Positions 1 to 64,000 of a stretch of DNA of 64,000 bases are shown piece by piece. Made by a program: the position numbers and the translations under genes. The stretch comes from Olsenella porci. Its GTDB lineage: Bacteria > Actinomycetota > Coriobacteriia > Coriobacteriales > Atopobiaceae. The stretch spans positions 1-64,000 of the forward strand of contig NZ_VUNC01000009.1 in NCBI RefSeq assembly GCF_009695875.1, written 5' to 3'. The notes beneath the pieces are model-generated. The model saw nothing but the letters and a program-made list of their open reading frames with translations. It searched no databases and was not told where the DNA came from. Numbering within the stretch: position 1 is the stretch's first letter; every line of letters starts with the position of its first letter.

Positions 1-143
1 CCGAGGGCCCGTGTGGGCTCCGCGTCCGCGTCGCGCACGATCCCCGCGCGCACGGCGTCGGTCCTGCCCTCGAAGGCGACGGACGCCGGGTCCGGGGCCT
101 GGGATGCCAGGCGGCTCTCGGCGTCCTTCGCGTCGGCGCTCAT
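1..143 (-). CDS. Partial conjugation-module protein, N-terminus only
   Basis: A reading frame starts at an ATG that overlaps the TGA stop of the VirB4 gene in an ATGA arrangement, which indicates translational coupling. It then runs off the left edge of the window. The 47 visible residues begin MSADAKDAESRLASQAPDP and are acidic and alanine-rich, with no recognisable domain. By position it should be the next type IV secretion component of the element. In related elements this slot often holds a cell-wall hydrolase or a membrane channel subunit, but nothing visible decides between them. Confidence 0.55.
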   Translation of the reverse strand, partial: MSADAKDAESRLASQAPDPASVAFEGRTDAVRAGIVRDADAEPTRAL

Positions 144-2626
144 CTGGCGCCCCTCCCGCCGGAGGCGCGCTTGAGCTCGGCGACCTCGTCGGGCTTCGTG
201 TTGAAGAGGTCGTAGAGCTGGCCCCTCGGGAAGTCGTCCTTTATGGGCACGCGGGCGGCGCCGGCGATGAGGAGGCCCTCGCCGGGCTTGGCGGACTCGT
301 CGATGTATCCCTCCTCGCGCTCCGAGAGCCCCAGCAGGTCAGCCCAGGCCCTGCGGTCGAGCGGCGACTGCTTGTGGAGCAGCACGAAGTCGGAGTTGAG
401 GACCATGTTGCGGGCCTCCTCGTGCTCCAGCATGTAGACGGAGTTCTGCGTGATGCCCGTGCAGATCAGGTTGAACTTGCGGCCCTCGGCCCAGAACTTC
501 GAGAAGTAGCTCACGATCGAGGGGTGCTCGAAGAGCGACTGCACCTCGTCGATGTAGAGCCAGGTCGTGACGCCGCGCTCGAAGTTGGCGTACATGCGGT
601 TGCGCACGCTCTCCAGTGCCGTGAGCATGCCGAAGGTGCGCATGTTCTGCGAGAGGTCGCGCAGGTCGACGCAGGTGATGCGCGCGTCGAACCCCACGTT
701 GCTCTCGTGGCTGAAGAACGAGGTGGCCCCGCGCACGTAGCGCTCGTAGCGCAGCGCTATCCCCCTGGCCTCGGGCTCGGGCTGCGCGAGCAGGCCCTCG
801 TAGAGGTCCGCGAGCACCGGCACCCTCCCCTCGGCGGCGCAGCGCTCGTAGGCGTCCTCGACGCAGCGGCTGATGATGGACTTGTCCGCCTCGGGCAGGC
901 CCTGCCGGCCCTCCGCCATGGTCGCGCCGGACAGCGCGAGGAACGCGTCTATCTTGAAGGCGCGCTGCGAGGCCGTGGCGTGGCCCTCCACGTCCGCGAG
1001 GTCGAACGGGTTGAGGTGGGCGTCCGAGTCCGGGCCGAGCCTGATGCACGTGCCGCCGTTGGGCACGACGACCGAGGAGTACTCGCCGGCCGGGTCGAAG
1101 ACGATGACCTGGTCGTCGGGGTACGCCAGTATCGTGTTCTCGATCTCGCGCTTGACCGAGAAGGACTTTCCGCTGCCGGGCTTTCCCGCCACGTAGCCCA
1201 TGGGGCTCGCGAGGCGCTTGCGGTTGCAGATCACGAGGTTCGAGCTCTCCTTGTTCTGCCCGTAGTAGCCGCCGCCCTCCTGGTTGAGCTCCTGGGTGGC
1301 GAAGGGCATCTGCACGGCGATCTCCGCCGTGGTCATGAAGCGCCCCACGTCCACGTGGTTGTTGCCCAGGGGCAGGATCGAGTTCATGCCCTCGCGCTGG
1401 CGGTAGTCGAGCGCCTCGAGCTCGATGGAGTTCGACCTCGCGGCGCGCGTGATCTGGAGCACGCGCTCGTCGAGCTCGGCCTCCGTGTCGGCGTAGGCCC
1501 ATGCGAGCCCCGTGTAGCGGAAGAGCCGCTGGTTCTTGTTCTGCAGGTCGTCGAGGAGGTCCTCCGCCTCCTCCTTGGAGTAGCGCAGCTCCGAGGGCAG
1601 GATCGTGTAGTCGTAGCCGCGCTTCACGGCGGCTCGCTGCTCGTCGATGATCTCCTTGTCCATCCAGGCGAGGCGCTGCTTCACGAAGGAGACCGCCCGC
1701 GCCTTGTCCATGCCCTGCACGTGGATGGAGACGGAGAGCGGGATCGGCAGGTCCACGATCTCGGCGATGCAGCGGTCCATGAGCTCGCTGCCGAACGAGC
1801 GGAACACGAGCGCCTGGCACCAGGTGCCGTCGATGCGGAGCTTGGAGGCCGAGCCCCCGGGCTTGGTCTCGATGCAGCCCGGGCACACCAGGTCCTTCGC
1901 CCTGAGCCCCGTGTGCGCTGCGAGGAGCGACCAGTCCGTCGGGATGCGGCGGCCCGGCCTTATGAGGGCGCCCATCGCCTCGAGGCGCGCCGGCCCGTCC
2001 AGGGGCTCGACCTCGCACCTCACGCGCTGGAGCGCCTGGGTGACCTCGCCGCGGATCCTCGCGAGGCGGGGCACCGCCGACTCCACGTCGCGCGCCCCGA
2101 CCGCGTAGGTGAGGTGGCGCGTGCGCACGAGGTTCGAGATGCCCTCGCGCATCTTGTCGTTGAGGATGCGGTTGTACTCGGCGGCGAAGCGCCCCGTCAC
2201 CGGGTCGGACTCGTCGAAGAACGATCGGCTGCCGATCTCCTCCGCGGGGATCGGCGTGTTGGTGATGGAGAGCTGCACCGACGAGTCGGCGCCGAACCCG
2301 TCCAGGAGCTGGCACCAGGCGGAGAAGACCGCCTCCTGGGCCTCCTTCCGGGCGCTCTGGTAGCTGATGTCCGAGAAGGCCACGGTCTGCGAGAAGAGCC
2401 CGCGCTCCACCTCGCAGATCCCGTCCGCCCACATGGACTCGAACCCGATGGCGTCGTAGACGTCGCGCGCCGCGTGGCGGCGGCGCCTCTGCTCGGCGGT
2501 GGCGTCGGCGAGCTCGCGGTCCTGCTCGCGCATGCGCTGCCCGACGGACTTGCCCCTGCCGGCGAGCCTCAGCCTCGGCCCGCGACCCTCTCCCTCGCCG
2601 CTAGCTTCCTTCCTTGCTCGGCTCAC
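140..2626 (-). CDS. VirB4/TraE-type conjugative transfer ATPase
   Basis: This 828-residue protein is the energising ATPase of the type IV secretion channel of the conjugative element and should act at the inner face of the membrane. A Walker A motif (GKPGSGKS) lies near residue 480 and a Walker B with adjacent acidic residue (WLYIDEVQ) near residue 690. That order and spacing fit the C-terminal ATPase domain of VirB4/CagE proteins, and the length is normal for the family. The start overlaps the end of the PrgI-like gene by 26 bases. The first 35 residues are rich in Arg and Gly, so a later start is possible. It belongs to a minus-strand operon with the PrgI-like, small membrane and VirD4 genes. 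Confidence 0.92.
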   Translation of the reverse strand: MSRARKEASGEGEGRGPRLRLAGRGKSVGQRMREQDRELADATAEQRRRRHAARDVYDAIGFESMWADGICEVERGLFSQTVAFSDISYQSARKEAQEAVFSAWCQLLDGFGADSSVQLSITNTPIPAEEIGSRSFFDESDPVTGRFAAEYNRILNDKMREGISNLVRTRHLTYAVGARDVESAVPRLARIRGEVTQALQRVRCEVEPLDGPARLEAMGALIRPGRRIPTDWSLLAAHTGLRAKDLVCPGCIETKPGGSASKLRIDGTWCQALVFRSFGSELMDRCIAEIVDLPIPLSVSIHVQGMDKARAVSFVKQRLAWMDKEIIDEQRAAVKRGYDYTILPSELRYSKEEAEDLLDDLQNKNQRLFRYTGLAWAYADTEAELDERVLQITRAARSNSIELEALDYRQREGMNSILPLGNNHVDVGRFMTTAEIAVQMPFATQELNQEGGGYYGQNKESSNLVICNRKRLASPMGYVAGKPGSGKSFSVKREIENTILAYPDDQVIVFDPAGEYSSVVVPNGGTCIRLGPDSDAHLNPFDLADVEGHATASQRAFKIDAFLALSGATMAEGRQGLPEADKSIISRCVEDAYERCAAEGRVPVLADLYEGLLAQPEPEARGIALRYERYVRGATSFFSHESNVGFDARITCVDLRDLSQNMRTFGMLTALESVRNRMYANFERGVTTWLYIDEVQSLFEHPSIVSYFSKFWAEGRKFNLICTGITQNSVYMLEHEEARNMVLNSDFVLLHKQSPLDRRAWADLLGLSEREEGYIDESAKPGEGLLIAGAARVPIKDDFPRGQLYDLFNTKPDEVAELKRASGGRGAR

Positions 2627-3017
2627 GGAGCTCGGCCCCCCTCCTCCTGGCGCGGCGCCTGTGGCGGCGCGTCGTCCTAACTGCGATTGGCCCGTCTGGG
2701 AGACGGTGGGCCTCCGGGCCCCTGTAGAGCAGCACGCCGTCGCCCGTCGCGTGCTCCCAAAGGAGCGGCAGGAACCGCTCCGCCCGCATGCCGTGCGGCC
2801 GCCAGAACCCGGCGAGCCAGAACGGCAGCGACGCGCACATGACGGGCAGGCTCGCGTCCGCGGCCTCGATGCCCAGCAGGAGCTGGCACGCGGCCGCCGC
2901 GGCGACCGACGTGGCGAGCCCGCCCGCGACGCACAGCAGCGTGCGCAGGCTGAGCTTGCCGACGACCTTCTCCTGGTACTCGCCTATGTCCTTGTGGACG
3001 GCGACCGAGAGCGGCAT
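2601..3017 (-). CDS. PrgI-family membrane protein of the conjugation apparatus
   Basis: This 138-residue protein has the PrgI layout: a short N-terminus (MPLSVAVHKDIGEYQEKVVG), two closely spaced hydrophobic segments around residues 27-48 and 58-70, and a basic C-terminal tail rich in Arg. PrgI-like proteins sit directly before VirB4 in conjugative elements of Gram-positive bacteria and probably form part of the membrane channel (a VirB3-like role). The gene lies immediately before virB4 and overlaps it, which supports the call. The Arg-rich tail (TTRRHRRRARRRG) is longer than usual and may be shaped by the overlap with the next gene. Confidence 0.8.
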   Translation of the reverse strand: MPLSVAVHKDIGEYQEKVVGKLSLRTLLCVAGGLATSVAAAAACQLLLGIEAADASLPVMCASLPFWLAGFWRPHGMRAERFLPLLWEHATGDGVLLYRGPEAHRLPDGPIAVRTTRRHRRRARRRGAELREPSKEGS

Positions 3018-3027
3018 GGCCGGCCCC

Positions 3028-3246
3028 CTAGGCCGGGAGCCAGGACGTGTCGATCATCCCGAAGTAGACCGCCGCGGCCACGACGATGGCGCCGCCCGCG
3101 ATGGTCGAGATGGCGCTCGCTATCTGCGAGCCGCCAGCCTCGGGCCCCCTGATCGCGATTCCCAGGGCGACCGCGCCCCAGACGATGAGGAAGCTCCCGA
3201 GGAACGTGACGCACCCCGAGACGAGCCTGATGATGTTGGAGAGCAT
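3028..3246 (-). CDS. Small two-helix membrane protein of the conjugation operon (Maff2-like)
   Basis: A 72-residue protein with two transmembrane segments, roughly residues 10-32 and 45-64, separated by a short polar loop. The ATG has a good ribosome-binding site (GGGAGGGG, 5 bases away). Small membrane proteins of this size and topology, often annotated Maff2, occupy the slot between VirD4 and PrgI in many Firmicute and Coriobacterial conjugative elements. They are thought to be VirB2-like channel or pilin subunits. The role here is inferred from size, topology and position rather than from a motif. Confidence 0.7.
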   Translation of the reverse strand: MLSNIIRLVSGCVTFLGSFLIVWGAVALGIAIRGPEAGGSQIASAISTIAGGAIVVAAAVYFGMIDTSWLPA

Positions 3247-3335
3247 CGCACCCCTCCCGTGTCGGATCCCTGCATTGCGGCGGCCTTTCCCGGCCGCGGC
3301 GCGGGTCGGCCGCCGGGTCCCCGCGCGGCCGTGGC

Positions 3336-5150
3336 TCATTTCATCCGTCCCGCCCCCTCCCCGCCGCCCGCGAGGGCGCCGCGCGAGAGCTCGCCCGCCC
3401 TGGGGTGGGACTCCGGGCTCAGCTTGCGGTCCATCACGGGGTCGCAGCCCGAGACGAGGAGGATCGCCATGCGGCGGTCCATCCTGCCGACCTCGGACGC
3501 CTGTATGAGGTCTCGGGCCTCGTGCTGGTAGCTCCTGGAGGAGCCGCCCGAGGGCCCGCGGCTCTCGGTGCTGGAGAGGGTGGAGACGGTCTGCTGCCCC
3601 ACCTGCTCGGATATGGCCTTGTTGGTCTTGGTGGACTTGCCGCCGAGGAAGAGCGTCGTGTCGCAGCAGTCCGCGATGGTCTCGGCGTCCTCGCCGTAGC
3701 GCGCGGTGAGCTGCGAGAGCGACTGCACGACGAGCGTCATCCCGATGTTCCTGGACCGGACGGTGGCTATGGTGGTCTGGATGTCGGGGAGCTTGCCGAT
3801 GGTGCAGAACTCGTCGAGCACGAGGTGCACCGGCGTCGGGAGCGAGCCCCCGTAGCGCACGAGCGCCCGGTCGCAGAGCCTTCCCACGCACTGCCACGCG
3901 AGGATCGCGTAGAGGAAGTTGTACGTGCTCTTGGTCTCGGAGGGCGTCGCGAAGATCGCCACGCGCGCGCCGGGGTCGCCCATCCCCTCGAGCCCGAGGT
4001 CGTCGTCCGAGAGGACCTCGCGGAGCTCGGCGGAGTCGAGCTTGCCCAGGCGGGCGTTGCAGCTGATGATGATCGACTTGAGGGTCTTCCCCGCGGCCGT
4101 CTTGAACGCGTGGTAGCGCGAGAGCGAGAAGTCGCCCGGGGCGGGCTCGGTCACGGGCACCCAGCGCACGCCCGGGCCGCGCCCGCGCGTGACCGACCTG
4201 CCGTCGCCCGAGGCGGCCTCGCGCACGGGCACGCACGTGCAGCCGGTGCGCAGCTCCTCGAAGAGCACGTCGAGCGGGCTCATGAACGACTCGTCCTCGT
4301 CCCTCGCCTCCGCGAGCGACAGCAGCGTCATGAGCCCCGGCAGGTTGCGGTCCGCCTCGGGGCAGTGCTCGACGAGGTACCCCACGAGCGCGGTGTACAG
4401 GAGCCGCTCGGCGTTCTCCCAGAAGGGGTCAGCCGAGCTCGTCCTCTCGCCGTTCGTGTTCTCTATGAGGCAGTCGACGAACTCGAGCACGTCCTGCTGG
4501 GTGCGCACGTAGGCGAGCGGGTTGTAGTGGCTCGAGCGCGAGAAGTCCACGGTGTTGAGCCACGCCACGCGGTAGCCGTGGGCGCGCAGCATCGCCCCGC
4601 AGGTGGGCTCGAGCGTGCCCTTGGGGTCGGTGACCAGGTAGGACGCGTTCATCTGCATGATGTTGGGGAGCACGTAGCCGCGCGTCTTGCCCGAGCCGGA
4701 GCCGCCCACCACGAGCACGTTGCGGTTGCGCTCGTAGCGCGCGTCGTGGTCGTCCCGGGACATCGCGAGGGACACGCCCTCCGTGAGCAGGATGTTGTGG
4801 TCGGGGTGCGCGCGGTCCGCGAAGGGGCGCATCTCGCGGGCGTCCGCCCAGCGGGCGCTTCCGCCCTCCTCGCCGCGCCGCCAGTTGCCGGAGTGCGCGA
4901 GGGCGCGCGCCCACGCGACCCACACGGCGCACGCCGCCACAGTGCCGCAGGCGAGCTGCGCGGGTCCCGCCGCCGGCAGCAGGTGCCGGGCGAGAGCGTG
5001 CGCGGGGAGGCCGGCGAGGGCGGACTCGACGGCGCCGACGGGGTCCGCGCCGGACGCGGCGGCGAGGTCCGCGAGGAGGTCGGCTGCGTCGAACGCGGCC
5101 GCGGAGCCGATGGCCGCGGCCAGTGTCCCCTTTGGTTTGCCGGCGCTCAC
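3336..5150 (-). CDS. VirD4/TraG-type coupling protein
   Basis: This 604-residue type IV coupling protein would link the relaxase-DNA complex to the secretion channel. The N-terminus (about residues 1-85) is unusually Ala-rich with weak membrane segments. The Walker A motif GGSGSGKTR is near residue 148, followed by the typical LVTDPKG stretch near residue 175. The Walker B region LVLDEFCTIGK is near residue 440 and the conserved motif VVQSLSQL follows. The start codon overlaps the stop of the preceding gene in an ATGA arrangement. The C-terminal tail after about residue 560 is variable in the family. Length is normal for the compact VirD4 proteins of Gram-positive elements. Confidence 0.92.
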   Translation of the reverse strand: MSAGKPKGTLAAAIGSAAAFDAADLLADLAAASGADPVGAVESALAGLPAHALARHLLPAAGPAQLACGTVAACAVWVAWARALAHSGNWRRGEEGGSARWADAREMRPFADRAHPDHNILLTEGVSLAMSRDDHDARYERNRNVLVVGGSGSGKTRGYVLPNIMQMNASYLVTDPKGTLEPTCGAMLRAHGYRVAWLNTVDFSRSSHYNPLAYVRTQQDVLEFVDCLIENTNGERTSSADPFWENAERLLYTALVGYLVEHCPEADRNLPGLMTLLSLAEARDEDESFMSPLDVLFEELRTGCTCVPVREAASGDGRSVTRGRGPGVRWVPVTEPAPGDFSLSRYHAFKTAAGKTLKSIIISCNARLGKLDSAELREVLSDDDLGLEGMGDPGARVAIFATPSETKSTYNFLYAILAWQCVGRLCDRALVRYGGSLPTPVHLVLDEFCTIGKLPDIQTTIATVRSRNIGMTLVVQSLSQLTARYGEDAETIADCCDTTLFLGGKSTKTNKAISEQVGQQTVSTLSSTESRGPSGGSSRSYQHEARDLIQASEVGRMDRRMAILLVSGCDPVMDRKLSPESHPRAGELSRGALAGGGEGAGRMK

Positions 5151-5848
5151 TTTGACCGCTCCTCGCGCCTGGGCGCTAGGTCGCGCCCGCGCTCGCGGTC
5201 GCGCGCGCCGGACCCGTCGCGCATGGCCTCCGACGCCTCGCGTGCGCGCCTGCCGCGGTCCTCCAGGGGCTCCGCGTCTCGGTCCTTCCGGGCAACGGCC
5301 TTCCCGTCGCCGCGGGTCTCGCCGGTGTGGTCGTCGTCGCGCGCCTCGTCGGCGTGGCCCCTCTCGTCGCGGTCCCCGTCGTCGCGGGCGCGGGCGTCGC
5401 GCTCCGCGCGCTCGGCGGCCCTATGGGTCTCCTCGATGAGGTGGTCCAGGCACTCGGCCACCCTCGGCGCGTCGTCCAGCCTGAAGACGAGCTCGGTCCT
5501 GCCGTCCCGTCCCTCCACGAAGCCGTTGCCGACGCCGTGCGCCTCGAGGTCGGAGTGGATGATCCCCTTGAGCTCCTCGAATCCGTCGATGGCCTTGAGC
5601 TCGCGGACGTCGAGGCGGGCGTACTTGGGCGTCGCGCCATCGCGCGGCTCCTCCCTCGCGGGCCCCGGCGCCGCCTGGTCGCCGAGCTGCCGCCTGAGCG
5701 CGGAGAGCGCCTCCTCGATCCTCGCGGCCGCCTCGCCCATGGCGCCGTCGCGCGCGGAGAGCCCGGAGCGCTCCGCGGCGACCGTGCCGGCGCGGACGAT
5801 CATGTCGTAGAGCCTCTGTCCCGAGTCGTCGCCGTAGTCGTCCGCCAT
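5147..5848 (-). CDS. PcfB/DUF3801-like accessory conjugation protein
   Basis: This is a 233-residue hydrophilic protein. The start chosen is the ATG with an AAGGAACGGGGGG ribosome-binding stretch; the open frame extends further upstream but only into low-complexity sequence. Residues about 78-145 form the only ordered region, with the core YARLDVRELKAIDGFEELK followed by a charged segment and an LVFRLDDAPRVAECLDHL segment. This resembles PcfB/DUF3801 proteins, which are encoded just before the VirD4 gene and assist relaxosome-coupling protein contact. The remaining C-terminal 90 residues are almost entirely Asp, Glu, Arg and Ala and are probably disordered. The family assignment rests on this pattern and on gene order, so it is tentative. 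Confidence 0.5.
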   Translation of the reverse strand: MADDYGDDSGQRLYDMIVRAGTVAAERSGLSARDGAMGEAAARIEEALSALRRQLGDQAAPGPAREEPRDGATPKYARLDVRELKAIDGFEELKGIIHSDLEAHGVGNGFVEGRDGRTELVFRLDDAPRVAECLDHLIEETHRAAERAERDARARDDGDRDERGHADEARDDDHTGETRGDGKAVARKDRDAEPLEDRGRRAREASEAMRDGSGARDRERGRDLAPRREERSK

Positions 5849-5994
5849 GCCCGCCCCCCGTTCCTTGCGTGAGGGGCGGGCCGCCGGGACGGCCGCGCCC
5901 GGCCGAGTCCCCGCCATGTCCTGTGTGGCGCCGCGGCGACGCCGCCCCACACCCTTCTACAGGGGATGGGACGGCGCGTGTCGGCCCGCCGGGG

Positions 5995-6027
5995 CGCCTG
6001 GCTTCCCTGGGCTTCCCTAGGGTATCC
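5995..6027. repeat. Helically phased GGCTTCC repeats, copy 1
   Basis: GGCTTCC occurs at 6000 and 6010, with a degenerate third unit (GGGTATCC) at 6020, a 10-bp pitch. The cluster sits at the end of the dnaC-like gene and upstream of the next gene of the element. The 12 bp CGCCTGGCTTCC are identical to the cluster at 8243. Direct repeats one helical turn apart suit cooperative binding of a small DNA-binding protein. Confidence 0.6.
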
Positions 6028-6868
6028 CGTCATAAACTCTCCGCATCTGCGGGGGCGTGGCGGCGGCGCGCCGCTTGTCCGGACCGCCGAGCCTCACGTC
6101 GTCGCACGTCTGCCTGATCCGCGAGACTATCGCCCTCGCGGTCTCCGCCTCGCCCCGCCTCGCGAGCCGCGCCTCGAGCTCGTCCATGGTGTACTGGGTG
6201 GTGATGACCGTGGACCGCATCCCCTCGTAGCGCGCGTTCAGCAGCTCGAAGAGCGTCATGACCGTCCAGGGCGACTGCGTCTCCTTCCCCAGGTCGTCGA
6301 GCACGAGCACCTCGCACGAGAGGTATCGCTCCTTTACCGAGGCGGCGCTTGCCGGGGAGGCGTCGTCGAAGGTGTCCCTGATCCTCGCGAGGAGCTCGAC
6401 CGAGGTCGTGAAGGCGACGGTCTCCCCCCGGTCGAGGAGCACGGACGCGATGCCGGCGGCGTTGTACGTCTTTCCCACGCCGATCCCGCCGTGGATGTAG
6501 AGGCCGTTGCCGGTGCCGTGGCGGTACCCCATCGCGAACGACGAGCACGCCTCGTCCGTGGGGAGCGCCGATCGGAAGCGGCGGCCTATCCCGCACCGTG
6601 CGAGGCGGGCCTCGCGGTCTTGCGCCTGGCGCTCGCCCTCCGCGCGGCGCGACTCCTCCTCGGCGGCGGCGGCGCCGCTGCACGAGCAGCGTTCCCTGGA
6701 GACCCACACGACCCTCTCGCCGACGACGACGCCCCTCGCCTCGAGCGCCCTCCCGCAGAACGGGCAGCGTGCGGCGGGCGGCTCGGGGCCGAGCCCCAGC
6801 TCCCTCGCCTGGGCCGGCCCGATGAGCGAGCGCCTGGGGTCTGGCGCCTTTGCTGTCTCTCCTTTCAT
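6017..6868 (-). CDS. DnaC/IstB-type ATPase, probable helicase loader of the element
   Basis: The 283-residue protein has an N-terminal CPFCG half zinc ribbon with a second Cys pair (RCSCS) about residues 35-62, then an AAA+ domain. Walker A (GGIGVGKTY) is near residue 124 and Walker B (VLVLDDLGKE) near residue 185. A Thr-Thr sensor-like segment (STVITTQYT) follows. These features define DnaC/DnaI-type helicase loaders, and the element probably uses it for its own replication after excision. The start has a CTTTCAT context with a purine-rich leader. It lies downstream of two small DNA-binding genes, separated from them by the palindrome array at 6886-6991. Confidence 0.85.
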   Translation of the reverse strand: MKGETAKAPDPRRSLIGPAQARELGLGPEPPAARCPFCGRALEARGVVVGERVVWVSRERCSCSGAAAAEEESRRAEGERQAQDREARLARCGIGRRFRSALPTDEACSSFAMGYRHGTGNGLYIHGGIGVGKTYNAAGIASVLLDRGETVAFTTSVELLARIRDTFDDASPASAASVKERYLSCEVLVLDDLGKETQSPWTVMTLFELLNARYEGMRSTVITTQYTMDELEARLARRGEAETARAIVSRIRQTCDDVRLGGPDKRRAAATPPQMRRVYDGIP

Positions 6869-6885
6869 GTCCCTCCTCTCTTATC

Positions 6886-6991
6886 GGGTGACGCCGCGTC
6901 ACCCCTGCCGCTGACGCGATGTCATGGGGGCCCGGTTGGCGGCGTGACGTCCCGTCATGGGCGTGGGGCCTCCCGCCATGCCACGCCGTCA
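6886..6991. promoter_or_regulatory. Array of TGACG-N3-CGTCA palindromes upstream of the dnaC-like gene
   Basis: A perfect 8-bp-arm palindrome (GGGTGACG, 3-base gap, CGTCACCC) lies at 6886-6904. An imperfect copy (TGACG CGA TGTCA) is at 6912-6924, a perfect 5-bp-arm copy (TGACG TCC CGTCA) at 6945-6957, and a half-site (CGTCA) at 6987-6991. Centres are 23, 33 and 33 bp apart. The array fills the non-coding gap before the helicase-loader gene and could be its operator or replication iterons for the element. Confidence 0.6.
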
Positions 6992-6999
6992 TGGGTGGC

Positions 7000-7368
7000 T
7001 CAGCCTCCCACGGACCTGTTCCTCCGTTCCGTGACCCTGACCGCCCGCTCGACCGCGCTGTCCACGAGCCCGTACCTCTTTGTGATCCGCTTGTTGGGCA
7101 GCACGTGCTCGCCGAGCTCGACGATGAGGCCCCTGGCCTCCAGCGCTGAGACCGCCCGGTGGACCTGTCGCTCGCTGACGCCGAGCATGCGTGCCGTGCC
7201 CCTCTTGCTCTCGTAGAACTCGACGCCCTCGTGCCTGCAGAAGCCGAAGATCCTCGCGTAGACGAGCAGCTCGCAGCCTCGGAGGCCCATCCCCTCGGTC
7301 ATGAACCGGTAGACCCGCACGTACTCGACGGCGCGCTCGTGCGCCCTCCCGTCAGTGCCCCGTGCCAT
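7000..7368 (-). CDS. Winged-helix DNA-binding protein, possible replication initiator
   Basis: This 122-residue protein contains a winged-helix region about residues 28-85: a first helix GLRGCELLVYARIFGFC, then the helix-turn-helix segment GTARMLGVSERQVHRAVSAL and ARGLIVELGE as the wing. This pattern matches the N-terminal domain of phage and plasmid replisome organisers and Rep proteins. It precedes the DnaC-like loader, the order expected of an initiator-loader pair. Its start overlaps the upstream gene by 17 bases. It could equally be a simple transcriptional regulator; no replication-specific motif is visible. Confidence 0.6.
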   Translation of the reverse strand: MARGTDGRAHERAVEYVRVYRFMTEGMGLRGCELLVYARIFGFCRHEGVEFYESKRGTARMLGVSERQVHRAVSALEARGLIVELGEHVLPNKRITKRYGLVDSAVERAVRVTERRNRSVGG

Positions 7369-7654
7369 GTGAGGACCTCTTGTAGACCGTCGCGTTCCTC
7401 CCCGCGGGGGAGTCCTTGTAGGGGACCGTGTTCCTGTCCCACCAGAGCTTGAACTCGTCCGCGTGGACGAGGGGGTTCCTGCGCTGGTCCTCGAAGATCC
7501 TGAAGGGTATCGGATCGACGTCCCTCAAGGCGAGCTCACGGACCGTGGTCACCTTCACGTGCATCAGCTTCCCCACGTCCGCTATGGTCAGGTAGTCCTG
7601 CACCATCTGCAGGACGTAGATTACCCTCTCCTCTTCGCCGCCTCTTCCACTCAT
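7352..7654 (-). CDS. Small helix-turn-helix protein of the element
   Basis: A 100-residue protein with a probable helix-turn-helix around residues 20-45 (YLTIADVGKLMHVKVTTVRE). This is followed by a segment ending in DEFKLWWDRN that resembles the C-terminal part of excisionase-like and MerR-fold DNA-binding proteins. The ATG is preceded by GGGGGCGA at suitable distance. It lies between the excisionase-like gene and the winged-helix gene in the same orientation and overlaps the latter. Its function in excision or replication control is inferred only from fold and context. Confidence 0.6.
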   Translation of the reverse strand: MSGRGGEEERVIYVLQMVQDYLTIADVGKLMHVKVTTVRELALRDVDPIPFRIFEDQRRNPLVHADEFKLWWDRNTVPYKDSPAGRNATVYKRSSHGTGH

Positions 7655-7815
7655 CGGAATCGCCCCCGTTCGCCTCGTTGGGTTCCGACCGGCGTCCGAA
7701 GCCGGTGGTGGGGGCCTGCTGGCAGGCCGTTGGAGACGCGGGCCCGGCCTGCCGGCCGCTGCTCATAAAACGTTATACGAGCGACGTTGCCTTGTTCTTT
7801 CGGGGGCACGGCGGG

Positions 7816-8106
7816 TCACCAGACCAGACCTGCCGCTACGGCGGCGTCGAGGGCGCGCTTGCTCACGCGAATCCTCCTGCCGACCCTGCTCACGGGTATG
7901 GCGCCGTTCTTCACGAGCCGGTACAGGGTGCGCCTGGAGATCCCCAGGTAGAGCTCGACCGAACGCGTGTCCATCCAGAGGTCGCCATCGGCACCCGCCG
8001 CGCAGATGCGGGCGATCCTCTCGAGGTCCTCCTCGTTCCTCGGAACGGCGGGGGATTCTCCCCGATGCCCGTTGTCCGTGCGGCTCCCGGCCTGATCCGC
8101 AGCCAT
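7816..8106 (-). CDS. Excisionase-type (MerR-fold) DNA-binding protein
   Basis: A 96-residue protein whose C-terminal half is a canonical excisionase/HTH-17 domain: a helix-turn-helix (VELYLGISRRTLYRLVKNGA, about residues 47-66), then IPVSRVGRRIRVSKRALDA. The ATG chosen has GGGAGGGATTCGC upstream; the frame is open further upstream but there it only covers palindromic non-coding sequence. Its position as the last gene before the tRNA-Val gene fits a recombination directionality factor. No integrase is visible in the window; it may lie at the other end of the element, beyond the left edge. Confidence 0.82.
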   Translation of the reverse strand: MAADQAGSRTDNGHRGESPAVPRNEEDLERIARICAAGADGDLWMDTRSVELYLGISRRTLYRLVKNGAIPVSRVGRRIRVSKRALDAAVAAGLVW

Positions 8107-8156
8107 GCGAATCCCTCCCAAATGTTCCCGTCTCGGGTGACATCGTGTGCCACCAT

Positions 8157-8211
8157 GTGCCAGTCGTGCGCGTCGCCATGAGTGGCGACGACACATGTAT
8201 ATGACTGGCAC
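8157..8211. promoter_or_regulatory. Nested inverted repeats upstream of the excisionase-like gene
   Basis: An outer perfect 9-bp inverted repeat (GTGCCAGTC at 8157-8165, GACTGGCAC at 8203-8211) encloses an inner perfect 7-bp inverted repeat (CGTCGCC at 8171-8177, GGCGACG at 8184-8190). A further direct half-copy, TGTGCCA, lies just outside. The structure sits 50-105 bp before the excisionase-like start and is a plausible autoregulatory operator or recombination accessory site. Confidence 0.6.
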
Positions 8212-8236
8212 TTTCGACCATGCGTGCCTCGCGTGG

Positions 8237-8269
8237 ACGCCTGGCTTCCACGGGCTTCCCGTGGCTTCC
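8237..8269. repeat. Helically phased GGCTTCC repeats, copy 2
   Basis: Three exact GGCTTCC units start at 8243, 8253 and 8263, a strict 10-bp pitch. The left flank CGCCTGGCTTCC matches copy 1 at 5995-6006. This copy is upstream of the excisionase-like gene, about 260 bp from the tRNA 3' end, where Xis-type proteins bind direct repeats in known elements. Confidence 0.65.
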
Positions 8270-8449
8270 CGACCAGAAAATCGGCACAGCCACGGTCAGC
8301 TGGAAGAAGGATCATGGACGACCGTCATGCACGCGGGGCGGCACTGCGGACTCGAAAAATGTGTCTGCATAATGGAGAGTTCAAAATGTATAAGGTAAAT
8401 TTTGACACGCAGATGAAACGGCATTCCGCGGAAGCGTCCTGGATGGGTT

Positions 8450-8480
8450 GCGTGCACTCCGCGTGCACTCTTGCGTGCAC
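8450..8480. repeat. Three GCGTGCAC direct repeats beside the tRNA terminator
   Basis: GCGTGCAC occurs at 8450, 8461 and 8473, each containing the palindrome GTGCAC. The copies are 11-12 bp apart and lie between the element genes and the tRNA-Val terminator. They may be arm-type integrase sites of the attachment region; this is inference from position. Confidence 0.45.
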
Positions 8481-8518
8481 CAAACGAAAACAGGCCAGAG
8501 GACATAGCCTCTGACCTG
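8481..8518 (-). terminator. Rho-independent terminator of the tRNA-Val gene
   Basis: On the minus strand the arm CAGGTCAGAGG is followed by the loop CTATGT and the arm CCTCTGGCCTG (one G-T pair), then TTTTCGTTT. It begins 9 bases after the encoded CCA end of the tRNA. Confidence 0.85.
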
Positions 8519-8526
8519 CGAGTTTA

Positions 8527-8601
8527 TGGTGGGCGTTAGAAGATTTGAACTTCTGACCTCTTCCGTGTCAGGGAAGCGCTCTCCCCCTGAGCTAAACGCC
8601 C
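8527..8601 (-). tRNA. tRNA-Val (anticodon GAC)
   Basis: The minus strand folds into a full 75-nt cloverleaf. The acceptor stem pairs GGGCGTT with AACGCCC. The D arm begins TAGCTCAGGGGGAGAGC. The anticodon stem CTTCC/GGAAG encloses the loop CTGACAC with anticodon GAC. The T arm contains GTTCAAATC. The discriminator A and CCA end are encoded. The conjugative element lies on the 3' side, the usual arrangement when an integrase targets a tRNA 3' end. Confidence 0.95.
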
Positions 8602-8964
8602 GAATATGTGGAGCCGTTGGGGACGGCCCGTCATGCAAGGGAGAAGTATACGCGCACGGCTTCCCAAGGGCAAGGGAGACGGACGCCTCCACCTTCGCGC
8701 CTCCACATCGCCGAGCCTGGGCTCATCGGTTCCGTGTTGTACACCCATGGCACGACCGGCGCGCGACTTCCGACGAAGTGCCGCTGGCGGCCGGCGGGAT
8801 GGGTCGCGGGGCAGGTCGCGCGCATGTCTCTCCCCCGGCAGATTCCAACACTGGCACCAGACGATGAAGGCAGCGAATGGGTACCATCCCCGCAACGCAG
8901 GGCTCGCTTGCGGGAGGCTCGCGAGCGACTGGGAACGTTTGACGATTGCAAGGGGGTCGTTGGG
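8602..8964. other. Non-coding stretch before msrC
   Basis: No convincing gene is seen here. Open frames are present in several phases but lack ribosome-binding sites and look like GC-rich background. The stretch must hold the promoters for the tRNA (minus strand) and for msrC (plus strand). The only clear signal is the AAGGGGG ribosome-binding site of msrC at 8950-8956. Confidence 0.5.
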
Positions 8965-9462
8965 ATGGCGGAGAAGGTCGACTACTCGCTGGTGGCGGAG
9001 CAGCTCAAGGAGCTTGCCGAGGGTGACGAGCGCTGGCTTCCCGCGCTCTCGAACGCCGCGGCGCTCATCTGGGACCAGGTGTCGGACATCAACTGGGTTG
9101 GCTTCTACCTGGTGGATGGGGCGGATGACCAGTCGCTCGTCCTGGGGCCGTTTCAGGGGCGGGTCGCCTGCACGTCCATCCCGTTTGGGAGCGGCGTGTG
9201 CGGGACCGCCGCGCGCGAGGATGCGGCGCAGCTCGTTCCCGACGTCCACGCATTCCCCGGCCACATCGCGTGTGACAGCGCGTCAAAGTCGGAGGTGGTC
9301 GTGCCCCTCCACCGCCAACTGTCGGACGGAAGCCAGCAGGTTGTGGGCGTGCTGGACTGCGACAGTCCGGAGAAGGCCCGCTTCACCGAGTGTGACCTGC
9401 GCGGATTCAGACTGCTGGCGTCGGTGATCGAGGAGAGCGTCGCGCTCGTGCCGTATCGCTAG
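8965..9462 (+). CDS. msrC: Free methionine-(R)-sulfoxide reductase (GAF-type, fRMsr)
   Basis: This 165-residue cytosolic GAF-domain protein reduces free L-methionine-R-sulfoxide to methionine, an oxidative repair and salvage reaction. The three family cysteines are visible at residues 69 (VACTSIP), 79 (SGVCGTA) and 103 (HIACDSAS), in the family context DVHAFPGHIACD. The Trp-Val-Gly-Phe-Tyr segment near residue 44 is also typical. The ATG at 8965 follows AAGGGGG at 9 bases; longer frames upstream lack support. The gene converges with the MerR gene and their stop codons overlap. Confidence 0.93.
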   Translation: MAEKVDYSLVAEQLKELAEGDERWLPALSNAAALIWDQVSDINWVGFYLVDGADDQSLVLGPFQGRVACTSIPFGSGVCGTAAREDAAQLVPDVHAFPGHIACDSASKSEVVVPLHRQLSDGSQQVVGVLDCDSPEKARFTECDLRGFRLLASVIEESVALVPYR

Positions 9463-9953
9463 AGGGCGGAGGAGGTGGTCCCGACGGCTGGGGCAGTCTC
9501 CGCCGTCGGGGTTGGCAAGTCCGCATGCGCGGCATCCCAGAGCCGCCTGCCGTCCGCGGGGAGGCAGTCGGGCAGGTCGGCTGCAAACTCCTCGCTCCCC
9601 CACTCGCACGCCTGACTGTAGTACCAGCACTTCCAGTCGATCATCGCGCGGGTGCGCTCCAGCTCCTCGATTTGCTCGTCCACCCTGCGGCGCTGCTCGC
9701 GGAAGAGCTCCAGCCGATCGTCGTAGGTGCTGGGACCCTCCTGACACCAGTCCATGAAGCGCTTGATGTCTCGGATCTCGAGCCCCGAGCGCTTGAGGCA
9801 CTCGATCAAACGCAGCGCCTCGATCTGGTCGTCGCCAAAGCGTCGAGTACCCGACGTGCGCTCCAACCCAGGAAGGAGCCCCATCTTGTCGTAGTAGCGG
9901 ATGGTCGAAACCGGAAGGCCGAACATCCGAGAGACCTGGCCGATTGTGTACAT
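9459..9953 (-). CDS. MerR-family regulator divergent from the alcohol dehydrogenase
   Basis: A 164-residue regulator. The N-terminal MerR winged helix begins YTIGQVSRMFGLPVSTIRYY at residue 2. It is followed by the effector-side helix pair (KRSGLEIRDIKRFMDWC) and a dimerisation coiled coil about residues 80-115. The C-terminal part contains the motif WKCWYY, shared with the second MerR gene of this window (55287-55745, YKCWYY), so the two are paralogues. MerR proteins of this type usually control a neighbouring aldehyde or alcohol oxidoreductase in response to electrophiles. The palindrome at 9974-9999 lies just before its start and before the dehydrogenase gene, so it probably controls both. 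Confidence 0.88.
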   Translation of the reverse strand: MYTIGQVSRMFGLPVSTIRYYDKMGLLPGLERTSGTRRFGDDQIEALRLIECLKRSGLEIRDIKRFMDWCQEGPSTYDDRLELFREQRRRVDEQIEELERTRAMIDWKCWYYSQACEWGSEEFAADLPDCLPADGRRLWDAAHADLPTPTAETAPAVGTTSSAL

Positions 9954-9973
9954 CGCGTGCACCTCAAATTCGT

Positions 9974-9999
9974 ATCTAGACCTAAAGCTAGGTTGAGAT
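9974..9999. promoter_or_regulatory. Probable MerR operator in the divergent promoter
   Basis: A 26-bp interrupted palindrome: outer arms ATCT (9974-9977) and AGAT (9996-9999), inner arms ACCTA (9980-9984) and TAGGT (9989-9993), centred at 9986.5. It lies 21 bp before the MerR start and 43 bp before the dehydrogenase start. Palindromes between the -35 and -10 boxes are the norm for MerR regulators. Confidence 0.6.
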
Positions 10000-10041
10000 T
10001 CTACAACAGAGAAGAACGTACCTTCGACGAAAGGAAGCGCC

Positions 10042-11208
10042 ATGCTCGGAGACTTCACCTACCACAACCCCTGCCGCGTCCACTTTGGGCCCAACGCGCT
10101 CGACGAGCTCCCCAGCGAGCTCGCAGAGTACGGCCCCAAGGTCCTTCTCACCTATGGCGGCGGCTCGATCAAGAGAAACGGCGTCTATGACAAGGTCATC
10201 ACCGCGCTTGAGGCTGCCGGCAAGACCGTGTTCGAGGTTCCGGGCGTCATGTCCAACCCCACCGCAGACAAGCTGCGCGAGGGCGCGAAGGTCGCACGCG
10301 AGAACGACGTCGACCTGATCCTGGCAGTGGGCGGCGGCTCCACCATCGACTACGCCAAGGGTGTCTCTGTGTCCGCATGGACCGAGGGCGACCCCTGGGA
10401 GCACCTGTACCTGCACATGGAGGAGCCGACCGGCAAGGTCATCCCCGTGGGCGACGTGTTGACCATGAGCGGCACCGGGTCGGAGATGAACGCAGGCTCC
10501 GTGATCACCAACCACGAGGAGGGCCTCAAGATCGGCCACGTGTTTGGCCCCAATGTGATCCCGCGCTTTGCCATCGTGAATCCTGAGGTCACCTTCACCG
10601 TGCCCGACTACCAGATGCGCGCAGGCATCTACGACGCCTTCAACCACATCTGCGAGCAGTACTTCTCCGGGACCGATGACAACACCAGCGACTACATCGC
10701 CGAGGGCCTCATGCGCAGCCTGGTGCACGCAAGCCGCATCGCGGTTAAGGACCCCACCGACTACGAGGCGCGCTCCAACATCAGCTGGGTCTGCACCTGG
10801 GCGCTCAACACGCTCATCGCGTGCGGCAAGTCGACCGACTGGGAGGTCCACATGCTGGGCCAGGCCATCGGAGCGGTTACCGACGCCACGCACGGCATGA
10901 CCCTCTCCGCCGTGAGCCTGCCCTACTATCGCCTGGTCATGCCCTACGGAGTGGAGAAGTTCGCGCGCTTTGCCCGTGCGGTGTGGAACGTGGATGACTC
11001 CGGCAAGTCCGAGCGCGAGGTCGCCGAGGCGGGCCTGGAGGCAATGAGCGAGTGGATGGACCAGATTGGCGTGGTCAAGAGCGCCCGCGAGCTGGGACTG
11101 ACCGAGGAGAACATCCCCGATGCAGTGAAGGCGACCTTCATCCTGGACGGCGGCTACCACAAGCTGACGACCGAGGAGGTCGAGCAGATCTTCCACGAGA
11201 GCCTGTAA
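10042..11208 (+). CDS. Iron-dependent alcohol dehydrogenase (BdhA/YqhD type)
   Basis: A 388-residue group III alcohol dehydrogenase that reduces aldehydes to alcohols with NAD(P)H. The nucleotide-binding GGGS motif is present (AVGGGSTIDYAKG, residues about 95-107). The metal ligands fit the family pattern D-X3-H...H-X13-H: Asp near 197 and His near 201 (YDAFNHICEQ), His near 270 (WEVHMLGQA) and His near 284 (THGMTLS). An earlier GG-rich loop (TYGGGSIKRNG) indicates the BdhA/YqhD subgroup, which often prefers NADPH. The start follows CGAAAGGAAGCGCC. It is divergent from a MerR gene and ends in a strong terminator, so it is probably monocistronic and induced by an aldehyde or thiol-reactive signal. 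Confidence 0.93.
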   Translation: MLGDFTYHNPCRVHFGPNALDELPSELAEYGPKVLLTYGGGSIKRNGVYDKVITALEAAGKTVFEVPGVMSNPTADKLREGAKVARENDVDLILAVGGGSTIDYAKGVSVSAWTEGDPWEHLYLHMEEPTGKVIPVGDVLTMSGTGSEMNAGSVITNHEEGLKIGHVFGPNVIPRFAIVNPEVTFTVPDYQMRAGIYDAFNHICEQYFSGTDDNTSDYIAEGLMRSLVHASRIAVKDPTDYEARSNISWVCTWALNTLIACGKSTDWEVHMLGQAIGAVTDATHGMTLSAVSLPYYRLVMPYGVEKFARFARAVWNVDDSGKSEREVAEAGLEAMSEWMDQIGVVKSARELGLTEENIPDAVKATFILDGGYHKLTTEEVEQIFHESL

Positions 11209-11235
11209 AGCCGCGGCGCGCAGACGGCATGCGCT

Positions 11236-11281
11236 GGGCCGGGACGGTGGGTTGAGCCTTCCGTCCCGGCCCGCCTCTTTT
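11236..11281 (+). terminator. Rho-independent terminator of the alcohol dehydrogenase gene
   Basis: Perfect 12-bp arms GGGCCGGGACGG (11236-11247) and CCGTCCCGGCCC (11261-11272) are followed by a T-rich tail ending at 11281. Confidence 0.9.
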
Positions 11282-11380
11282 CGGGCTTTGCCGCGGACGC
11301 CGGAGCCGGGTTTTGCTTCCGAGGAATATCGACCTGTAGCTATCAGTCAGACAGCGGGCAATCATCGACGAGCGGGACCC

Positions 11381-11625
11381 TGCTTAGGAATTGCGAGTAT
11401 TGGCAATCGATGGGGTCCCACGGGGGCGTTCTGCTGAGGAAACGCGAGCTTTGGCAATGAGGAGCCCCCGATGACTGCCAATACTTGACTTTCCTCAGTA
11501 GGTAAGTGGTGCGCGGGGCCGTGCGGAGCTACCGGATTGCCACAACTCGACTTTCCTCAGCAGGTAAGGGGCGCACGGTGCCCTCACCGAGCTCCAGGAT
11601 TGCCACAACGCGCATTTTCTCAGCA
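11381..11625. repeat. Convergent array of 27-bp TGCTGAG repeats, site 1
   Basis: Five copies of a 27-bp repeat are present. Two point right (11381-11407, 11432-11458) and three point left (11474-11500, 11536-11562, 11599-11625). The consensus begins TGCTGAGRAAR and ends TTGTGGCAAT or TATTGGCAAT. Same-orientation spacings are 51, 62 and 63 bp, near whole helical turns. The copy at 11536 differs from the one at 21305 by a single base. The inner opposed pair (11432 and 11474) can form a hairpin. The array lies between the dehydrogenase terminator and the alaX gene and contains no gene. Confidence 0.85.
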
Positions 11626-11830
11626 GGCACAGGCGCGAAAGCGCCGGCAACCCACCGTCGAAGATTCTTTTGGGAGTTCGACCGCCTGCAACGAGCCCAC
11701 ACTCCGCCGTAACGTTGCGACGGCAACCCCGTGCCATCGTCCCTCCCCCCAGGCACGTGGAAACGGGCCTATCATGTGCCGCGGCGAGAATTCGACGCGC
11801 CGCAGGCCGGCGCATGGGAGGCACGGGGAC

Positions 11831-13033
11831 ATGGAGACCTTTGACGAGCTGTACTACCGGGAGCCCTACACGCGCGTGTTCGACGCGACCGTCACGTCGT
11901 GTTCGCCGCGCGACGACGGCTTTGCCATCGAGCTGGACCAGACGGCGTTCTATCCCACAGGTGGAGGACAGCCCGGCGATCGCGGCACGCTCACTCTTGG
12001 CGACGGGGAGGACCAGGTCGTCGCTCACGTTCGCGAGGCCGTCCCAGGCGAGGGCGGCGAGGGCGTGGCTCACCTCTCGGACGCGCCGCTCCCCGTTGGC
12101 GCCCACGTCCACGGCGCGCTCGACTGGGCATGGCGCCGCGACAACATGGAGGCACACACCGGAGAGCACATGGTGTCGGGCATCGTCCACGCGCTCTTTG
12201 GCTACGACAACGTGGGGTTCCACATGGGCGAGAGGTGCATCGAGGTCGACTTCAACGGCATCCTCACGGCGGACCAGGCGCTCGAGGTGGAGCGCCGCGC
12301 CAACGCGGCCGTTCGCGAGGACGTGGAGGTCGAGGCGCTTCTCCCCAACCCCGAGCAGCTCGAGGCGATGGATTACCGCAGCAAGAAGGACCACGAGGGC
12401 CAGATTCGCGTGGTGAGGATCGCGGGCGTCGACTCGTGCGCGTGCTGCGGCACCCACGTGGCGACCACGGGGCAGGTTGGCCTGATCAAGATCCTGCGCG
12501 TGGGGACCAAAAAGAAGAAGACCCGCCTGGAGCTGCTGTGCGGACGACGCGCGCTGGAGCTGTGCGAGGAGCGCATGGGCCAGCTTCGCGAGGTGAGCAA
12601 CTTCCTCTCGGTTGCCGACGAGGAGGTTCCCGAGGCGGTCCGACGGCTTTCGGGCGAGAAGGACGAACTCAAGCGGCAACTCAAGCAGTCCGTGCGGCAG
12701 CAGATCGACCGCGAGGTCAGGGCGTTTGAGCCCGAGGGCGGGCTGCTCGTGCGGTTTGAGCCGAACCTCGACGTCGAGGAGCTGCGCTACCTGTGCGAGC
12801 GCGCGCTGGAGCGGGACGACGTGGCGACGTGCGCGGCGCTCTCGAACGTGGAGGGCGATGCCGGTCGCATCGCCTACGTGATTGCCGCGAGCGAGACGGA
12901 CCTCAGGCCCACGTGCAAGGAGCTCAACCGCAGGCTGGATGGGCGCGGCGGCGGAAAGCCGCAGATGGTGCAGGGTAGCTGGGCGACCTCTCGGGAGGAC
13001 GCGGAGGCCGAGATCAGGGACGTGTTGGGCTAG
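11831..13033 (+). CDS. AlaX-type alanyl-tRNA editing hydrolase (long form)
   Basis: A 400-residue stand-alone alanyl-tRNA editing protein that hydrolyses mischarged Ser- or Gly-tRNA(Ala). It has the N-terminal second-additional-domain segment (FYPTGGGQPGDRG, about residues 39-51), the HxxxH zinc motif HTGEHMVSG near residue 108, and the second zinc site CACCGTH near residue 203. A coiled-coil linker (residues about 270-300) and a C-terminal DHHA1 domain with the Gly-rich GRGGGKPQMVQGS segment follow, which makes it the long AlaX form. The ATG at 11831 is the first start from which the editing-domain homology runs. A hairpin terminator follows the gene. Confidence 0.92.
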   Translation: METFDELYYREPYTRVFDATVTSCSPRDDGFAIELDQTAFYPTGGGQPGDRGTLTLGDGEDQVVAHVREAVPGEGGEGVAHLSDAPLPVGAHVHGALDWAWRRDNMEAHTGEHMVSGIVHALFGYDNVGFHMGERCIEVDFNGILTADQALEVERRANAAVREDVEVEALLPNPEQLEAMDYRSKKDHEGQIRVVRIAGVDSCACCGTHVATTGQVGLIKILRVGTKKKKTRLELLCGRRALELCEERMGQLREVSNFLSVADEEVPEAVRRLSGEKDELKRQLKQSVRQQIDREVRAFEPEGGLLVRFEPNLDVEELRYLCERALERDDVATCAALSNVEGDAGRIAYVIAASETDLRPTCKELNRRLDGRGGGKPQMVQGSWATSREDAEAEIRDVLG

Positions 13034-13071
13034 GCGAGAAGGGCGGCGCCTCGGGGTGCGCGGCCCTCACC

Positions 13072-13172
13072 CAGGGCAGGACGCTACGTGCAGAGCCGAC
13101 CGCCGGGGGTCTCGCAAGAATAGGCGCGTTCGACGGTGCCGTAAGCGCGCGATGTCTTACGAGACCCTCAGC
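13072..13172. repeat. About 95-bp palindromic intergenic element, copy 1
   Basis: Outer arms GGGTCTCGCAAGA (13107-13119) and TCTTACGAGACCC (13155-13167) pair with one wobble. A G/C-rich inner pair (GGCGCGTT, AAGCGCGC) lies within. About 35 bp of left flank (GGCAGGAC... GACCGCCGGG) is also conserved in copy 2 at 19911-20003. It follows the alaX stop and precedes the alaX terminator. Confidence 0.75.
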
Positions 13173-13185
13173 CCGGGAGAAAAAC

Positions 13186-13231
13186 GGCGTTTGCCCCACG
13201 GGACACAGCGGCCCATGGGGCAAACCGTTTC
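13186..13231 (+). terminator. Terminator downstream of alaX
   Basis: Long arms CGTTTGCCCCACGGG and CCCATGGGGCAAACCG with one mismatch, followed by GTTTCGTC. The A-rich left flank means it could also work on the minus strand. Confidence 0.75.
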
Positions 13232-13261
13232 GTCTACGTTGCAGACAACCGCCCGCCGACG

Positions 13262-13363
13262 CTAACCCGACGTGGCAGCGCTGTCAGCGGCTGCCGCCGA
13301 GTCGCTCGAGCTGGTGTCGGGCTTGCCCCTCTCGAACGACATCTTGGTTCCGTCCTCCTCCAT
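13262..13363 (-). CDS. Possible 33-residue peptide downstream of the zinc-ribbon gene
   Basis: An ATG with AGGGG eight bases upstream opens a 33-residue frame (MEEDGTKMSFERGKP, then Asp/Ser/Ala-rich), 11 bases after the zinc-ribbon gene on the same strand. The low-complexity tail gives no family. It could be a small co-translated protein or chance sequence. Confidence 0.25.
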   Translation of the reverse strand: MEEDGTKMSFERGKPDTSSSDSAAAADSAATSG

Positions 13364-13374
13364 CGACAGGACCC

Positions 13375-14109
13375 CTAGGTGCCCATCGCCCCTCCGCAGT
13401 ACTCGCAGCACCCGTTGGCATCCGGTATGGTCGTCGCGCCGCAGAACGGGCACGTGCGGGCAATCTTCGGAGCGGCGGCGGCCGCGACCCTCTCGCGCTC
13501 GCTCTCGCGCAGTTGCGTGAGCGCATCGCGAATCTCGCCCGCCTGCCGCTCCGCCTCGTGGAACTCCACGGAGTTGCGCTCCTCGATTCGATAGTCGTTC
13601 ACCTTGAACGTGATCGAGTCGTAGTAGGGCACGTTCACATGAATGGTCACGTAGACGTCGTAGTCCACGTCGTAGCGAGGCGGGTCATAGCTGTGTTGCT
13701 GGCCGTCCTTGTCCTTCCAATGGAGCTCGGTGCGCGTCTCGCGCGTCTCCGTGTCACACCCCGTGACCTGCGAGAAGTCAAGCACATCTGGATTCGCGTC
13801 GCGCCAGCGCGAGGCAGACGTCACCAGAAAGCGTCCCGCATCCTCGTCCAGGAGCACCTTGGTGTCGCTCCCCAGCGTGCGCGTGACGTTGAAGGCAGTG
13901 ACACGCTCCTTGTTCGCCTCGCGCCAGTCGAGCTGCTCGCGAATCTGCCCAACCGTCGAACGACGCCTGTCGCCGAAGAAGGGCGAGAGCTTGCTCGCGC
14001 ACTCCTTGCAGAGGTTGCCGTCCTCGAGCTTGCGATTGCCGAGAAGCCCTATCTCACCGCCGCAGATGCTGCAGGCCTTCTTCTCGAAGATCTTCCCGAA
14101 CAGCCCCAT
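13375..14109 (-). CDS. DUF4428-type zinc-ribbon protein
   Basis: A 244-residue soluble protein. It has an N-terminal treble-clef-like zinc site (CSICGGEIGLLGNRKLEDG, then LCKECASKL; residues about 14-41) typical of DUF4428. The middle region of about 130 residues is predicted to be beta-rich. A charged helix (HEAERQAGEIRDALTQLRES) follows, then a C-terminal zinc ribbon (CPFCG...CEYCG). The ATG is chosen over an in-frame GTG three codons earlier because of its spacing from AAGGGGA. Proteins of this kind commonly neighbour SPFH/YdjL-type proteins in Coriobacteria and Firmicutes, and one is encoded at 18554-19847. The molecular function is unknown. Confidence 0.75.
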   Translation of the reverse strand: MGLFGKIFEKKACSICGGEIGLLGNRKLEDGNLCKECASKLSPFFGDRRRSTVGQIREQLDWREANKERVTAFNVTRTLGSDTKVLLDEDAGRFLVTSASRWRDANPDVLDFSQVTGCDTETRETRTELHWKDKDGQQHSYDPPRYDVDYDVYVTIHVNVPYYDSITFKVNDYRIEERNSVEFHEAERQAGEIRDALTQLRESERERVAAAAAPKIARTCPFCGATTIPDANGCCEYCGGAMGT

Positions 14110-14413
14110 ACTCACCACTCCCCTTCACCAGGCACATCCCGTCTCGTCCCCAACTCCCTTCACCACAGATTGTGTCGTGCCTCCGCCGTGCGAAGAAGTG
14201 CCCCGCGGCCCATCTGCGACCGCGGGGCAAGACACGACGTCCAAAGGAGGGGCTGGCGAGACGAACGGGGGGCCATCGCCCCAGCCGCACCCATCGCCTC
14301 CAACGTACACACCTCAGGAGGTTGTCGCGGTCCCTCGTTCCCGGCAGAGAGGGGAGCGTTGCGGAAACGCAGGCCTCAACCCCATCCCGGTGATGCCGCC
14401 TACCGAAGCAGCG
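14110..14413. other. Intergenic stretch between zinc-ribbon gene and regulator gene
   Basis: No gene is seen. It contains a perfect 9-bp-arm hairpin (GCCCCGCGG and CCGCGGGGC, about 14201-14229) without a T run. This may end the sensory operon transcript coming from the right on the minus strand. It should also hold the promoter of the zinc-ribbon gene. Confidence 0.4.
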
Positions 14414-15040
14414 TCACCTCTCCCCTCTCATGCCGGGGACGATGAAGCCGTTTGAGACCGCGTGGACGGCAAGGCGCAGGATGTTGTCGTAGCCGGTCTT
14501 GGCGAGGATCTCGGAGATGTGCCGCTTGACCGTTCCCTCGCTGAGATAGAGCTCCGCGGCTATCTCTCTCCTGGTCTTCGACTCGCACACCAGTCGCAGG
14601 ATGTCTATCTCGACTTGAGAGAGCTCCACGCCATCAGGGATGATGCGCTGCCTGGAGAGGGGAAAGGTAGAGTAGCCCTCCATGGTCGAGCGGATGATGC
14701 TCAGAAGCTCGCCCGTCCCCACGTTCTTGTAGACGAAGCTGTCGACGCCCGCCTCGCGGGCACGGTCCACAAAGGTGATCTCTGGCAGGACCGTCATGAT
14801 GACCACCCTTACGTCGGGGAGCTCCCCCTTGATGAGCCGGGCCGCCACGATGCCGCTCGAGTCGTTCTCGGTGCACACGTCGAGAAGTGCGCAGGTGGCG
14901 CCGGACCGGCGCGTAGCCTCGAGGGCGTCCGCGGCATTTGCGAGGGAGGCCACGACCTCCATGTCCTCCTGGGCGTTGATGGTGCATGCAAGCGATTCCC
15001 GAAGCATCGCCTGGTCCTCGACGAGCACGATGCGAATCAT
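14414..15040 (-). CDS. LuxR/NarL-family response regulator
   Basis: A 208-residue regulator. The receiver domain (residues 1-120) has the acidic pocket VEDQ (8-11), phosphoacceptor Asp54 (LLDV) and the conserved Lys near residue 104 (VYKNVG). A LuxR-type helix-turn-helix at the C-terminus (about 140-195) contains TRREIAAELYLSEGTVKRHI. The start overlaps the stop of the histidine kinase gene in an ATGA arrangement, so kinase and regulator are co-translated. It is the last gene of the three-gene sensory operon 14414-18350. Confidence 0.93.
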   Translation of the reverse strand: MIRIVLVEDQAMLRESLACTINAQEDMEVVASLANAADALEATRRSGATCALLDVCTENDSSGIVAARLIKGELPDVRVVIMTVLPEITFVDRAREAGVDSFVYKNVGTGELLSIIRSTMEGYSTFPLSRQRIIPDGVELSQVEIDILRLVCESKTRREIAAELYLSEGTVKRHISEILAKTGYDNILRLAVHAVSNGFIVPGMRGER

Positions 15041-16524
15041 GCGAGCCCCCTCTCCCCTTGGGCCTCCTTGACGGATTCGCCCTCCCTGGCAGCCACCGCT
15101 CCCCCATCCCGCGGTAGAAGCACTGCCTTCACGACGAAGGGCGGACCCGCGCTCACGGAGAGCGTGGCGCCCACGGATTCCGCCACGCGACGCATGCCCG
15201 GAATACCCGTCCCCTCGACTATGACGTCTGGCACGTCCCCGTCGTTGCGCACCACCAGCGACGACTCGCCGTCGGGGCGACCCTGGAGCCTCACGCTCAC
15301 GTGACGCGCCTGGGCGTGCTTCGCCGCATTGGTCACCGCCTCGAGAACGATCTCGGCGAACGCGCGGGCAACCGTCTCGTCGGCGGGAAGTTCTCCCGTC
15401 ACACGCACGTCCACCCCCACGAGGGAGAAGGCGCTGCATATGGACTTCAGGCCGGCGCTGGCGGAGGGGCGGTCCGTCTCGACGAGGTCATCCATGATGC
15501 CGTTGAGGAACCCCGTGATCCTCTCGAGCGCCTCCGGGTCATCACGGTCGTCTTCGAGGAAGCGGTGGAGTACGGAGAGACGCGAGCCGATGGTGTCATG
15601 GACGCGCACCTTCATCCGCACGATCGCCTCGGCCTCTGCAACCTTCTGGACCCGCGCCAGCGACGTGCGCAGCTCCTCATTTGCAGCCTCTAGGAGCCTG
15701 TTGATGCTCTCCAGGCGCGCGTTAATCGCCGCCTCCTCGGTCACGTCGAGAGCCATCACGCGTACGCAGGGCGTCTTGCGCAGCACCACCCTGTCGCGCA
15801 CGAAAAGCCGGGTCGTCTCGCCGTCCACTTCTACGAGCAGTCGATCGGCGGACGCCTCCCTTGCAAGGCTCCTGGCGCGAGGCCAAAGCCCGCGCGCATC
15901 CGCAAGGTCGGTCGTCAGCCCAAGGCGCACGAGGCTCTCCCGCATCGCGTCGTTCATGAACAGAACCTCGCAGTCCCCGTTCATCCACATCACGCCCTCG
16001 GGCAGGGCGTCAAGGGCATCGACGAGGGAGAGGCGCGAGACCGAGGCCCTGCTGTCGCGGACGTCGAGCGCCAGCGTCGCACCCACGCGGGCGGCGAAGT
16101 ACGAGACGTCGACGACAAGGAGGATGGAGGACGCCCTTCCCATGGCAGATATGGCCGGCGGGGTACAGCAGGCGAGAAGGGCAAGCTCGGCAGCCATCCA
16201 GGGGCGTCGCATGCGCACGGCGTAGAGTAGCCCCAGGACGGTTGCGACCGCGTTTGCCCAGAGCAGCGGCTCGACCAGAAGGAGCACCGGATGCAGCCAG
16301 ATGACGATCGCCCCCTGGTTCTCTATCGCCGAGTTCGCCACGGCGCATGCAAGCACAAGGTGAGTCGCAAGCATTGCCTCGTACCAGACGCGAAGCCAGC
16401 GGGAGGCACCGTCCCTACGCACGTAGACAAAGCACGCGTGGATGGTCTGACCGGCAGAGAGGAGGAACAGCAGCGTGCAGATGAGGACCAGCGTCGACGC
16501 CCGCATCAGAGAGAGGTGGGTCAC
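15037..16524 (-). CDS. Membrane sensor histidine kinase
   Basis: A 495-residue kinase. Five or six transmembrane helices occupy residues about 5-160. A PAS-like segment follows (residues about 170-260, VDALDALPEGVMWMNGDCEV), then a helix with the phosphoacceptor His near residue 305 (RVHDTIGSRL). The HATPase domain has its N box near 391 (EAVTNAAKHA) and G box GTGIPGMRR. The H-D-T-I-G sequence after the His matches kinases that pair with NarL-type regulators. It overlaps genes on both sides by ATGA junctions. The likely partner is the regulator downstream; the signal is unknown. Confidence 0.9.
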   Translation of the reverse strand: MTHLSLMRASTLVLICTLLFLLSAGQTIHACFVYVRRDGASRWLRVWYEAMLATHLVLACAVANSAIENQGAIVIWLHPVLLLVEPLLWANAVATVLGLLYAVRMRRPWMAAELALLACCTPPAISAMGRASSILLVVDVSYFAARVGATLALDVRDSRASVSRLSLVDALDALPEGVMWMNGDCEVLFMNDAMRESLVRLGLTTDLADARGLWPRARSLAREASADRLLVEVDGETTRLFVRDRVVLRKTPCVRVMALDVTEEAAINARLESINRLLEAANEELRTSLARVQKVAEAEAIVRMKVRVHDTIGSRLSVLHRFLEDDRDDPEALERITGFLNGIMDDLVETDRPSASAGLKSICSAFSLVGVDVRVTGELPADETVARAFAEIVLEAVTNAAKHAQARHVSVRLQGRPDGESSLVVRNDGDVPDVIVEGTGIPGMRRVAESVGATLSVSAGPPFVVKAVLLPRDGGAVAAREGESVKEAQGERGLA

Positions 16525-18350
16525 GTCTCCCCTCCCCCCTGTCGCGTGGACTCGCGCACGCGAACGCGGACGGCAACATTGAGAGAGGTCGGAGACAGCT
16601 CGAGGGAGAGGACCTCGCCCGCACCGGCAAGGTCATCCCGAAGGCTCTGCGTGGCAGACTCCAGCCTGGACTGGTCCACCATCGCGGCCTCCAGCGCGGC
16701 CCGCATCTCCACGCCGTCCCCGTCCCCACCCACGAACAGCATGAGTATGGGGTCGGTCGCGAAGAGGGCGGCGGAAGCCACGTCATACAGGCAGTCGTAG
16801 AGAACGCTCACCACGCCGGCCGGCAGGTCCCCCTCCTCGCTCACCATCGCCGCGCAGTCGACACCGATTGAACGCAGGTCGGACGCCGTCTCGTTGAAGA
16901 CGAGCTGTAGTCGGTCTCGGTCGAACTCGGGGTCGCTCCGCTCCGAGAGGACCAAGGCGCCCTTGCGCTTGCAATAGGCCACCAGCAGCTTGACCTCGGT
17001 GAGCATGTCGCGACGCCGCGCGCGGTCGTCCTCCCCTGCCCCCCTGGGAAGGGAGGCGAGGATCTGGCGCATGCGGCACACCTTGTCCGACACGGATTCC
17101 TCGATCCCACGGAGCAGGCTCTCCTCGCTCTGGAGGCGCCACAGCTCGCGTCGCACGCCGCTCTCGTGGCGGAGGACCTCGTTGCTTCTCCTCAGGCGTT
17201 CCTGCCTCTGGGTGAGGATGCGACGGCGCTCGTCAAGCGGGGCCACGTCCTCGGCGAGAAGAGCCGCCCCTCCGCTCACCCCATAGACCTTGAAGAGCGT
17301 GTGGGGGATCGCGGAGGTCCTGAATCGGGTTGCCCCGGAGTGCGTCCCCGATTGCGCGACCTTCCTCGTTAGATCGAGGACGCACTCCGGGACGGGACCT
17401 GCCGAGTCGGTGGAAAATGCCACAGAACCATCCCTGGCAAGGACCTTGAGATCGAGCGGCAGGCGAGAGAACGCCTCGTCGTACCAGCCATACGAGGGAA
17501 GGAGGCCAAAGTCCAGGGCAAGCTCGAGGAGGGTCACGACCACGACGCAGTAGTTGAGGGAGAAGTTAGTCCTGATCGCAAACTCGTGCCGAAGCGCATA
17601 CATGAGGGAGTAGGCGGCAAAGGGGACCGCAACCATGACCAGAACGCCAATGACCCCGCGCAACCTCCGTCGGGACGCCACGAGGAGGAGTGCAAAGAAT
17701 CCCAGGTACTCCGCCACATAGACCGCGACGGCAAGCCAATAGCCCCAGTTGTACGCATAGGCGGACTGCCAGTCGGGGTCAGAGACGTCAAACGAGAAGA
17801 CCTGGAGGTGGAGGCTGTTGGTGAGCACCAGCGCGATGATTGCGCCGCTCGCCACCCAGAGGACCCTGCGCAGGACGATCGCGAATGGTCTCTCGTCCAG
17901 AGCCGAGGCGCGAAGGGCGCACAGGAGGCAGAGCGCCGGGATGAGCGTCATGGGGACGTAGTAGAGATACCAGAGGAAGGCGATGAGGCGAGGGGCGTCG
18001 ATGGGAATGCGATATTTCACGAGCACGTCGAGCATCCACAGCCCAACGAGCAACGCGACGCCCTTGAGGCAGCGGCGAATCTGCGCGTCCGAGCACCTCA
18101 TGTGAACCGAGAAGCCCCACACCGCCGCCGCTGGGGCAGCAAGGAGCATGAGGCCAGACGTCGAGGAGGGCACTGCGTTGTAGGAACCCCACGAGAAGGG
18201 AAAACCCAGCAGGAGCACGCTACTGCCCGGTTCGGGAGGCAGCATGCCTCCAAACGCCTGCATGGCGAGAAGGGTCAGGCACAGCATCGTCCCACCGGCA
18301 CACGCGCCGACAAGTACCCTGCGCTCAAACGTGTCGTAAGACCGGCCCAC
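16521..18350 (-). CDS. Seven-helix membrane sensor with degenerate kinase-like region
   Basis: A 609-residue protein. Roughly seven to eight membrane segments span residues 10-275, resembling the N-terminal 7TM sensor module of some histidine kinases. A PAS-like stretch (about 285-370) follows, then a long coiled coil (about 370-430) with a conserved-looking RHESGVRRELWRLQSEESLL helix. The C-terminal 180 residues occupy the place of an ATPase domain but lack N, G1 and G2 boxes, so autokinase activity is unlikely. Its stop overlaps the start of the true kinase. It may be a receptor subunit that forms a complex with the downstream kinase. It is divergent from the SPFH gene. Confidence 0.7.
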   Translation of the reverse strand: MGRSYDTFERRVLVGACAGGTMLCLTLLAMQAFGGMLPPEPGSSVLLLGFPFSWGSYNAVPSSTSGLMLLAAPAAAVWGFSVHMRCSDAQIRRCLKGVALLVGLWMLDVLVKYRIPIDAPRLIAFLWYLYYVPMTLIPALCLLCALRASALDERPFAIVLRRVLWVASGAIIALVLTNSLHLQVFSFDVSDPDWQSAYAYNWGYWLAVAVYVAEYLGFFALLLVASRRRLRGVIGVLVMVAVPFAAYSLMYALRHEFAIRTNFSLNYCVVVVTLLELALDFGLLPSYGWYDEAFSRLPLDLKVLARDGSVAFSTDSAGPVPECVLDLTRKVAQSGTHSGATRFRTSAIPHTLFKVYGVSGGAALLAEDVAPLDERRRILTQRQERLRRSNEVLRHESGVRRELWRLQSEESLLRGIEESVSDKVCRMRQILASLPRGAGEDDRARRRDMLTEVKLLVAYCKRKGALVLSERSDPEFDRDRLQLVFNETASDLRSIGVDCAAMVSEEGDLPAGVVSVLYDCLYDVASAALFATDPILMLFVGGDGDGVEMRAALEAAMVDQSRLESATQSLRDDLAGAGEVLSLELSPTSLNVAVRVRVRESTRQGGGET

Positions 18351-18553
18351 GCGGGTTGCCCCTCTCCCTCACGCATCAGCGACAGCCCATAAGACGATTC
18401 TAGCTGCGTCGGACGCGGCACTTTTGGTCGAAGGGCCAACGTTCGCCAAGCGATATGGGACGTTCGGTGATACCGCCCCAACTGTCCCCGCGTCACTCTG
18501 AGGACGCAGGCAGTTGAGCCTGAAGGAGCCACGGACGAGAAGGAGCGTGAGCC

Positions 18554-19847
18554 ATGGGGCTGATACGGGCTGGCGTTGGCGCAATGGGTGGGGTTCTTGC
18601 CGACACCTGGAGAGACTACTTCTACTGCGACTCGCTTGACGCGAACACCCTGGTTGCGAAGGGGGCGCAAGCGGGTCTCTTCGCAGGGCCGCTCGTCAAA
18701 CACCCGCGGCGAGGACAACATCATCTCCAACGGGTCGATCATAGCCGTGAACGAGGGCCAGTACATGATCGTCGTGGAGCAGGGCGCGGTGGTTGAGGCG
18801 TGCGGAGAGGCCGGGGAGTTCGTGTTCGACGGCTCGACGGAACCGAGCCTCCTCTTTGGCGAGGGTGGCTCCCTCGGAAAGCGGATACGCACGTCCTTCG
18901 AGCGCGTGGGAACGCGCCTCTCGTTTGGCGGCGACACGGGCAAGGACCAGCGCGTCTACTTCTTCAACGCCAAGGAGGTCGTGGGCAATAAGTACGGGAC
19001 CATGGCACCGGTGCCCTTCCGCGTAGTAGATGCGAACATAGGGCTGGACGTGGACATCTCCGTTCGCTGCAACGGCGAGTACTCGTACCGAATCGTCGAT
19101 CCGCTCATGTTCTACAAGAACGTGTGCGCCAACGTCGAGGACACCTTCACGCGCGACAGGATCGACTCGCAACTTAAGAGCGAACTGCTCACGGCACTTC
19201 AGCCAGCATTTGCGAGGATCTCTGCCATGGGAGTGAGGTACTCGGCGGTCCCCGCCCACACAAGGGAGCTGGCGCATGCGCTCAACGAGGAGCTCTCCGA
19301 CTCGTGGGGGCAGACGCGCGGAATCGAGGTGGCGGCGTTCGGGGTCAACTCCATCGCCGCGTCCCCCGAAGACGAGGCGACGATCAAGGAGCTCCAGAAG
19401 GCGGCCGTGCTGCGCGACCCCACGATGGCGGCGGCGAACCTTGCCGCATCCCAGGCCGATGCCATGCGCCTGGCGGCGTCCAACCAGGCTGGGGCAGCGG
19501 TAGGGTTCATGGGCATGGGAATGGCCAGCGCCATGAGCGGAGGCATGAACGCTCAGGGGCTCTATGGCATGGGCGCCGGGGGCGGGCCGGGGGCGGGTGG
19601 ACCGTCTCCCGTTGGCGGGCCGATGCCGGCATCTCCCGGAGGGCAGTCCCAGCCTGCGGCGACGGACAATCCAAGGGCGACGGCTTCGAGTGCGTGGACC
19701 TGCTCATGCGGGGCACAGAGCACCGGCAGGTTCTGCAGCAACTGCGGCAGCCCCAGGCCACAATCTGCAGACGTTCCATGGACGTGCTCGTGCGGAACCC
19801 AAAACACAGGCAGGTTCTGCAGCAACTGCGGCCATTCACGGCCATAG
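18554..19847 (+). CDS. SPFH-domain protein with two C-terminal zinc ribbons, interrupted by a frameshift
   Basis: The N-terminus (MGLIRAGVGAMGGVLADTW) starts at an ATG with AGGAG 8 bases upstream. The remainder lies in the next frame from KRVSSQGRSSNTRGEDN onward. The frames meet at five Gs (18661-18665); with four Gs the reading would be VAKGRKRVSS and give a normal 430-residue protein. The body is an SPFH/virion-core-like domain (about residues 45-290). A Gly/Met-rich linker follows, then two tandem zinc ribbons of the form WTCSCG...GRFCSNCG. Such proteins are thought to organise membrane or envelope-stress complexes. The shift could be a sequencing error, slippage-prone expression or a real loss. 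Confidence 0.8.
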
Positions 19848-19910
19848 GGATTCGGAGCAGTCTGGGCCAGACGAGACGGATGGCGACCCGCGCGCTGTGG
19901 CTCTCGCCCT

Positions 19911-20003
19911 AGGCAGGATGTTGCGCACAGCGCGACCGCCGGGCGTCTCGTAAGAAATGGCGCGTTTAGGAGCACGTAAACGCGCGGAATCTTACGAGGC
20001 GGT
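19911..20003. repeat. About 95-bp palindromic intergenic element, copy 2
   Basis: Outer arms CTCGTAAGA (19947-19955) and TCTTACGAG (19990-19998) are perfect. Inner arms CGCGTTTA (19961-19968) and TAAACGCG (19977-19984) are also perfect, so it can fold into a stacked double stem. The left flank (GGCAGGATG... GACCGCCGGG) matches copy 1 at 13072. It follows the SPFH gene. Confidence 0.75.
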
Positions 20004-20074
20004 CCGACCAAGGGGACGTCGGCGAAAGTCCGGGACTCCAGGCAGGCGAGAAGCGCCGCCCGCCTTCGCCGCGA

Positions 20075-20392
20075 CTACGACGCCAGGGCAGCCAGTTCCC
20101 GCTGCAGGCAGGCATCAATGGCGCCGACGCACCGGCCGCACCTGGTACCGGCGCCGGTGGTGCCCTCGACGTCCTCGAGGGTCCGCGCCCCGTTCGCGAC
20201 GGCACGCTGGACGTCGGACTCGGTCACGCCCATGCAGGGGCAGATGACGGCGGAGGCGGAGTTCGTCTCCGCCTGCTGCTCGGTGCCGCCCTCGTGCTGA
20301 CGGTCAACACCGCCGTGGCGACCGTGGTGGCCATGTCCGTGGTAGTGGTGGTTTCCGTGATGGTCGTGATGATCATGGTGGTCAAAGTACAT
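20075..20392 (-). CDS. BFD-like [2Fe-2S] protein with a His-rich N-terminus
   Basis: A 105-residue protein. Residues 4-35 are packed with His (YFDHHDHHDHHGNHHYHGHG), a likely metal-binding tail. Residues about 50-95 form a bacterioferritin-associated-ferredoxin fold with the cysteine pattern CPC...CGRC and the TGAGTRCGRC signature, which binds a [2Fe-2S] cluster. AGGAG precedes the ATG. A Fur-box-like palindrome lies 64-76 bp upstream. The combination suggests a role in iron or nickel storage or delivery; the His tail is not typical for Bfd. Confidence 0.82.
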   Translation of the reverse strand: MYFDHHDHHDHHGNHHYHGHGHHGRHGGVDRQHEGGTEQQAETNSASAVICPCMGVTESDVQRAVANGARTLEDVEGTTGAGTRCGRCVGAIDACLQRELAALAS

Positions 20393-20455
20393 AGGTATGT
20401 TCTCCTCTATCTAAGGCATGTAATGGTTGGGGTTTGCCCCGACTCGCGGAGCTAG

Positions 20456-20468
20456 TGATATGTTATCA
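20456..20468. promoter_or_regulatory. Possible metal-responsive operator
   Basis: The perfect palindrome TGATA TGT TATCA lies 64-76 bp upstream of the His-rich ferredoxin start. It resembles the core of a Fur box (TGATAAT-N-ATTATCA) with a shortened centre. The rest of 20393-20781 holds no gene that I can support. Confidence 0.4.
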
Positions 20469-20781
20469 ACTACATAGCACTTGGCACAGAAGGGGCGCAT
20501 GCCTGTGGGTTTCCCAAGCGGGGGGGCGGGCAAACGCTGGTTGCGGCAAGGCGTCCGGCGCGAACGGCCCGCTCAACTCTTAGCCCATTGACCCCGCGCA
20601 ACGATTGGCGCGACTGGGGTTTGAGCAGCCGAGCGCCGAGGGGTGACCCAAACCGCGCCGACACCCCAGCCATCCAATCGGGCGAGACGACCCACAACGG
20701 AGCGGAACCCATCCCGGTAGGCAATCGTATAAGACCTGCTGACAAGCCGTTCTCGGCTAAACCCCAGAGGAAGGGAGTCAC

Positions 20782-21156
20782 ATGGACAAGGAACTGCTGG
20801 ACTTCGCATCGACCAAGGTGGACCAGATGCTCTCCGCGCCGTCAGCTTCGGAGGAGACCAAGCGGGCGGCCCAGGCGTGGAAGGATGCCATCGCCGCAGG
20901 CAAGGACGCAGATGCCGCGACCAACACGCTCCTCGACGCCATCAGCGAGCACCAGACCACTATCGACGACCTGATTGCCTTCGCCGGATCCGACACCGGC
21001 AGGCAGGTCTTTGGCGAGGAGGGCGCCGCCAAGATGCTGGCACACTCCCAGGCGCGCAAGGAGGCCGGTGCCAAGTTCTGCGACTGCGCCGCCTGCAAGC
21101 CCTGCCACGAGCTGCTGCACAAGTTTGGCCGCGAGGAGGCGGACGTCTACCTGTAG
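20782..21156 (+). CDS. Small helical Cys-rich protein of unknown function
   Basis: A 124-residue acidic, probably all-helical protein. The ATG follows AGAGGAAGGGAG. The C-terminus carries four cysteines in CDCAACKPCHELLHKFG. This includes a CXXCH sequence, but no signal peptide is present, so a c-type haem is unlikely and a metal or Fe-S site is more plausible. No family is recognised. It is followed by the inverted-repeat element at 21305-21467. Confidence 0.75.
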   Translation: MDKELLDFASTKVDQMLSAPSASEETKRAAQAWKDAIAAGKDADAATNTLLDAISEHQTTIDDLIAFAGSDTGRQVFGEEGAAKMLAHSQARKEAGAKFCDCAACKPCHELLHKFGREEADVYL

Positions 21157-21304
21157 GGAACGCCATGCAAGGCGCCACCGCCGGGTTTGGCATGGGGGAT
21201 ACCCAGCGAGGCCCATCTGCTGTCACTCGGCGGCATGGCGTCACCACTTGGTTAGGCGTTGGGAACATCTCAAAGCCCCGCTTCGGACAGCGAAGCGTCG
21301 AGGG

Positions 21305-21467
21305 TGCTGAGAAAAGTCGAGTTGTGGCAATTCGAGGGGGCTGTTCCGCTGAGGGAGATGGTGTTTTGGCAACGATTGAGGGCAGAAACTACCCCGTGGT
21401 CTGCCAATAGCTCGTCTTTCTCAGCGGAGTGCGCCTCTCAATTGCCACAACTCGACTTTTCTCAGCA
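21305..21467. repeat. Convergent array of 27-bp TGCTGAG repeats, site 2
   Basis: The outer copies (21305-21331 and 21441-21467) are perfect 27-bp inverted repeats of each other, beginning TGCTGAG and ending TTGTGGCAAT. Inner copies lie at 21347-21373 and 21400-21426. Same-orientation spacing is 42 and 41 bp. Immediate flanks CGAGG and CCTCG extend the outer symmetry with one unpaired base. The element sits between two convergent genes in the 403-bp gap 21157-21559, which holds no gene. Confidence 0.88.
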
Positions 21468-21559
21468 CCTCGTTATTCAGGGGCCCGTACGCAGTCACTG
21501 GCACCGACCCGCACCGCAGCAAACCGGGGCTCCCATCAACCGATTGGGCGAGACGCGCC

Positions 21560-22909
21560 CTACTCCCCCACCCGCTGGGCAACGCCGGCGAAGAGCGGCG
21601 TCCCATACTGCCAGTCCACGATGAGGTAGATGAACGGACGGTTCAGGATCACCGTCTTGACCTCGGGTTCCCCCGACCCCGGCGCGGAGGAGCCCGAAAC
21701 GCCAACGGAGGTTGCGGCGGCCGCGCGGGTGCCCTCCTCGCTCACGTCCACGTAGGTCTTCTGAATCACGCTGCCGATGAAGAGGCTCCCGTCGCCCACG
21801 GTCCCCATCGGCGAAAAGTCGGCGCGGTCCGCGTCGAAGGCGTCGGTAACCCCCAGCGCCTTGAGCTGCTCCTCGAGTCCCGCCTCCCAGTTGATCGTGA
21901 AGCGGGGAAGGCCGACGTCGACCACCGTGTTGGCCACACCGGAAAGCGCCAGCGACGCGAGCGACGCGCCGTCGAGGGACGCGACCACATCGCTCACCGT
22001 ATGGCCCTCCCGCGGCAGGATGCCCACGAAGGCGAAGTCGCCGTTCTCGTATCGCTTGACGAAGCCTTCCGCCAAGTCGTTCGCCAGGTAGACCTCCTCG
22101 CGCGAGTGCATCATGGGCACGCTCAGGACGGTCCCGTCCTCGCAGGTGAAGTTGGCGTCCTTGGTGGCGTCCCTCTCAAAGGGCTCGTCCCACGCGTCGT
22201 TGAAGGCAAGGGCGTTCACCAGGTAGACCATGGCGTCGGGGGAAATCTGGTCCATGAGCCGGGAAATCATACCGTCGGTCTTGTCCGACACCCACGAGTT
22301 GACGTCCTCCACCGTCGACGAGTCAAAGGGCGCCGCAAACGCCTGTGCGCCGAGCTTCCCCCCGCACGTTCCGAGCCAGTCCCCCGAAACTTGGAGCCCC
22401 TCCGCGTCGCGCACCCAGACCGAGTTCGCGCTCTTGAGGTTGAGAGGACCGCCGGCATCCAGCCCGCTCGCGAGCGGCTTGCCAGCAAGTCTCCGCGAAT
22501 AGGCGGCGAGATAGTCGGTCAGCGCGTCCGTGGTCATCCCAAAGGCGCCCTCCATCTGGGAGCGCGTCTGGCCAGACGCACCGTTTGCCGCGAGCGCGAG
22601 GGCATACAGCGCGGAGAGGGACGACGCCAGCACGTCGCCGTCAGACGCGGCGAGGCTCTCCCTCAACAGCCCCACCGCAAACCCGTAGGCAGCCTCCCTG
22701 GAGGCGTCGTCCGTGAGCACCTTCGTCAGGTCGTACGCCCCCGATGGCGAAGAGTCTTCCGCAGCATCTGCCGTGAGCTCGCGCGCGGACGGCGGCCTTA
22801 CTGACCCCGGAGACGAGGGCGCGAGCGTCTCGCACCCATGGAGGATGGGCGCCGCCGAGAGCGCGGCGAGGGCGAGAAGGGCAGTCCGGCGAGTGACGGA
22901 GGGCATCAT
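21560..22909 (-). CDS. Serpin, secreted lipoprotein
   Basis: A 449-residue serine protease inhibitor. A lipoprotein signal with lipobox LHGC lies at residues about 10-26, so the protein should be tethered to the outside of the membrane. The body shows serpin landmarks: NSVWV, a hinge region EEGTRAAAATSVGV near residue 390 and the C-terminal NRPFIYLIVD segment. The short-side-chain hinge predicts an inhibitory serpin able to insert its loop. The reactive loop (SGSSAPGSGEPEVKTVIL) has no obvious Arg or Lys at P1, so an elastase-like or subtilisin-like target is more likely than trypsin. AAGGAG precedes the first of two ATGs. Bacterial serpins in gut species are linked to host protease defence. 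Confidence 0.93.
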   Translation of the reverse strand: MMPSVTRRTALLALAALSAAPILHGCETLAPSSPGSVRPPSARELTADAAEDSSPSGAYDLTKVLTDDASREAAYGFAVGLLRESLAASDGDVLASSLSALYALALAANGASGQTRSQMEGAFGMTTDALTDYLAAYSRRLAGKPLASGLDAGGPLNLKSANSVWVRDAEGLQVSGDWLGTCGGKLGAQAFAAPFDSSTVEDVNSWVSDKTDGMISRLMDQISPDAMVYLVNALAFNDAWDEPFERDATKDANFTCEDGTVLSVPMMHSREEVYLANDLAEGFVKRYENGDFAFVGILPREGHTVSDVVASLDGASLASLALSGVANTVVDVGLPRFTINWEAGLEEQLKALGVTDAFDADRADFSPMGTVGDGSLFIGSVIQKTYVDVSEEGTRAAAATSVGVSGSSAPGSGEPEVKTVILNRPFIYLIVDWQYGTPLFAGVAQRVGE

Positions 22910-23150
22910 GGGCGCTCCTTCCGGTTGACTTTGCCCAAGGATACCTGAATGCCCGTCCATCTCCCCACGCATCCACGCACGGCGAGGGGAACGGTGTCCC
23001 GCTATTCCCCAACCGCACGGGGCGCGACCCAAGCGCAACGCCCCTCTCCCCCACCCAAGGACAGGCACCCGCCGCGCCGAAGCGTGACGGGTGCCGAAGC
23101 TCGCCATCTTCCGTCGGTCATGGGACCCGGGACGGCGCGTCCCTCTCGCC

Positions 23151-24446
23151 CTACGCCCGGGCCGCCTTGCCCAGCGCCTGGTCCAGGTCGGCGAGCAGGT
23201 CCTCCACGTCCTCGATGCCCACCGACACGCGGATCGTGTCGGGATAGATGCCCGCCTTGGCCTGTTCCTGCTCCGAGAGCCCAAAGTGGGTGGCAATCGC
23301 CGGATACACCACGTATGACTTTGCGTCCCCCACGTTGACCATCTGGTCAAAGACCTCCACCGCGTCGAGGAAGCGGATTGCCGCCTCCCTGCCGCCACGC
23401 ACCCTGAACGACATCATCCCCGTGAGCCCGCGCGGAAAGTAGCGCTGGGCCAGCTCGTGGTAGGGGTTGTCGGGAAGGCCCGGGTAGTCCACATGCGACA
23501 CGGCCGGGTGCGCCGAGAGGAACTCCGCCACGCGCTGCGCGTTGGAGGCATGGCGCTCCATGCGGAGCGACAGGGTCTCGATCCCCTGCAGGATCTGGAA
23601 GGCAGACTGCGCCGCCAGGTGCGCGCCAAAGTACGAGAGCGACCGGTTGTAGAGGCGACTCGTGAAGGGGTGGGGGTCATCCGAGCGTCCCGACTCGCGC
23701 AGGAACTCCTCCATCTGGGGGAACCGACCATTTGACCAGTCAAAGCCACCCCGCTCCACCACAACGCCCGCGACGGTGGTGCCGTGTCCGCCCAGGTACT
23801 TGGTGGCGGAGTACACGTCGATGTCCGCCCCGTGCTCAAAGGGCCTGAACAGGTACGGCGTGGCAAAGGTGTTGTCCACCACCAGCGGGATGCCGTGGGC
23901 GTGGGCCAGGGACGCCAGGCCCTCGAAGTCGATGATGTTGATGCACGGGTTGCCCAGGCTCTCGATGTAGACCGCCTTGGTGCGCGGGGTAATGAGCGCC
24001 TCGAACTCGTCCAGGTTGTCCGGATTGCCCACGATGCGCCCCGTGATGCCCAGGTCGGGCAGGACCTTGGTCAGCAGCGTCACGCTCTCGCCGTACATGG
24101 TGGGCGCCGCCACGATCTGGTCCCCCTCCTGCGCCAGGTTGAGGATGGCCCCCGTGATCGCCGCCATGCCGGACGAGAAGCTCAGGCCCGCGACGCCGCC
24201 GTCCAGCGAGGCCATGCGCTCCTCCAGCACCTGGTTGGTGGGGTTGGCGCAGCGGGAGTACGACACCGCGCCGGGCTCCTCGTGCGAGCACACGCGCAGG
24301 CAGCGGTCAAAGTCGCCAAACTCAAACGCCGCCGTCTGGTAGATGGGCACGTTCTTGGCGTAGTGGTTCTCCGCCGGGTTGTAGCCGGCATGCAGCTGGC
24401 GCGTGGTGAAGCCAAGGCTGCGGTTGTCATATGCCGTGTAGGGCAT
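23151..24446 (-). CDS. metY: O-acetylhomoserine sulfhydrylase (PLP-dependent)
   Basis: A 431-residue Cys/Met-metabolism PLP enzyme that makes homocysteine from O-acetylhomoserine and sulfide. Key segments are SYSRCANPTNQVLE near residue 64, FSSGMAAITGAI near 95, VVDNTFATPY near 190, and the PLP lysine in YSATKYLGGHGT near residue 214. The SGIEDVEDL-like C-terminus (VSVGIEDVEDLLADLDQAL) is characteristic, and the length fits MetY rather than the shorter MetB/MetC. It is the last gene of a minus-strand cluster with a ferredoxin and a sulfonate-type ABC importer, which suggests assimilation of sulfur into methionine. Confidence 0.93.
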   Translation of the reverse strand: MPYTAYDNRSLGFTTRQLHAGYNPAENHYAKNVPIYQTAAFEFGDFDRCLRVCSHEEPGAVSYSRCANPTNQVLEERMASLDGGVAGLSFSSGMAAITGAILNLAQEGDQIVAAPTMYGESVTLLTKVLPDLGITGRIVGNPDNLDEFEALITPRTKAVYIESLGNPCINIIDFEGLASLAHAHGIPLVVDNTFATPYLFRPFEHGADIDVYSATKYLGGHGTTVAGVVVERGGFDWSNGRFPQMEEFLRESGRSDDPHPFTSRLYNRSLSYFGAHLAAQSAFQILQGIETLSLRMERHASNAQRVAEFLSAHPAVSHVDYPGLPDNPYHELAQRYFPRGLTGMMSFRVRGGREAAIRFLDAVEVFDQMVNVGDAKSYVVYPAIATHFGLSEQEQAKAGIYPDTIRVSVGIEDVEDLLADLDQALGKAARA

Positions 24447-24516
24447 GTCTCTCCCTCGTTTCTCCCGAGGTTTGCAGCAGGCGAGAGGGGCGGTGCGACC
24501 TCGCCCCCAACCACCC

Positions 24517-25533
24517 CTAATGGCTGTGGACGCGGCTGGGGTCCGGCTCCTCCGGACGCAGCCCCGGGTAGCTTGCCTCCGCCATGGTCAGCGCACCGGC
24601 TGGGCAGGTGTTGGCGCAGAGGCCGCAGCCCACGCAGCGGGTGGCGTCCACGCTCACCTTGCGGTCCGGCGTGCGCTCGAACACGTCGCGCCAGCATCGA
24701 CGCACGCAGAGCCCGCAGCCCACGCAGCGCTCCCGGTCGTACTCCACCACGTGGTGCGCCAGCGGCCAGTTGGGCCCGCTGCCCAGCTGCTCGCGCCCGC
24801 GCGAGAGGTAGCAGCAGTCCCCGCAGCAGTTGCAGATGGTGGTGCCGTTAAGGGTGTGCATGAGGCCCGCACGGTCGAACTTGCGCACGGCCTCCTTGGT
24901 CTGCTCCACGCTGAGCCTGCGCGACCACCCGCGATGCGCATACGTGTTGATGCCGTCACGGTACGAGATGCAGGTCTCGCGCGGCTTGCCGCAGTCTCCG
25001 GCGAGGCTCCGGCAGTCGCAGAAGCTGAGGTAGGCGGGTCTGCCGTTCCGGTCGATCCAGTCCAGGGTCTCCTGCAAGGTGTAGACCTCGTCCTCGGTGG
25101 GCGCTACCCCCTGCTCGCGAGCCTGCCGCTCGCGGGGGTCAAAGCTCGCGTGAAAGTACTTCCAGTCGATGTCGCGGAGCTCCTCAGGGGTAAAGCGGGA
25201 GCGGTACTCCTCGTTCTCCCACACCGGCCACACGTCCAGGAACGTGGCGTAGCCCGCAAGCTCCCAGGACGTCTGCGCCTCGTCCACCAGGTCGAGAAAA
25301 CCGATCTTGTACTGCTTGCGGAGAAATTCTGCGGCGCCGGCGGGATCCTCCCCCAGGCTGGCGAGGACGCGGCCCGTCTCCCCCACCCCAAAGCGGTCGG
25401 GCGCCGCGAGCGCAAAGCGCACCTGCAAGGTCGAGAAGAGCCTCGCCATGTACTGCCGCACGTTCTCCGGAACGCTGTATCGCTCCGCAAAGCGGTCCCA
25501 GTCCCCCTGGCCAATCGGCCTCAGCTCGGTCAT
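24517..25533 (-). CDS. Ferredoxin-type 4Fe-4S protein with extra Cys clusters
   Basis: A 338-residue protein. The N-terminal 160 residues are helical without a known domain. Cys motifs follow in order: CDCRSLAGDCG...C (about 175-190), ICNCCGDCC (about 240), then two classical 4Fe-4S motifs CVGCGLCVRRC and CVGCGLCANTC near residues 276 and 304. The ATG follows GAGAGGGATG. It probably passes electrons in an anaerobic redox reaction. Gene order (ABC importer, this gene, metY) suggests a link to reductive use of a sulfur compound, but no substrate-specific motif is visible. Confidence 0.8.
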   Translation of the reverse strand: MTELRPIGQGDWDRFAERYSVPENVRQYMARLFSTLQVRFALAAPDRFGVGETGRVLASLGEDPAGAAEFLRKQYKIGFLDLVDEAQTSWELAGYATFLDVWPVWENEEYRSRFTPEELRDIDWKYFHASFDPRERQAREQGVAPTEDEVYTLQETLDWIDRNGRPAYLSFCDCRSLAGDCGKPRETCISYRDGINTYAHRGWSRRLSVEQTKEAVRKFDRAGLMHTLNGTTICNCCGDCCYLSRGREQLGSGPNWPLAHHVVEYDRERCVGCGLCVRRCWRDVFERTPDRKVSVDATRCVGCGLCANTCPAGALTMAEASYPGLRPEEPDPSRVHSH

Positions 25534-25689
25534 GACATCCCTCTCCTCGTCTACTCGTTCCCGGGCCCCCGCCCGGGTTTCTCGTCGCATGGGTCGGAGC
25601 GACGCGGACGGCGCCACCCTCCCAGGCCCCGCAAACTCATCGCGGGGAGCGACGGCGGGCCGCTCCCTCTCCCCCAGGGCACATACGGG

Positions 25690-26526
25690 CTAGATGTAGT
25701 ACTCCGGCTGCGGCTCGGCGCTCGCTAGGTTGAACTTTTCCAGCAGCGAGGCACGCAGCTCAAGGAACTCGGATCCACCGCGATGCCGCGGCCTGGGAAA
25801 GTCCACGTTCACGACCTCGCTCACCCTTCCCGGGCGCGCTGTCATGATCACGATGCGGTTGGACAGGTAGATGGCCTCGTCCACGTCGTGGGTCACCAGC
25901 ACCATGGTGGTGTGGTTGGCACGCTGCAGGTCGATCAGCAGGTCCTGCAGGGTCGCGCGCGTGAAGTTGTCGAGCGCGCCCATGGGCTCGTCGAGCAGCA
26001 GGACCTCGGGGTCGTTGATGAGCGCGCGGGCGATGGCGACGCGCTGTGCCATGCCGCCGCTGATCTAGTGCGGGTAGGCGTCCCCAAAGCCGTCAAGCCC
26101 CACCGCGTGGATCAGCTCGTCCACGCGGCCCGCATTCTCCTGGTACACGTGGCGGGCACGGAGCCCCGCGGCGATGTTCTCGCGGATGGTGAGCCAATTG
26201 AACAGCGCGCCCTGCTGAAACACGAAGCCGCGCCGGTGGGACGCCCCGCGGATGGGCTCGCCGTCCAGCGTGAGCTCGCCGCCCTGGGGCTGGTCGAGCC
26301 CGGCGATCAGGCGCAGGGTTGTGGTCTTGCCACAGCCGGAGGGTCCCAGGAGCGAGACGAACTCGCCCCTGCGCACATCCAGGCTCACGTGGGAGAGGGC
26401 CTCCACGGTTCCTCCCGCCGCCGTCTCGTAGGTGCGGCTCACGTCCCGCAAGCTCAGCGCAACGACCCCTCCGGGGAGACCCGCGTCCTCCCTCACCTGC
26501 TCGCTCGTTGTGTTGCTTGCGGCCAT
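25690..26526 (-). pseudogene. Sulfonate/taurine-type ABC importer ATPase with an in-frame TAG
   Basis: Read through one stop, this is a complete 278-residue NitT/TauT-type ATPase. Walker A GPSGCGKTT is near residue 60, the Q loop is FVFQQGALFNW, the signature ISGGMAQR near 155, Walker B LLLDEP near 171 and the H loop LVTHDVDEA. A TAG at 26065-26067 (codon 154) sits exactly where a Gln is expected in YPHQISGG, a single C-to-T change. The ATG overlaps the permease stop (TGATG). If the stop is real the transporter has no working ATPase unless the stop is suppressed; the C-terminal part could in principle restart at the Met of GGMAQR. Confidence 0.82.
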
Positions 26527-27530
26527 CAGGCCACCTCCCCCTGCTTGCTGAGAAGCCCCTCCTGCCACCGCAGCGCGCGGGCCTCGATGATGTTGAGCAC
26601 CTTGGTAATCGCGCTGAACAGGATCGCCATGACCAGAATCGCAGCGAACACCTTGTAGTACGCGCTCCAGATCTTTGCCATGTTGATGTAGTAGCCCAGG
26701 CCGCCCGGCTGGCCCATCATCTCGGCCATGACCAGCGTGGTGAACGCGAAGGCGTTGGCGGTGGAGAGGCCCTGGAACACCTGCGGCAGAGCGTTGGGCA
26801 CCGCAACGTGGAACAGCAGGTAGCGCGTGTCGCCGCCCAGCGTGCGCGCCGCCTCGAACAGAACCTTGGGAGTGCTTTGCACGCCCTGGGCGGTGACCGA
26901 CGCCACCGGGAACCACACGCAGATCACGATGAGAAACACCGCGGCGGCAAAAGGCGTGGGCAGCAGGGTCATGGCAAAGGGCATCCAGGCGACCGCGGGG
27001 ATGATGCCCGAGAACCTGAGCACCGGGCTTATCCAATAGTACGCGCGCGGAAACCAGCCTATGAGGATGCCGGTGCCCACCCCAAAGGCAGCGCCCAGCA
27101 GGTAGCCCCACAGATACAGGCGCAGCGAATAGAGCGTGTTCTGGAGGATGAAGTCTCCCTCCTCCAAAAAGGCCCCCACGATCTGGGCGGGACCGGGAAA
27201 GAACGGCTGAACGAACACCTGCGTCTTAGTTCCGAGGACATCCCAGGCGAGAAGCGCGATGCCCACGGCAAACCGCAGCGGCGCCCCATGCACAAAGGCG
27301 TTGCGGTTCTTCTCGTTGCCCCTGCTAACTAGCGCGTCGAGCAGGTATCCCAGCACCACGGCGCCCAACACCATCCGGTACAGCCCGTTGAAGTTGACGA
27401 GCCAGTCCCCCACGCGAACGGGGGTGATCTCGACTGCGGCAACCTGCGGCACCAGCACGTTCCCGGCGATCGCGAGCAAGAATCCCCCAATGGAGAGAGC
27501 CACGGCGGCCGGGTATCCAATCCTCCTCAT
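26526..27530 (-). CDS. ABC importer permease, sulfonate/nitrate/taurine type
   Basis: A 334-residue membrane protein with an extra N-terminal pair of helices before the usual six-helix BPD-transporter core. The EAA loop that docks the ATPase is visible near residue 230 (EAARTLGGDTRYLLFHVAVPNALP in two parts). The region PQVFQGLSTANAFAFTTLV follows, typical of SsuC/TauC permeases. It is co-transcribed with the binding protein (13-base gap) and overlaps the ATPase gene. It should move a sulfonate or similar anion across the membrane. Confidence 0.88.
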   Translation of the reverse strand: MRRIGYPAAVALSIGGFLLAIAGNVLVPQVAAVEITPVRVGDWLVNFNGLYRMVLGAVVLGYLLDALVSRGNEKNRNAFVHGAPLRFAVGIALLAWDVLGTKTQVFVQPFFPGPAQIVGAFLEEGDFILQNTLYSLRLYLWGYLLGAAFGVGTGILIGWFPRAYYWISPVLRFSGIIPAVAWMPFAMTLLPTPFAAAVFLIVICVWFPVASVTAQGVQSTPKVLFEAARTLGGDTRYLLFHVAVPNALPQVFQGLSTANAFAFTTLVMAEMMGQPGGLGYYINMAKIWSAYYKVFAAILVMAILFSAITKVLNIIEARALRWQEGLLSKQGEVA

Positions 27531-27543
27531 GCGGCGAAGCCCC

Positions 27544-28581
27544 CTAGTCCAGGCTGACGCTCTTGTAGTACTTGCTCACGAAGTCGTCCGGCGAGGACTT
27601 GATCATGCCCAGGCCGTTCAGGAGGTCGGCGTAGTAGCGCACGTCCCCCTTCACGTCGTGACCGCCCGTGGAGAGTTCGCCGTAGCCGTACGCCTTGATC
27701 ATCTCGACCGCCAGGTCCTCGTCGTCGATGGTGGCGTACTTGTTCTTCGCCACCAGCTCCACGGTCTTCTCGGGGTTGTCCGAGATCCACTTGTCCGCCT
27801 TGTGGATTGCCCTGATGATGGCGGCGATCTCTCCCTCGTCCTCCTGGAGCACCTTGTTGGACGCCACCAGGAAGCAGCACGCCCTGCCCGAGAAGTCACC
27901 GCTCTTGGAGTTGTCCAGGATGACCTTGGCGCTGCCGTCCTTCTCGGCCTTGGGACCATAGGGGTCCCACACCGCGGCGGCGTCCACGGTGCCGTCCTTG
28001 AGCGCCTGCAGCTCCAGGTTGCCGTCGTCGTACACGGACACCTTCACGTCTCCGTCCCCCGTGCCAATGGAGAGGTTCGCCTCCCGCTGGAGCCACAGCG
28101 CGAGCACCTGGTACGGGGTGCCTCCAATCTTGTTCACGGCGACGGTCTTGCCCTTGAGGTCGGCGGCCGACGAGACGCTGTCGTCATCCGAGCGTGCAAC
28201 CACCTTGATGCACCCCAGGTTCACCGCATCCACGACGGTGGTCTGGACCCCGGACTCCATGGACTCGAAGGTTGAGAAGTCACCCATGCCAACGGGAAAG
28301 GTGCCGTTGTTGAGGCCCGTCTTCTGGGTGTCGACGTCGGCGGAGACTTCCTCCACCTCCACACCCTCCTCCTCAAAGTAGCCCCTCTGCTTTGCGACCC
28401 ACAAAGGGGCGGCGCAGAGCGAGCCGGACAGGTCGGGAATCTGCACGGAGTACTTGACTGCAGCGGCGGACAAGTCGCCGCCCGCGCTGTCAGAGCCCTC
28501 CGGCACCCTGCTGCAACCGGCGATCATGGTACCGGCGAGAAGGAACAGGAACCCCCTGCGAGTCGTCATTCTTGAATTCAT
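27544..28581 (-). CDS. ABC importer substrate-binding lipoprotein, sulfonate/nitrate/taurine type
   Basis: A 345-residue NMT1/SsuA-like binding protein. The N-terminus TTRRGFLFLLAGTMIAGC has a lipobox ending at Cys and a twin-Arg pair. The mature part shows the family layout: GSLCAAPLWVAKQRGYFEEE, then LKGKTVAVNKIGGTPYQVL and a DAAAVWDPYGPKAEK segment that lines the ligand cleft. GGAGGGG precedes the ATG at 28581. It is the first gene of the importer operon. The exact substrate cannot be read from the sequence. Confidence 0.88.
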   Translation of the reverse strand: MNSRMTTRRGFLFLLAGTMIAGCSRVPEGSDSAGGDLSAAAVKYSVQIPDLSGSLCAAPLWVAKQRGYFEEEGVEVEEVSADVDTQKTGLNNGTFPVGMGDFSTFESMESGVQTTVVDAVNLGCIKVVARSDDDSVSSAADLKGKTVAVNKIGGTPYQVLALWLQREANLSIGTGDGDVKVSVYDDGNLELQALKDGTVDAAAVWDPYGPKAEKDGSAKVILDNSKSGDFSGRACCFLVASNKVLQEDEGEIAAIIRAIHKADKWISDNPEKTVELVAKNKYATIDDEDLAVEMIKAYGYGELSTGGHDVKGDVRYYADLLNGLGMIKSSPDDFVSKYYKSVSLD

Positions 28582-28770
28582 ATAACCCCTCCTGGACCGG
28601 CAACCCAATACTCTCTCGTAGCTTGCTCTGTTTAACTGCAGTTTTACAAGTTGTTTTGCTTGTATGAGTAGCGCTTGTCTAAACATAGCAACACAGAAGG
28701 GCTCTGAATAATTCCTGTTTCCGCTATACCGTTATCGTTCTAATGTATATCTCATGAGGGGGAAGGACGG

Positions 28771-28787
28771 TGGGGTGACTCACCCCA
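28771..28787. promoter_or_regulatory. Perfect 17-bp palindrome upstream of the importer operon
   Basis: TGGGGTGA C TCACCCCA is a perfect odd palindrome 190 bp upstream of the binding-protein start. It suits a dimeric repressor rather than an RNA hairpin because the centre is a single base. The remaining sequence 28582-29106 shows no supported gene; it includes a C-rich segment around 28800-28870 that may be structured. Confidence 0.4.
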
Positions 28788-29106
28788 TCCCGGCGCATGC
28801 TGACCCCACTCCCGCTCTGACGGGGCAACCCCCCAGCAACCCTCGCGTATGCCAAGGATGCCTCGGCAGACCTCTCCTGCAAACCAAGACCGGCTATGCT
28901 TAAGGTATTGAAGGTGCAAGCACGAAGCCATAGGACGTACGCAAGCAAACGGAGTGACCAGACGTGCCCCGAGGCCGACCGGAGGGCGCGGAACTCTCGC
29001 CAGGACTAGGCAAAGAGAGGCGAGAAACGCGGGGGCCTCGCCGTCTGCCCATCCCCTGGCCGCGAGCTTTACCTCGCAGGTGCCCGTACGCTTTCCGGGA
29101 CGGGAC

Positions 29107-29382
29107 GCTTAACATCGCTAGCCCTCTTGCTGATTCAGAATCCGGATGCTTAGCGCCACTAGGTCTCATGTGGATTTGGGCGCCAAATGCTTACCGCCGT
29201 TAGGCCTCATGTCGGCAGGGCGCCCAAAAACCCACACGAGGGCTAGACTCTCTAAGCCCATCTCCCCCCAATTTCGCACGAGGGCTAGGTTTCCTAAGCA
29301 TCAGGGACACCAATCCGCGTGAGGGCTAGCAACGCTAAGTACCCCTCCCCCCGATTTCCCACAAGGGCTAGGACCGTTAAGC
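29107..29382. repeat. Convergent array of 23-bp GCTTAG...CTAGCCCTCGTG repeats, site 1
   Basis: Seven copies are present. Three point right, starting at 29107, 29148 and 29189. Four point left, ending at 29257, 29299, 29340 and 29382. The period is 41-42 bp throughout. The repeat core is GCTTAG, 5 variable bases, CTAG, CCCTCGTG. The 18-bp spacers are themselves partly conserved (C-rich, then AATTTCG-like before each left-pointing copy), so the unit is really about 41 bp. No gene overlaps it. Confidence 0.88.
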
Positions 29383-29528
29383 ACCCCCGTTGCCAAACCT
29401 ACGGAGGATTCCAGTCACGCTTCTACGAGAGCACCAATCCCGGGTCGAAAACGTCATTCAACACGAGTTCCGCGAGCATGGCATCGTCACAATCAACCGA
29501 AGAAAGCCGGGCGACAATTGACAGCAAG

Positions 29529-29785
29529 CTAGACTGCGGCAGAGCGCGAGGCAACCCGCTTTGCACACCCATCGTCAAGACGCTCGGGGACCCACATCTT
29601 GATGACTGCTTGACAGTTGACACCAATGCGAGCCGCCTCACAATCGAGCGCCGTAACCATCCACACGGGAAATCGACGTTCACGCGCTTTGCCTCGCGAT
29701 TGGGAAACTCGGGATGTTCGAAGTCAAAGTACGCTTCCATGTCCTCGCCAGAGTCAAAGCTCTCGAGCAGGGCGTCATCATCTAT
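29529..29785 (-). pseudogene. BrnA-type antitoxin remnant with a frameshift
   Basis: Directly after the toxin gene, one frame gives DDDALLESFDSGEDMEAYFD and PNREAKRVNVDFP, typical of BrnA-like antitoxins. The ribbon-helix-helix continuation VWMVTALDCEAARIGVNCQA and VIKMWVPERLDDG lies in the next frame. One missing base after VDFP (around 29665-29675) separates the two. No good start codon is seen: an ATA stands at 29783-29785 where a start would be expected. As it stands no full antitoxin would be made. Confidence 0.6.
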
Positions 29786-30053
29786 GCGCGTTGCGTTTAT
29801 GGCTCTTCCTCTCCCTTTCTGTGGCACGACGGGCGGAGATGACCCGAATGGTTTCCTCTCCACCCTCGGTATGAACAACGCTCAGCAGCATCGTGTACGT
29901 GCGACCTATTGCCATGAGGCGCTTCTCGCCCTTCCTTTTCGCGTGTACAACCATGAGGTCCGGGTCATCCCAAATCTCGATCGATTCCTCGAACGAGACC
30001 TTGCGCTTCCGCATGTTCCCCTCGCTCTTTGCCGAATCCCGTTCGAATCTCAT
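29778..30053 (-). CDS. brnT: BrnT-family ribonuclease toxin, possibly inactivated
   Basis: A 91-residue protein with the BrnT layout: MRFERDSAKSE, then NMRKRKVSFEES, DDPDLMVVHAKR, LMAIGRT and IRVISARRATERER. BrnT toxins are RNases controlled by the adjacent antitoxin BrnA. The usual KHGVSF motif reads KRKVSF here, so the conserved His after Lys is replaced. This may weaken the toxin and explain survival with a broken antitoxin. The local DNA is AT-richer than its surroundings, suggesting transfer. A palindrome before the start fits an autoregulated operon. Confidence 0.75.
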   Translation of the reverse strand: MRFERDSAKSEGNMRKRKVSFEESIEIWDDPDLMVVHAKRKGEKRLMAIGRTYTMLLSVVHTEGGEETIRVISARRATERERKSHKRNAHR

Positions 30054-30062
30054 TCTATTCGT

Positions 30063-30081
30063 GATATATAAGTTTTATATC
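30063..30081. promoter_or_regulatory. Palindrome in the brnT promoter
   Basis: GATATA and TATATC arms (6 bp, 7-base spacer) lie 10-28 bp upstream of the brnT start in AT-rich DNA. This is the usual place for toxin-antitoxin autoregulation. Confidence 0.45.
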
Positions 30082-30248
30082 TAATATGCACTGCTTCAAG
30101 CCTTCGCGAGGGGGCTCCATCTCCCCCTCGCGTGGAAAGCTTTTTTCTCGATGGCACCACTGTACCCACGAGGGCACGAGGCTCCGTCTCCAGAACCACG
30201 CCCTGACGGGAATGCCCCCGAGAGGTGTGTCCTCGACGAGATGTTCGC

Positions 30249-30322
30249 AAATTGACAAGAAGGATTCTCCAGTTGCTCACAAATTGACAGATTCGTCCCC
30301 ATATTAGGTTTGTAAATTGACA
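30249..30322. repeat. Three AAATTGACA direct repeats at 32-33 bp spacing
   Basis: AAATTGACA occurs at 30249-30257, 30281-30289 and 30314-30322, all in one orientation, in the AT-rich gap 30082-30393 between brnT and the sortase gene. The spacings of 32 and 33 bp are close to three helical turns. TTGACA also equals the -35 consensus. No gene follows on the plus strand. Confidence 0.55.
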
Positions 30323-30348
30323 AAGCCAAGGTCAGAGCCGTTATGGAA

Positions 30349-30382
30349 CGCGAGCCGTCCCCCAAGCGAGAGACGGCTCGCG
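30349..30382 (-). terminator. Hairpin at the end of the pilus operon
   Basis: Perfect 11-bp arms CGCGAGCCGTC and GACGGCTCGCG lie 12 bases beyond the sortase stop. There is no clear T run, so termination strength is uncertain. Confidence 0.55.
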
Positions 30383-30393
30383 TCATCTGCCCA

Positions 30394-31365
30394 CTACCTG
30401 CGCGCGTGGCGCGGGGTGTGTCCAGGCGCCTTAGCCTTCCCGCGCACGACGACCCAGCGCAGGATCAGGAGGCCGATGCCCACACCCAGGCCGAGAAGCG
30501 ACAGCAGCACGAGCGGGGCGCCCTTGTCGGAGGGGGTCAGCAGCGGCACGTGGTCGCCCTCCTTCTGCATGTCCAGCCACTCCTGCGGCACCTCGCAGCG
30601 CTCGGCATGAACCAACAGCCTGTGCGTGTTCACCCCGTAGGGAGTGCAGGTAACGAGCGTCACCAGGTCCTTGCCATCCTGGGTGACGAGGCTCTGCGTC
30701 TGGTCCGGAAGCACCACCTCCGAACCGGTCACGCGGTAGGCGTGGTCCTCCCCCAGAACGCGGATGATGAACCAGTCCCCCTTCTTCATCTGGTCAATGT
30801 CACCCAGTATCTTCGCGGAGGGAAGGCCGGTGTGACCGGCGAGGACACAGTGCGTGGAGGGGCCGCCAATGGGCAGCGACGTGGTGGGCAGGTGCCCCAC
30901 GCCCCGCAGGAGCTTGTCGTCCGACACCCCATGGTAGATGGGGAGGTCCACCCCAATGCACGGGATGATGAGCTGCCCCATCACGCCATCGCCCGCAAGG
31001 TTGAGGACGCTCTCGTACTCCTGGTCCGAGGGAGTCGCGTTGTTGGGGTCAAAGGGGTCCGACACCACCACGCGCCCCTCGAGCTGCCGTTGGTTGAACT
31101 CCCGAGCGCGCTCCCACTCCGCGGAGAGGTCCTGCTTGGAGGTCTTTGCGACCACGCCCTCTTGGTACTCCCCCACCTGCGCCTGCCCCCTGCGGGCAAG
31201 GTAGTCGCTCACATAGGGGTACAGGATGGCGGCAACGCCCGCAATCGCAAGCAGCAAGGCGACCACCATGGCACGCGTGTTGAGTCTGCTGGCAGGGCGA
31301 GAAGGGCCGGAGGCGCTGGCTGCAGCCTCCGACCCTTGGGCCTTATATCCGATTCGCTGGAACAA
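30394..31365 (-). CDS. srtC: Class C (pilus-assembly) sortase
   Basis: A 323-residue transpeptidase that polymerises pilin subunits. An N-terminal membrane segment (about 32-52) and a C-terminal one (about 285-308) flank the catalytic domain, the topology of class C sortases. The lid motif DPF is at residues 103-105. The catalytic His is in LAGHTG near 175, Cys in TLVTCTPYG near 238 and Arg in NTHRLLVHAER. It lies 13 bases after the backbone pilin gene on the same strand and should link its LPVTG signal to the next pilin. Confidence 0.94.
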   Translation of the reverse strand: MFQRIGYKAQGSEAAASASGPSRPASRLNTRAMVVALLLAIAGVAAILYPYVSDYLARRGQAQVGEYQEGVVAKTSKQDLSAEWERAREFNQRQLEGRVVVSDPFDPNNATPSDQEYESVLNLAGDGVMGQLIIPCIGVDLPIYHGVSDDKLLRGVGHLPTTSLPIGGPSTHCVLAGHTGLPSAKILGDIDQMKKGDWFIIRVLGEDHAYRVTGSEVVLPDQTQSLVTQDGKDLVTLVTCTPYGVNTHRLLVHAERCEVPQEWLDMQKEGDHVPLLTPSDKGAPLVLLSLLGLGVGIGLLILRWVVVRGKAKAPGHTPRHARR

Positions 31366-31378
31366 GACGGGCGGCTAC

Positions 31379-32884
31379 CTACTCGGAGCGCTTGGAGCCG
31401 CGAGAGGCAATCACACAGGCGGTACCAACGAGGACAACGCCGCAGACGGTGATGGCGAAAGTACCGGCCTGGCCGGTCACGGGCAGCAGGGGCTGGTTGC
31501 CATCGACGACCTTGTCGGTTGCAACCAGGTAGTTGTTCTCGATGACGTCCTTGGTCGCGGGGTTGTCAAACTTCGCGTCATCCTTGTTGAGCGAGAAGCT
31601 CACGTCAGCAGCCTTGACCTTACCCGCGGGGACCGTGGTCTCCTTGGCAACGTAGTCGCCAACCCCAAGGTCCTCAAAGTACACGTACGCCTTGCCGTCA
31701 ACCTTCTTGGAGGTGGAGGTGATCACCTTGTTGTTCTCGTCCTTGACTACGTTTCCAGCCTTGTCATACAGCGTGAAGACAGCGCCCTCGAGGGCATTTT
31801 CTTTCTGGTCAACCTTCTCGAAGACGAAGCCGTAGGTGTAGACCTTGGTCTTGTCATTAGGCGTGACGGTCGTCTCGGAGTACGGGTTGGGGTTGAAGGT
31901 GACCTGTGCGGTGTTGCCCGTCACGTCGCCATTGGCGTGCGAGAAGGCAGCGGAGGTCAGCTTGGCATTGTATGTGACGGTGACATCAGCGCCAGGGTGA
32001 GCGAGCACATACTTCTTGGCAAAGTCGAAGGTGTAGCCGCCCTTTGCCTGCTTGGTGGTATCGGTCTTGAACGCGCTTGCCCCATCGGTCGTTGCGGAGC
32101 CGTCCACCCACACCGTGGTCTCGCCAACCTTGACCGTAATCGAGCTGGTGTCGATCTCGAGGCCGGCGGTCGGGGTGTCGACGATGGTGAAGGTGGCGTC
32201 CTTGGAGTCCGCAGGGTAGTTGGGCACGTTCGTCGTCACCTTGAAGGGAACGAACTTGCCAACGCTGTACTTGTCGGTCTCCTCCTTGAAATCGTCGCCC
32301 ACGCCCTTTGAGACATTGACAGGCTCGCTCTTGATCTGGTTGACATTCTGTGCCATCGTCGTGTTGGCAGCCCATGCGCCATTCTTCTCGACGGGACTCG
32401 CGTCGATCGTGGTGGGCTGGTACACCTTGGTGGTGCCGCTCGTCGAGGTCACGACGACCACCCAGTAGCCAGAATCAAGCCCGGTGAAGGTTGCCGTCCC
32501 GTCCGCCCCTGCCGTAGCCTCGACCTTGGTAGCCACACCAGTTGCGGTTCCGTCGGCAAACGCCTTGGAGTAGGCGTCTGCGGCGGCCTTCGCACCATCC
32601 GAGCCAGTGTTTCCGGACTTCTGGAGCTCCTCGACGGTGTCATACTTTTCGGGAAGGCCGGTCGCTGCCTTGTACTGCAGCACGTTGCTACCGTCGATGT
32701 AGGCGTCAAAGACCTGGTACGCAGTCGCCGTGTCGCCACTGGTCAGTCCAGAGACGGTGAGGCTGGTGTCATCGACATCGGTGATGCCGGTGCCGGTCGT
32801 CTTCGCGAACGCGACCACTGGGCTCATCGCGGCGATGAGCGCGGCAGTGCTCAGGACCGCCCCAACGCTTCTCCTGCAGTTCAT
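31379..32884 (-). CDS. Major (backbone) pilin with LPVTG sorting signal
   Basis: A 501-residue surface protein. The signal peptide is at residues 1-28. A fimbrial isopeptide D2-type domain lies about 195-320 (FTIVDTPTAGLEIDTSS). A Cna-B-like domain with the E box YVAKETTVPAG lies about 355-450. The C-terminal signal is LPVTG at residues 467-471, a hydrophobic stretch and a basic tail. Intramolecular isopeptide bonds are expected. It is downstream of the tip adhesin and upstream of the sortase, the order of a typical two-subunit pilus. A canonical pilin motif (WxxxVxVYPK) is not seen, so the linking Lys is uncertain. Confidence 0.9.
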   Translation of the reverse strand: MNCRRSVGAVLSTAALIAAMSPVVAFAKTTGTGITDVDDTSLTVSGLTSGDTATAYQVFDAYIDGSNVLQYKAATGLPEKYDTVEELQKSGNTGSDGAKAAADAYSKAFADGTATGVATKVEATAGADGTATFTGLDSGYWVVVVTSTSGTTKVYQPTTIDASPVEKNGAWAANTTMAQNVNQIKSEPVNVSKGVGDDFKEETDKYSVGKFVPFKVTTNVPNYPADSKDATFTIVDTPTAGLEIDTSSITVKVGETTVWVDGSATTDGASAFKTDTTKQAKGGYTFDFAKKYVLAHPGADVTVTYNAKLTSAAFSHANGDVTGNTAQVTFNPNPYSETTVTPNDKTKVYTYGFVFEKVDQKENALEGAVFTLYDKAGNVVKDENNKVITSTSKKVDGKAYVYFEDLGVGDYVAKETTVPAGKVKAADVSFSLNKDDAKFDNPATKDVIENNYLVATDKVVDGNQPLLPVTGQAGTFAITVCGVVLVGTACVIASRGSKRSE

Positions 32885-32983
32885 GGTTCCTCCTCTTTGC
32901 CCAACAGGGCACTAGCCAACAAGCCTTTTTGCATATATCCAAGCCCGGCGAGCGGACGGATTGCCTGGGTAAGACGAGCGAGG

Positions 32984-35900
32984 CTACGAGCGCCGTGAGA
33001 GACCCGCCTTTACGACCGCGGCGGCTACGGCAGCCACGCCTATCAGGAACAGGGGCCCTACTCCCATGCCACCGAAGAGCGGGAGGCTACCGACGGCCTT
33101 GACGTCGGTGACTGTGATGGCAAACCGTCCCTGGTCGTTCTTTTTGATTTTGGTCTTCGCTCCCGAGAGGCTCGTGAAGTCAGCGGTGCCGTCAACTTTG
33201 ATAACGAGGGTGATCGTGCCCTTGGGGAGCTGATAGCCCTCGGGTGCCTTGGTCTCGGTGATGGTGTACGTGCCGGGACGGAGAGTGTTGGGAACGACGA
33301 CCGTTCCGTCGCCCTTCGTGGTGAGCTCGACCACGCCCGGCGTTATCGAACCGTCGTCCTTGACGTAGCCGCCATCCGTTTGGATGGTGAACGCGGCCCC
33401 GGAAAGCGGTCCCTCGTCTGTCTTGCCGTCAGCCGAGACGCCCTTCTTGAGGAGCGAGAAGCCAAAGCTCGACGTGTTGGTGACGGTGAAGCCGTCAGCC
33501 ATAGAGCCCTCTATCTTGGAGGAGTACCCGCTCAGCGGCTCCTCCTCCACGGAATAGGTGATCTCGTTTCCCTTCGAATCCCGCTTGGGGAGGTTCTTCC
33601 ACACCACCGTGAGGTCGTTCCCTGTGGCACCTGCGTTGATGGTCCTGTCCTGGCCAGCAACCATTGTGGGGTTGGCATTCCCGACCTTCTGCATAAGGTG
33701 AAGGGTCACGGCAGGATGCCCAGCGGGATCGGCACCGCCGTCATTCCACACCTTGGTCGCTCGGACCTCGACCACGGTACGGTTGGTAATTGTGGGGATG
33801 TCTGCCGCCGCGTTGATCTCGTGACTCGCCGAGGTGACGTCGGAGGACGTCTGAGAGTAGGGTGCTGCCTTGGCGGAGAGGTTCGTCACCGTCGTTGTCC
33901 CGGAGCCAAAGGTGCCGCTCGTGCCACTCCCGTGGTTGGGCTCCGTCACCGTGAACGCGCTGAGGACGGTGTAGTTCCAGCTCTCTGGGGTACGGATCGT
34001 GAAGTCGTGGGAGTCGCTGCCGTCGTCCCACCACTCGACGGAGCCAAAGTCCGCAACGCCTTTGGTCACCTTGGCGGTGGCGCGCTGCCATCCCACGTTG
34101 TCCGAGGGCGAGAGGGCAAGAGTCTTGCCGTTGTACGCAGCACCGACGTTTGCGCTCACGTGGAGAAAGTACCTGTTGTTTCCAGCAAACGTGAGCTTGT
34201 AGCTCCCCGAGACACCCGTCTCGGTCTTGGTCTCCTTTGAGACGGTGACGCTTACCTTCGCGCTCTTGCCGCCAACCGTGACGGTGTAGGTGTAGGTGCC
34301 GGCCTGAGCGGACGAGAGGTCGACCTTTCCAAAGCTCACGCTTCCGTCGTCGCCAACCTGCGCCGTCGCGTTCTGTGGCGATGGCGCGCCATCGGAGGCG
34401 GTGACGGTAGCGGTGCCGCCAAGACCCTTCACCGTTGCGGAGAGCGTGCCGGAGGGTGCGCCGTTGTCCTGCGAGAACGCCGGCGTGATTGAGGTATCGT
34501 GCGAACCCCTCGTGACCTCGAGCTCCGCCACGTGGCTCCCGGCGCTCACGAGGTACTTGTAGGTGCCGGAGTTCACCTTTGAGAAGTCCACCTTCCCAAA
34601 GTCTGCCGTACCGTCCGAGCCAATCTGGGCACTTGCGCACTGGGGCATGGGCGCACCATCGGTCTCGGCAGATATGGTCGCCGCCCCTGCGATGCCGTTG
34701 ACCCTGGCGACGATCCCGCCGTTCTCGTACGTTGCGGAGAGCGTACCCTCCCCGTAACTCGTCGTGATGGCGATGGGGTCCCCCGAGGCCTTGGAGTTGT
34801 AGGTGCCGCTCACGCGAACCTTGACCTGCTCGGCGGAATAGACGATCCCATCCTTGGTGCAGGTCCCGTCCCCGTTGTCCGTCGCGCCAGTCGGGACCTG
34901 CTCGGAGATGGTGTAGTCGCGATTGATGGTGCCATCCTGGTAGTTGAAGTCCGAGGGCAGGAAGCCTGGAACCGTGAAGTGCGCGATGCCGTCGGCCCCG
35001 TTTGTTGCCGTACCCACCTGGCTGCCGTTTGCGTCCCTCAGCACGAACGCGAACTGGCCCTTCTGCAGGTCGCCCCCAACGAGCGACTTCTTCGCCTTGA
35101 GGTCGATGCTGTTGCCGCTCTGGTAGGAGTTCGAGAACTTGGGGCGATAGTCGTCCCCGCTCCCCTCCTGCTTTGAGAACTTGCTGTCGGAATACCAGGT
35201 GTTCTGGATGCTGTAGCTGCCATCCTTGCCCTGGACCACAGCGGCCTTGAGGTAGTGGACGTGACCGTCGTACACCACGCCGTCCTTGGTGTAGGTGCTG
35301 TCGCCGTTGTCCTTGGCGCCACCGGGAACGACCTCACGCACGCTGTAGTAATAAGTCTTGCTGGCATTTTGCGCGCCCAGCTGCATGGAACCAAAGTTGA
35401 CGCTGCCGTCCGCCGCGCACCCGACGGTGGCGGAGGTGTAGTCCTTCCCCGTCTCGTCCGAGGCGATGCGGTCCTTTGGGATGCCGATTGGCATGGCTGG
35501 TGCGGTGTCACCGTCGTAGTAGCCGCGGAGCTCAAACTGGAACTGACCCTGGCGGAGGTTGACCTGCTTGCCACCCGAGGTGAGCGTCTTCTGGGCGGAA
35601 ATGGAGTCTCCGCCCACCAGGTTGTACTTGATCTTCATGTTGGAGAGCTGGTTGCCGCGCTCCATGTAGAAGAAGCTCATGGTGTGAGAGGTGTAGTCCG
35701 CGAAGGTGTTCCCATTCCACGAGACGGAGCCTTCGCGGCCGGCCGCCTGGTAGAGGCCTCTCAGGGTGTACGTTGCCGTTTCGCCCTTCGTTTCGCCCTT
35801 CTGTCTCACGTCGCTGATCTTTACCGCGCCCGTGCTGTAGTTGATGTCGAGGGATGACGCACCGTGAATGCCGCCTAGGTCTCCCACGAGCACGCCATCG

Positions 35901-36745
35901 ATGTACACCCACACGTCGTCGTCGCCCGAGAACTCAAATGTCATGGGCTCGAGGCTGCCGTCGGCCTTCTCCACCATGCCGCCGTAGGGCTGCGTGAAGG
36001 GCGTGGTCATGGTGACGCCGAAGTAGTGGTCGTGGTAGTTTCCCCTATGCGTACTGTGATACTGCGGGGCAATGGTCGGATCAAAGGGGAAGAAACCGTA
36101 GTAGGTTGCCTCGTCCTTCCCGTTGATGTCGTGACTTGCATACCCCGGAAGCGTGGAGACGATGAAGCTCTTAGAGTTCTTGTCGAACATCGCCCAGTCG
36201 TCAGCGCTGTTATAGTAGTAGTAGCCGTCGCTGTCCTGCTGGAAGAGGTGGGTGGCACCCGTATAGGACGCCTTGCCGTTCTGAGTCTTTGTGGGGTCAA
36301 ACAGGTATGCGAGGGACTCGCCGCCATTTTCGGAGGAGAGGACGGGATAGCCGTCTTCGCCCAGGGTTTTCTGGACGATGCCCTGGGTTACGATATTGCC
36401 CCCCAGATACTTGTTCAAGTCACCCGTGACCTGATTGTTAAGCTGGTGGAACTTGAGATTGTGGTTTGCGTTGATGCCGCGATCTAGTGGGCCAACACCA
36501 TTCTTGTTCTGCCATAGGCTATCGTCCTCGTCCTGGCTGTCAATCCAGTAGTCGAAGACGTTCATGGTGGCGCCAAGAGGGTTAGAGACGGTCTGCAGAG
36601 TCTTCGCAATCGCTGTGGCAGGTGTGGCAAATGCCACCAGCAGGGCTACTAGGAGACCCCCCCCCCAGAGCAGAATTCCAGTCATACGAGACGCGCCAAG
36701 CCGGGTTCCCGTCGCGCTGCCTTCAGCCAGATCAGAGCACCGCAT
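32984..36745 (-). CDS. Large pilus tip adhesin with fibro-slime domain and LPLFG end
   Basis: A 1253-residue secreted protein. A signal peptide near residues 20-50 is followed by a fibro-slime/PA14-like domain (about 60-390) with the motif FSGDDDVWVYIDG near residue 271. Several Spy0128-type (FxFELR) and repetitive beta domains follow (about 395-900), two with the repeated pattern SGTLSATVKGLGG / ATVTASD. Cna-B domains (about 1010-1200) with VEEEPLSGY and ITETKAPEGY E boxes complete it. The C-terminus reads SLPLFGGMG before the membrane segment instead of LPXTG. The ATG at 36745 follows GGGGG; an upstream TTG is less likely. The c-di-GMP riboswitch precedes it. Confidence 0.88.
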   Translation of the reverse strand: MRCSDLAEGSATGTRLGASRMTGILLWGGGLLVALLVAFATPATAIAKTLQTVSNPLGATMNVFDYWIDSQDEDDSLWQNKNGVGPLDRGINANHNLKFHQLNNQVTGDLNKYLGGNIVTQGIVQKTLGEDGYPVLSSENGGESLAYLFDPTKTQNGKASYTGATHLFQQDSDGYYYYNSADDWAMFDKNSKSFIVSTLPGYASHDINGKDEATYYGFFPFDPTIAPQYHSTHRGNYHDHYFGVTMTTPFTQPYGGMVEKADGSLEPMTFEFSGDDDVWVYIDGVLVGDLGGIHGASSLDINYSTGAVKISDVRQKGETKGETATYTLRGLYQAAGREGSVSWNGNTFADYTSHTMSFFYMERGNQLSNMKIKYNLVGGDSISAQKTLTSGGKQVNLRQGQFQFELRGYYDGDTAPAMPIGIPKDRIASDETGKDYTSATVGCAADGSVNFGSMQLGAQNASKTYYYSVREVVPGGAKDNGDSTYTKDGVVYDGHVHYLKAAVVQGKDGSYSIQNTWYSDSKFSKQEGSGDDYRPKFSNSYQSGNSIDLKAKKSLVGGDLQKGQFAFVLRDANGSQVGTATNGADGIAHFTVPGFLPSDFNYQDGTINRDYTISEQVPTGATDNGDGTCTKDGIVYSAEQVKVRVSGTYNSKASGDPIAITTSYGEGTLSATYENGGIVARVNGIAGAATISAETDGAPMPQCASAQIGSDGTADFGKVDFSKVNSGTYKYLVSAGSHVAELEVTRGSHDTSITPAFSQDNGAPSGTLSATVKGLGGTATVTASDGAPSPQNATAQVGDDGSVSFGKVDLSSAQAGTYTYTVTVGGKSAKVSVTVSKETKTETGVSGSYKLTFAGNNRYFLHVSANVGAAYNGKTLALSPSDNVGWQRATAKVTKGVADFGSVEWWDDGSDSHDFTIRTPESWNYTVLSAFTVTEPNHGSGTSGTFGSGTTTVTNLSAKAAPYSQTSSDVTSASHEINAAADIPTITNRTVVEVRATKVWNDGGADPAGHPAVTLHLMQKVGNANPTMVAGQDRTINAGATGNDLTVVWKNLPKRDSKGNEITYSVEEEPLSGYSSKIEGSMADGFTVTNTSSFGFSLLKKGVSADGKTDEGPLSGAAFTIQTDGGYVKDDGSITPGVVELTTKGDGTVVVPNTLRPGTYTITETKAPEGYQLPKGTITLVIKVDGTADFTSLSGAKTKIKKNDQGRFAITVTDVKAVGSLPLFGGMGVGPLFLIGVAAVAAAVVKAGLSRRS

Positions 36746-36807
36746 TTGTACCCCCAACCAACAGCCAAGACGTGAAAGGCTGCTTACGCCGTTCAGAGCA
36801 AACGGAA

Positions 36808-36878
36808 AAGCAGCTGGCTGCCTGTTAGGGCCCTGTAGCTTTGCGTCACCGCCTTTCGGCGGCTTTGCCTTTATATTC
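36808..36878 (-). promoter_or_regulatory. Cyclic di-GMP-I (GEMM) riboswitch
   Basis: The minus strand carries GEMM aptamer landmarks in order: AAAGGCAAAGCCGCC, the GAAA tetraloop, GGCGGTGACGCAAAGC, then GGGCCCTAAC (receptor side) and AGGCAGCC. It lies about 65 bases upstream of the tip-adhesin ATG in the same orientation, so it should switch the pilus operon by c-di-GMP. I could not resolve the expression platform; GCAGCCAGCTGC followed by TTTT at its 3' edge may be part of it. Confidence 0.86.
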
Positions 36879-37056
36879 CGAACCGATAATCCAACACCTT
36901 TAAGTTCTTGTGCAGGATACTAATCCTCCGCCTTTGTTCACACAAGGCATTTTTCAGGTCTGCAGGTTCTAAATTAGGGACCAGAGCCAAGTTTGGGTCC
37001 TCAATGAAAAATGGAGCCCCCGAGCTTTCACGCCCCTGATGCGTTCCAATCATCAT

Positions 37057-37131
37057 CACCCGCATAGCGGGTGGTTTGCTTTTAGTGTATAACCCAGAAA
37101 AGCCGGCCAGGGACTCAAGTCCCTGGCCTTC
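37057..37131. other. Pair of strong hairpins, possible decayed IS200/IS605-type end
   Basis: CACCCGC ATA GCGGGTG at 37057-37073 is followed by a T-rich tail. About 30 bp further on, GGCCAGGGACT CA AGTCCCTGGCC forms a perfect 11-bp-arm hairpin with a two-base centre (about 37105-37128). Neighbouring DNA (36880-37100) is AT-richer than the genome. Single-strand transposons keep such hairpins at their ends, but no transposase is readable here. The gap 36879-37211 holds no other supported feature. Confidence 0.35.
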
Positions 37132-37211
37132 ACTTCGTTCAGACCAGATGGTCGGCCACCCAGGCTCTTGGGTACATGATGCAAAGTGACACCCAGCTCA
37201 AGGAGGCTCCA

Positions 37212-37409
37212 ATGGACAACAAGTTCTTCAGCGACGAGGACCCGTACTTCCAGGTGTGTGACAGGCTCGATGCCGGGGAGAAGCCCGAGGCGGTATACGC
37301 CTGGGCGCAGAAGCAGCGTGGTAAGGCAAAAGACGAGGTGCTTCGCGACGAGTGGGACGAGGCACTGCGCTACATCCGGGAGGAGAACCCCGGGCTTCAG
37401 GTCTCCTAA
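37212..37409 (+). CDS. Small acidic protein of unknown function
   Basis: A 65-residue hydrophilic protein (MDNKFFSDEDPYFQVCDRLD...) with an excellent AAGGAGG ribosome-binding site six bases from the ATG. It is predicted mostly helical, with a conserved-looking EVLRDEWDEALRYIREE segment. No family is recognised and no operon partner is evident. Confidence 0.7.
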   Translation: MDNKFFSDEDPYFQVCDRLDAGEKPEAVYAWAQKQRGKAKDEVLRDEWDEALRYIREENPGLQVS

Positions 37410-37822
37410 GCGGGTCTCGGTGGCCCTAACCCACCAATAGCACTAGTAAATGCGCAGGCAAGAGGGTATATTCCATCTGACCTGCTTTTCTGAGTTGACC
37501 CCCGCTGTTTCTCCCCATTGAATTGACGGGGTTCCAAGCAAGCTCCATGAGCCAAGACGGGAGACAGGAGTGGCCTCGAAATCACGAACGCAAACCCTGT
37601 CCCCCAACGCTGTTTTCCACCTCCCCAGGAGAAGGCAAGCTGAATACGGGGAGTTCGTGCTCGGACATCAATACTTCCCACACCCCCGCAATCCCTACAA
37701 TCGTATGGCCCTGCATGGTGGGCCTATGCAAAGCCGAGGTGGGAATGTCCTCGCGCATGTCGCCAACACGTACCTGGGTTCATCTTTCCTACCTGCGCCA
37801 AGCAAGATTCCGAGATGCGTAC

Positions 37823-38614
37823 ATGAGAAGTTTCCTCATCCTTCTTGCCCTGGCCCTTGTTGCCAGCTCTTGCGGCTTCCGCAAGTACGTGTGGTTCATC
37901 TCCATCGGCTATGGGACGGCCATCGGCCTGATCGGGGTTGGCCTCCTGGCGCTGTTCCGGGACTCCCTCACCATCGGGACCGCATCGCAGTGTGCCCTGC
38001 TCGTCGTCTACGGATGCCGCCTTGCCGGCTACCTGGTCTACAGGGACGCAAAGACCTCCTACAACCGCCGCATGAAGGGAGAGATCAAGTCAGACGACGG
38101 CGTCTCCCTTGCGGCTAAGGTGGGCATCTGGGTCTCCGCCTCGCTCCTCTACGTGCTTCAGACGTCTCCCGTCCTGTTCCGTCTGGGCGATAACCGCGAC
38201 ACAGATGCCCTCTGCTACGTCGGGCTGGCAATCTCGGCGACAGGACTCGTTCTCGAGACGACGGCAGACCTCCAGAAGAACCGCGAAAAGCGGGAGAGGC
38301 CCGGGCGCTTCGTGGACACCGGGCTCTTCCGCCTGGTGCGCTGCCCCAACTACCTTGGCGAGATGGTCTTCTGGACCGGCGTCTTCGCATCAGGACTGAG
38401 CGTGTACGGCAACGCCATCGAATTGGCCTGCTCCATCCTCGGATACCCGGGGATCATCTACGTTATGTTCGGTGGTACGCGGCGTCTAGAGATTCGGCAG
38501 GACAAGAACTACGGGGACGACCCCGAGTACCGGGACTACAAGTCCAGGACGCCGATCATGGTCCCGTTCGTCCCGCTCTACTCCGTGAAGGATCACAAGT
38601 GGCTGGTCGCATGA
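37823..38614 (+). CDS. DUF1295 / steroid-reductase-like integral membrane protein
   Basis: A 263-residue polytopic membrane protein. The C-terminal half shows the DUF1295/ICMT-type signature: GRFVDTGLFRLVRCPNYLGE, then MVFWTGVF and RLEIRQDKNYG. Members of this superfamily are methyltransferases or reductases of lipid-like substrates. Six to seven helices are visible. The ATG at 37823 begins a hydrophobic segment; earlier in-frame starts would add a non-membrane Arg/Pro/Ser-rich leader and are less likely. Confidence 0.78.
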   Translation: MRSFLILLALALVASSCGFRKYVWFISIGYGTAIGLIGVGLLALFRDSLTIGTASQCALLVVYGCRLAGYLVYRDAKTSYNRRMKGEIKSDDGVSLAAKVGIWVSASLLYVLQTSPVLFRLGDNRDTDALCYVGLAISATGLVLETTADLQKNREKRERPGRFVDTGLFRLVRCPNYLGEMVFWTGVFASGLSVYGNAIELACSILGYPGIIYVMFGGTRRLEIRQDKNYGDDPEYRDYKSRTPIMVPFVPLYSVKDHKWLVA

Positions 38615-38668
38615 GGGTCCATGAGGAGGAGCAGGAGGACGCCATCCCCGAGGGATTCACCCCCCCTG

Positions 38669-39057
38669 ATGGCACTGCTTGACTGCGCGCCCGCGGCATT
38701 CTTCTGCATTGGCGCGGACGTGCTGGCAACGCGATTCGACAGCACCCTGTTCCGCGTCGGCATCGTGCTGGTGGTGCTCGCCGGAGCGCTCAAGGCGTCC
38801 TGAAAGCTCGTGATCGCGCTGGCGGGGAGGGACGTTCGCTTCCTCAACCGGCAGATGAGATACCTGATGCCCGCCGGCTTTGCACTGGCGCTCATCTCGC
38901 TCGCAGTGGACCGCGCGCGTTGGTCGCCCGCTGCCATGCTGCGTCACGTGATCTCCCTGCCCGCCCTCCCCCTTCTTATCGCGGGGAGACTGCAGGCATG
39001 CTCCTGATAGCCTGGTTCGCCCGTCACCTGAACGGGCGCGACGCGCGGGCAAACTAG
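38669..39057 (+). pseudogene. Broken small membrane protein gene
   Basis: The frame starting MALLDCAPAAFFCIGADVL runs to KAS, meets TGA at 38801-38803, and continues in the same frame with KLVIALAGRDVRFLNRQM, consistent with a Trp codon changed to TGA. Near 38990-39000 the reading moves to another frame ending GMLLIAWFARHLNGRDARAN. The whole appears to be a four-helix membrane protein of unknown family, once co-transcribed with the DUF1295 gene, now carrying one nonsense and one frameshift lesion. Confidence 0.55.
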
Positions 39058-39138
39058 AAGGGGCAGATGGTGAACGCGATTTCCCAGTTGTGCATCATGC
39101 TCGCCATCGTGCTCTGTGATCTGAGTGGACAACGAGGA

Positions 39139-39170
39139 GGGGGACGGGACCTCAAGTTGTCCCGCCCCCC
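39139..39170 (-). terminator. GC-rich hairpin downstream of the SDR gene
   Basis: Arms GGGGGACGGGAC and GTCCCGCCCCCC with one bulged base. It lies about 60 bp past the SDR stop, and could serve transcripts arriving from either side. Confidence 0.55.
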
Positions 39171-39230
39171 TTCACATTCCCCCAAACGGGGTAGCGTCGC
39201 CTTCCGCCCCTTCTCGCGACGTCCTCTGCC

Positions 39231-40013
39231 CTAGTGCGCGGGGACGATCGCGTCGAGGTTGAACCCCATTCCGGTCGTGTGCGCCGTTGCGTCCGACGCC
39301 AGGAACAGAACGGCGTTGGCAACCTCCTCGGGACGCGCGTAGCGCTTGTCGAGGGCGGTGGAGGCAAAGATCTTCTCGGCCTCCTCGTGGGTCTTGGTGT
39401 CACCGAAGGTATCGAACTCGATGCGGCGCATCATGTCGGTGTCAACGGGGCCCGGGCAGACGTAGTTTACGTGGATGCCCTGGGGCATCAGCTCCTGCGC
39501 CACGCACTTGGTGAGGCCAGCCACGGCGTACTTTGAGCTCACGTAGGCCTGCATCGTGGCGGTGGGGGTATAGGAGCCGGCGGAGGCGAGCACCACGATG
39601 GAGCCGGCGCCCTTCTCCACGAGGACCGGGGAGGCGTACTTCATGAGCCACATAGGAGAGTAGACGTTGAGGGTGTAGACCTTCTCGAACTCCTCCGTCG
39701 ACTGTTGGGAGACCGGGCAGACCTTGCCCTCGTACCCGGCGTTGCAGACCACGATGTCAATCGTTCCGTAGGCAGCGACCGTGTCGTCGACGAGCTTCTT
39801 GACCTGCTCCTCCTTGGTGGCGTCGCAGACGAAGCCCTTTGCATGGCCGTCGTCCACGCCAAGCCCCGGGATGAGCCTGTCGAGCTTCTCCTGGCGCGTC
39901 GACGAGAGGGCGAGCTTAGAGCCCTCCGCCGCGAACGCGCGGGCGATCGCGGAGCCAATGCCACCGGTGGAGCCGGTGATGAGAACGACCTTGTCCTTCA
40001 GATTCAGATTCAT
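39231..40013 (-). CDS. Short-chain dehydrogenase/reductase
   Basis: A 260-residue classical SDR. The cofactor motif TGSTGGIG is at residues 13-20, NAG near 91 (VCNAGYEG), Ser near 142 (LASAGSY) and the catalytic YxxxK near 155 (YVSSKYAVAG). PGPVDTDMM follows the second strand as usual. AAGGGAAAG precedes the ATG. The reductase substrate cannot be told. It is similar in type to secondary-alcohol or bile-acid-type hydroxysteroid dehydrogenases, but no residue here proves this. Confidence 0.88.
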   Translation of the reverse strand: MNLNLKDKVVLITGSTGGIGSAIARAFAAEGSKLALSSTRQEKLDRLIPGLGVDDGHAKGFVCDATKEEQVKKLVDDTVAAYGTIDIVVCNAGYEGKVCPVSQQSTEEFEKVYTLNVYSPMWLMKYASPVLVEKGAGSIVVLASAGSYTPTATMQAYVSSKYAVAGLTKCVAQELMPQGIHVNYVCPGPVDTDMMRRIEFDTFGDTKTHEEAEKIFASTALDKRYARPEEVANAVLFLASDATAHTTGMGFNLDAIVPAH

Positions 40014-40216
40014 TGCTTTCCCTTCTCGTGTGTTCTCGCCCCCTATAAATTAACCCTAGTAAGGTAATCATGACCACGGTACGTGGCACCAATCCGCAAA
40101 CGGCGCCTTGCGTCAAAGGAGCGCAGGGACAGGCCTCCCCCTACCCCCGACGGCATCCGTCGCGAATGCGGGGGATGACGCTTGCCGCCCGGAATATGGG
40201 ACCCGCCTGGTGGGCC

Positions 40217-41452
40217 TCACGACCCCGAGATTCCCATGTAACGCAACATGCCATCTGCCGCCAGCTTGGCGCCAGCGACCGCATGCACGACGGTCTTTGG
40301 CCCCGTGACGACGTCACCCGCCCCAAAGACGCCCGGCACCGTTGTCATGCCGTTCTCGTCCACCCTGAGCGTCCCGCCGTCGGTGGCCTCGAGGCCCCTC
40401 GTCGTCAGCAGCAGTTTGTTCTTTGGGACCTGCGACACGCAGAATATGGTCGTATCGGCGTCAAAGTGGACCGTCTCGTCGCCCATGCCCGCGAAGGAGC
40501 CGTCCTCCGCAAGGATCGAGCGCTTGAAGACGGGACCGCCCTCGTCCACCGCCACCACCGAGAGGCCGTATTCAATCTGCGCCCCATCGAGCTCGGCAAA
40601 CTCCACCTCGTCGGAGGAGGCCGAGACGCCGCCCCAGTTGGAGAAGAGGGTCACGTGGCGGGCACCCTTCCTCAGTGCAGTCCGGGCCACGTCCATGGCG
40701 ACGTTGCCAACGCCGATCACGGCGACGTTGCGACCGGTCTCGCAGTCGTCTGGGTTCACCAAGTAGTCGATGCCAAAGAAGACGTTGCCCCGCGCCTGCC
40801 CCCTGATGCCCAGGGTGCGCGCCCTCCACGCCCCGGTGCCAACGAATACGGCGTCGTATCCGTCTCGCAGCAGGTCCTCGATCTTGAGGGCACCGCCTAT
40901 GGTCGTGGCGGTGCGAATCCGCACGCCAAGCGAGACCAGAAGCTCGCGATATCTCTCCACGTAGCTCTTGGGCAGGCGGAAGTCGGGAATCCCATACTCA
41001 AGGACGCCGCCGATCTTCGGCTTCTGCTCGAACATGGTGACCTCGCAGCCCGCAAGCGCCAGCCTGATCGCGACGACCATGCCTGCGGGGCCAGAGCCCA
41101 CGACGGCGGCAGCCCGGCCATTTGGCGCCGCCTTCGAGGCGACGATGCGATGCATGTCTCGCCCAAGGTAGGACTCCGACACATATGCCTCGATGGACGA
41201 GAAGTGGATTGGGTTGCCCCTCCTGCCCTGCACGCAGTGCCCCTCGCACTGGCTTCCGTGGTTGCAGACGATGGAGCAGATGGCCGACATGGGGTTGTTC
41301 TCGAAGAGGATGGCACCCGCGGTCTCAAGGTCATGCTCCCTGAACAGGCGGATGACCTCGGGTATCGGGGTATGGACCGGGCACCCCTCCTGGCAGAGCG
41401 GACGGCGGCATTGGAGGCAACGGTTTGCTTCCTCGACGATGTGCAGTGACAT
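40217..41452 (-). CDS. GltD-like NAD(P)-dependent flavoprotein oxidoreductase
   Basis: A 411-residue protein like the small subunit of glutamate synthase and the NfnB/PreT group. The N-terminal Fe-S domain is short (CLQCRRPLCQEGCPVHTPIP and CSIVCNHGSQCEGHC). The FAD-binding motif GSGPAG is near residue 115, the NAD(P)-binding GVGNVAMD near 246 and the second FAD motif FGAGDVVTGP near the C-terminus. No large subunit is adjacent, so it probably acts alone or with a partner elsewhere to pass electrons between NAD(P)H and an acceptor. Confidence 0.88.
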   Translation of the reverse strand: MSLHIVEEANRCLQCRRPLCQEGCPVHTPIPEVIRLFREHDLETAGAILFENNPMSAICSIVCNHGSQCEGHCVQGRRGNPIHFSSIEAYVSESYLGRDMHRIVASKAAPNGRAAAVVGSGPAGMVVAIRLALAGCEVTMFEQKPKIGGVLEYGIPDFRLPKSYVERYRELLVSLGVRIRTATTIGGALKIEDLLRDGYDAVFVGTGAWRARTLGIRGQARGNVFFGIDYLVNPDDCETGRNVAVIGVGNVAMDVARTALRKGARHVTLFSNWGGVSASSDEVEFAELDGAQIEYGLSVVAVDEGGPVFKRSILAEDGSFAGMGDETVHFDADTTIFCVSQVPKNKLLLTTRGLEATDGGTLRVDENGMTTVPGVFGAGDVVTGPKTVVHAVAGAKLAADGMLRYMGISGS

Positions 41453-41628
41453 GTACTCCCTCTTCCGCGACGACCAAGGGTAACTTCATCAAATGTGGCA
41501 CTAGGTGCAGCCCGTCCGATGGTACCTGTCCCCCACCCCGTTTGCCACGGCGCCTCCGTGTGCGTCGCACACGCGACGCTCACCGGCGGATGCGGTGCAG
41601 GGGACAGCATGAAGCCGCGCGTCACGCC

Positions 41629-42960
41629 TCAGCTCGCATAGTCGTCGTAGTCGTCGTAGTCTCCGTTGAGGTAGTCGTCCAGCTCCTCCTCGACGAACCT
41701 GGACTTGCGATTCTGGTACTTGGGACGAAGCCTCGTCTTGGTCTTCTCGGGCTTACGATCGTTCTTCTTGTTGTGACGCCTGCGTGGGGCGGGAAGCGGA
41801 GCATGCGTCGTCACTATCGACTTCACATGCTCCTCTCGCTTGGAGCCGTCGGGGTCGGTGTAGGCGATGCTCATCCGGTCGGCAAGCTCGTCCACCTGTT
41901 CCTTGGTCCAGCATGTCTCCTCCCTGCCCTCGATCATGCGGATGACGTCGACGATGTTCTGCGGGCTCTCGCTCGTCGTGGCAACGTACGCGCCCCCAAT
42001 GCCCTGGGATGCGCTCATCTCGAAGCCGCAGCTGTTTGCATAGGCCGTCACATTGAAGACGTGGCCTTCCGGAACAAAGCCAGCCAGCTCCTCCTCCAGA
42101 GCCCTCACATGTCCCGCGTTCTGGGCTACCCCCTTGTCGACCGCCCTCTTGTCCGTCAGGGGCTGCCCATTCTCCCCGACACGTGTCGTGATGACCGAAT
42201 AACCGTCCTGATAACTATCGGGTCGCACCTCTATGAGACAATACAGGCTCTTGACCTCAATCGAGTACAGTCCGTGGGTTGTGAGAAGGGCTATGTCAAT
42301 CTCGTCGGTACATTCGATTCCGGCTTTTCCCCGCGACCTTAGGCGCTGCTTCGTCGGGATATAGAGATGCCACAGGAGACGTGCGGGACCGAGTTCGCCA
42401 GCATCGATTGCTTCCTCCAGAAGGCTGAACACGACGTATTCTCCGTATACGCCACGCTTCCAGGTGTTGTCCCTGTGAACGCGCATGTGGAAGATGCCAT
42501 CCTGGTCGTAATAGGGTTTCCCGAAGGGGTTGCTTGCGTTCACCTTGGGATCAGACGTGTTGACACGCAGGAAGCACCGTGACTGCCTAAACCACTCGCT
42601 CGCGTAGTAGCGGTCGAAGGGGAAGCCCCTCTTGTGGCTGAGCTCTGCAATTTTCTCCCTGAGCTGCTGGGTGTTGGGCGTAAGCTCGTCAATCGCTCGG
42701 CGCGAGGGAAGGAGGGGGAGGTTCTTGAGCATCCCCCAGCGATTGTTTTTCCTGATCGCCATATTCAGTTGTCTCTGGAGCTTTGAAAGCTCGCTCTCGA
42801 ACGCACGCCGTTGCGTTGCGAGTTCCCTCGCCCGGGCGTCGTAGGCCTTCGGCGTCAGTGGCGCCCCGCAGTTGGGACATGCCTCCCCGCTGTACTTGAT
42901 GGGGACCTTCTGCAGACAGTTCCAGCAGGTAATGCGCGTCCTAGGTTTCTTACTGCCCAT
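41629..42960 (-). CDS. NERD-domain protein with N-terminal zinc ribbon
   Basis: A 443-residue protein. The N-terminal zinc ribbon (CWNCLQKV...CPNCGAPL) is followed by a coiled coil (about 55-75). A NERD nuclease-related domain lies at about 165-300, with GVYGEYVVFSLLEE, then TDEIDIALLTTHGLYSIEVKS containing the D...E-x-K residues of the PD-(D/E)XK fold. The acidic tail (EEELDDYLNGDYDDYDDYAS) is preceded by a very basic stretch. The ATG at 42960 is preferred to one two codons earlier because of its spacing to AAAGGCGG. NERD proteins are thought to process DNA; the role here is unknown. Confidence 0.82.
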   Translation of the reverse strand: MGSKKPRTRITCWNCLQKVPIKYSGEACPNCGAPLTPKAYDARARELATQRRAFESELSKLQRQLNMAIRKNNRWGMLKNLPLLPSRRAIDELTPNTQQLREKIAELSHKRGFPFDRYYASEWFRQSRCFLRVNTSDPKVNASNPFGKPYYDQDGIFHMRVHRDNTWKRGVYGEYVVFSLLEEAIDAGELGPARLLWHLYIPTKQRLRSRGKAGIECTDEIDIALLTTHGLYSIEVKSLYCLIEVRPDSYQDGYSVITTRVGENGQPLTDKRAVDKGVAQNAGHVRALEEELAGFVPEGHVFNVTAYANSCGFEMSASQGIGGAYVATTSESPQNIVDVIRMIEGREETCWTKEQVDELADRMSIAYTDPDGSKREEHVKSIVTTHAPLPAPRRRHNKKNDRKPEKTKTRLRPKYQNRKSRFVEEELDDYLNGDYDDYDDYAS

Positions 42961-43052
42961 GACCATCCGCCTTTCCCTAGACTACGGGCGGCTTGAGCAT
43001 ACGAGGGACCCCGGACAAAAATGCGATGTGCAGGCGGCCTCAATCTGGACAT

Positions 43053-43242
43053 GCTTAACATTTCCCTGCCTAGCGTGGATTGGGGGCCGAATGCTTAGCC
43101 TCCCTATCCCTCGTGGGGATTTCGGTGCCTGATGCTTAATCCTCCTAGCCCTCGTGGGAGCTACGTGGCGGAAAACCATACGAGGCTGGGAATCATTTAG
43201 CATGACACGGTCGAATCCGCACGAGGCCGGGGAACTCTAAGC
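43053..43242. repeat. Convergent array of GCTTAG...CTAGCCCTCGTG repeats, site 2
   Basis: Three right-pointing copies start at 43053 (slightly rearranged), 43093 and 43134. Two left-pointing copies end at 43201 and 43242. Spacings are 40, 41 and 41 bp. The sequence is the same family as 29107-29382. It fills the gap between the NERD gene and the GGDEF/EAL gene. Confidence 0.85.
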
Positions 43243-43248
43243 CAGGCC

Positions 43249-46200
43249 CTACCTGTCCCCTCTCCTCCTGCGGAAGCTGTGTCCCTTGTCCTGATACATG
43301 TTCATGTCTGCCTTCGTGAGGAGCGCGTCGAAGTCGGTCACCTTCCCGCGGATGCTCGAGAACCCGATCGCCATGCTGATGCCGTTGTTTTCCGCGCTCT
43401 TCCGCATGTGCCGGATCAGCAGGAGGATGTCGCGCTCCTCCAGGTCTTCCGTAATCACGACGAACTCGTCCCCGCCGGTCCGGAATACGTAGCCCTCCCC
43501 CGCACATTCCCGGAGGACCCGTGCGGTCTCGCTGATCAGAATGTCACCGGCATGGTGGCCCTTCGTGTCGTTTGTGTTCTTCAGGCCATTCAGGTCGATC
43601 GATATCACGCCTAGCACGCCGTCGCCCCGCCACTCCCGGACCCGGCGCTCCAGTGCCCGTCGATTTCCGGCACCGGTCAGCTGGTCGATCATGCTCTGCC
43701 TCTCGAGTTCGTGCAGGCTGTTCCTGTTGCGGATCATCACTGCGATGAAGTCCGTCAGCGTCTTGTACAGGGCGCTGCCCGTCTTAAAGCTCTCCTCCGA
43801 CGGGTTGACGACCAAGGTAAAGCCCTCCCTCTGGTTTTGGAGCAGCAACTGTCCCGAGACAAAGCTCCTGACCCCATGGATCCTGAACGAGAAGCCCGGG
43901 TGCTCCCTCTGGAACGCCTCCATGTCGCTGACCATGACCAGCCGCTCGGAGACAAACTTTGCGTACAGCGTCCGCAGCTCCATCCGCGGGATGCTCTGCA
44001 ACTCCTCCTTCAGGGGGATAACGCCCGGAGCCGTCCACTCGTAGGTGGCGCTGACGGTGTTGTCGCCCCTCTCCTCGAAGACCAGGAACCGCTCTGGCTG
44101 CATGTTCTCGGCGATGCACGAGATGGTGCTCTCGATTCCCTTCTCGGGGTCAGCCTCTTGCATCCCGCGGGAGATGGCATCGCTCGCACGCATCTCCTGG
44201 TAGACCCGCTCGTGGTCCCTTGACAAGGTGTGGAGGTACTCATCCAGGTTGAAGGCGACCGTGAGCTTGAGGGTGCGCTTCTCCCACGTGGTCAGGAAGG
44301 AACGCATCAGCAGGCTCTCTCCGGTCTTGTTGTTTGTGTGGGATACAGGGAGCGCACGGTCCATCCGCAGCATCGCATTTGGGCAGTCCCTGCATGGGGC
44401 ATCATAGCCTTCGAGGTCCTTGTAGCAGAGACGTCCCTTCAGGCTTCCTGTCCCAATTCCAACGTCCTTGCGCGCGGCAGGATTCAGGTATACCAACTCA
44501 TACGTCTTTGGATCGCTGATGACGACCCGCTCCGGCAGGTTGTCCAGCACCTCCCTCCTGACGAAGATGCGATCCCCAGTGTAGGGCTTGTCTCCGTAGG
44601 CTTCACTCTCGGCACTGCTCAGCCGCCGAGTCATGAGCTGGAGCATCTCGTCGAGGCTCATCACCTCCGAGCCGTACGCGACCGCATGCATCAGCACGGG
44701 CATCGTCTGGATTCCCGTCCGTCTCCACAGTGACGGAAGGGCCTCCGAGACCGTCTGGAGCCTCTCCTCGATCTTCCCCACATGCTTCCTCTGGCAGAAG
44801 CAGAGGAAGCAGCAGAGCCCAATTCGCGCGACCGCCCAACCGGGAGTCAGCGACTTTCTAAGCAAGGAGGAAATCTTCGCGAGAATCACTTGTGCATCGT
44901 CGGCACTCTTCTGCATCACCTCGGCAAAGGCGGGGACGTCAATCAACAGTCCCACGTAATCCAGCCCCTTCAGGCGATACTGGTCCGCAAGGATCAGCCC
45001 TGGCTCAATAGCCCCCCTGAAGCTGAGGAACCCGGTCTCGTGGTCGACGAGCCCCAGGCGGGATTCCTCGTCCTTGTCGTCGGACTCGTTCCCGCGAACC
45101 ATGCTCAGCGTCCCGACAATCTCCTTCTCCTGATACCAGGGAACCCGCGTGACCTGGACTTCTCGGAGCCTCCCTTCCGACAAGGCCAGCTCTTCGGTGC
45201 CGATGGCATGCGTCAAGTCGCTCGATGTGCCGTCCTCGTGCGGGACATCCCCCGCATTACCCAGGCGGCAGCCGAGCTCCTCCTCGGTTTTCCCCAGATA
45301 CTGCGCCTCGTCGTCGAAGCCTGCCTTCTGTAGGAGGTTCCTGCTTGCGCCAAGGATCCGCCCCTCCCGGTCCTCCCAGAAGAACGAATACGGAGAGGAG
45401 CCGCTGAGCGCACGGAACAGGCCGCTCTCCTTCTCCAGGGTTTCCGACTGTTTGGTTTTGGCGCCCATGATTCCAAAGGATTTGCAGAACACCGGCAGGA
45501 GCGTGTCTCTGTCGCTCTTCTCCTCCCAGACGTCCTCTCTCTCGCACAGCAGGAAGTTATTGGATTCGCTCTTGTAGATCGACAGCGCCTCGAACACCGC
45601 CCACCGGTAGGTGCCGTCCGCCCTCCGAACGCGAACGACCTCGGCGCGAGAGGTGCTCTCCCCTTCCTTTGCCCCCGCCTCAACGGCCTCGGGGCTGATG
45701 AAGGCGGCAAAGCGCCCCCTGTCATCCGGATAGACCAGCCTCTGGGAGAACAGGCTGATAAACTCGCCGATTCCCAAGGATGACGTCTCCTGGTTCAATT
45801 CCAGATGGCTCGATCGGAGGACCCTGACCTCTCCCTTCCCGCGGTCAAACAGGTAGAAGCCCTCGTACAGCTGAAAAATGTCGCGCAGCGTGCTGTCCAG
45901 CAACTTTGCCTGCCGAATCGCGGAGCTATTGCTGATGTTGTAGATATGCGCCTCTCCAACCCAGTTGTGCTCGTCTCCGGAGATCCAGCGAACGCTGACC
46001 CGCATGTACTGTCCGTTGTCCGAGTACGTCAGGGTCTCCTCCGACCTTGACCGCAGGGCCTTCCCCAAGAGGCGGTTGAACCTGTCTCGCAACGGATATC
46101 TCGCATCCGCAAGATTGGCATTTGCCTCGGCCATATCCAGGGTTCCGGTACTCCTCAGCTCTCTCTTGTAGGCATCGTTCTCGATGAGGAGCTCTATATG

Positions 46201-47961
46201 GGTTCCGTCGAACCTGAAGAGCGCCGTGGGGGAGTCGGAGATGACGTTGACGCTCTCTGCGGCATCCATCAGATGCGCTTCCTCGGAACCCTCAAAACGA
46301 AGGCTCTTGCCTTGTATGAAGGCAAGCGTGTCCTCGTACATCATCGGGTGCCCGTAGTAGTACCCCTGGATCCTTCCGCACCCAATCTTTTTTAGGAACG
46401 CGACCTGTTCCTGCGTCTCCACTCCCTCTGCTAACGTCTGCACGCCAAGCACCCTTGACATCGCCACAACCGAGGTGATGATCTGTCTGCTTCTGTCGTC
46501 AAAGTGACTGAAGAAGCCCATGTCGATCTTGATCACGTCAAAGTGATAGTTGTGAAGCAGGTTCAGCGAGGAATACTCACTCCCAAAGTCATCAATCCAC
46601 ATCTGATAGCCTGCCTGCTGGAACCGCCGGACATTCTCTGCCATGCTCATGCGGTTCCGCATCATGACCCGCTCGGTTATCTCGAAGAAGAGCACCGTCT
46701 TCGGAATCCGGTAGTGGCTCACCGTCTTCTCGATGGTGCCGAGTGGGTCCGCCACATCGAAGTCATAAGCCGAAAGGTTCATGGAGACGGGGAGGAGTGG
46801 TAGGCCGTTGTCCATCCGGTCGCGAACGAGACGCGCAACCTGGTCCAGGACGTATCGGTCAAGACGGTTTATGAGCTGTGCTTCCTCCAACACCGGAACG
46901 AACACCCCGGGGAAAATCATACCGAGCACGGGGTCCTCCCAGCGCGCCAGCGCCTCGAAGCCGCTCAGCTTACCGGTCAGCGTCCGGATCACCGGCTGAA
47001 AGTACACCTTGATGTAGTGCTTCTCAAGCGCCTCGCTAAAGTGTCGCAAGACATAGGTCTTGTTGGCGATGGTCTCTCCCATCGAGGGCTTGTAGAAGGC
47101 AACGCTGACATTTCCGTCCGTCTTTATACTGTCGCAGGCAATCTTTGCCGCGTCGAAACCATGGCGCGGGTCGTCCAGCGTGTCCGCCTCCGAGGGCCTG
47201 TAGACTCCGGCCTTAAGCTGTATTACATCATCGTTGATGTAGCAGTTCACCTCGCTGCAGACGTGCTCCAGCTTTGCCTCCAGGTCGTTTGATGGCAGCA
47301 GCGCCACAAAATGGTCTGCCGTCAGATGTCCGACGAGGGCACCCGGAAAGCAATCGGTGATGATCTCTGCCATTCGCCTTAGGCATCGGTCCCCCTGCCG
47401 CATGCCGTACAGCCAGTTGTATTCCTTGAAGCTGGTGAGGTCAAAACAAACCGAACAGAGCGCGGGCACCGAGGGCTTTGCCGTACAGGCATCAACCTTT
47501 CGCTGCGCCTCCTGAAAGAAGTCGTGCATGCCCAGCACGCCCGTGTTGTCGACACCGGTGTGATCGCTTGCGATCTGCTCCGCGGAGAAGACCATCAGGA
47601 CGTAGGCGCGCCCAAGGGGGGTGTCCCTCAGCGAACCCGCCCCCTCCGCCTTGAGGAAGTGCCCTGCCTTTGTCCGATAGTGGAACGAGAGGGGAAAATG
47701 ATCGGGGTGCTTGCCGGCGACTTCGGCAAGGGGCCTGTAATCCTCCTCCATGAGGTTTCGATAGTTTGATGAGCAGAGTCGCAGAAAGTCCCGGGCATCC
47801 TCGCACTCATAGAGCGACGCCATCTTCTCGTTGGCGAAGGCGATTCTCTCTGTCCCGTCTGCAAGGACGAAGCAGACCCCTCCGTCAAGCAGGTCAAAGT
47901 ATTCTTGGCACTCAGCCTGGACGCGACTCTTCCCAGACGCATTCGCGATGGCCTCAGTCAT
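43249..47961 (-). CDS. Giant PAS/GGDEF/EAL cyclic-di-GMP enzyme
   Basis: A 1570-residue soluble protein without membrane segments. Domains in order: PAS (1-130); degenerate GGDEF (about 160-300, signature replaced by LTADHF); intact EAL phosphodiesterase (about 310-560, with FEALARW, EITER, DDFGSEYSS, EGVET, QGYYYG); three or four PAS-like modules (580-990); a second degenerate GGDEF (about 1000-1150); another PAS and a GAF-like region (1165-1400); and a C-terminal GGDEF with intact FRTGGDEF near residue 1493. It may therefore both make and break c-di-GMP. It is a good candidate controller of the riboswitch-governed pilus operon at 30.4-36.9 kb. Confidence 0.9.
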   Translation of the reverse strand: MTEAIANASGKSRVQAECQEYFDLLDGGVCFVLADGTERIAFANEKMASLYECEDARDFLRLCSSNYRNLMEEDYRPLAEVAGKHPDHFPLSFHYRTKAGHFLKAEGAGSLRDTPLGRAYVLMVFSAEQIASDHTGVDNTGVLGMHDFFQEAQRKVDACTAKPSVPALCSVCFDLTSFKEYNWLYGMRQGDRCLRRMAEIITDCFPGALVGHLTADHFVALLPSNDLEAKLEHVCSEVNCYINDDVIQLKAGVYRPSEADTLDDPRHGFDAAKIACDSIKTDGNVSVAFYKPSMGETIANKTYVLRHFSEALEKHYIKVYFQPVIRTLTGKLSGFEALARWEDPVLGMIFPGVFVPVLEEAQLINRLDRYVLDQVARLVRDRMDNGLPLLPVSMNLSAYDFDVADPLGTIEKTVSHYRIPKTVLFFEITERVMMRNRMSMAENVRRFQQAGYQMWIDDFGSEYSSLNLLHNYHFDVIKIDMGFFSHFDDRSRQIITSVVAMSRVLGVQTLAEGVETQEQVAFLKKIGCGRIQGYYYGHPMMYEDTLAFIQGKSLRFEGSEEAHLMDAAESVNVISDSPTALFRFDGTHIELLIENDAYKRELRSTGTLDMAEANANLADARYPLRDRFNRLLGKALRSRSEETLTYSDNGQYMRVSVRWISGDEHNWVGEAHIYNISNSSAIRQAKLLDSTLRDIFQLYEGFYLFDRGKGEVRVLRSSHLELNQETSSLGIGEFISLFSQRLVYPDDRGRFAAFISPEAVEAGAKEGESTSRAEVVRVRRADGTYRWAVFEALSIYKSESNNFLLCEREDVWEEKSDRDTLLPVFCKSFGIMGAKTKQSETLEKESGLFRALSGSSPYSFFWEDREGRILGASRNLLQKAGFDDEAQYLGKTEEELGCRLGNAGDVPHEDGTSSDLTHAIGTEELALSEGRLREVQVTRVPWYQEKEIVGTLSMVRGNESDDKDEESRLGLVDHETGFLSFRGAIEPGLILADQYRLKGLDYVGLLIDVPAFAEVMQKSADDAQVILAKISSLLRKSLTPGWAVARIGLCCFLCFCQRKHVGKIEERLQTVSEALPSLWRRTGIQTMPVLMHAVAYGSEVMSLDEMLQLMTRRLSSAESEAYGDKPYTGDRIFVRREVLDNLPERVVISDPKTYELVYLNPAARKDVGIGTGSLKGRLCYKDLEGYDAPCRDCPNAMLRMDRALPVSHTNNKTGESLLMRSFLTTWEKRTLKLTVAFNLDEYLHTLSRDHERVYQEMRASDAISRGMQEADPEKGIESTISCIAENMQPERFLVFEERGDNTVSATYEWTAPGVIPLKEELQSIPRMELRTLYAKFVSERLVMVSDMEAFQREHPGFSFRIHGVRSFVSGQLLLQNQREGFTLVVNPSEESFKTGSALYKTLTDFIAVMIRNRNSLHELERQSMIDQLTGAGNRRALERRVREWRGDGVLGVISIDLNGLKNTNDTKGHHAGDILISETARVLRECAGEGYVFRTGGDEFVVITEDLEERDILLLIRHMRKSAENNGISMAIGFSSIRGKVTDFDALLTKADMNMYQDKGHSFRRRRGDR

Positions 47962-48162
47962 ACCCTCACGACCCCATCCATTCAGTCACCAAAGCTTGCC
48001 CAATGGTACTTCGTTACGCTCTCACAATCCGTTCCGTTCGAACTGCATTTGATGACTTTAAGAACGCATTCAGGTCTGGAGGAAGCGCACTGGGCGGACA
48101 AGCTGCCGGGACGAGTCTTGGGCTAGATTCTACGCGCCACTTTGCAAGGGAGCCATCTGTGA

Positions 48163-48193
48163 AAGGGGGGCGCCGCCCGGAGCGGCACCCCCT
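48163..48193 (-). terminator. Terminator of the nitroreductase gene
   Basis: On the minus strand, GGGGGTGCCGC and GCGGCGCCCCCC arms with a CCGG-type loop are followed by CTTTC, about 20 bp after the nitroreductase stop. Confidence 0.7.
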
Positions 48194-48214
48194 ACCCTGC
48201 AGTCGCTCGAGCCG

Positions 48215-49042
48215 TTAGGCACCCGAGACTTCGCCGGAGATGGCAAAGGTGGTCACGTAGTCGGTGGCTTCGGGCGCCTCTATCCCCGGATCCGACTTCA
48301 TGAACGTCCCCACCAGGCCGGCATCCTGGGCGGCAATCTGAAAGTGGCAGGCCGCGATGCCCATGTCGACCTTCTGGATGTCCCCGGTCGACTCCCGCGC
48401 GTACCCCTTGGTCCTGCGCTCGAAGAAGTGGACCCTCCCGCCGTCGACGACAAGTCGCCACGGTTGCTTGTTGGTTGCCGAGGGAGACCAGCGCACCATC
48501 TGGAGCGGCCCCAGGAGGCCGCCCGCCTCTCCCTCGCCAAGGGGATGGCCGAAGTCGCCCCTGAAGAAGAGGGACTCGAACGGGGCCCGCTCGTCAGATT
48601 TCATGTTCCTGCGCATGAGGGACTCGCGCACGGACCTCTTGTCCGCAGCGTAGCCAAGGGGGGTCACGGCGGGCATGACCTCGTCGGAACCCACCCCCAT
48701 GGCCCTCTCGAACGCCTTGCGGTCGATCGTCGCGGCAAGCCACACCGTACCCAGCCCCAGCGACGTGGCGAGAAGGACGAACCGCTCAAACGAGCAGCCA
48801 AAGCCCAGCTCCGCGTCCTCCTGCCTACGGTACTTTGCCGCCACGTACGTGTTGGCACCAACGATCACGGGGCTGGACACGCCGTCGCGCCTGCGGTCGA
48901 GGAACCTGAACGTTATGGGCACGCCAAAGGGGTTGGTGTCCTGCTTGGTGAAGTCCTCGAGCTTCGCCATAATCTCGTCCGGGATGGGTTTGTCGCTGAA
49001 GGTCCGCACGCTCTTGCGCGCCTTGATGGTGCTGGAGTCCAT
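48215..49042 (-). CDS. Nitroreductase-family flavoprotein
   Basis: A 275-residue FMN enzyme of the nitroreductase fold. Family segments are STIKARKSVRTFSDKPIP at the N-terminus (FMN phosphate binding Arg-Ser), LGLGTVWLAATID near 95, RWSPSATNKQPWRLVVD near 180 (second FMN contact) and a Gly-rich C-terminal strand. The order differs slightly from short nitroreductases and matches the longer TM-nitroreductase group. It probably reduces quinones or nitro compounds with NAD(P)H. No operon partner is obvious. Confidence 0.88.
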   Translation of the reverse strand: MDSSTIKARKSVRTFSDKPIPDEIMAKLEDFTKQDTNPFGVPITFRFLDRRRDGVSSPVIVGANTYVAAKYRRQEDAELGFGCSFERFVLLATSLGLGTVWLAATIDRKAFERAMGVGSDEVMPAVTPLGYAADKRSVRESLMRRNMKSDERAPFESLFFRGDFGHPLGEGEAGGLLGPLQMVRWSPSATNKQPWRLVVDGGRVHFFERRTKGYARESTGDIQKVDMGIAACHFQIAAQDAGLVGTFMKSDPGIEAPEATDYVTTFAISGEVSGA

Positions 49043-49098
49043 GTGTTGTGCCCCCTGTTCCTCTCGCCACTACGTGCTTACGCCTTGCCGGAGTGCCC

Positions 49099-50109
49099 CT
49101 AGTCTTGCTCGACGTGCAGGAGGGTCTTGCCCTGGGAGTGGCCGGACCTCACGCGCTCGAGCGCGTCGTTTACCTGGTCGAGCCCGTAGGTGCCGTCGAT
49201 GGAGACCTGCAGCGGACGCTCCGCCGGGAAGAGCTCCCCCACGCGCTCGAGCTGCGCGCCGTCCTCGTGGACGAAGACGAAGTCGTACGTCTGGTCCCTC
49301 TGCGCCGCCATCCTGTCGAACTTGCGGCCGGCGATGCCGAAAAGCGCGCGCTTCACGGGCGAGAGGCCAGAGCGCCTGGCAAAGCGGCCGTTGGGAAGGC
49401 CGCGCAGCGACACGAGGTGCCCGCCGCGCTTGAGCACGCGGAACTCGTCCGGCAGCTCGCGCTCGCCCAGGGTGTCGAGCACGCAGTCGACGTCGTGGAG
49501 CACGTCGACGTAGCGCTGCGCCTTGTAGTCGATGAAGGTGCTGGCGCCGAGCTCGCGGACGCGCCCCTCGTTGCGGGCGCTGCCGTTGGTCGACACCACG
49601 AGCCCCATGCGCGCGGCGATGGGGATGGCCATGGCGCCGAGGCTGCCCGTCCCGCCCGAGATGAAGAGCGTCTGGCCCGCCTTCGCCCCCATGAGCTCGA
49701 GCGCCTGCATGGCGGTGAGCGCCGTGAGGGGCACGCAGGCGGCCTCCCCCATCGATAGGTAGTCGGGCACGACGGCAAGGGCAGACTCGTCCACGGCGGC
49801 GTACTCGGCGAACGCGCCGATCTTGGCGAGCGGCATGCGGCCGTACACGCGGTCGCCGGGCTTGAACTTGCCAGCCGCAGAACCCGCCTTGACGACGGTG
49901 CCCGAGAACTCGTTGCCCATCACGAGCGGCGTGCGGTACGGCACGATGAGGCGCACCTCTCCGCGAACGATCATGTTGTCCAGCGGGTTCACCGCCGCCG
50001 TGTGGATGCGCACGAGGACCTCGTGCGCTGCGAGCTCGGGAACGGGGATGTCGCGCACCGCGAGGGTCGCGCCGCTCTTGCCGTACCTGTCCAGGATCGC
50101 TGCCTTCAT
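49099..50109 (-). CDS. Zinc-independent quinone oxidoreductase (MDR family)
   Basis: A 336-residue medium-chain dehydrogenase. The N-terminal GroES-like part (MKAAILDRYG, then NPLDNMIVRGE and GNEFSGTVVKAG) lacks the zinc Cys cluster. The Rossmann motif is FISGGTGSLGAMA near residue 150. Such enzymes reduce quinones or unsaturated carbonyls with NADPH. The start overlaps the stop of the Rrf2 gene in an ATGA arrangement, so the two are co-translated and the Rrf2 protein is its likely regulator. Confidence 0.9.
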   Translation of the reverse strand: MKAAILDRYGKSGATLAVRDIPVPELAAHEVLVRIHTAAVNPLDNMIVRGEVRLIVPYRTPLVMGNEFSGTVVKAGSAAGKFKPGDRVYGRMPLAKIGAFAEYAAVDESALAVVPDYLSMGEAACVPLTALTAMQALELMGAKAGQTLFISGGTGSLGAMAIPIAARMGLVVSTNGSARNEGRVRELGASTFIDYKAQRYVDVLHDVDCVLDTLGERELPDEFRVLKRGGHLVSLRGLPNGRFARRSGLSPVKRALFGIAGRKFDRMAAQRDQTYDFVFVHEDGAQLERVGELFPAERPLQVSIDGTYGLDQVNDALERVRSGHSQGKTLLHVEQD

Positions 50110-50567
50110 TTGCCGTTGCCTTCCTGCTGGTGGGAGTCCTTCTCGCCCTTCTCGATCCGCTCGCGCATGCGCGCCATGCAGTCCGCGAGCGTCGCGCCCG
50201 CGAGCTCCGCCTCCACCACCTGCTCCGCGTGGCGGAACATCCCCCCGAGCACGGGGCGGATGTTTCTGCCCACGATGCACTCGTCGCTGGGGTTCTGGTG
50301 GATGTCGAACACGTGGACGTCATCCGTCTCCTCGACCGCGCGGTACACGTCGAGCAGGGAGATGTCGGCGGGATCCTTGAGCAGGGCAAACCCGCTCCTG
50401 CCGCGCCGGCCCTCGATGATGCCCGCGCGGCTGAGGCGCGCGGCTACCTTGCGGATGTAGCTGGCGTTTGTCCCCACGCTCGTCGCGATCTGCTCCGAGC
50501 TCATGGGCTGCTCCGCCTCGGAGACGAGAATCAGCATGTGGATTGCCGTCGAGAACTTGGTGTCCAT
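50106..50567 (-). CDS. Rrf2-family transcriptional regulator
   Basis: A 153-residue regulator. The winged helix (residues 1-80) has MDTKFSTAIHMLILVSEAEQ, then SEQIATSVGTNASYIRKVAA, typical of Rrf2. Only two Cys residues are visible (IQ-side DECIVG near 97 and ADCMARM near 128), so the classical three-Cys Fe-S site of IscR/NsrR is absent. It belongs to the redox-sensing YwgB-like group. AGGGGAG precedes the ATG. It heads the two-gene operon with the quinone oxidoreductase. Confidence 0.9.
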   Translation of the reverse strand: MDTKFSTAIHMLILVSEAEQPMSSEQIATSVGTNASYIRKVAARLSRAGIIEGRRGRSGFALLKDPADISLLDVYRAVEETDDVHVFDIHQNPSDECIVGRNIRPVLGGMFRHAEQVVEAELAGATLADCMARMRERIEKGEKDSHQQEGNGK

Positions 50568-50716
50568 GCGCTCCCCTACTTCCTACGTCTGTCGAGAAGA
50601 TATTGTATCCGTAGGTGATACATCTAGCGCGACAATGACTCACGGCCGACCAAGGTACACAAAACTCATCACTTGGAATACGCCGAGGGGACGTGCGCAA
50701 GCATCCCTACGCAGGC

Positions 50717-51364
50717 TCAATCGCCGCTCTCGCGCACCAGCCTCTGTCCGATCCCGTAGGCGTTCTCCAGGTCCTTGGGGAAGTTCTTCTCGCGCGAGAG
50801 CTTCTTTTTGGCCTCGTCGAAACCCGCCATGTTGTAGCGGGAGTAGTCCGACACCTGCAGGGTGTCGTGGCACGGGTACAGGCAGACCTCGCCGTTGAGC
50901 ATCTGGAGCTCCTGCGCGTACCCCTCGAACGCGTCCTTGTAAAGCCTGTCGTAGAACTCCTTCGTCGCGTTCATGCTGACGAAGAGCCCCACGTTCACCT
51001 TCCCGGTGAAGTAGTTGCTGTAGTCGTCGTAGGACAGCGCGCAGAAGTGCAGCCGCTCCATCACCTCGAAGTACCGGCTCGTCGGTCTGCCCAGGTAGAT
51101 CGCAGTGCCAACGAGAAGGACGTCCGACCGGAAAATCCTGTCGATTATCGGGGACAGGTCGTCCTTCCAGTAGCAGTGGCACCTCTCGGCACCCTTCCTC
51201 TTGCAGAGCATGCAGCTCCTGCAGCCAGTGAAGTCGAGGTCGTAGAGGTCTATGTGCTCGACCTCGGAGCCGGCGCTCCTGGCACCCTCGGCCGCCGATT
51301 TTAGCAACTTGGCGGTGTTCCACGCCTTGCGAGGGCTTGCGTTGAGTACCAGGGTCTTTGTCAT
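50717..51364 (-). CDS. Flavodoxin-like NAD(P)H:FMN reductase with Cys-rich loop
   Basis: A 215-residue protein of the FMN_red/iron-sulfur flavoprotein superfamily. The N-terminus MTKTLVLNASPRKAWNTAKLL is the FMN phosphate loop. A compact Cys cluster follows (CRSCMLCKRKGAERCHC, residues about 48-64), as in archaeal and clostridial iron-sulfur flavoproteins. LLVGTAIYLGRPTS contains the isoalloxazine contact. AGGAGA precedes the ATG. It probably reduces quinones or oxygen species. Confidence 0.86.
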   Translation of the reverse strand: MTKTLVLNASPRKAWNTAKLLKSAAEGARSAGSEVEHIDLYDLDFTGCRSCMLCKRKGAERCHCYWKDDLSPIIDRIFRSDVLLVGTAIYLGRPTSRYFEVMERLHFCALSYDDYSNYFTGKVNVGLFVSMNATKEFYDRLYKDAFEGYAQELQMLNGEVCLYPCHDTLQVSDYSRYNMAGFDEAKKKLSREKNFPKDLENAYGIGQRLVRESGD

Positions 51365-51484
51365 GAGTCTCCTAACACTGAGAATCACAAGTAAACGTGC
51401 GCGTATCCAACGCGAGTTTAAACGCTTTCGCGAATCATGTTCCACAGAAGACGTGCCAACTCGCCGCAGCCCAAACACGCCGCG

Positions 51485-51820
51485 CTAGCTCCTGGAGTCG
51501 GGCTCTTTCCAGGGAACCTCGAGATAGTTACCAGAAGACATGGCGGCGTCCACGGGGATCACGGCTCCCGTGACATAGTTGACAAGGACATCCAGGGAAC
51601 CGTATGCATCAAGGGCGGTCTGCATGAGCTGCGCCACATCTTCTTCGGAAGTTACGTCCGTCTTGCAGAACAGGGCCTCGCCTCCCTCTTGACGTATCTC
51701 TTCAGCGATGGCCTCTCCCCTGTCGGCTCTACGTCCGACAAGCACGACCTTCAGACCTTGCGCAGCAAAGACCTTTGCAGTCGATTCGCCAATGCCCTCA
51801 GCGATCGCTCCCAGAACAGC
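51485..51820 (-). pseudogene. Fragment of a short-chain dehydrogenase gene
   Basis: The minus strand encodes AEGIGESTAKVFAAQGLKVV, then LVGRRADRGEAIAEEIRQEGG and DAYGSLDVLVNYVTGAVIPV, about the first 100 residues of an SDR from just after the start of the cofactor motif. It stops at 51485 before the catalytic YxxxK region. No start codon is present in context. The right edge abuts a TetR fragment in the opposite orientation near 51820. Confidence 0.65.
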
Positions 51821-52099
51821 CTCGACGCCTACCTGCTCGATTTCTACGTGAGGAACGAGCGTGAGGCCGTCTGCCGGTACCAGGGGGTGACGACCCTCGA
51901 CGAAGAGACGGAATACGTGATTCGCCAGTATTCCTATGGATGCCTTGGCACCACGATCGAATGGATCCTTGGGAAGAACGGCCTGAGCGTTGAGAGCATG
52001 GCTCGGTACCAGTACCTCTGCATGCCCGAGATACTCAAGCGCGCATGGATGGCCGATGCCGGCAGCATGAAGGGCCCCGCTTGCCGAACGGAATCATAG
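51821..52099 (+). pseudogene. C-terminal fragment of a TetR-family regulator
   Basis: From about 51821 the plus strand reads LDAYLLDFYVRNEREAVCR, then TEYVIRQYSYGCLGTTIEW, ILGKNGLSVESMARYQYLCM and PEILKRAWM. This matches the C-terminal ligand-binding half of TetR/AcrR-type regulators. The N-terminal DNA-binding domain is absent; the same open frame further left is only the antisense of the SDR fragment. So this is a remnant joined to an unrelated remnant. Confidence 0.6.
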
Positions 52100-52289
52100 T
52101 GGGCAAGCTCGTGGCAAATGCTTCTCATACGTTGGACACCAAGTCCGGGCTCCCTCGAACGCATCTTAAAATCTGCAGGACAGACATCTTCATCTTTACT
52201 GTCTAAAAAGCAAAGGTGCTTACGCTGACACCAACGCTGTGGCTGAGGCAACTACACGCACTGCGACGGCATCGGGCGGGCGTGCACAT

Positions 52290-53312
52290 CTATTTCGTCG
52301 GGTCGGTCGTGCCCGCAAGGGGTCTCTCCCCCGGCCGCGCGAGGGGGCCAACGAGCTCGTGGGGGCGGTATGCCTCCTCGAGGAAGCCCACCTCCTCGGC
52401 AGAAAGACTCAAGTCCAGCGCCCTCACGGCATCGTCCACGCGGTCGGGCCTGGAGCAGCCCACGATGGGCGCGGCAACTCCACGGGACCAATGCCACGCG
52501 AGCGCGATGTCGGCCATGGGTACGCCGCGCCTGCTCGCAAGCTCCGCGACGCGTTCCACAATGGGCAGGTCAAGCTCCCTGTCGTGGTCGTACTTCTCGC
52601 GCATGGTGGAGTCGGTCGTGGAGCGCCTGCTTTCGGAGTCCCACGTCGGACGCGTGAGGTGGCCGCTCGCGAGCGGGCTGTACGGGGTGAGCGACACGCC
52701 GTACTGCCGGCACACGGGAATCATCTCGCGCTCGTCCTCGCGGTACAGCAGGTTGTAGTGGCACTGCATGGTACTGAACGGGGTCCAACCGTTTTCTTGC
52801 GCCGCGACCTGCATGTTGTGGAACTGGTAGCCGTACATCGCGCTCGCGCCCAGTGCCCGCACCTTGCCTGCGCGCACGAGGCCGTCCAGCGCCTCCATGG
52901 TCTCCTCGATGGGTGTGTCGTAGTCGAAGCGGTGGATGATGTAGAGGTCCAGGTAGTCGGTGCCAAGGCGCCGTAGGGTGCCGTCGATTTCGTGCTCTAT
53001 CGCGGCCTTGGTAAGGTGCCCGAGGCTTCCCTCGTTGAAGAACACCTTGCTCGCCAGCACCACGTCCTCTCGCCTCGCCCCGAGGTTCTTCAGAGAAGTG
53101 CCTATGAACTCCTCGCTCGTACCGTGCGCGTAGCAGTTCGCCGTGTCGATGAAGTTTACGCCGAGCTCGAGGGCGCGTTTGAGGACGGCTTGCGTTGCCG
53201 GCTGGTCGATGACCCACTGGTGAAAGTCGGGAAACACCTTGCCAAAGCTCATGCCGCCGATGCACACGCGCGATACCTTGATGTCGGTCTTGCCAAGAGT
53301 TGCGTACTCCAC
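52290..53312 (-). CDS. Aldo/keto reductase (tim-barrel, NADPH-dependent)
   Basis: A 340-residue aldo/keto reductase of the AKR11/13-like group. The catalytic Asp-Tyr are in DTANCYAHGTSEE near residue 53, Lys in LASKVFFNEG near 88 and His in LYIIHRFDYDTPIEE near 125. The C-terminal cofactor segment PIVGCSRPDRVDDAV is present. It probably reduces aldehydes or ketones. Nearby are a second aldo/keto reductase and a flavin reductase on the same strand. Confidence 0.92.
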   Translation of the reverse strand: MEYATLGKTDIKVSRVCIGGMSFGKVFPDFHQWVIDQPATQAVLKRALELGVNFIDTANCYAHGTSEEFIGTSLKNLGARREDVVLASKVFFNEGSLGHLTKAAIEHEIDGTLRRLGTDYLDLYIIHRFDYDTPIEETMEALDGLVRAGKVRALGASAMYGYQFHNMQVAAQENGWTPFSTMQCHYNLLYREDEREMIPVCRQYGVSLTPYSPLASGHLTRPTWDSESRRSTTDSTMREKYDHDRELDLPIVERVAELASRRGVPMADIALAWHWSRGVAAPIVGCSRPDRVDDAVRALDLSLSAEEVGFLEEAYRPHELVGPLARPGERPLAGTTDPTK

Positions 53313-53394
53313 GATTACCTTCTTTCGGCAGAAAGCCAGCTATATCCCAAGCCCATCGACCCACTCGGCAAGGCGACGCCCGGACGGCGAGCCG

Positions 53395-53632
53395 TTAAGG
53401 ACGCGACCGTCGAGCACGCGGGCCTCGGGATGAAGCTTCCTGATGCGCTCCGTCGCGCGAGAGATCCCGCTCCCGGTTGAACCCGAGCGACATATCGCCC
53501 CACTCGGCGGAAATGGTGTTGGTGAGGTATAGCCAGGACTGCAGGATGATGAGACACACCACGACGTAGCTCGCGAGCCTGGAAAGGGGAATCACACCTC
53601 CGACCGGCTCCTCGTTCACGCCAGGCACGAGG
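53395..53632 (-). pseudogene. Remnant of a LtrA-type membrane protein gene
   Basis: Between two intact genes the minus strand encodes VGGVIPLSRLASYVVVCLII, then LQSWLYLTNTISAEWGD. This resembles one helix pair of low-temperature-requirement A proteins. No start, and neither the N-terminal LFFDLVF motif nor the later helices, are present. The frame continues into Arg-rich noise. It is a short leftover; the family assignment is tentative. Confidence 0.4.
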
Positions 53633-54181
53633 CTACTCCCTGTCAAGACGCAGGCATCCCCCAACGCGCTCGCCAAGACTCCAGTACGAGTAGGTGGGGA
53701 ACTCGAAGAGGACCGGCGCCACCCTGCCGTAGTCTATCTTTCCCCTCTCGTCCAGGCATGCCTCGTCCACGTACGTGCCGTCGATCGCGAGCACGAAGGT
53801 CTCGAAGCCGTCCGTCTCGTACACATCGTCGACGGAGCAGGCAAGCGAGAGGGGCGACTCGTCGACGAGCGGCGCGCCGTCCTCGGCCGCGCTCCACGCA
53901 AAGGCGCAGGACTTGTCCTCCTTGGTGCCGCTCACGCTGCCCACGTGGTCTGCCGCGCGAAGGAGCTTCTCATCGATCAGGTTGACCGAGCAGGTGCCGT
54001 TCTTGCGGATCCACTGGTTGGTGTAGTGCTGCTTGGCGCAGCTTATGGTCACCCTGTCGTGCCCTATGATGCCGACGTGCGCGACGAGAAGCCAGTTGGG
54101 GCCCTTGTCCGTCATGGCGCCCACGACCGTCACGGGCGTGGGGTACAGTGCGAGCTTCGATCCAAGGTTCTTCTTTGCCAT
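53633..54181 (-). CDS. Flavin reductase-like (flavoredoxin-type) protein
   Basis: A 182-residue FMN-binding split-barrel protein. Landmarks are YPTPVTVVGAMTDKGPNWLL at the N-terminus, the SCAKQHYTNQWIRKNGTCSVNL segment (written here in family order) and the C-terminal FPTYSYWSLGERVG. Flavoredoxins of anaerobes carry FMN and pass electrons in small redox chains. It lies 8 bases from the aldo/keto reductase stop at 54190 and shares its strand, so the two form an operon. Confidence 0.88.
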   Translation of the reverse strand: MAKKNLGSKLALYPTPVTVVGAMTDKGPNWLLVAHVGIIGHDRVTISCAKQHYTNQWIRKNGTCSVNLIDEKLLRAADHVGSVSGTKEDKSCAFAWSAAEDGAPLVDESPLSLACSVDDVYETDGFETFVLAIDGTYVDEACLDERGKIDYGRVAPVLFEFPTYSYWSLGERVGGCLRLDRE

Positions 54182-54189
54182 TGTCTCTC

Positions 54190-55131
54190 CTAGTCCATCT
54201 TCTTTTCCCAGGCGCGCACGGCGTTGATGCCGAGAGAGTCCGCGACATTTTCGAGCTCGCGCACCTCGTCAGCGGATAGCACGACGGAGCTTGCATTTGC
54301 TGCATCCGTCACGTGGGACTCCTTCGTGACGCCCACGATGGGGCGCGTCCCCTTGGCGATCGCCCAGGCGACGGGGACCTGCGCCAGCCCCACGCCGTGC
54401 GCCTCCGCGACCTTGGCGAGCTCGGCGTTGAGGGTCTCGAGCCTGTCGAGGACCGGGTTGTACTTCTGGGCGCGGGCAGAACCCTCGGGCATGGGGTGCG
54501 ACGTGTCGTACTTGCCGGACAGAGCGCCCTGCTCGAGCACCATGTACGACCAGAACTCGACGTCGTTCTGGCGGCACCAGTCGAGGATGCCCGAGTCCTC
54601 GGACGAACGGTTGATATGGCTGAAGTGGTTCTGCACGGCACCCAGGCGAAGCCCGTGCTCGCGCAAGATTGCGTCCGCCTGCTTGACCTCCGCGAGGTTG
54701 TGGTTGGAGACGCCGATCACGGGAGCGTCCTCCCTGCCGTCGAAGAACACTGCGAGCTCGCCAATCCAGCGTGGGGCGTCCACCGTGTTGTGCACCCAGT
54801 ACACGTCGAAGTGGTCGAGTCCCATGGTGTGGAGCTGCATCTCGTACATATCGGCCACGGCTGTCTTGGACGACACGTCCATGCACTGCGGCGTGAGCTT
54901 GTCGGAAACGCGGTAGTCCTCGCGAGGCAGGTCCTTCAGGAAGCCTGCGAGCGTCCTCTCGGACTCGCCCATGCCATAGACGTACGCGGTGTCCCACAGG
55001 TTGAGGCCCGCGTTCATCGCGGCGTCAAACACGGGTCGAAGCTCGTCTGCGGCGAGCCCATGCCCAAACGTACCATCGTTTCCCCAGGCCCAGGCGCCCA
55101 GCACGATCTTGGGGTCCTTCTCGTTGTGCAT
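54190..55131 (-). CDS. Aldo/keto reductase controlled by the divergent MerR gene
   Basis: A 313-residue aldo/keto reductase. LWDTAYVYGMGESERTLAG (Asp-Tyr, residues about 47-54), SDKLTPQ (Lys near 78), YWVHNTVDAP (His near 113) and PIVGVTKESHVTDA (cofactor) are in place. The ATG at 55131 follows GGGAGACAGG. It is the first gene of a minus-strand operon with the flavin reductase and is divergent from a MerR gene across a clear palindrome. Confidence 0.92.
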   Translation of the reverse strand: MHNEKDPKIVLGAWAWGNDGTFGHGLAADELRPVFDAAMNAGLNLWDTAYVYGMGESERTLAGFLKDLPREDYRVSDKLTPQCMDVSSKTAVADMYEMQLHTMGLDHFDVYWVHNTVDAPRWIGELAVFFDGREDAPVIGVSNHNLAEVKQADAILREHGLRLGAVQNHFSHINRSSEDSGILDWCRQNDVEFWSYMVLEQGALSGKYDTSHPMPEGSARAQKYNPVLDRLETLNAELAKVAEAHGVGLAQVPVAWAIAKGTRPIVGVTKESHVTDAANASSVVLSADEVRELENVADSLGINAVRAWEKKMD

Positions 55132-55186
55132 TCCTGTCTCCCATCGTCCGAGCTGTGTCTTCCTCAAGTCGCTGGGACGATTCTCA

Positions 55187-55208
55187 GACTTAGACTATGG
55201 TTTAAGTC
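55187..55208. promoter_or_regulatory. MerR operator between aldo/keto reductase and merR-like genes
   Basis: Perfect arms GACTTA (55187-55192) and TAAGTC (55203-55208). On the minus strand TTGACT and GAGAAT flank the centre with a 19-base spacer, the distance expected of MerR-activated promoters. Confidence 0.65.
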
Positions 55209-55286
55209 AATATACTTTCTCTAAATTATGAAAGCGGCTTCACATCCTGTGACGGGGTGCGGGGCGCCACCAGGAGGGGAAGCGTT

Positions 55287-55745
55287 TTGGAGAAGGTCTA
55301 CACCATTGGGGAGGCGGCGGCCGTGCTGGGGATGCCGGCGTCGACCATCCGCTACTACGACAAGAACGGCCTGTTCCCGGACATGGCGCGAAGCCAGGGC
55401 GGCATCCGCGTGTTCACCGAGGACGACCTGGAGTGGGCGCGCTTCATAGAGCGGCTCAAGGTGTCTGGCATGCCCATCCGCGAAATCAAGCGCTACATAG
55501 ACCTCTATCGCGAGGGGGACTCCACTATCGAGGAACGCCGGCGCATCGTGAACGAGCGGCGCGAGGCCATCCTGAGGCAGATGGAGGACCTCAGGCTCTC
55601 GCTCGACTTCATCACCTACAAGTGCTGGTATTACGACGTGGCGGCAAAGTCGGGCACCTGCGACACGCCCAAAAACATGCCCGCCGAGGAGCTTCCGGAA
55701 GATATACGGCGCATAAAGGCAGAGTGCCGAATCAACAGGTACTAG
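55287..55745 (+). CDS. MerR-family regulator, paralogue of the one at 9459-9953
   Basis: A 152-residue regulator. The start is a TTG with AGGAGGGG eight bases upstream; no ATG fits. The MerR domain begins YTIGEAAAVLGMPASTIRYY. A coiled coil (about 75-110) and the C-terminal motif YKCWYYDVAAKSGTCDTPKN follow, with Cys residues that might sense thiol-reactive compounds. It shares the CWYY motif and architecture with the other MerR protein of the window. It is divergent from the aldo/keto reductase operon. Confidence 0.88.
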   Translation: MEKVYTIGEAAAVLGMPASTIRYYDKNGLFPDMARSQGGIRVFTEDDLEWARFIERLKVSGMPIREIKRYIDLYREGDSTIEERRRIVNERREAILRQMEDLRLSLDFITYKCWYYDVAAKSGTCDTPKNMPAEELPEDIRRIKAECRINRY

Positions 55746-56204
55746 GTTGCCGGAAAACGCCTCGCACGGAGGGCTCGACGTCGCCAGGGCGTCCGGACTC
55801 GCGATCCCTGTGGCAAGACTGCTCAGAATAGGGATAGGATTCAATCCTTCTTCTAGAGAGATTAGACCACGAGGGCTCGCTTGTGAATGGGCCGGGGATT
55901 CCCTACCTGAGCGTCATTGAGGCATTCCGGCGTCTCTGCGTTCGCCCTGGCCGGCATCGTGATCGCAAAGGCGAAGCGGAACAACAAGACCCATGCCTCT
56001 AATGTGGCAGATACCCTGATCAGGCCACCTGATCGTGATGCTCGCGCCCGAGGGGCGCCTCAGGGCACGGCCCTGAGAGTTCTCCTGTCAGGCCCTCCCA
56101 ACTCCGTGGACAAGCTGTGCATATCGCGTGTGCCCGCGGCAGGCGGTATTCAGCATACCTAAAATAAATTGCGTACAATGTTTTTACCGAGGAGAGGAAG
56201 ACGC
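55746..56204. other. Intergenic stretch with a GATCAGG palindrome
   Basis: No gene can be supported. A perfect 7-bp palindrome GATCAGG CCA CCTGATC lies at 56018-56034. An AT-rich probable promoter (AAATAAATTGCGTACAATG region, about 56162-56180) precedes the small gene at 56205. Weak open frames such as one at 55917-56162 have no ribosome-binding site. Confidence 0.4.
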
Positions 56205-56480
56205 ATGACCGAGAAGGAGACGGGGCCGATTGGCTCTTCGAGCAGCGAGACCGCCAACAGGAAGATCCTGGAGCTGGTGGATGAAGCCAAGGTGAGGCGC
56301 ATACCGTTCTTCGTGCGCAAGCATGCATTGAGCAAGACCTTCGAGAAGATCGAGCACGAGCACCCCGAGCTCTATGCCGTGGCCGCGCAGGAAGGCCCGC
56401 TTCCCGACGAGGCGCGCTCGCAGCTCGGCGCCATCGTGAACGCGATCTTCGACCAGAAGCTCAAGAAGCACAGCCTGTAG
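56205..56480 (+). CDS. Small conserved-looking helical protein of unknown function
   Basis: A 91-residue hydrophilic protein. The ATG follows GAGGAGAGGAAG. The central segment ELVDEAKVRRIPFFVRKHAL and the end IVNAIFDQKLKKH are probably helical. No family is recognised. It stands alone, with its own AT-rich promoter. Confidence 0.65.
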   Translation: MTEKETGPIGSSSSETANRKILELVDEAKVRRIPFFVRKHALSKTFEKIEHEHPELYAVAAQEGPLPDEARSQLGAIVNAIFDQKLKKHSL

Positions 56481-56782
56481 GGTGCGTGGCAGATTCGCAT
56501 TGCGCGGTTTCGGGCTGCGCAGCCTTATGTAAGTGAGACCGCCCTCAGAGGGGCGGGGCGCCGATAGAAACGCGAACCTTGTCGAGGTCGCGTTCGAAGA
56601 GAGGCGCGTGCCTGCTCTACCTCGCGGACCACGGCGACGTGGACGCGATACGACACGACGTGGTCTCCATCGTCGTAACGGGAGAGCGCCAGGCGAGGCT
56701 ACGCCACCTCATCGGTGCCTGGCAGTGGGCGGAGAGCAGGGAGTGACTTGGGACGTCATAACACAGACACCGCCCGCCTGGA

Positions 56783-56820
56783 AGGGGCGACCGCTCGGAG
56801 AAACCCGGGCGGTCGCCCCT
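56783..56820 (+). terminator. 12-bp-arm hairpin
   Basis: AGGGGCGACCGC (56783-56794) and GCGGTCGCCCCT (56809-56820) pair perfectly, followed by TC rather than a T run. Confidence 0.55.
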
Positions 56821-56859
56821 TCAAGCCGCCACGGCCGCAGCCAAGCCCTCCCGCGGCCG

Positions 56860-56900
56860 CCCTCCCCGCCGTCAGGAACACCTAACGACGGCGGGGAGGG
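56860..56900. terminator. 14-bp-arm hairpin after the DUF262 gene
   Basis: CCCTCCCCGCCGTC (56860-56873) and GACGGCGGGGAGGG (56887-56900) pair perfectly, 40 bp past the DUF262 stop on the minus strand. No T run. Confidence 0.5.
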
Positions 56901-56939
56901 ACAACTGCAAGGCATCCGAACGCCTGCAAGTCTGAACTT

Positions 56940-58718
56940 CTACTCGCAGAGCCTCTCGTATGCCTTCCTTACGGTGCCCGCCATGAGCACCCTCCTCTTT
57001 GCGAGGAAAACGGGGTACTCAAGGCTCTCGAAGCCGAGGGGAAGCGCATTGTCCTCGCAGGTCCTGGCATACCCCTCTTCGCCGAGCCTCTCTCTGAAGG
57101 CAGCGACGTATTCGGAAGGGGCCTGGTCGCCAATCTCGATGTTCGTGTTGTAGTCGAGGTACGTGAAGTTGGCGATCTGGTTCCGGTCGCGGTCGTTGTC
57201 GTAGCCAATCTTCGTAAGATAGCTCTTCGGGTAGATATGGTGCTTGTCGACAGCGTTTTTCTTCCCGCTCGCCCCGATGGCGAAGTACTGGGCGAGCGGC
57301 GACGTGCTAAACAGCATGGGCGTGCCAAGGACGATGAGCGAGGCGACGTAGCCGAACCACGACGGCGAGTTGGCGGAGGACCCCTCAAGGCTGCTCGGAA
57401 GGCTGTAGGTGAAGAAGTCGTCGGTGAGTCTGGTCTCAATGGCAGTCTCAAGGTATGTCACGAAGCCCTCCGCCGTCGTGACGTCTCTTAGGTCGGCGAA
57501 CTGCTTCTCGACCTCGGATTCGGTCGACCCGGTGTAGAAGCCGGTGATGGTGGACATGAAGATCCACTTGGTTATGACCTTGTTGAGCTCGAACGGCGGC
57601 ACCTTGTAGTCGTACTTGCCGATGAGATAGAGGACGTAGCTGAAGACCACCGCGTTGGTGGAGGCAACGATGCTCCCCTTGAGGTATCCCGCCTTGCCGA
57701 ACAGGTTGAGGAACGCATGCCAGTTGTTGAGGTTGAGCGCGAGGTCAAGCGACCTCTTGAACATCTCGAGGTTCTCCTCGCGCGTCTTGCTCGAGGTGAT
57801 GCCGGTCTTGAGATCCTTTCCCCGGAGGAGCATGTAGGCGTACTTCAGCCGGGCGTGCCTGAATCCAACTCCAACCGCAACCCGGATGAGATGCGACGGG
57901 TCGACCTCTATGATCTGGTTGTATGCGGTCCCGTCCTTCGGTACGCGTGACTCCGCGCAGAAGCTATCTATGCGCGAGTGAACCTCGTTGTCGAACACCG
58001 CGAGCAAGGTCTCGATGAAGTTCTTCTCCGTGAGCTTGGTCCCGCCAGAGCTCACGCGCACGAAGATCTCTGCCACGTCCTCCTCGTCTGCCTTCGAGCT
58101 GATCTTGAGTGTCGGCAGGGTGTATATGCCGAGGTTGAGAAGGTCGTTGAGGTTCTCCTCGACCAGATCCTCCTCCTCGTCGGTCAGTTCGGGCCGGTCG
58201 TTCCTCCTCCGTCCCTCGTCGGCCTGCCTGATAAAGGACTTGCGGAACTTGGACACCGAGTGGTTCCTGTCGGCCTCGAACACCGAGCTCACGGAGCTGA
58301 TCCACTCCGTGTTCCTCTCGTATGCCTGCGTCCAGACCGCGAACTCCCCCGTGAGCGGGTTGAACGAAATTTTGATTGTCCTGTCCCTGTAATTCTTGTC
58401 CCTTACCCTCGTCCCGTGCAGCGCCGCCAGGAGGGCGGTGAGCCGCTGCTGGCCGTCGATGACGAGGTCGTCCGGCTCCTTGTAAGCCTTCTCGTTGCCG
58501 CCGATGTGCTTGGCGTTCCCGTACTCGTCCGGCGACGACCAGAGCATGATGTAGCCGACGGGGTAGCCCTTGAGCATCGAGTCGAGGAGGTCCCTGACCT
58601 TGCTGTCGGGCCAGACGAAGAGCCTCTGCAGGTCGGGCAGGCCGATCTTCCCCAGCTCCACGTCACGGAGGAGGTCCTCGACCTTGCTGGGGATGTTGTC
58701 GAACAGTTCCTTTCCCAT
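56940..58718 (-). CDS. DUF262/HNH protein (GmrSD-like defence enzyme)
   Basis: A 592-residue protein. The N-terminal DUF262 (ParB/sulfiredoxin-like) domain carries the invariant IDGQQRLTAL near residue 84 and the NTP-binding lead QRLFVWPDSKVRDLLDS. A long helical middle region follows. The C-terminal HNH-type nuclease site is DKHHIYPKSYL near residue 489, with a following RNQIANFTYL segment. This architecture is that of GmrSD-like and related anti-phage nucleases. It begins right after the end of the broken type III Res gene, so it belonged to the same restriction locus. It appears intact. Confidence 0.85.
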   Translation of the reverse strand: MGKELFDNIPSKVEDLLRDVELGKIGLPDLQRLFVWPDSKVRDLLDSMLKGYPVGYIMLWSSPDEYGNAKHIGGNEKAYKEPDDLVIDGQQRLTALLAALHGTRVRDKNYRDRTIKISFNPLTGEFAVWTQAYERNTEWISSVSSVFEADRNHSVSKFRKSFIRQADEGRRRNDRPELTDEEEDLVEENLNDLLNLGIYTLPTLKISSKADEEDVAEIFVRVSSGGTKLTEKNFIETLLAVFDNEVHSRIDSFCAESRVPKDGTAYNQIIEVDPSHLIRVAVGVGFRHARLKYAYMLLRGKDLKTGITSSKTREENLEMFKRSLDLALNLNNWHAFLNLFGKAGYLKGSIVASTNAVVFSYVLYLIGKYDYKVPPFELNKVITKWIFMSTITGFYTGSTESEVEKQFADLRDVTTAEGFVTYLETAIETRLTDDFFTYSLPSSLEGSSANSPSWFGYVASLIVLGTPMLFSTSPLAQYFAIGASGKKNAVDKHHIYPKSYLTKIGYDNDRDRNQIANFTYLDYNTNIEIGDQAPSEYVAAFRERLGEEGYARTCEDNALPLGFESLEYPVFLAKRRVLMAGTVRKAYERLCE

Positions 58719-58720
58719 GG

Positions 58721-61621
58721 CTACTCCAGCCTCCCGACCCACTGGAGCAGGTCGTCGTAGTCAGCCACCTGGTGGTAGCGCACGTCGGACGTGCTCGCCT
58801 CGTAGGCCTAGCTCGCGTCGTCCGGCATGCGCGAGGTGAAGATGGCGGTGTCGTAGCTGCGGTCCGTCTCGTGGTACTCCACGTGCTTCACGACCATCGC
58901 GGCCTTCTCGGAGAGGATGTGCCCTCCGGCACGCTTGATGAACTCCTCGGGATTCACCCGGTAGAGCAAGAAGACCTGGGGCGATATGGCAGAGAGAATC
59001 CTCGCGGCGCTCGCCCGGGTGACCTGGGCCACCGAGGCGACCTCGCCCACCAGATCATAGGTCACCGCAACCGGAGCAGAGGCTTCATCCACGTCGTGGG
59101 TCTCGCTCCTCTGCGCGACGAACGCCCTCCCGCTCGCAAGCTCATCGCGCCTCCCCTCGTCGCGCTGGGAGCCAGCGGTCATGGTGTACTGGAGCCGGCT
59201 CACGGCGAGGTCACTGTCGATCCTCGCCACGGCCTTGCGCTCGAGCTCCGCGTCATCAAAGGATACGGTGTAGCTGTGCTTCCTGCTGATGCGGTCCCAC
59301 AGTTCCTTGAGCTCGGTCCGTGCGAAGTTCTCCTGCACGATCGCGTTCTCGGTGACCTTCTCCTGGGCGCGCTGCACCATGCCGTCAGCGCATGCGGGTC
59401 GTAGACGCCGCGAATGAGCGCCTCGATTGCCTTGGCGTGCGCCTCGTCGCCGAGGCAATCGGGCAGCTCGTGCATGGCATTAGCCTGGAACTTCCCCTCC
59501 CCCACCATGGCCCGGAAGTCGTCGGAGGGCCGGTCGGCGTCGTCGAGGAAGCCGTTCTTCAGGAGGTACTTGTAGCTGGCATTGGAATCCGTTGCGGAGA
59601 AGCTAACCTCCTCGCCGTCCACCTCGAGCGTCTTTCCGCTGAAGAAGTCGATCTCGACCTTCTGCGACCGCTCGCGCAGCGTGCCCCTGATGTCGCTCTG
59701 CAGATCCCGCACGAAGGTCTCGTAGCTCTCCGAGGCGATGACCGTGAGAACGTTCACGCGCTGGACCTCGTCGGGCCCGAGGAGCTGGGCGTCCTGGCGC
59801 ACGCCGTCCTGGTCAACGCAGAGGCGCATTCCGCGGCCGACCTCCTGGCGCTTGGCGGTCTCCGGCCCCGACTCCTTGAGCGTGCAGATCTGGAAGATGT
59901 TGGGGTTGTCCCAGCCCTCGCGCAGGGCCGAGTGGCTGAAGGCGAACCGCACGGGCTCGTCGAGCGAGAGCAGCCGCTCCTTGTCCTTGAGGATGAGGTC
60001 GTAGCCGCGCCGGGCGTCGTCGTTGATGCCGATGCCCTCTGCCGCCTCGGCCTTCTTCTCACGCCTTGACTCGACCGCGTGACCCTTCTTGTCGATGGAG
60101 AAGTACCCGTCGTGGACCTGGTGCGCCGTGTCGCGCCTCAGGTACTCCAGGTAGCTCGGGTCCGCGAGGTCGTCCGTCGTGGGGTGCGCAAGCCTGCCCG
60201 CAACGGCGGCGGCGTACTCCTCCTCGAAGACCTTCCCGTAGCCGACAATCGCGCCGTTGCCAGTCACGTCGCGGTACTTCGCGACCTCGTCGATGAAGAA
60301 GAGCGAGAGGCACTTGATGCCACGGCGGAAGAGCGCCTGCTCCTTCTCGAGGTGGCTCCGGATGGTCTCGCGTATCTGCACGCGCTGCATGTCCTCGAGG
60401 GCGGAGTCGTTGTAGACGGTGCCCCCATCGATCTCCACGCCGTTCAGCAACCGCACGTGTCCGGGACGGCCGTCCACGCCGGGTACGATGCCGTCGTTGC
60501 CGCCGACGATCTGATAGCCGCGATATGCCTCGAGCCTCGTCGAGCCAGAGACGTCGTAGATGCTGTCCCCCCTCGCCAAAGCGGCCCGTGGCCTTGCCCA
60601 CCCTGCCTGAAGCCGACATCCTCTTGTACTCTATGACCGCCACGGGCGGCCTGTTCTTGGTCACCAGGATCTGTCGGAGGAAGAGGTATGCATCCGTTCC
60701 CCGCATGTTCTTGAGCTTGAAGCCCTTGACCTCGATGCGCTTCACGAGACGCTGGTTGTAGGCGTCGAGTGCGTCGAGGGAGTAGACGAGGTCGTTCCTC
60801 TCGCGGTTGGTAGCAGAATAACCCAGCACGAAGAGGGGCTTGAAGAGCGCGATGCCCCTCTGGGTGGCGGAGCCCCTCCTTCCCATCTTCTGTGGCTCGT
60901 CGAGGATCACGATGGGGCGCATGGCGGCAATCACGTCGATGGGGCGTCGGCTCCCGAAGTCATCGCGCTCGTCGAAGATGATGCGGGACGCCTTGTTCTT
61001 TGCGCCCTCCTTCATGGAGGTGTTGAATGCCTGCATGTTGATGATCATGCAGGAGACGTCCGAGGACTGCGCGAAGGAGTCCAGCTCGTTCAGCCGGTCA
61101 GAGTCATAGATGAAGGCATTGACACGCTTGCCATACTGCTCGAAGAAGTGTTGCTCGGTGGACTCGAGCGACTTCTTCACGCCCTCGCGGATGGCGACGG
61201 AGGGCACAACGACGATGAACTTGCACCAGCCGTAGCGCCGGTTGAGCTCCAGCATCGTCTTGGTGTAGACGTAGGTCTTGCCGGTGCCCGTCTCCATCTC
61301 CACGTCCAGGTGGCAGGCGATCCCCGCCATGTCGCGGCAGGTGGTCTCGGACTCGTCGAGCTGGTTGCGACGCTCCACGCGGCGGATGTTGGAGAGAAGC
61401 TCGGACTCCGTGAGCCTCACGGGTGCGTTGGCATAGCCCTCCTCCATGCCCTGCTGTAGGTCGCCGGCGCCAAACAACGCTCCCATGCCACCGCGAGCGG
61501 GCAGTGCCCCCAGGTCGCGCAGGTACGCCGCCGCACCCTGGTTGGGCTGCCCCTCGAAGGCGTCGCACACGGCATCCGTCGCGTCCGTCTGGTACTGCTG
61601 CACTTTGAACCTGAGCCTCAT
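58721..61621 (-). pseudogene. Type III restriction enzyme Res subunit, multiply broken
   Basis: Three frame segments form one Res protein. The first (from 61621) has METGTGKTYVYTK near residue 108 and IVILDEPQKMG near 240. The frame shifts at about 60575-60585 (one extra base near a G run) into SIYDVSGSTRLEAYRG. It shifts again near 59400 into GMVQRAQEKVTENAIVQENF. The third segment ends FTSRMPDDAS then TAG at 58808, yet continues in frame AYEASTSDVRYHQVADYDDL to a stop at 58721. That last part matches the extreme C-terminus of Res, so the PD-(D/E)XK nuclease core (about 110 residues) is deleted. No mod gene is in the window. Confidence 0.8.
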
Positions 61622-62358
61622 TGCCCATCACCATCCACAACCACCCAGGTACCTGCCTTCCGTGAACCCTCGCGTCTCACCAGGCCTGCTTGCTGAAGGT
61701 GCGCAAGCATGAGCGTCACAGTGCTTCGTGACAGGCCGAAGGACTCCGCCATACGAGCCTGCGTGATGGAGGGGTCCTTCGCAAGCATTGCGAGAAGGGC
61801 TCTTTCCTCCGAGCTGACGCCCGTGTTATTGTCCGATTTATTGTCTTTATTGTCCGATTTATTGTCCGACGCCAGGCTGTTTGCGATCTTCCCAGGGGCG
61901 TCCGTGACGGCCTGTCCGTGGAGGTAGGCGCCGAACTGCTCAGCTGACGGGCGCCACATATTCACGCGCAGCATACCGTCGATGTCCAGGAACTCGGGAG
62001 CACGCAGTCCCCTCTCCCCGAGCTCATGCATGATCCTGGGAATGCCGCTCCCCCAGCCCTCGATAAGCCCCATGTAGAGGAATGCCTGCGCCAGCGCCTC
62101 GTTGCGGGGCCGCGACTGGCCTGACAAGGCCCTGTCGAGCGAGAAGCCCCTCACTATGCCTCCCGGGGAGCTCACCTCGAGGCGGTCGTCGTAGAGGGCG
62201 ACCTGCACCGACGAGCGCTCCACGTACGAGCGGTGCACCACCGCGTTGGTGATGGCCTCACGGACGGACCACTCCGGCAGCTCGAAGACGTCCCTTCGAA
62301 CCACGCCGCCAAGGTCCGCTCCCATGTTCATCTTCTCCAGCACGAACTGGTAGGCGCT
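61618..62358 (-). pseudogene. C-terminal half of an AlbA_2/RecG-like ATP-binding regulator
   Basis: The coding sequence reads SAYQFVLEKMNMGADLGG, WSVREAITNAVVHRSYVERS, EVSSPGGIVRG and RPRNEALAQAFLYMGLIEGWG, the HATPase_c_4-like half of AlbA_2/Schlafen-type proteins. A C-terminal winged helix (SITQARMAESFGLSRSTVTL) follows. The N-terminal AlbA_2 domain (normally about 200 residues) is missing. A tandem repeat of TTTATTGTCCGA (61832-61870) encodes an Asn/Asp/Lys-rich linker. It overlaps the start of the Res remnant by 4 bases. Confidence 0.65.
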
Positions 62359-62482
62359 TGCTTTCTCGTGTCAACACGTTCGTGGCGCACATTGCCACGT
62401 GCCCGCCCATAAGGCCCCTCATGTGTCCGGCGGGTCTGCGATAGTGTCACCCGTGACTAATCCGTACGCAGGGGGGAAGCGC

Positions 62483-63637
62483 ATGGCATTGAGCAAGAAG
62501 GCCGTCGAGGAGTTCGTAAGGCGCTGGACGGGCAAGGCACGAGGAGCAGGACAAGCACCTCTACTGGATTGGGCTCTTCCAGGACGTCCTGGAGCTTTCG
62601 GACGCGCTCGACCGCCTCAGGTTCGAGCAGCCCGTGCACGCCAAGGCCTCAGACCACCAGTGCTTCATCGACGTGCTCATCCCCACAGCCTCGGTCATCG
62701 TTGAACAGAAGGGCATAGGCCACGACCTCTCCAAGGCCGAAGTGCGCCAGGGCTGCCCCGTCACGCCTTCCCAGCTGGCGCTCGCCTACACGGAAGGGCT
62801 GCCTCTCTCCCAGATGCCCCACTACGTCATCGCCTCCAACTTCGCCGAGATGTGGGTCTATGACACCGAGCGCGACCCCCTCTGCAAGGGCGAGCCGCTG
62901 GTCATCGCGCTGGAGGACCTGCCCAAGAACCTCCCGGCCATCCAGTTTCTCGCAGGACGCGGCCAGGCGCCTGAAACCATCCAGAAGGCGGTCTTCGTCG
63001 AGGCGGAACGCATCATGGGCCGCATCCACGAGGCTGTGGCCAGGAGCTTTTCGAGGCAGCCGGCTTCGACCGCAACGACGAGACGATCCACCACGCCATC
63101 AGCGCCTTCTGCTGCCGCGTGATGTTCCTCATGTTCTGCGGGGAAGAGGCTGGGCTCATCCCGCAGAACGCCTTCCGCGACTACGCGCAGCACTTTCCGG
63201 CCAACTCGGCCGACTACCTCCGCAACGCCATGCGCGAGCTCTTCAAGTGGCTCGACACGCCGGACGATGCGCGCAATCCCTTCGTGAGCGACCTGCTCAA
63301 AGCCTTCCCCGACATGAACGACGGTCTCTTCTCGGAGCGCACCGTCATCCCCACGCTCTCGGAGGTGCTGCGCACCACCATCATCGTGGAGGGCTGCCAA
63401 GAGTTCGACTGGTCCGAGGTCAACCCCACATCCATCTTCGAGGGGAGCCTCGGCCACGACCAGAGGCGGTCGGGCGGCATGCACTACACCAACCCCGAGA
63501 ACATCCACAAGGTCATAGACCCACTCTTCCTCGACAACCTCGAGGCCGCCTTCGCGGAGGCCTGTGCCAAGCCCCTCGCGGGCGGCGCCCACACCAAGGC
63601 GCTCGAGGACCTGCACAAGAGACTCGGCAGACTTTAA
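62483..63637 (+). pseudogene. N-terminal half of a type IIG/MmeI-like restriction-modification enzyme
   Basis: MALSKKAVEEFVRRWTGK starts at an ATG with AGGGGGG upstream. The continuation HEEQDKHLYWIGLFQDVLEL is in another frame, so one shift lies near 62535. DVLIPTASVIVEQKGIGHDL contains the expected MmeI nuclease residues (D...E-x-K). A second shift near 63045 joins FEAAGFDRNDETIHHAISAF and the helical spacer (MMFLMFCGEEAGLIPQNAF). The frame ends at ALEDLHKRLGRL, just where the methyltransferase motif FDPACGSG should follow. The methyltransferase and specificity domains are therefore missing. Confidence 0.75.
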
Positions 63638-63724
63638 TACAATGTAATTATTCCCAAGAAGCCGCCGCTTAGGGGTGCAAGGCTCCCAAGTCGGGCGCAA
63701 ATCGGAATTTCCAAGGGCGGGATC

Positions 63725-64000
63725 ATGACGTTTCAATTACTAAGATACATAGTCGCTATCGCGGAAATCGGTTCAATTACCGAGGCGGCAAAGCAGCTAC
63801 ATATATCACAGCCCAGCTTGTCGGCGGCATTGAAAGAAGCGGAACGGGAAGTTGGGTTCGAGATATTCACAAGAAGCCGCAGCGGTGTCGCGTTGACGAA
63901 GGAGGGCGTAGAATTCCTTGGATATGCGAGACAGGTGATTCATGAGATGAATCTTCTGGAAGACCGCTTCATATTGAGCAAACCCGAGAAACAGCGCTTC
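63725..64000 (+). CDS. LysR-family regulator, N-terminal part
   Basis: The gene runs off the right edge; 92 residues are visible. The LysR helix-turn-helix is clear (MTFQLLRYIVAIAEIGSITE, then AAKQLHISQPSLSAALKEAE and FTRSRSGVALTKEG). The segment is markedly AT-richer than the rest of the window, suggesting a different origin. It follows the truncated MmeI-like gene by 87 bp. Confidence 0.88.
   Translation, partial: MTFQLLRYIVAIAEIGSITEAAKQLHISQPSLSAALKEAEREVGFEIFTRSRSGVALTKEGVEFLGYARQVIHEMNLLEDRFILSKPEKQRF

Follow-up and report, generated by a model that had tools for sequence, protein, structure and literature searches.

The stretch of DNA analysed here (the window; 64,000 nucleotides of Olsenella porci) carries two arrays of one 27-bp sequence. 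The five copies of the first array (site 1) were found by sequence search at the positions given in the original prediction, 11381-11407 and 11432-11458 on the plus strand, followed by 11474-11500, 11536-11562 and 11599-11625 on the minus strand, and the polarity of two rightward and then three leftward copies was as described. The start-to-start distances amounted to 51, 42, 62 and 63 bp and thus include the steps of 51, 62 and 63 bp that had been claimed. The copy at 11474 is of an inner type and ends with ATTGGCAGT, the copy at 11599 is of an outer type and ends with TTGTGGCAAT. The 27-mer follows the asymmetric pattern TGCTGAG[GA]AA[AT]NNCGAGTTGTGGCAAT; with up to three mismatches, seven matches were found in the 64-kb window where 0.11 were expected. 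A weak sixth copy on the plus strand (11317-11343, weight-matrix score 17.4) lies outermost in site 1, 64 bp or six turns before the next copy, and recurs in L069 and L070, the copies shared by horizontal transfer. The second array of the same family (site 2, 21305-21467) has four copies. Those at 21305-21331 (plus strand) and 21441-21467 (minus strand) are the outer ones; a weak inner copy on the plus strand (21347-21373) follows after a 42-bp step, and another on the minus strand (21400-21426, reverse complement CGCTGAGAAAGACGAGCTATTGGCAGA) was read by eye, with steps of 53 and 41 bp to the copies on either side. The copies starting at 11536 and 21305 are identical at 26 of 27 bases, as reported before.

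Two further features of the window were observed. Two other Atopobiaceae genomes (G085 and G108) share with the window, at 96% identity, a segment of 2,034 bp (9486-11519) that comprises a MerR-type regulator, an alcohol dehydrogenase and part of site 1. The DNA around it differs from that of the window, which marks the segment as recently exchanged by horizontal transfer, with one of the breakpoints within the site 1 array. A c-di-GMP-I-GGC riboswitch (Rfam RF03167) was detected on the minus strand at 36805-36878, just over the gathering score.

In the whole genome (G000), the pattern had 99 matches compared to seven for the reversed control, and a weight matrix found about 112 copies above 20 bits, arranged in 34 arrays of approximately 160-290 bp with three to six asymmetric 27-bp sites each. 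All 34 arrays are convergent, with plus-strand copies followed by minus-strand copies (log10 p about -15 against random orientation). Steps between copies on the same strand were 41-43, 51-53, 62-64, 73, 92-94 and 103-105 bp, those between copies on opposite strands 42, 52-53, 83-84, 94, 104, 125, 135-136 and 146-147 bp. The best-fitting period of these steps was 10.44 bp (R 0.92), the nominal p-value of which is overstated, since some arrays share ancestry and the spacings are not independent; the agreement is still near complete. The family is, therefore, dispersed, convergent and helically phased as predicted, and the two observations that had been named as counting against it, a lack of further copies and spacings without helical periodicity, were not made. 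Outer copies hold TGCTGAG...TTGTGGCAAT, inner copies drift to CGCTGAG...ATTGGCAGC.

The arrays are intergenic; a few overlap the starts of ORFs, which are weakly supported or over-extended. The tabulation of flanking genes that the original prediction had proposed alongside orientation and spacing revealed unrelated neighbours: the gene pairs around the 34 arrays are convergent in 11, tandem in 17 and divergent in six cases, and no common function was found among the genes beside these 34 sites. GC skew was uninformative for placing the arrays relative to ori and ter. In array A04, at the end of contig C1, the outermost copy is interrupted by an ISL3-type transposase element (L034:2127-3341); it was considered as a partner of the arrays and rejected, since its only connection to them is this insertion. 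The same sequence of approximately 120 bp was found at the ends or starts of contigs C1, C9, C12, C13, C14 and C15 (L084-L090), an indication of a multi-copy repeat left unresolved.

Several pairs of arrays at separate loci are alike through their spacers, not through their flanks. A14 and A24 are 90% identical over 165 bp, with bounds within a base or two of the 27-bp copies, and A17 and A18 are 92% identical over 171 bp; in both pairs the flanks are unrelated. A06 and A31 are 88% alike, and here the likeness runs past the array. Arrays at unlinked loci thus look as if they had been copied as units, and these whole-array copies favour past movement. Flanking direct repeats of 2-10 bp were not in excess around the arrays of G000, giving no sign of a target-site duplication. 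A comparison of G116 with G138 revealed no clean empty sites, only decayed or replaced sites and deletions between direct copies. Between the same two genomes, 4.1 kb of DNA are inserted in G116 compared with G138 (L165 versus L117); the insertion ends near an array, which suggests that arrays may serve as rearrangement points. Neither the motif nor the partner protein described below was matched in viral contigs, phages and plasmids.

Two of the arrays in G000, A12 and A13, are 1.4 kb from each other, with an ORF of 360 aa (C8:451519-452598) between them. The protein belongs to a family that has no Pfam or NCBIfam entry of its own. It was searched for in 15 genomes and the flanks of the homologs were scanned for arrays. 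Arrays were found on both sides of a homolog in G116, G123, G138, G134 and G023 and on one side in G003, and array-model matches surround a homolog in G133. In G123, G116 and G138 the two bracketing arrays are mirror images (+41+62-34-41 and +41-34-62-41). Some homologs, for example L191, L199, L226 and L229, had no clear arrays. Members of the family were found in 45 of 60 Coriobacteriales genomes, as many as 15 in a single genome.

The N-terminal part of the protein starts with a conserved LSHTTALE and gave no confident family; in one homolog AbiEi_4, an N-terminal winged-helix domain, was matched weakly (E 0.24). The C-terminal part matched MTES_1575 (PF18741) with E≤1 in seven of 22 members (best 8.9e-8, under the curated cut-off) and DUF559 (PF04480) with E≤1 in three of 22 (best 2.5e-4, one just over the cut-off). 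The top two PDB profile matches are Vsr-like nucleases, both weak, namely the homing endonuclease I-Bth0305I (3r3p, E 0.12) and an endonuclease-like protein (3hrl, E 1.2). An alignment of 22 homologs contained twelve invariant columns, including S179, P180, H252 and D261; E182 is nearly invariant and D226 is conserved in most. From this pattern we infer that E182, D226, H252 and D261 form an EDxHD-type catalytic set. The C-terminus is predicted to be a Vsr/EDxHD-like nuclease-type domain of the PD-(D/E)XK class, the matches being weak to moderate.

Paralogs of the protein are flanked by repeats of their own. Repeats on both flanks were found for 22 of 52 homologs, compared to 10 of 166 control genes (p 4e-9). 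L190 is flanked by the motif TTGCTGCAACCG with steps of 41/41 bp, L180 by CGCCGG..TTTGTGGC with 41/41/41 bp and L188 by TCCGGAAnTGAGT with 30/30/83 bp, and further paralogs also combine differing flanking motifs with the same 10.4-bp grammar. The spacings in families other than that of the window (family A) peaked at 10.40 bp (R 0.50, p 2e-9). In random segments of G116, used as a control, multiples of three dominated (coding) and a modest 10.4-bp signal (R 0.26) was seen, partly because these segments contain arrays. In a tree of the proteins, homologs with TGGCA-type motifs clustered (three changes versus 6.1 after shuffling; 2 of 500 shuffles were as low) and all fell within one ten-member group, which also contains three homologs with other motifs. 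G000 itself encodes a second paralog (L197; C1:590996-591979), which is flanked by GTGTGTACACAC arrays. The dispersal predicted for this motif was indeed found, with 52 places per strand versus one to two in the control, and its clusters across the genome had steps of 73, 84 and 104-105 bp. Long tandem arrays with steps of 31 bp, CRISPR-like at first sight, lie on the flanks of one homolog, L192 (G005:C2:206036-206992).

A search of related Coriobacteriia had also been proposed, and it revealed that related genera hold the element with diverged motifs. Among 60 genomes, the strict motif was present in no other. A looser search matched G003, G116, G123 and G138, and also G085 and G108, which have only the 2-kb segment in common with the window. 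G116, G123 and G138, three species of one genus, carry the motif CGTTGCGGAAnnnGGGGTTGTGGCAGn in approximately 45 arrays with base-exact offsets of 0/41/103/136/177 in either orientation. With a model of copies 2-4, related arrays were detected in 30 of 140 genomes of the family; those arrays that were read among the model matches had the same steps and different motifs. Orthologous arrays keep their position between species. Over 12 orthologous pairs, identity was 0.88 in the copies, 0.85 in the spacers and 0.89-0.90 in the flanks. A first impression from one pair, that arrays are better conserved than their flanks, was therefore dropped: over the 12 pairs they are no more conserved, just nearly free of indels. 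Nine of the 12 alignments had no gap columns inside the array and the other three had 1, 9 and 10, of which the last two reflect copies absent in one species; most flanks contained indels. Since the arrays are almost without indels while their sequence is no more conserved than the flanks, the constraint looks to be on spacing rather than on sequence.

Taken together, the arrays are probably dispersed, non-autonomous binding platforms on double-stranded DNA for a cognate protein of the nuclease family whose single-copy gene is bracketed by arrays. The original prediction had left a protein array, a recombination site and a structured RNA side by side; of these, a protein array fits best, and structured RNA is disfavoured by Rfam and covariation. 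Neither the array-bracketed partner gene nor the second array family of G000 had been part of that prediction. The mechanism best supported by the sequences would be a multi-protein assembly: the 27-bp sites, all on one face of the helix, are directed inward from either end of the array, the cognate Coriobacteriales protein with the LSHTTALE N-terminus and the Vsr/EDxHD-like C-terminus would bind them, and several molecules may do so cooperatively, facing one another across the array. The dispersed arrays would then be non-autonomous copies of the array-gene-array unit, which may have spread in trans or been copied through nuclease-induced repair. Several observations count against this explanation: neither target-site duplications nor clean empty sites were found, the PDB profile matches are weak, some homologs have no clear arrays, the control segments carry some 10.4-bp signal, and for the TGATGGCA arrays of G089 a cognate gene was not identified. 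The broader proposal, a new two-part element in which each of the Vsr/EDxHD-like paralogs has its own phased convergent arrays that spread by cutting and copy repair, is more tentative, and we put its chances at slightly below even.

By analogy, the binding of 23-bp inverted repeats by AbiEi-type proteins (PMC7319586) and of nearly 60 bp by EDxHD dimers (PMC3943268) makes each half of the assembly mechanism biochemically plausible. The dimer of I-Bth0305I binds long targets of nearly 60 bp (PMC3943268), and this enzyme is the best PDB match of the C-terminal profile, with which it shares the conserved E, D, H, D pattern. The proteins described here differ in that they are not inside introns, have approximately 350 aa with another N-terminal part and would target dispersed arrays, which they may cleave. 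REPIN/RAYT systems are alike in that dispersed extragenic inverted repeats go along with a partner gene, present once and flanked by copies in inverted orientation, with several flavours per genome that have their own partner each (PMC2817692, PMC3116915), although the partner here is from a different protein family and nuclease-like. A Y1 transposase (PF01797) had no match in G000, which is 98.95% complete, while control genomes were positive, and a RAYT/Y1 transposase was thus rejected as partner. The units differ too: those of REPINs are short hairpins headed by GTAG or GTGG, those described here asymmetric 27-mers, three to six per array and helically phased. Compared with the open-access literature, in which no earlier report of the array-protein partnership was found, the element would be categorically new, since it lacks the Y1 transposase and the hairpin unit of REPINs and does not have the duplication of a MITE. 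If the proposal is true, the element is the nuclease counterpart of REPIN/RAYT. Dispersed repeats would then have become linked to a single-copy gene of nuclease type for a second time, independently, which is relevant to the persistence of REPIN/RAYT pairs. Specific DNA sites could be assigned to a large protein family, so far without a name, of common gut and oral bacteria, whose function would thereby become testable, and the strictly phased arrays would be natural test objects for cooperative protein assembly on DNA.

The strongest alternative, which we nevertheless regard as unlikely, is that the arrays are permanent host sites, occupied by a DNA-bridging nucleoid protein or by an autoregulatory protein with the operator logic of AbiEi, and that nothing is mobile. 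Orthologous arrays are indeed fixed in place between species with base-exact spacing, inverted repeats of 23 bp, as many as four of them in tandem, are the binding sites of antitoxins of the AbiEi family (PMC7319586), and one homolog has the weak AbiEi_4 match. The repeats in AbiEi and Rv2827c operators are in tandem, with a spacing that differs by approximately 10 bp between systems (PMC7319586). These operators are, however, single promoters beside a toxin gene, whereas dozens of sites were found here, a DUF1814 toxin was not noticed beside them and the protein has a Vsr-like C-terminal domain. Counting against permanent host sites are the lack of a common function among the adjacent genes, the location of 11 of 34 sites between convergent genes and the repetition of whole arrays at unlinked loci with unrelated flanks. 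Moreover, a single genome can have as many as 15 paralogs, and the array motif differs between those bracketing paralogs that were examined.

Remnants of DDE transposons (MITEs), whose transposase binds several subterminal sites as at the ends of Tn7 or Mu, are very improbable. The inverted multi-site ends, the short size of 160-290 bp and the whole-element copies would fit, but the sites are found throughout the element, no target-site duplication was seen, the array-bracketed gene belongs to a nuclease-like and not a DDE family, no DDE partner was found among the genes examined, and the sole transposase met beside an array is the ISL3 copy inserted into A04.

Weakest of all, and slightly less probable still, is a structured RNA or terminator, in which inverted copies would form hairpins once transcribed. 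Compared with shuffled sequence, the array in the window is predicted to fold better (z -3.35), and in genus g4 the innermost convergent pair, with a gap of 6 bp, covaries (z 6.9 versus 0.3-1.9 for nine other pairs; 82 two-sided changes versus 47 after shuffling). But the arms do not covary in G000 and neither do the remaining copies in g4, G-U pairs are very few where arms covary in relatives, as are G-U intermediates in the g4 pair, arrays such as + - - - are unable to nest, the 10.4-bp rule holds for same-strand steps too, and Rfam gave no match to the arrays. The covariation in g4 may stem from template-switching correction of a near palindrome at the 6-bp gap; a cause at the DNA level, be it this correction or symmetric contacts with a protein, explains it better than a structured RNA does. 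Within the g4 arrays (L091-L130), the 35-bp spacer between copies 2 and 3 was observed to hold a conserved GCGCCAACTGGGCGTTCTTCTCGCC, and in some arrays an inverted repeat, GCGAGAAGAAC/GTTCTTCTCGC; this stretch is possibly a second protein site.

Follow-up and report, generated by a model that had tools for sequence, protein, structure and literature searches.

What kind of element is the 163-bp palindrome that lies between two genes of the gut bacterium Olsenella porci, and does it have relatives and a partner protein elsewhere in the genome? The window, that is, the whole stretch of DNA analysed, comprises 64,000 nucleotides (contig NZ_VUNC01000009.1, positions 1 to 64,000). A first-pass annotation had reported there a perfect 27-bp outer inverted repeat enclosing an inner pair 42 and 41 bp inside, between convergent genes. 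The outer repeat is real and extends 3 bp further, to 30 bp (21303-21332/21440-21469); the inner offsets are exact, and the two inner copies are about 74% complementary. The neighbouring genes do converge, one encoding a 124-aa protein and ending at 21156, the other encoding a serpin on the minus strand. In 100 shuffles of the window, no match to the unit was found at up to 3 mismatches. It had also been remarked that at another place, site 1, the same units are not arranged as a single pair, and this is borne out by their order (Table 1). The palindrome is probably one "solo" member, lacking a gene, of a dispersed repeat family, the partner of which would be a dedicated nuclease-like protein.

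Table 1. Positions of the arrays and their units in the window, and of the array-bracketed gene on contig C8 of the same genome
Feature	Position	Strand or order	Description
Site 2, whole solo array	21303..21469	++--	30-bp perfect terminal inverted repeat; steps 42/52/41 bp
Site 2, outer unit 1	21305..21332	+	TGCTGAGAAAAGTCGAGTTGTGGCAATT, 46.1 bits
Site 2, inner unit 2	21347..21374	+	degenerate, 21.4 bits
Site 2, inner unit 3	21399..21426	-	degenerate, 16.7 bits
Site 2, outer unit 4	21440..21467	-	46.1 bits; inverse orientation, identical to unit 1
Site 1, whole array	11317..11625	+++---	unit of site 2; steps 64/51/41/62/63 bp
Site 1, unit 1	11317..11344	+	degenerate, 16.9 bits
Site 1, unit 2	11381..11408	+	
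Site 1, unit 3	11432..11459	+	
Site 1, unit 4	11473..11500	-	
Site 1, unit 5	11535..11562	-	
Site 1, unit 6	11598..11625	-	
Bracketed gene	C8 451519-452556	-	346 aa, predicted PD-(D/E)XK (Vsr-like) type
Arrays bracketing the gene	C8:451186-451461 and C8:452840-453115		family unit

Where the first-pass annotation knew of two sites, the genome of O. porci (2.36 Mb in 15 contigs) contains 34 arrays. When up to 3 mismatches were allowed, a search with the outer unit returned 25 copies, and the reversed control 0. A weight matrix trained on the matched loci defined a 28-nt asymmetric unit, TGCTGAGRAAWnnCGAGTTGTGGCAATC, and its scan of the genome gave the 34 arrays, of 3-6 units each, the reversed matrix yielding no matches; with a calibrated sequence model about 135 units were counted over the whole genome at E<=1, nearly all inside these arrays. 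All of the arrays are intergenic save one that overlaps a weak 50-codon ORF; of the others, 13 lie between convergent, 15 between tandem and 5 between divergent genes, and a location between convergent genes is therefore no rule. No functional theme was found among the flanking genes, and almost no homologues (one pair only) are common to the array neighbours of O. porci and of Olsenella sp. An188; a regulon, or a function tied to the neighbouring genes, was rejected on these grounds. The arrays are unevenly placed along the chromosome, about nine of them falling within 65 kb (C8:389-453 kb); none or almost none lie on contigs C12 and C13 or on the initial 368-389 kb of contigs C1 and C8.

The arrays follow a single plan. 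In 34 of 34, plus-strand units precede minus-strand units, with 0 violations of this order; the number of units per half-array varies, and the halves are often unequal. Adjacent units are spaced near 41, 52, 62, 73, 83, 93, 104 or 146 bp only, and these spacings fit a 10.48-bp period (R=0.92, n=106), same-strand and opposed neighbours alike, the coherence dropping to 0.78 at 11 bp. B-form DNA has a helical repeat of about 10.5 bp, and A-form RNA one of about 11 bp; the spacings are multiples of the former and the units therefore lie on one face of the duplex. Conservation follows the units as well. Arrays C9:161037 and C9:163976 are 92% identical and their homology stops within 6 bp of the outer units, other related pairs being 73-90% alike; when columns are labelled as unit if either copy has one, related arrays differ at 4.2% of core unit columns, 15.6% of other unit columns and 22.3% of spacer columns (p=1.6e-18). 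By order, phase and conservation, each array consists of two opposed half-arrays of a 28-nt asymmetric unit on one face of the DNA.

The partner of the arrays is very probably, judging from sequence comparisons, the product of the PD-(D/E)XK/Vsr-like gene on C8, which is bracketed by two of them; its nearest homologue in An188 (C16:58561-59400) also stands beside an array. The gene family is present in 127 of 140 Atopobiaceae genomes, usually in several copies each, and at more than 40 homologue loci (Olsenella, Thermophilibacter and others) the gene is bracketed by arrays with a gene-specific unit. In a set of 30 homologue loci, most flanks contain strong inverted pairs (at least 20/24), compared with 0 of 118 control windows; nearly all loci carry one gene-specific unit on both sides, plus is followed by minus at 59 of 59 junctions, same-strand steps measure 31, 41, 52, 62, 73 and 125 bp, and the period is 10.46 bp (R=0.95, n=136). 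A set of 41 named loci (Olsenella, Thermophilibacter and uncultured Atopobiaceae), which has some genomes in common with the 30 and is thus not fully independent of them, gives 10.39 bp (R=0.94, n=172). The right array mirrors the left in many loci and is a direct copy of it in others, O. porci among them.

For the 41 named loci the unit was learned from the left flank alone. Within the same locus, the right flank had it at least twice in 30 of 41 cases versus 30 of 1681 mismatched flanks, and at least once in 34 versus 49 of 1681; its absence from the right flank in the other seven is partly due to seeds that were unrelated hairpins or to arrays on one side only. Among more distant homologues from other genera the flank prediction held in 10 of 24 cases versus 0 of 456. 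At the scale of whole genomes, the unit flanking the gene in G137 has 28 copies in that genome, 1 in five congeners and 0 with the reversed control; a unit common to the gene loci of G116, G123 and G138 has 12, 22 and 12 copies there and 0 in G137, An188 and G126. In these four genomes (G137, G116, G123 and G138) the gene-flank units predicted scattered arrays, and elsewhere their absence where the gene type is missing. Gene and array thus occur as a pair, as their co-occurrence in more than 40 loci and the predictions that held both demonstrate. The divergence of the unit is correlated with that of the protein (Mantel r=0.32, 6 of 2000 permutations), a correlation that shared descent alone could produce; since the gene is inherited at fixed loci, it could reflect long co-residence. 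The arrays at the gene flanks may serve only autoregulation.

Invariant SPxE, R-x-PD and (D/E)YxGxxH motifs are found in 23 homologues of the protein, and SPxE/PD/(D/E)YxGxxH is, as a sequence signature, the pattern of Vsr-type PD-(D/E)XK nucleases; the conserved acidic residues suggest an active nuclease. Eleven of the 23 weakly match the Pfam family MTES_1575, under the curated cut-off (best E 0.0067), a family to which a Vsr-like REase fold has been ascribed (PMC3710099). Above threshold, the protein family matches none of the models of Pfam, NCBIfam or PADLOC, the last representing known anti-phage defence; a PDB sequence search with the protein gave no match, and neither Y1_Tnp nor any other transposase family of Pfam matched it at E<=1. 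Searches of viral contigs, plasmids and phages gave no member of the family. The O. porci protein lacks the last 20-25 residues of its relatives and keeps the core.

None of 59 other genomes, drawn from across the family and the order, has the O. porci unit pattern, and a model search of 140 family genomes gave two copies of the site 1 region and a diverged version in another genus; searches with the exact unit pattern and with distant blastn yielded no direct copies from phages, plasmids, IMG/VR or a collection of 84,980 genomes. An188 (G003) has a unit of its own, GCTTARGAATCCGGGGTTRTGGCA, at 17 array loci among the matches listed, again ordered plus then minus, one of them being a partial -- array, and with junction spacings of 10.37-bp period (R=0.97, n=16). 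In the An188 arrays another motif was noticed, GGCGAGAAGAACC/GGTTCTTCTCGCC, which is seen repeatedly at the centre and on the flanks of arrays in this genus and may be another binding site. Array unit sequence turns over between species, and arrays are present or absent at a conserved junction: between prs and pth, neighbours kept in 31 congeners, the gap of An188 measures 437 bp and includes an array; in about half of the congeners it is 96-160 bp long and holds nothing but the terminator of prs and the beginning of pth; the array of G115 is of another unit type, and G110 seems to hold a further one. Of the presence or absence with target duplication by which a mobile element was to be recognised, the former is thus seen at this junction, but no consistent target duplication was found at 34 + 15 arrays (a slight 5-mer excess in O. 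porci, 4 vs 1.2). Gene loci that share a unit type are orthologous, their flanks being 83-95% identical, and therefore the gene stays at its inherited locus while arrays scatter. Further short elements, possibly another repeat family, occur in the prs-pth intervals of the congeners; they have long terminal inverted repeats, such as GTTTCTAGGTGTT...AACACCTAGAAAC and TTTTAGGCAGTTT...AAACTGCCTAAAA, and an internal GCAGGTA. In several congeners a short palindrome like TTAATTGGGGACAGTCCCCAATTAACAG directly follows prs.

Other explanations of the arrays have to be weighed. At the RNA level each could form a long transcript hairpin, acting as a bidirectional terminator, an mRNA stabiliser or a small RNA, and the RNA folding of site 2, which the first-pass annotation proposed to predict, is indeed very stable (z = -11.9; further folds, -7.1 and -5.2). 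However, site 2 matches no Rfam family, the period of 10.4-10.5 bp loses coherence at the A-form value, the half-arrays are often unequal, and facing units at the junction are as alike within an array as between arrays (p=0.64; only for the outer pair p=0.03), their differences having no G-U bias. As the core columns are conserved and facing units are not more alike, what is maintained is the unit and not the pairing of the arms, which points to protein sites on duplex DNA, with the 28-nt unit as a putative protein-binding site, and not to RNA; the stable fold is a by-product of the inverted units. A hairpin was accordingly discarded on the 10.5-bp period and the lack of arm covariation and G-U bias, and a terminator because none is predicted at site 2 and arrays also lie between tandem and divergent genes; an RNA-level role is highly improbable. 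The arrays might instead be fixed regulatory or chromosome-architecture sites, with the nuclease-like protein as a site-specific DNA-binding or bridging factor that would organise the chromosome or regulate genes close by, their spread being slow and incidental. This would suit the helical phasing and the purifying selection on units, the scarcity of arrays on C12, C13 and the first parts of C1 and C8, and the inheritance of the gene at fixed loci. It is nevertheless rather unlikely, given that arrays do not keep their positions (about half of the congeners have an empty prs-pth gap, and G115 and apparently G110 hold other insertion types there), that the flanking genes have neither a theme nor, between O. 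porci and An188, more than a trace of homology, that the unit changes between species, and that the acidic residues suggest an active nuclease.

The first-pass annotation had taken the palindrome for a miniature element with terminal and subterminal repeats, and part of this stands: homology breaks off sharply at TGCTGAG...CTCAGCA, and some congeners have an array between conserved genes where others have none. Mu, Tn7 and IS21-type elements have several direct transposase sites per end, opposed ends and TG...CA termini, and the arrays, with several direct units per half, opposed halves and outer units that begin with TG and end with CA, could be ordinary MITEs of a lost DDE transposon of that type; like such MITEs they are short, gene-less, intergenic and dispersed, with terminal inverted repeats. 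Neither of the two integrase-core (rve) proteins of O. porci has units nearby, nor do the IstB-like matches have flanking units; among these rve and IstB matches no IS or DDE element with the ends of the arrays was found, as had been envisaged, and no matching transposase, and an IS21 or DDE parent was rejected on that basis. Each gene flank is a complete palindromic array. Because target duplications are not consistently found, no rve or IstB parent is seen, the internal unit number varies and the arrays are tied to a nuclease-like gene outside the window, they are not ordinary MITEs, and a DDE origin, which would leave the one-to-one pairing with that gene in many genomes unexplained, is quite improbable.

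The pairing of arrays with a dedicated nuclease-like protein allows a mechanism to be proposed, of which DNA binding, cleavage and mobilisation are the parts we infer. The protein would bind its unit, several copies assembling side by side on the phased units along one DNA face; the opposed half-arrays might then join as a synaptic complex, and a cut by the nuclease at or near the array would lead to its being copied or moved into intergenic sites, while the gene would remain fixed at one inherited locus and the arrays scatter, as in REPIN-RAYT. The PD-(D/E)XK-type nuclease would then represent a new class of repeat-mobilising enzyme that polymerises on phased opposed half-arrays and copies or moves them, a REPIN-RAYT analogue derived from an unrelated enzyme and spread through the Atopobiaceae; we put this forward tentatively, with slightly less than an even prospect of its being right in full.

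REP elements are defined as short palindromes with a GT(A/G)G head, and two inverted REPs in every case flank the transposase gene (PMC2817692); the RAYT gene stays single-copy while REPINs spread (PMC3116915). The system described here is similar in having a dedicated nuclease gene at a fixed inherited locus that the repeat flanks on either side, numerous inverted copies without a gene dispersed over intergenic sites, and a gene-specific repeat sequence with fast turnover between species. It differs in the enzyme, for which a PD-(D/E)XK/Vsr-like type is predicted and no HUH/Y1 (RAYT) domain match was obtained, in the unit, which is 24-28 nt, asymmetric, not self-palindromic and devoid of a GTAG head, and in the helically phased +..+ -..- arrays of 3-12 units; having an unrelated enzyme and a phased array as its repeat, the system does not belong to the REPIN-RAYT family. 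With Vsr-like REases (MTES_1575, DUF2726 and DUF559-type) the protein shares the SPxE...PD...(D/E)YxGxxH pattern and the weak profile matches, but the profile scores lie under the curated cut-offs and no tie of these enzymes to repeat arrays was found in open-licence PMC papers. Searches of that literature likewise gave no description of the array and nuclease-like-gene system, though one may exist elsewhere. A repeat served by a gene of its own is an already familiar principle; what is apparently undescribed is the pairing of a Vsr-like enzyme type with a phased repeat architecture. If correct, this would be a second, independent way for bacteria to keep small intergenic repeat populations, and a new type of DNA-processing enzyme. 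Since unit and protein diverge together over more than 40 paired loci, a DNA-recognition code may be readable from natural variation; the helical phasing offers a clean test of multi-subunit assembly on DNA, and a multi-copy gene family that matches no curated model gains a candidate role.

Site 1 has relatives of its own. Two genomes of other genera, G085 and G108, which otherwise do not carry the repeat and which lack the last two units of site 1, match the stretch 9931-11519 of the window at 96-97% identity; this stretch takes in a gene (10042-11208) and the first four units of the array, and the match points to recent transfer, or contamination. The last two units resemble a tandem repeat of 62/63 bp that has diverged, equivalent to six helical turns. 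Elsewhere in the window, a c-di-GMP-I-GGC riboswitch aptamer was detected at 36805-36878 on the minus strand, just over the Rfam gathering score.

Follow-up and report, generated by a model that had tools for sequence, protein, structure and literature searches.

The locus at 29107-29382 of the analyzed window (a stretch of 64,000 nt from Olsenella porci) carries seven 23-bp units, three of them rightward and four leftward. The array reported here by the first-pass annotation is thus real, and its period of 41 to 42 bp was confirmed: the distances between successive unit starts are 41, 41, 46 (across the center), 42, 41, and 42 bp. Since the units differ from GCTTAG-N5-CTAGCCCTCGTG at 0 to 4 positions, the motif given earlier is to be understood as a consensus. 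Units of this kind are referred to below as family B. In the whole window, the family B pattern had 9 matches at ≤3 mismatches, compared to 0.04 expected from shuffles. The coordinates of the units and of the other arrays in the window, some of which belong to the sister family A (TGCTGAGRAAWNNCGAGTNNTGGCAAT), are listed in Table 1.

Table 1. Array units and arrays in the window.
Feature	Position	Strand	Description
Family B unit R1	29107-29129	+	2 mismatches to consensus; matrix score 33.6
Family B unit R2	29148-29170	+	3 mismatches; matrix score 32.3
Family B unit R3, innermost rightward	29189-29211	+	4 mismatches; matrix score 27.2
Array center	29212-29234		R-to-L start distance 46
Family B unit L1, innermost leftward	29235-29257	−	Exact consensus (0 mismatches)
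Family B unit L2	29277-29299	−	Exact consensus (0 mismatches)
Family B unit L3	29318-29340	−	3 mismatches
Family B unit L4	29360-29382	−	2 mismatches
Second family B array	43053-43242		+ 43053 (weak), 43093, 43134; − 43179 (weak), 43220
Family A array	11319-11623		+ 11319 (weak), 11383, 11434; − 11474, 11536, 11599
Family A array	21307-21465		+ 21307, 21349; − 21400, 21441

A BrnT toxin gene (Pfam match) and a probable partner gene, located at 29423-30053, neighbor the array. Elsewhere in the window, a c-di-GMP-I-GGC riboswitch (36805-36878) lies close upstream of a 1257-codon open frame whose product is surface protein–like, and TTATTGTCCGAT forms a short tandem repeat at 61826-61869. An alcohol dehydrogenase/MerR segment together with part of a family A array (9486-11519) has counterparts of 96% identity in two other genera (G085 and G108), which suggests horizontal transfer that took an array along.

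Family B arrays across the genome

The genome from which the window originates (referred to as G000; 2.36 Mb in 15 contigs, a 98.95% complete assembly) yielded 120 matches to the family B pattern, compared to 3 for a backward-read control. With a weight matrix run over the fetched loci, which contain all 120 pattern matches, 32 arrays comprising ~145 units were delineated. The concern raised with the original description, that there might be two such loci only or that the spacing might not be conserved elsewhere, is thereby removed: 72 of the 86 same-strand spacings are 41 bp, the others being 42 bp (7), 40 bp (5), and 81 bp (2). The center distance is 44 to 46 bp in 25 of 27 arrays. Nearly all family B arrays are convergent, most contain 4 to 7 units, half arrays being few; divergent neighboring units were not found in any A or B array.

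When family B arrays were compared to each other, agreement amounted to 0.88 in the core (a value inflated by the fact that units were located via their core), 0.35 in the N5 stretch, and 0.33 in the spacer, which appears random. Core recognition, rather than recent copying, therefore seems to shape these arrays. No family B arrays were present in the other 139 Atopobiaceae genomes, where isolated single matches only were detected, and the exact two-unit B pattern was not found in GTDB contigs or IMG/VR.

In several family B arrays (L046, L047, L050, L037, and others), the outer units are a variant lacking CTAG, approximately GCTTAACNTTCYCCGGCCTCGTG. A 447-bp tandem duplication (97.8%) at L048 3131-4105 takes in half of a B array, and at L057 175-612, a truncated B array directly adjoins a transposase fragment at the contig end.

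Sister families and helical phasing

The architecture that the first-pass annotation had described as common to families A and B holds genome-wide, and a third family, C (RTCCYGTGTGTACACACGNNAC), also exists. In family A, ~140 units are spread over 36 places, of which 34 have multi-unit arrays. Its pattern had 94 matches genome-wide and that of family C had 62, distributed over ~16 loci; the backward-read controls gave 0 in both cases. The spacings of family A are 40-43, 51-53, 62-64, 73, 92-94, and 103-105 bp, with centers of 40-41, 50-51, 82, 92-94, and 103-104 bp; family C spacings are 73, 84-85, 104-105, 157, and 178 bp. The A spacings other than 41 (n = 39) are phased at 10.4 bp with R = 0.91 and a rough Rayleigh p near 1e-14, which is optimistic because some A arrays are copies of one another. 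At the same period, R is 0.95 for A centers and likewise 0.95 for family C. Since spacings in both families are multiples of 10.4 bp, the units would lie on one face of B-DNA, the signature expected if proteins assemble along that face. In the Thermophilibacter-type arrays (L121, L154, L156, and L159), an internal word, GTTCTTCTCG, recurs.

Intergenic placement and discrete copies

The 65 multi-unit arrays of families A and B all lie between genes; none overlaps a predicted gene by >30 bp. The arrays favor gene 3′ ends: convergent gene gaps account for 24 of the 65 arrays but 18 of 140 array-free gaps (Fisher p = 1.5e-4) and divergent ones for 6 of the arrays compared to 37 of the array-free gaps (p = 0.005), these counts being approximate because gene prediction relied on a simple codon-usage script. 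Region C1:1-265000 of G000, ~265 kb that include dnaA, contains no A, B, or C array.

Several family A arrays occur as discrete copies, forming homologous pairs that are 75 to 92% alike, with likeness mostly stopping no more than ~5 to 15 bp from the outermost units. The L073/L081 pair is an exception, as ~120 bp of flank is common to both members and one copy contains an extra 52-bp unit. Among relatives, Thermophilibacter provencensis (G116) has an array next to a tRNA-Asn gene, and G138 lacks it at the corresponding position. The G138 site (L178 2600-2680) carries convergent copies of a different repeat, GAGCATGCCCCCGCGCACGG.

A gene bracketed by family A and family C arrays

A scan of species with A-like arrays revealed a gene that has an array on either side in G116, G123, and G138. 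Named records assign the relatives to Olsenella and Thermophilibacter, genera of the Atopobiaceae. The G000 counterpart of this gene (C8:451.5-452.6 kb) has A arrays on both sides, while a second G000 homologue, identified by profile search at C1:591 kb, has C arrays on both sides. For any one gene, A arrays at ≤400 bp on both sides are expected by chance with a probability of ~3e-5. Homologues of the bracketed protein are present in 132 of 140 Atopobiaceae genomes, with 1 to 22 per genome; none were found in viral contigs, phages, or plasmids.

The left and right flanks of 36 of 43 homologue loci contain a common word of at least 21/24 bases. At this threshold, common words were detected in 1 of 129 shuffles and in 16 of 129 cross-locus comparisons, several of them being between orthologues. 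After removal of proteins >80% alike, 22 of 28 distinct loci keep a common flank word and 6 fall below 21/24. Because each array is two-sided, the common words are found both as direct and as inverted copies. The more alike two proteins are, the more alike are their flanks (Spearman 0.62; 0 of 2000 permutations); by this measure, the flanking repeats co-diverge with the bracketed protein. Next to a distant Nocardioides homologue (L133), an apparent repeat near GCCCAACTGCACTG is seen on both sides and is below the threshold of the flank test.

Predicted structure of the bracketed protein

The bracketed protein is ~350 amino acids long and is not covered by a dedicated Pfam family; its members gave weak to moderate matches to DUF559, DUF2726, or MTES_1575 (for DUF559, an E value of 6e-8 in the best member). 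In a predicted model with a mean pLDDT of 86, residues 178-303 matched I-Bth0305I (Z 10.5, 2.6 Å, 95 residues) and Vsr (Z 9.5, 2.6 Å, 98 residues). The C-terminal domain is predicted to be a Vsr/EDxHD-type nuclease with a PD-(D/E)XK-like core and conserved E, D, H, and D. The residues in question, E183, D227, H253, and D262, are invariant in 18 sequences, and in the model they fit an intact active site of the predicted nuclease.

When the N-terminal domain (residues 1-175) was modeled alone, its five best structure matches were AbiEi-related toxin-antitoxin entries. Ribosomal and other proteins in the structure match lists were treated as background. The best match, 6y8q, is moderate (Z 7.9, 3.7 Å, 118 residues), and the alignment covers the C-terminal antitoxin domain of AbiEi (67-195), not the AbiEi winged helix.

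Discussion

The first-pass annotation proposed that families A and B form one superfamily read by one kind of protein. For A and C, whose arrays bracket the genes of paralogous Vsr-like proteins, a proposal of this kind is well supported. This support does not extend to family B: neither a B-bracketed nor a B-adjacent homologue was found in G000 at E values up to 10 (the genome has two homologues only), and the B weight matrix gave no array-like match on the loci of other nuclease genes. Since no gene is bracketed by B arrays in the assembly and no B arrays occur in the 139 other genomes, we infer the place of family B in the system from its architecture and from the GCTNAG-N5/6-CNAG likeness.

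We propose that each array presents double-stranded binding sites on one face of the helix, organized as two convergent half-arrays, on which one sequence-specific protein would assemble cooperatively. The reader of A and C arrays would most probably be the protein whose gene these arrays bracket; with its predicted nuclease domain, it may also cleave DNA. Whole arrays, unaccompanied by the gene, have spread as copies to further intergenic positions, where they would act as non-autonomous elements in a system resembling REP/RAYT; the protein could take part in this dispersal, and the host might benefit from it. Family B is most likely another such family, its reader gene being lost, missing from the assembly, or diverged beyond recognition. 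Weighing against this explanation are the lack of a B-linked homologue and of B arrays in the other genomes, the lack of target-site duplications, the 6 distinct homologue loci below the flank threshold, and the moderate AbiEi-like match, which lies outside the winged helix; the flanking arrays could also be mere operators controlling the gene. Taken as a whole, we consider this explanation somewhat better than evenly supported.

The fate of the family B reader may be narrowed further in a version compatible with the above explanation for A and C, according to which B is an orphan whose nuclease-like reader was lost recently, leaving the arrays as relics. The restriction of family B to G000 and the lack of a B-linked homologue in its assembly are as expected from such a loss, but the B units are still well kept, as judged by core identity between arrays, and we regard a recent loss as possible though doubtful.

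Alternatively, the arrays could serve the host as sites for a nucleoid protein or chromosome-domain protein that has nothing to do with the nuclease, those beside nuclease genes being operators or coincidence. A core that is strongly conserved between randomized spacers, the intergenic 3′-end bias, the array-free region around dnaA, and the existence of family B without a linked gene would all be natural for host sites. However, the possession by each homologue of its own repeat on both sides, the co-divergence of this repeat with the protein, and the low chance of A arrays bracketing a given gene argue against the host-site interpretation, which we hold to be unlikely.

An origin as miniature derivatives of an ordinary DDE transposon (Tn7, Mu, or IS21 type, with TG...CA ends) would account for the TG...CA ends of the arrays, their multiple end sites, and their discrete copies, and like DDE-transposon MITEs, the arrays are short and non-coding. 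But target-site duplications were not observed, as no direct repeat common to array edges was found in 34 A and 27 B arrays, and the array-bracketed gene does not encode a DDE transposase, which makes this origin highly improbable. We give equally little credence to RNA elements, i.e., long hairpins or bidirectional terminators at gene ends: the inverted layout and 3′-end bias fit, but the facing N5 stretches show no compensation (1.59 matches compared to 1.78 at random), spacer pairing is weak, the phasing is that of B-DNA, and an Rfam search of the window and the array site gave no match at the array. Tests of spacer and R/L complementarity likewise lent no support to an RNA or cruciform structure.

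The closest known parallel to the proposed system is provided by REP/RAYT. A RAYT gene invariably lies between two REPs in inverted orientation (PMC2817692), and bracketing of this form is seen for A, C, and 22 of the 28 distinct homologues. In both systems, a gene is flanked by its own repeat, the repeats are extragenic, dispersed, and numerous, repeat and protein co-evolve, and no target-site duplication is seen. In contrast to RAYT, an IS200/IS605-type Y1 HUH transposase, the protein described here is a predicted Vsr/DUF559-like nuclease, and while REPs are GTAG-tagged hairpins, the units described here are 23 to 25 bp long, double-stranded, and organized in helically phased convergent arrays. 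The GT(A/G)G tag is absent from the B, A, and C consensus, and there is no compensatory pairing in B. Because two features that define RAYTs are lacking, the likeness is one of logic, not of membership.

The first-pass annotation knew of no element of this design, and our survey of open-access papers, including those on Coriobacteriia repeats and on Vsr/DUF559-linked repeats, agrees with it in that no such element is described there. The arrays and bracketed genes suggest a hitherto undescribed type of dispersed DNA element in bacteria. Whether they represent a widespread class, in which each family, B included, has convergent, helically phased double-strand arrays and a Vsr-like nuclease protein of its own that reads and spreads them, we consider an evenly balanced question. 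If so, REP-like dispersed repeats have arisen from a second enzyme superfamily in addition to the HUH transposases. The protein family, which almost every Atopobiaceae genome tested possesses, often in the form of 5 to 18 paralogues that probably each have a DNA word of their own, would then offer many natural protein-site pairs for studies of DNA recognition, and the arrays would be a testable case of a nucleoprotein complex assembling along one helical face.

Each part of the bracketed protein has its own relatives. The predicted fold of residues 178-303 and the invariant E, D, H, and D are shared with the Vsr/EDxHD nucleases Vsr and I-Bth0305I; unlike these, the protein has an extra AbiEi-like domain, its gene is bracketed by dispersed arrays, and no intron or host gene is invaded. 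The predicted fold of residues 1-175 is moderately similar to the antitoxin domain of AbiEi, but the match does not include the AbiEi winged helix, no toxin partner was identified, and the arrays are found genome-wide rather than as a single operator. AbiEi binds 23-bp inverted repeats cooperatively (PMC7319586), a parallel to the arrays described here that is suggestive only.
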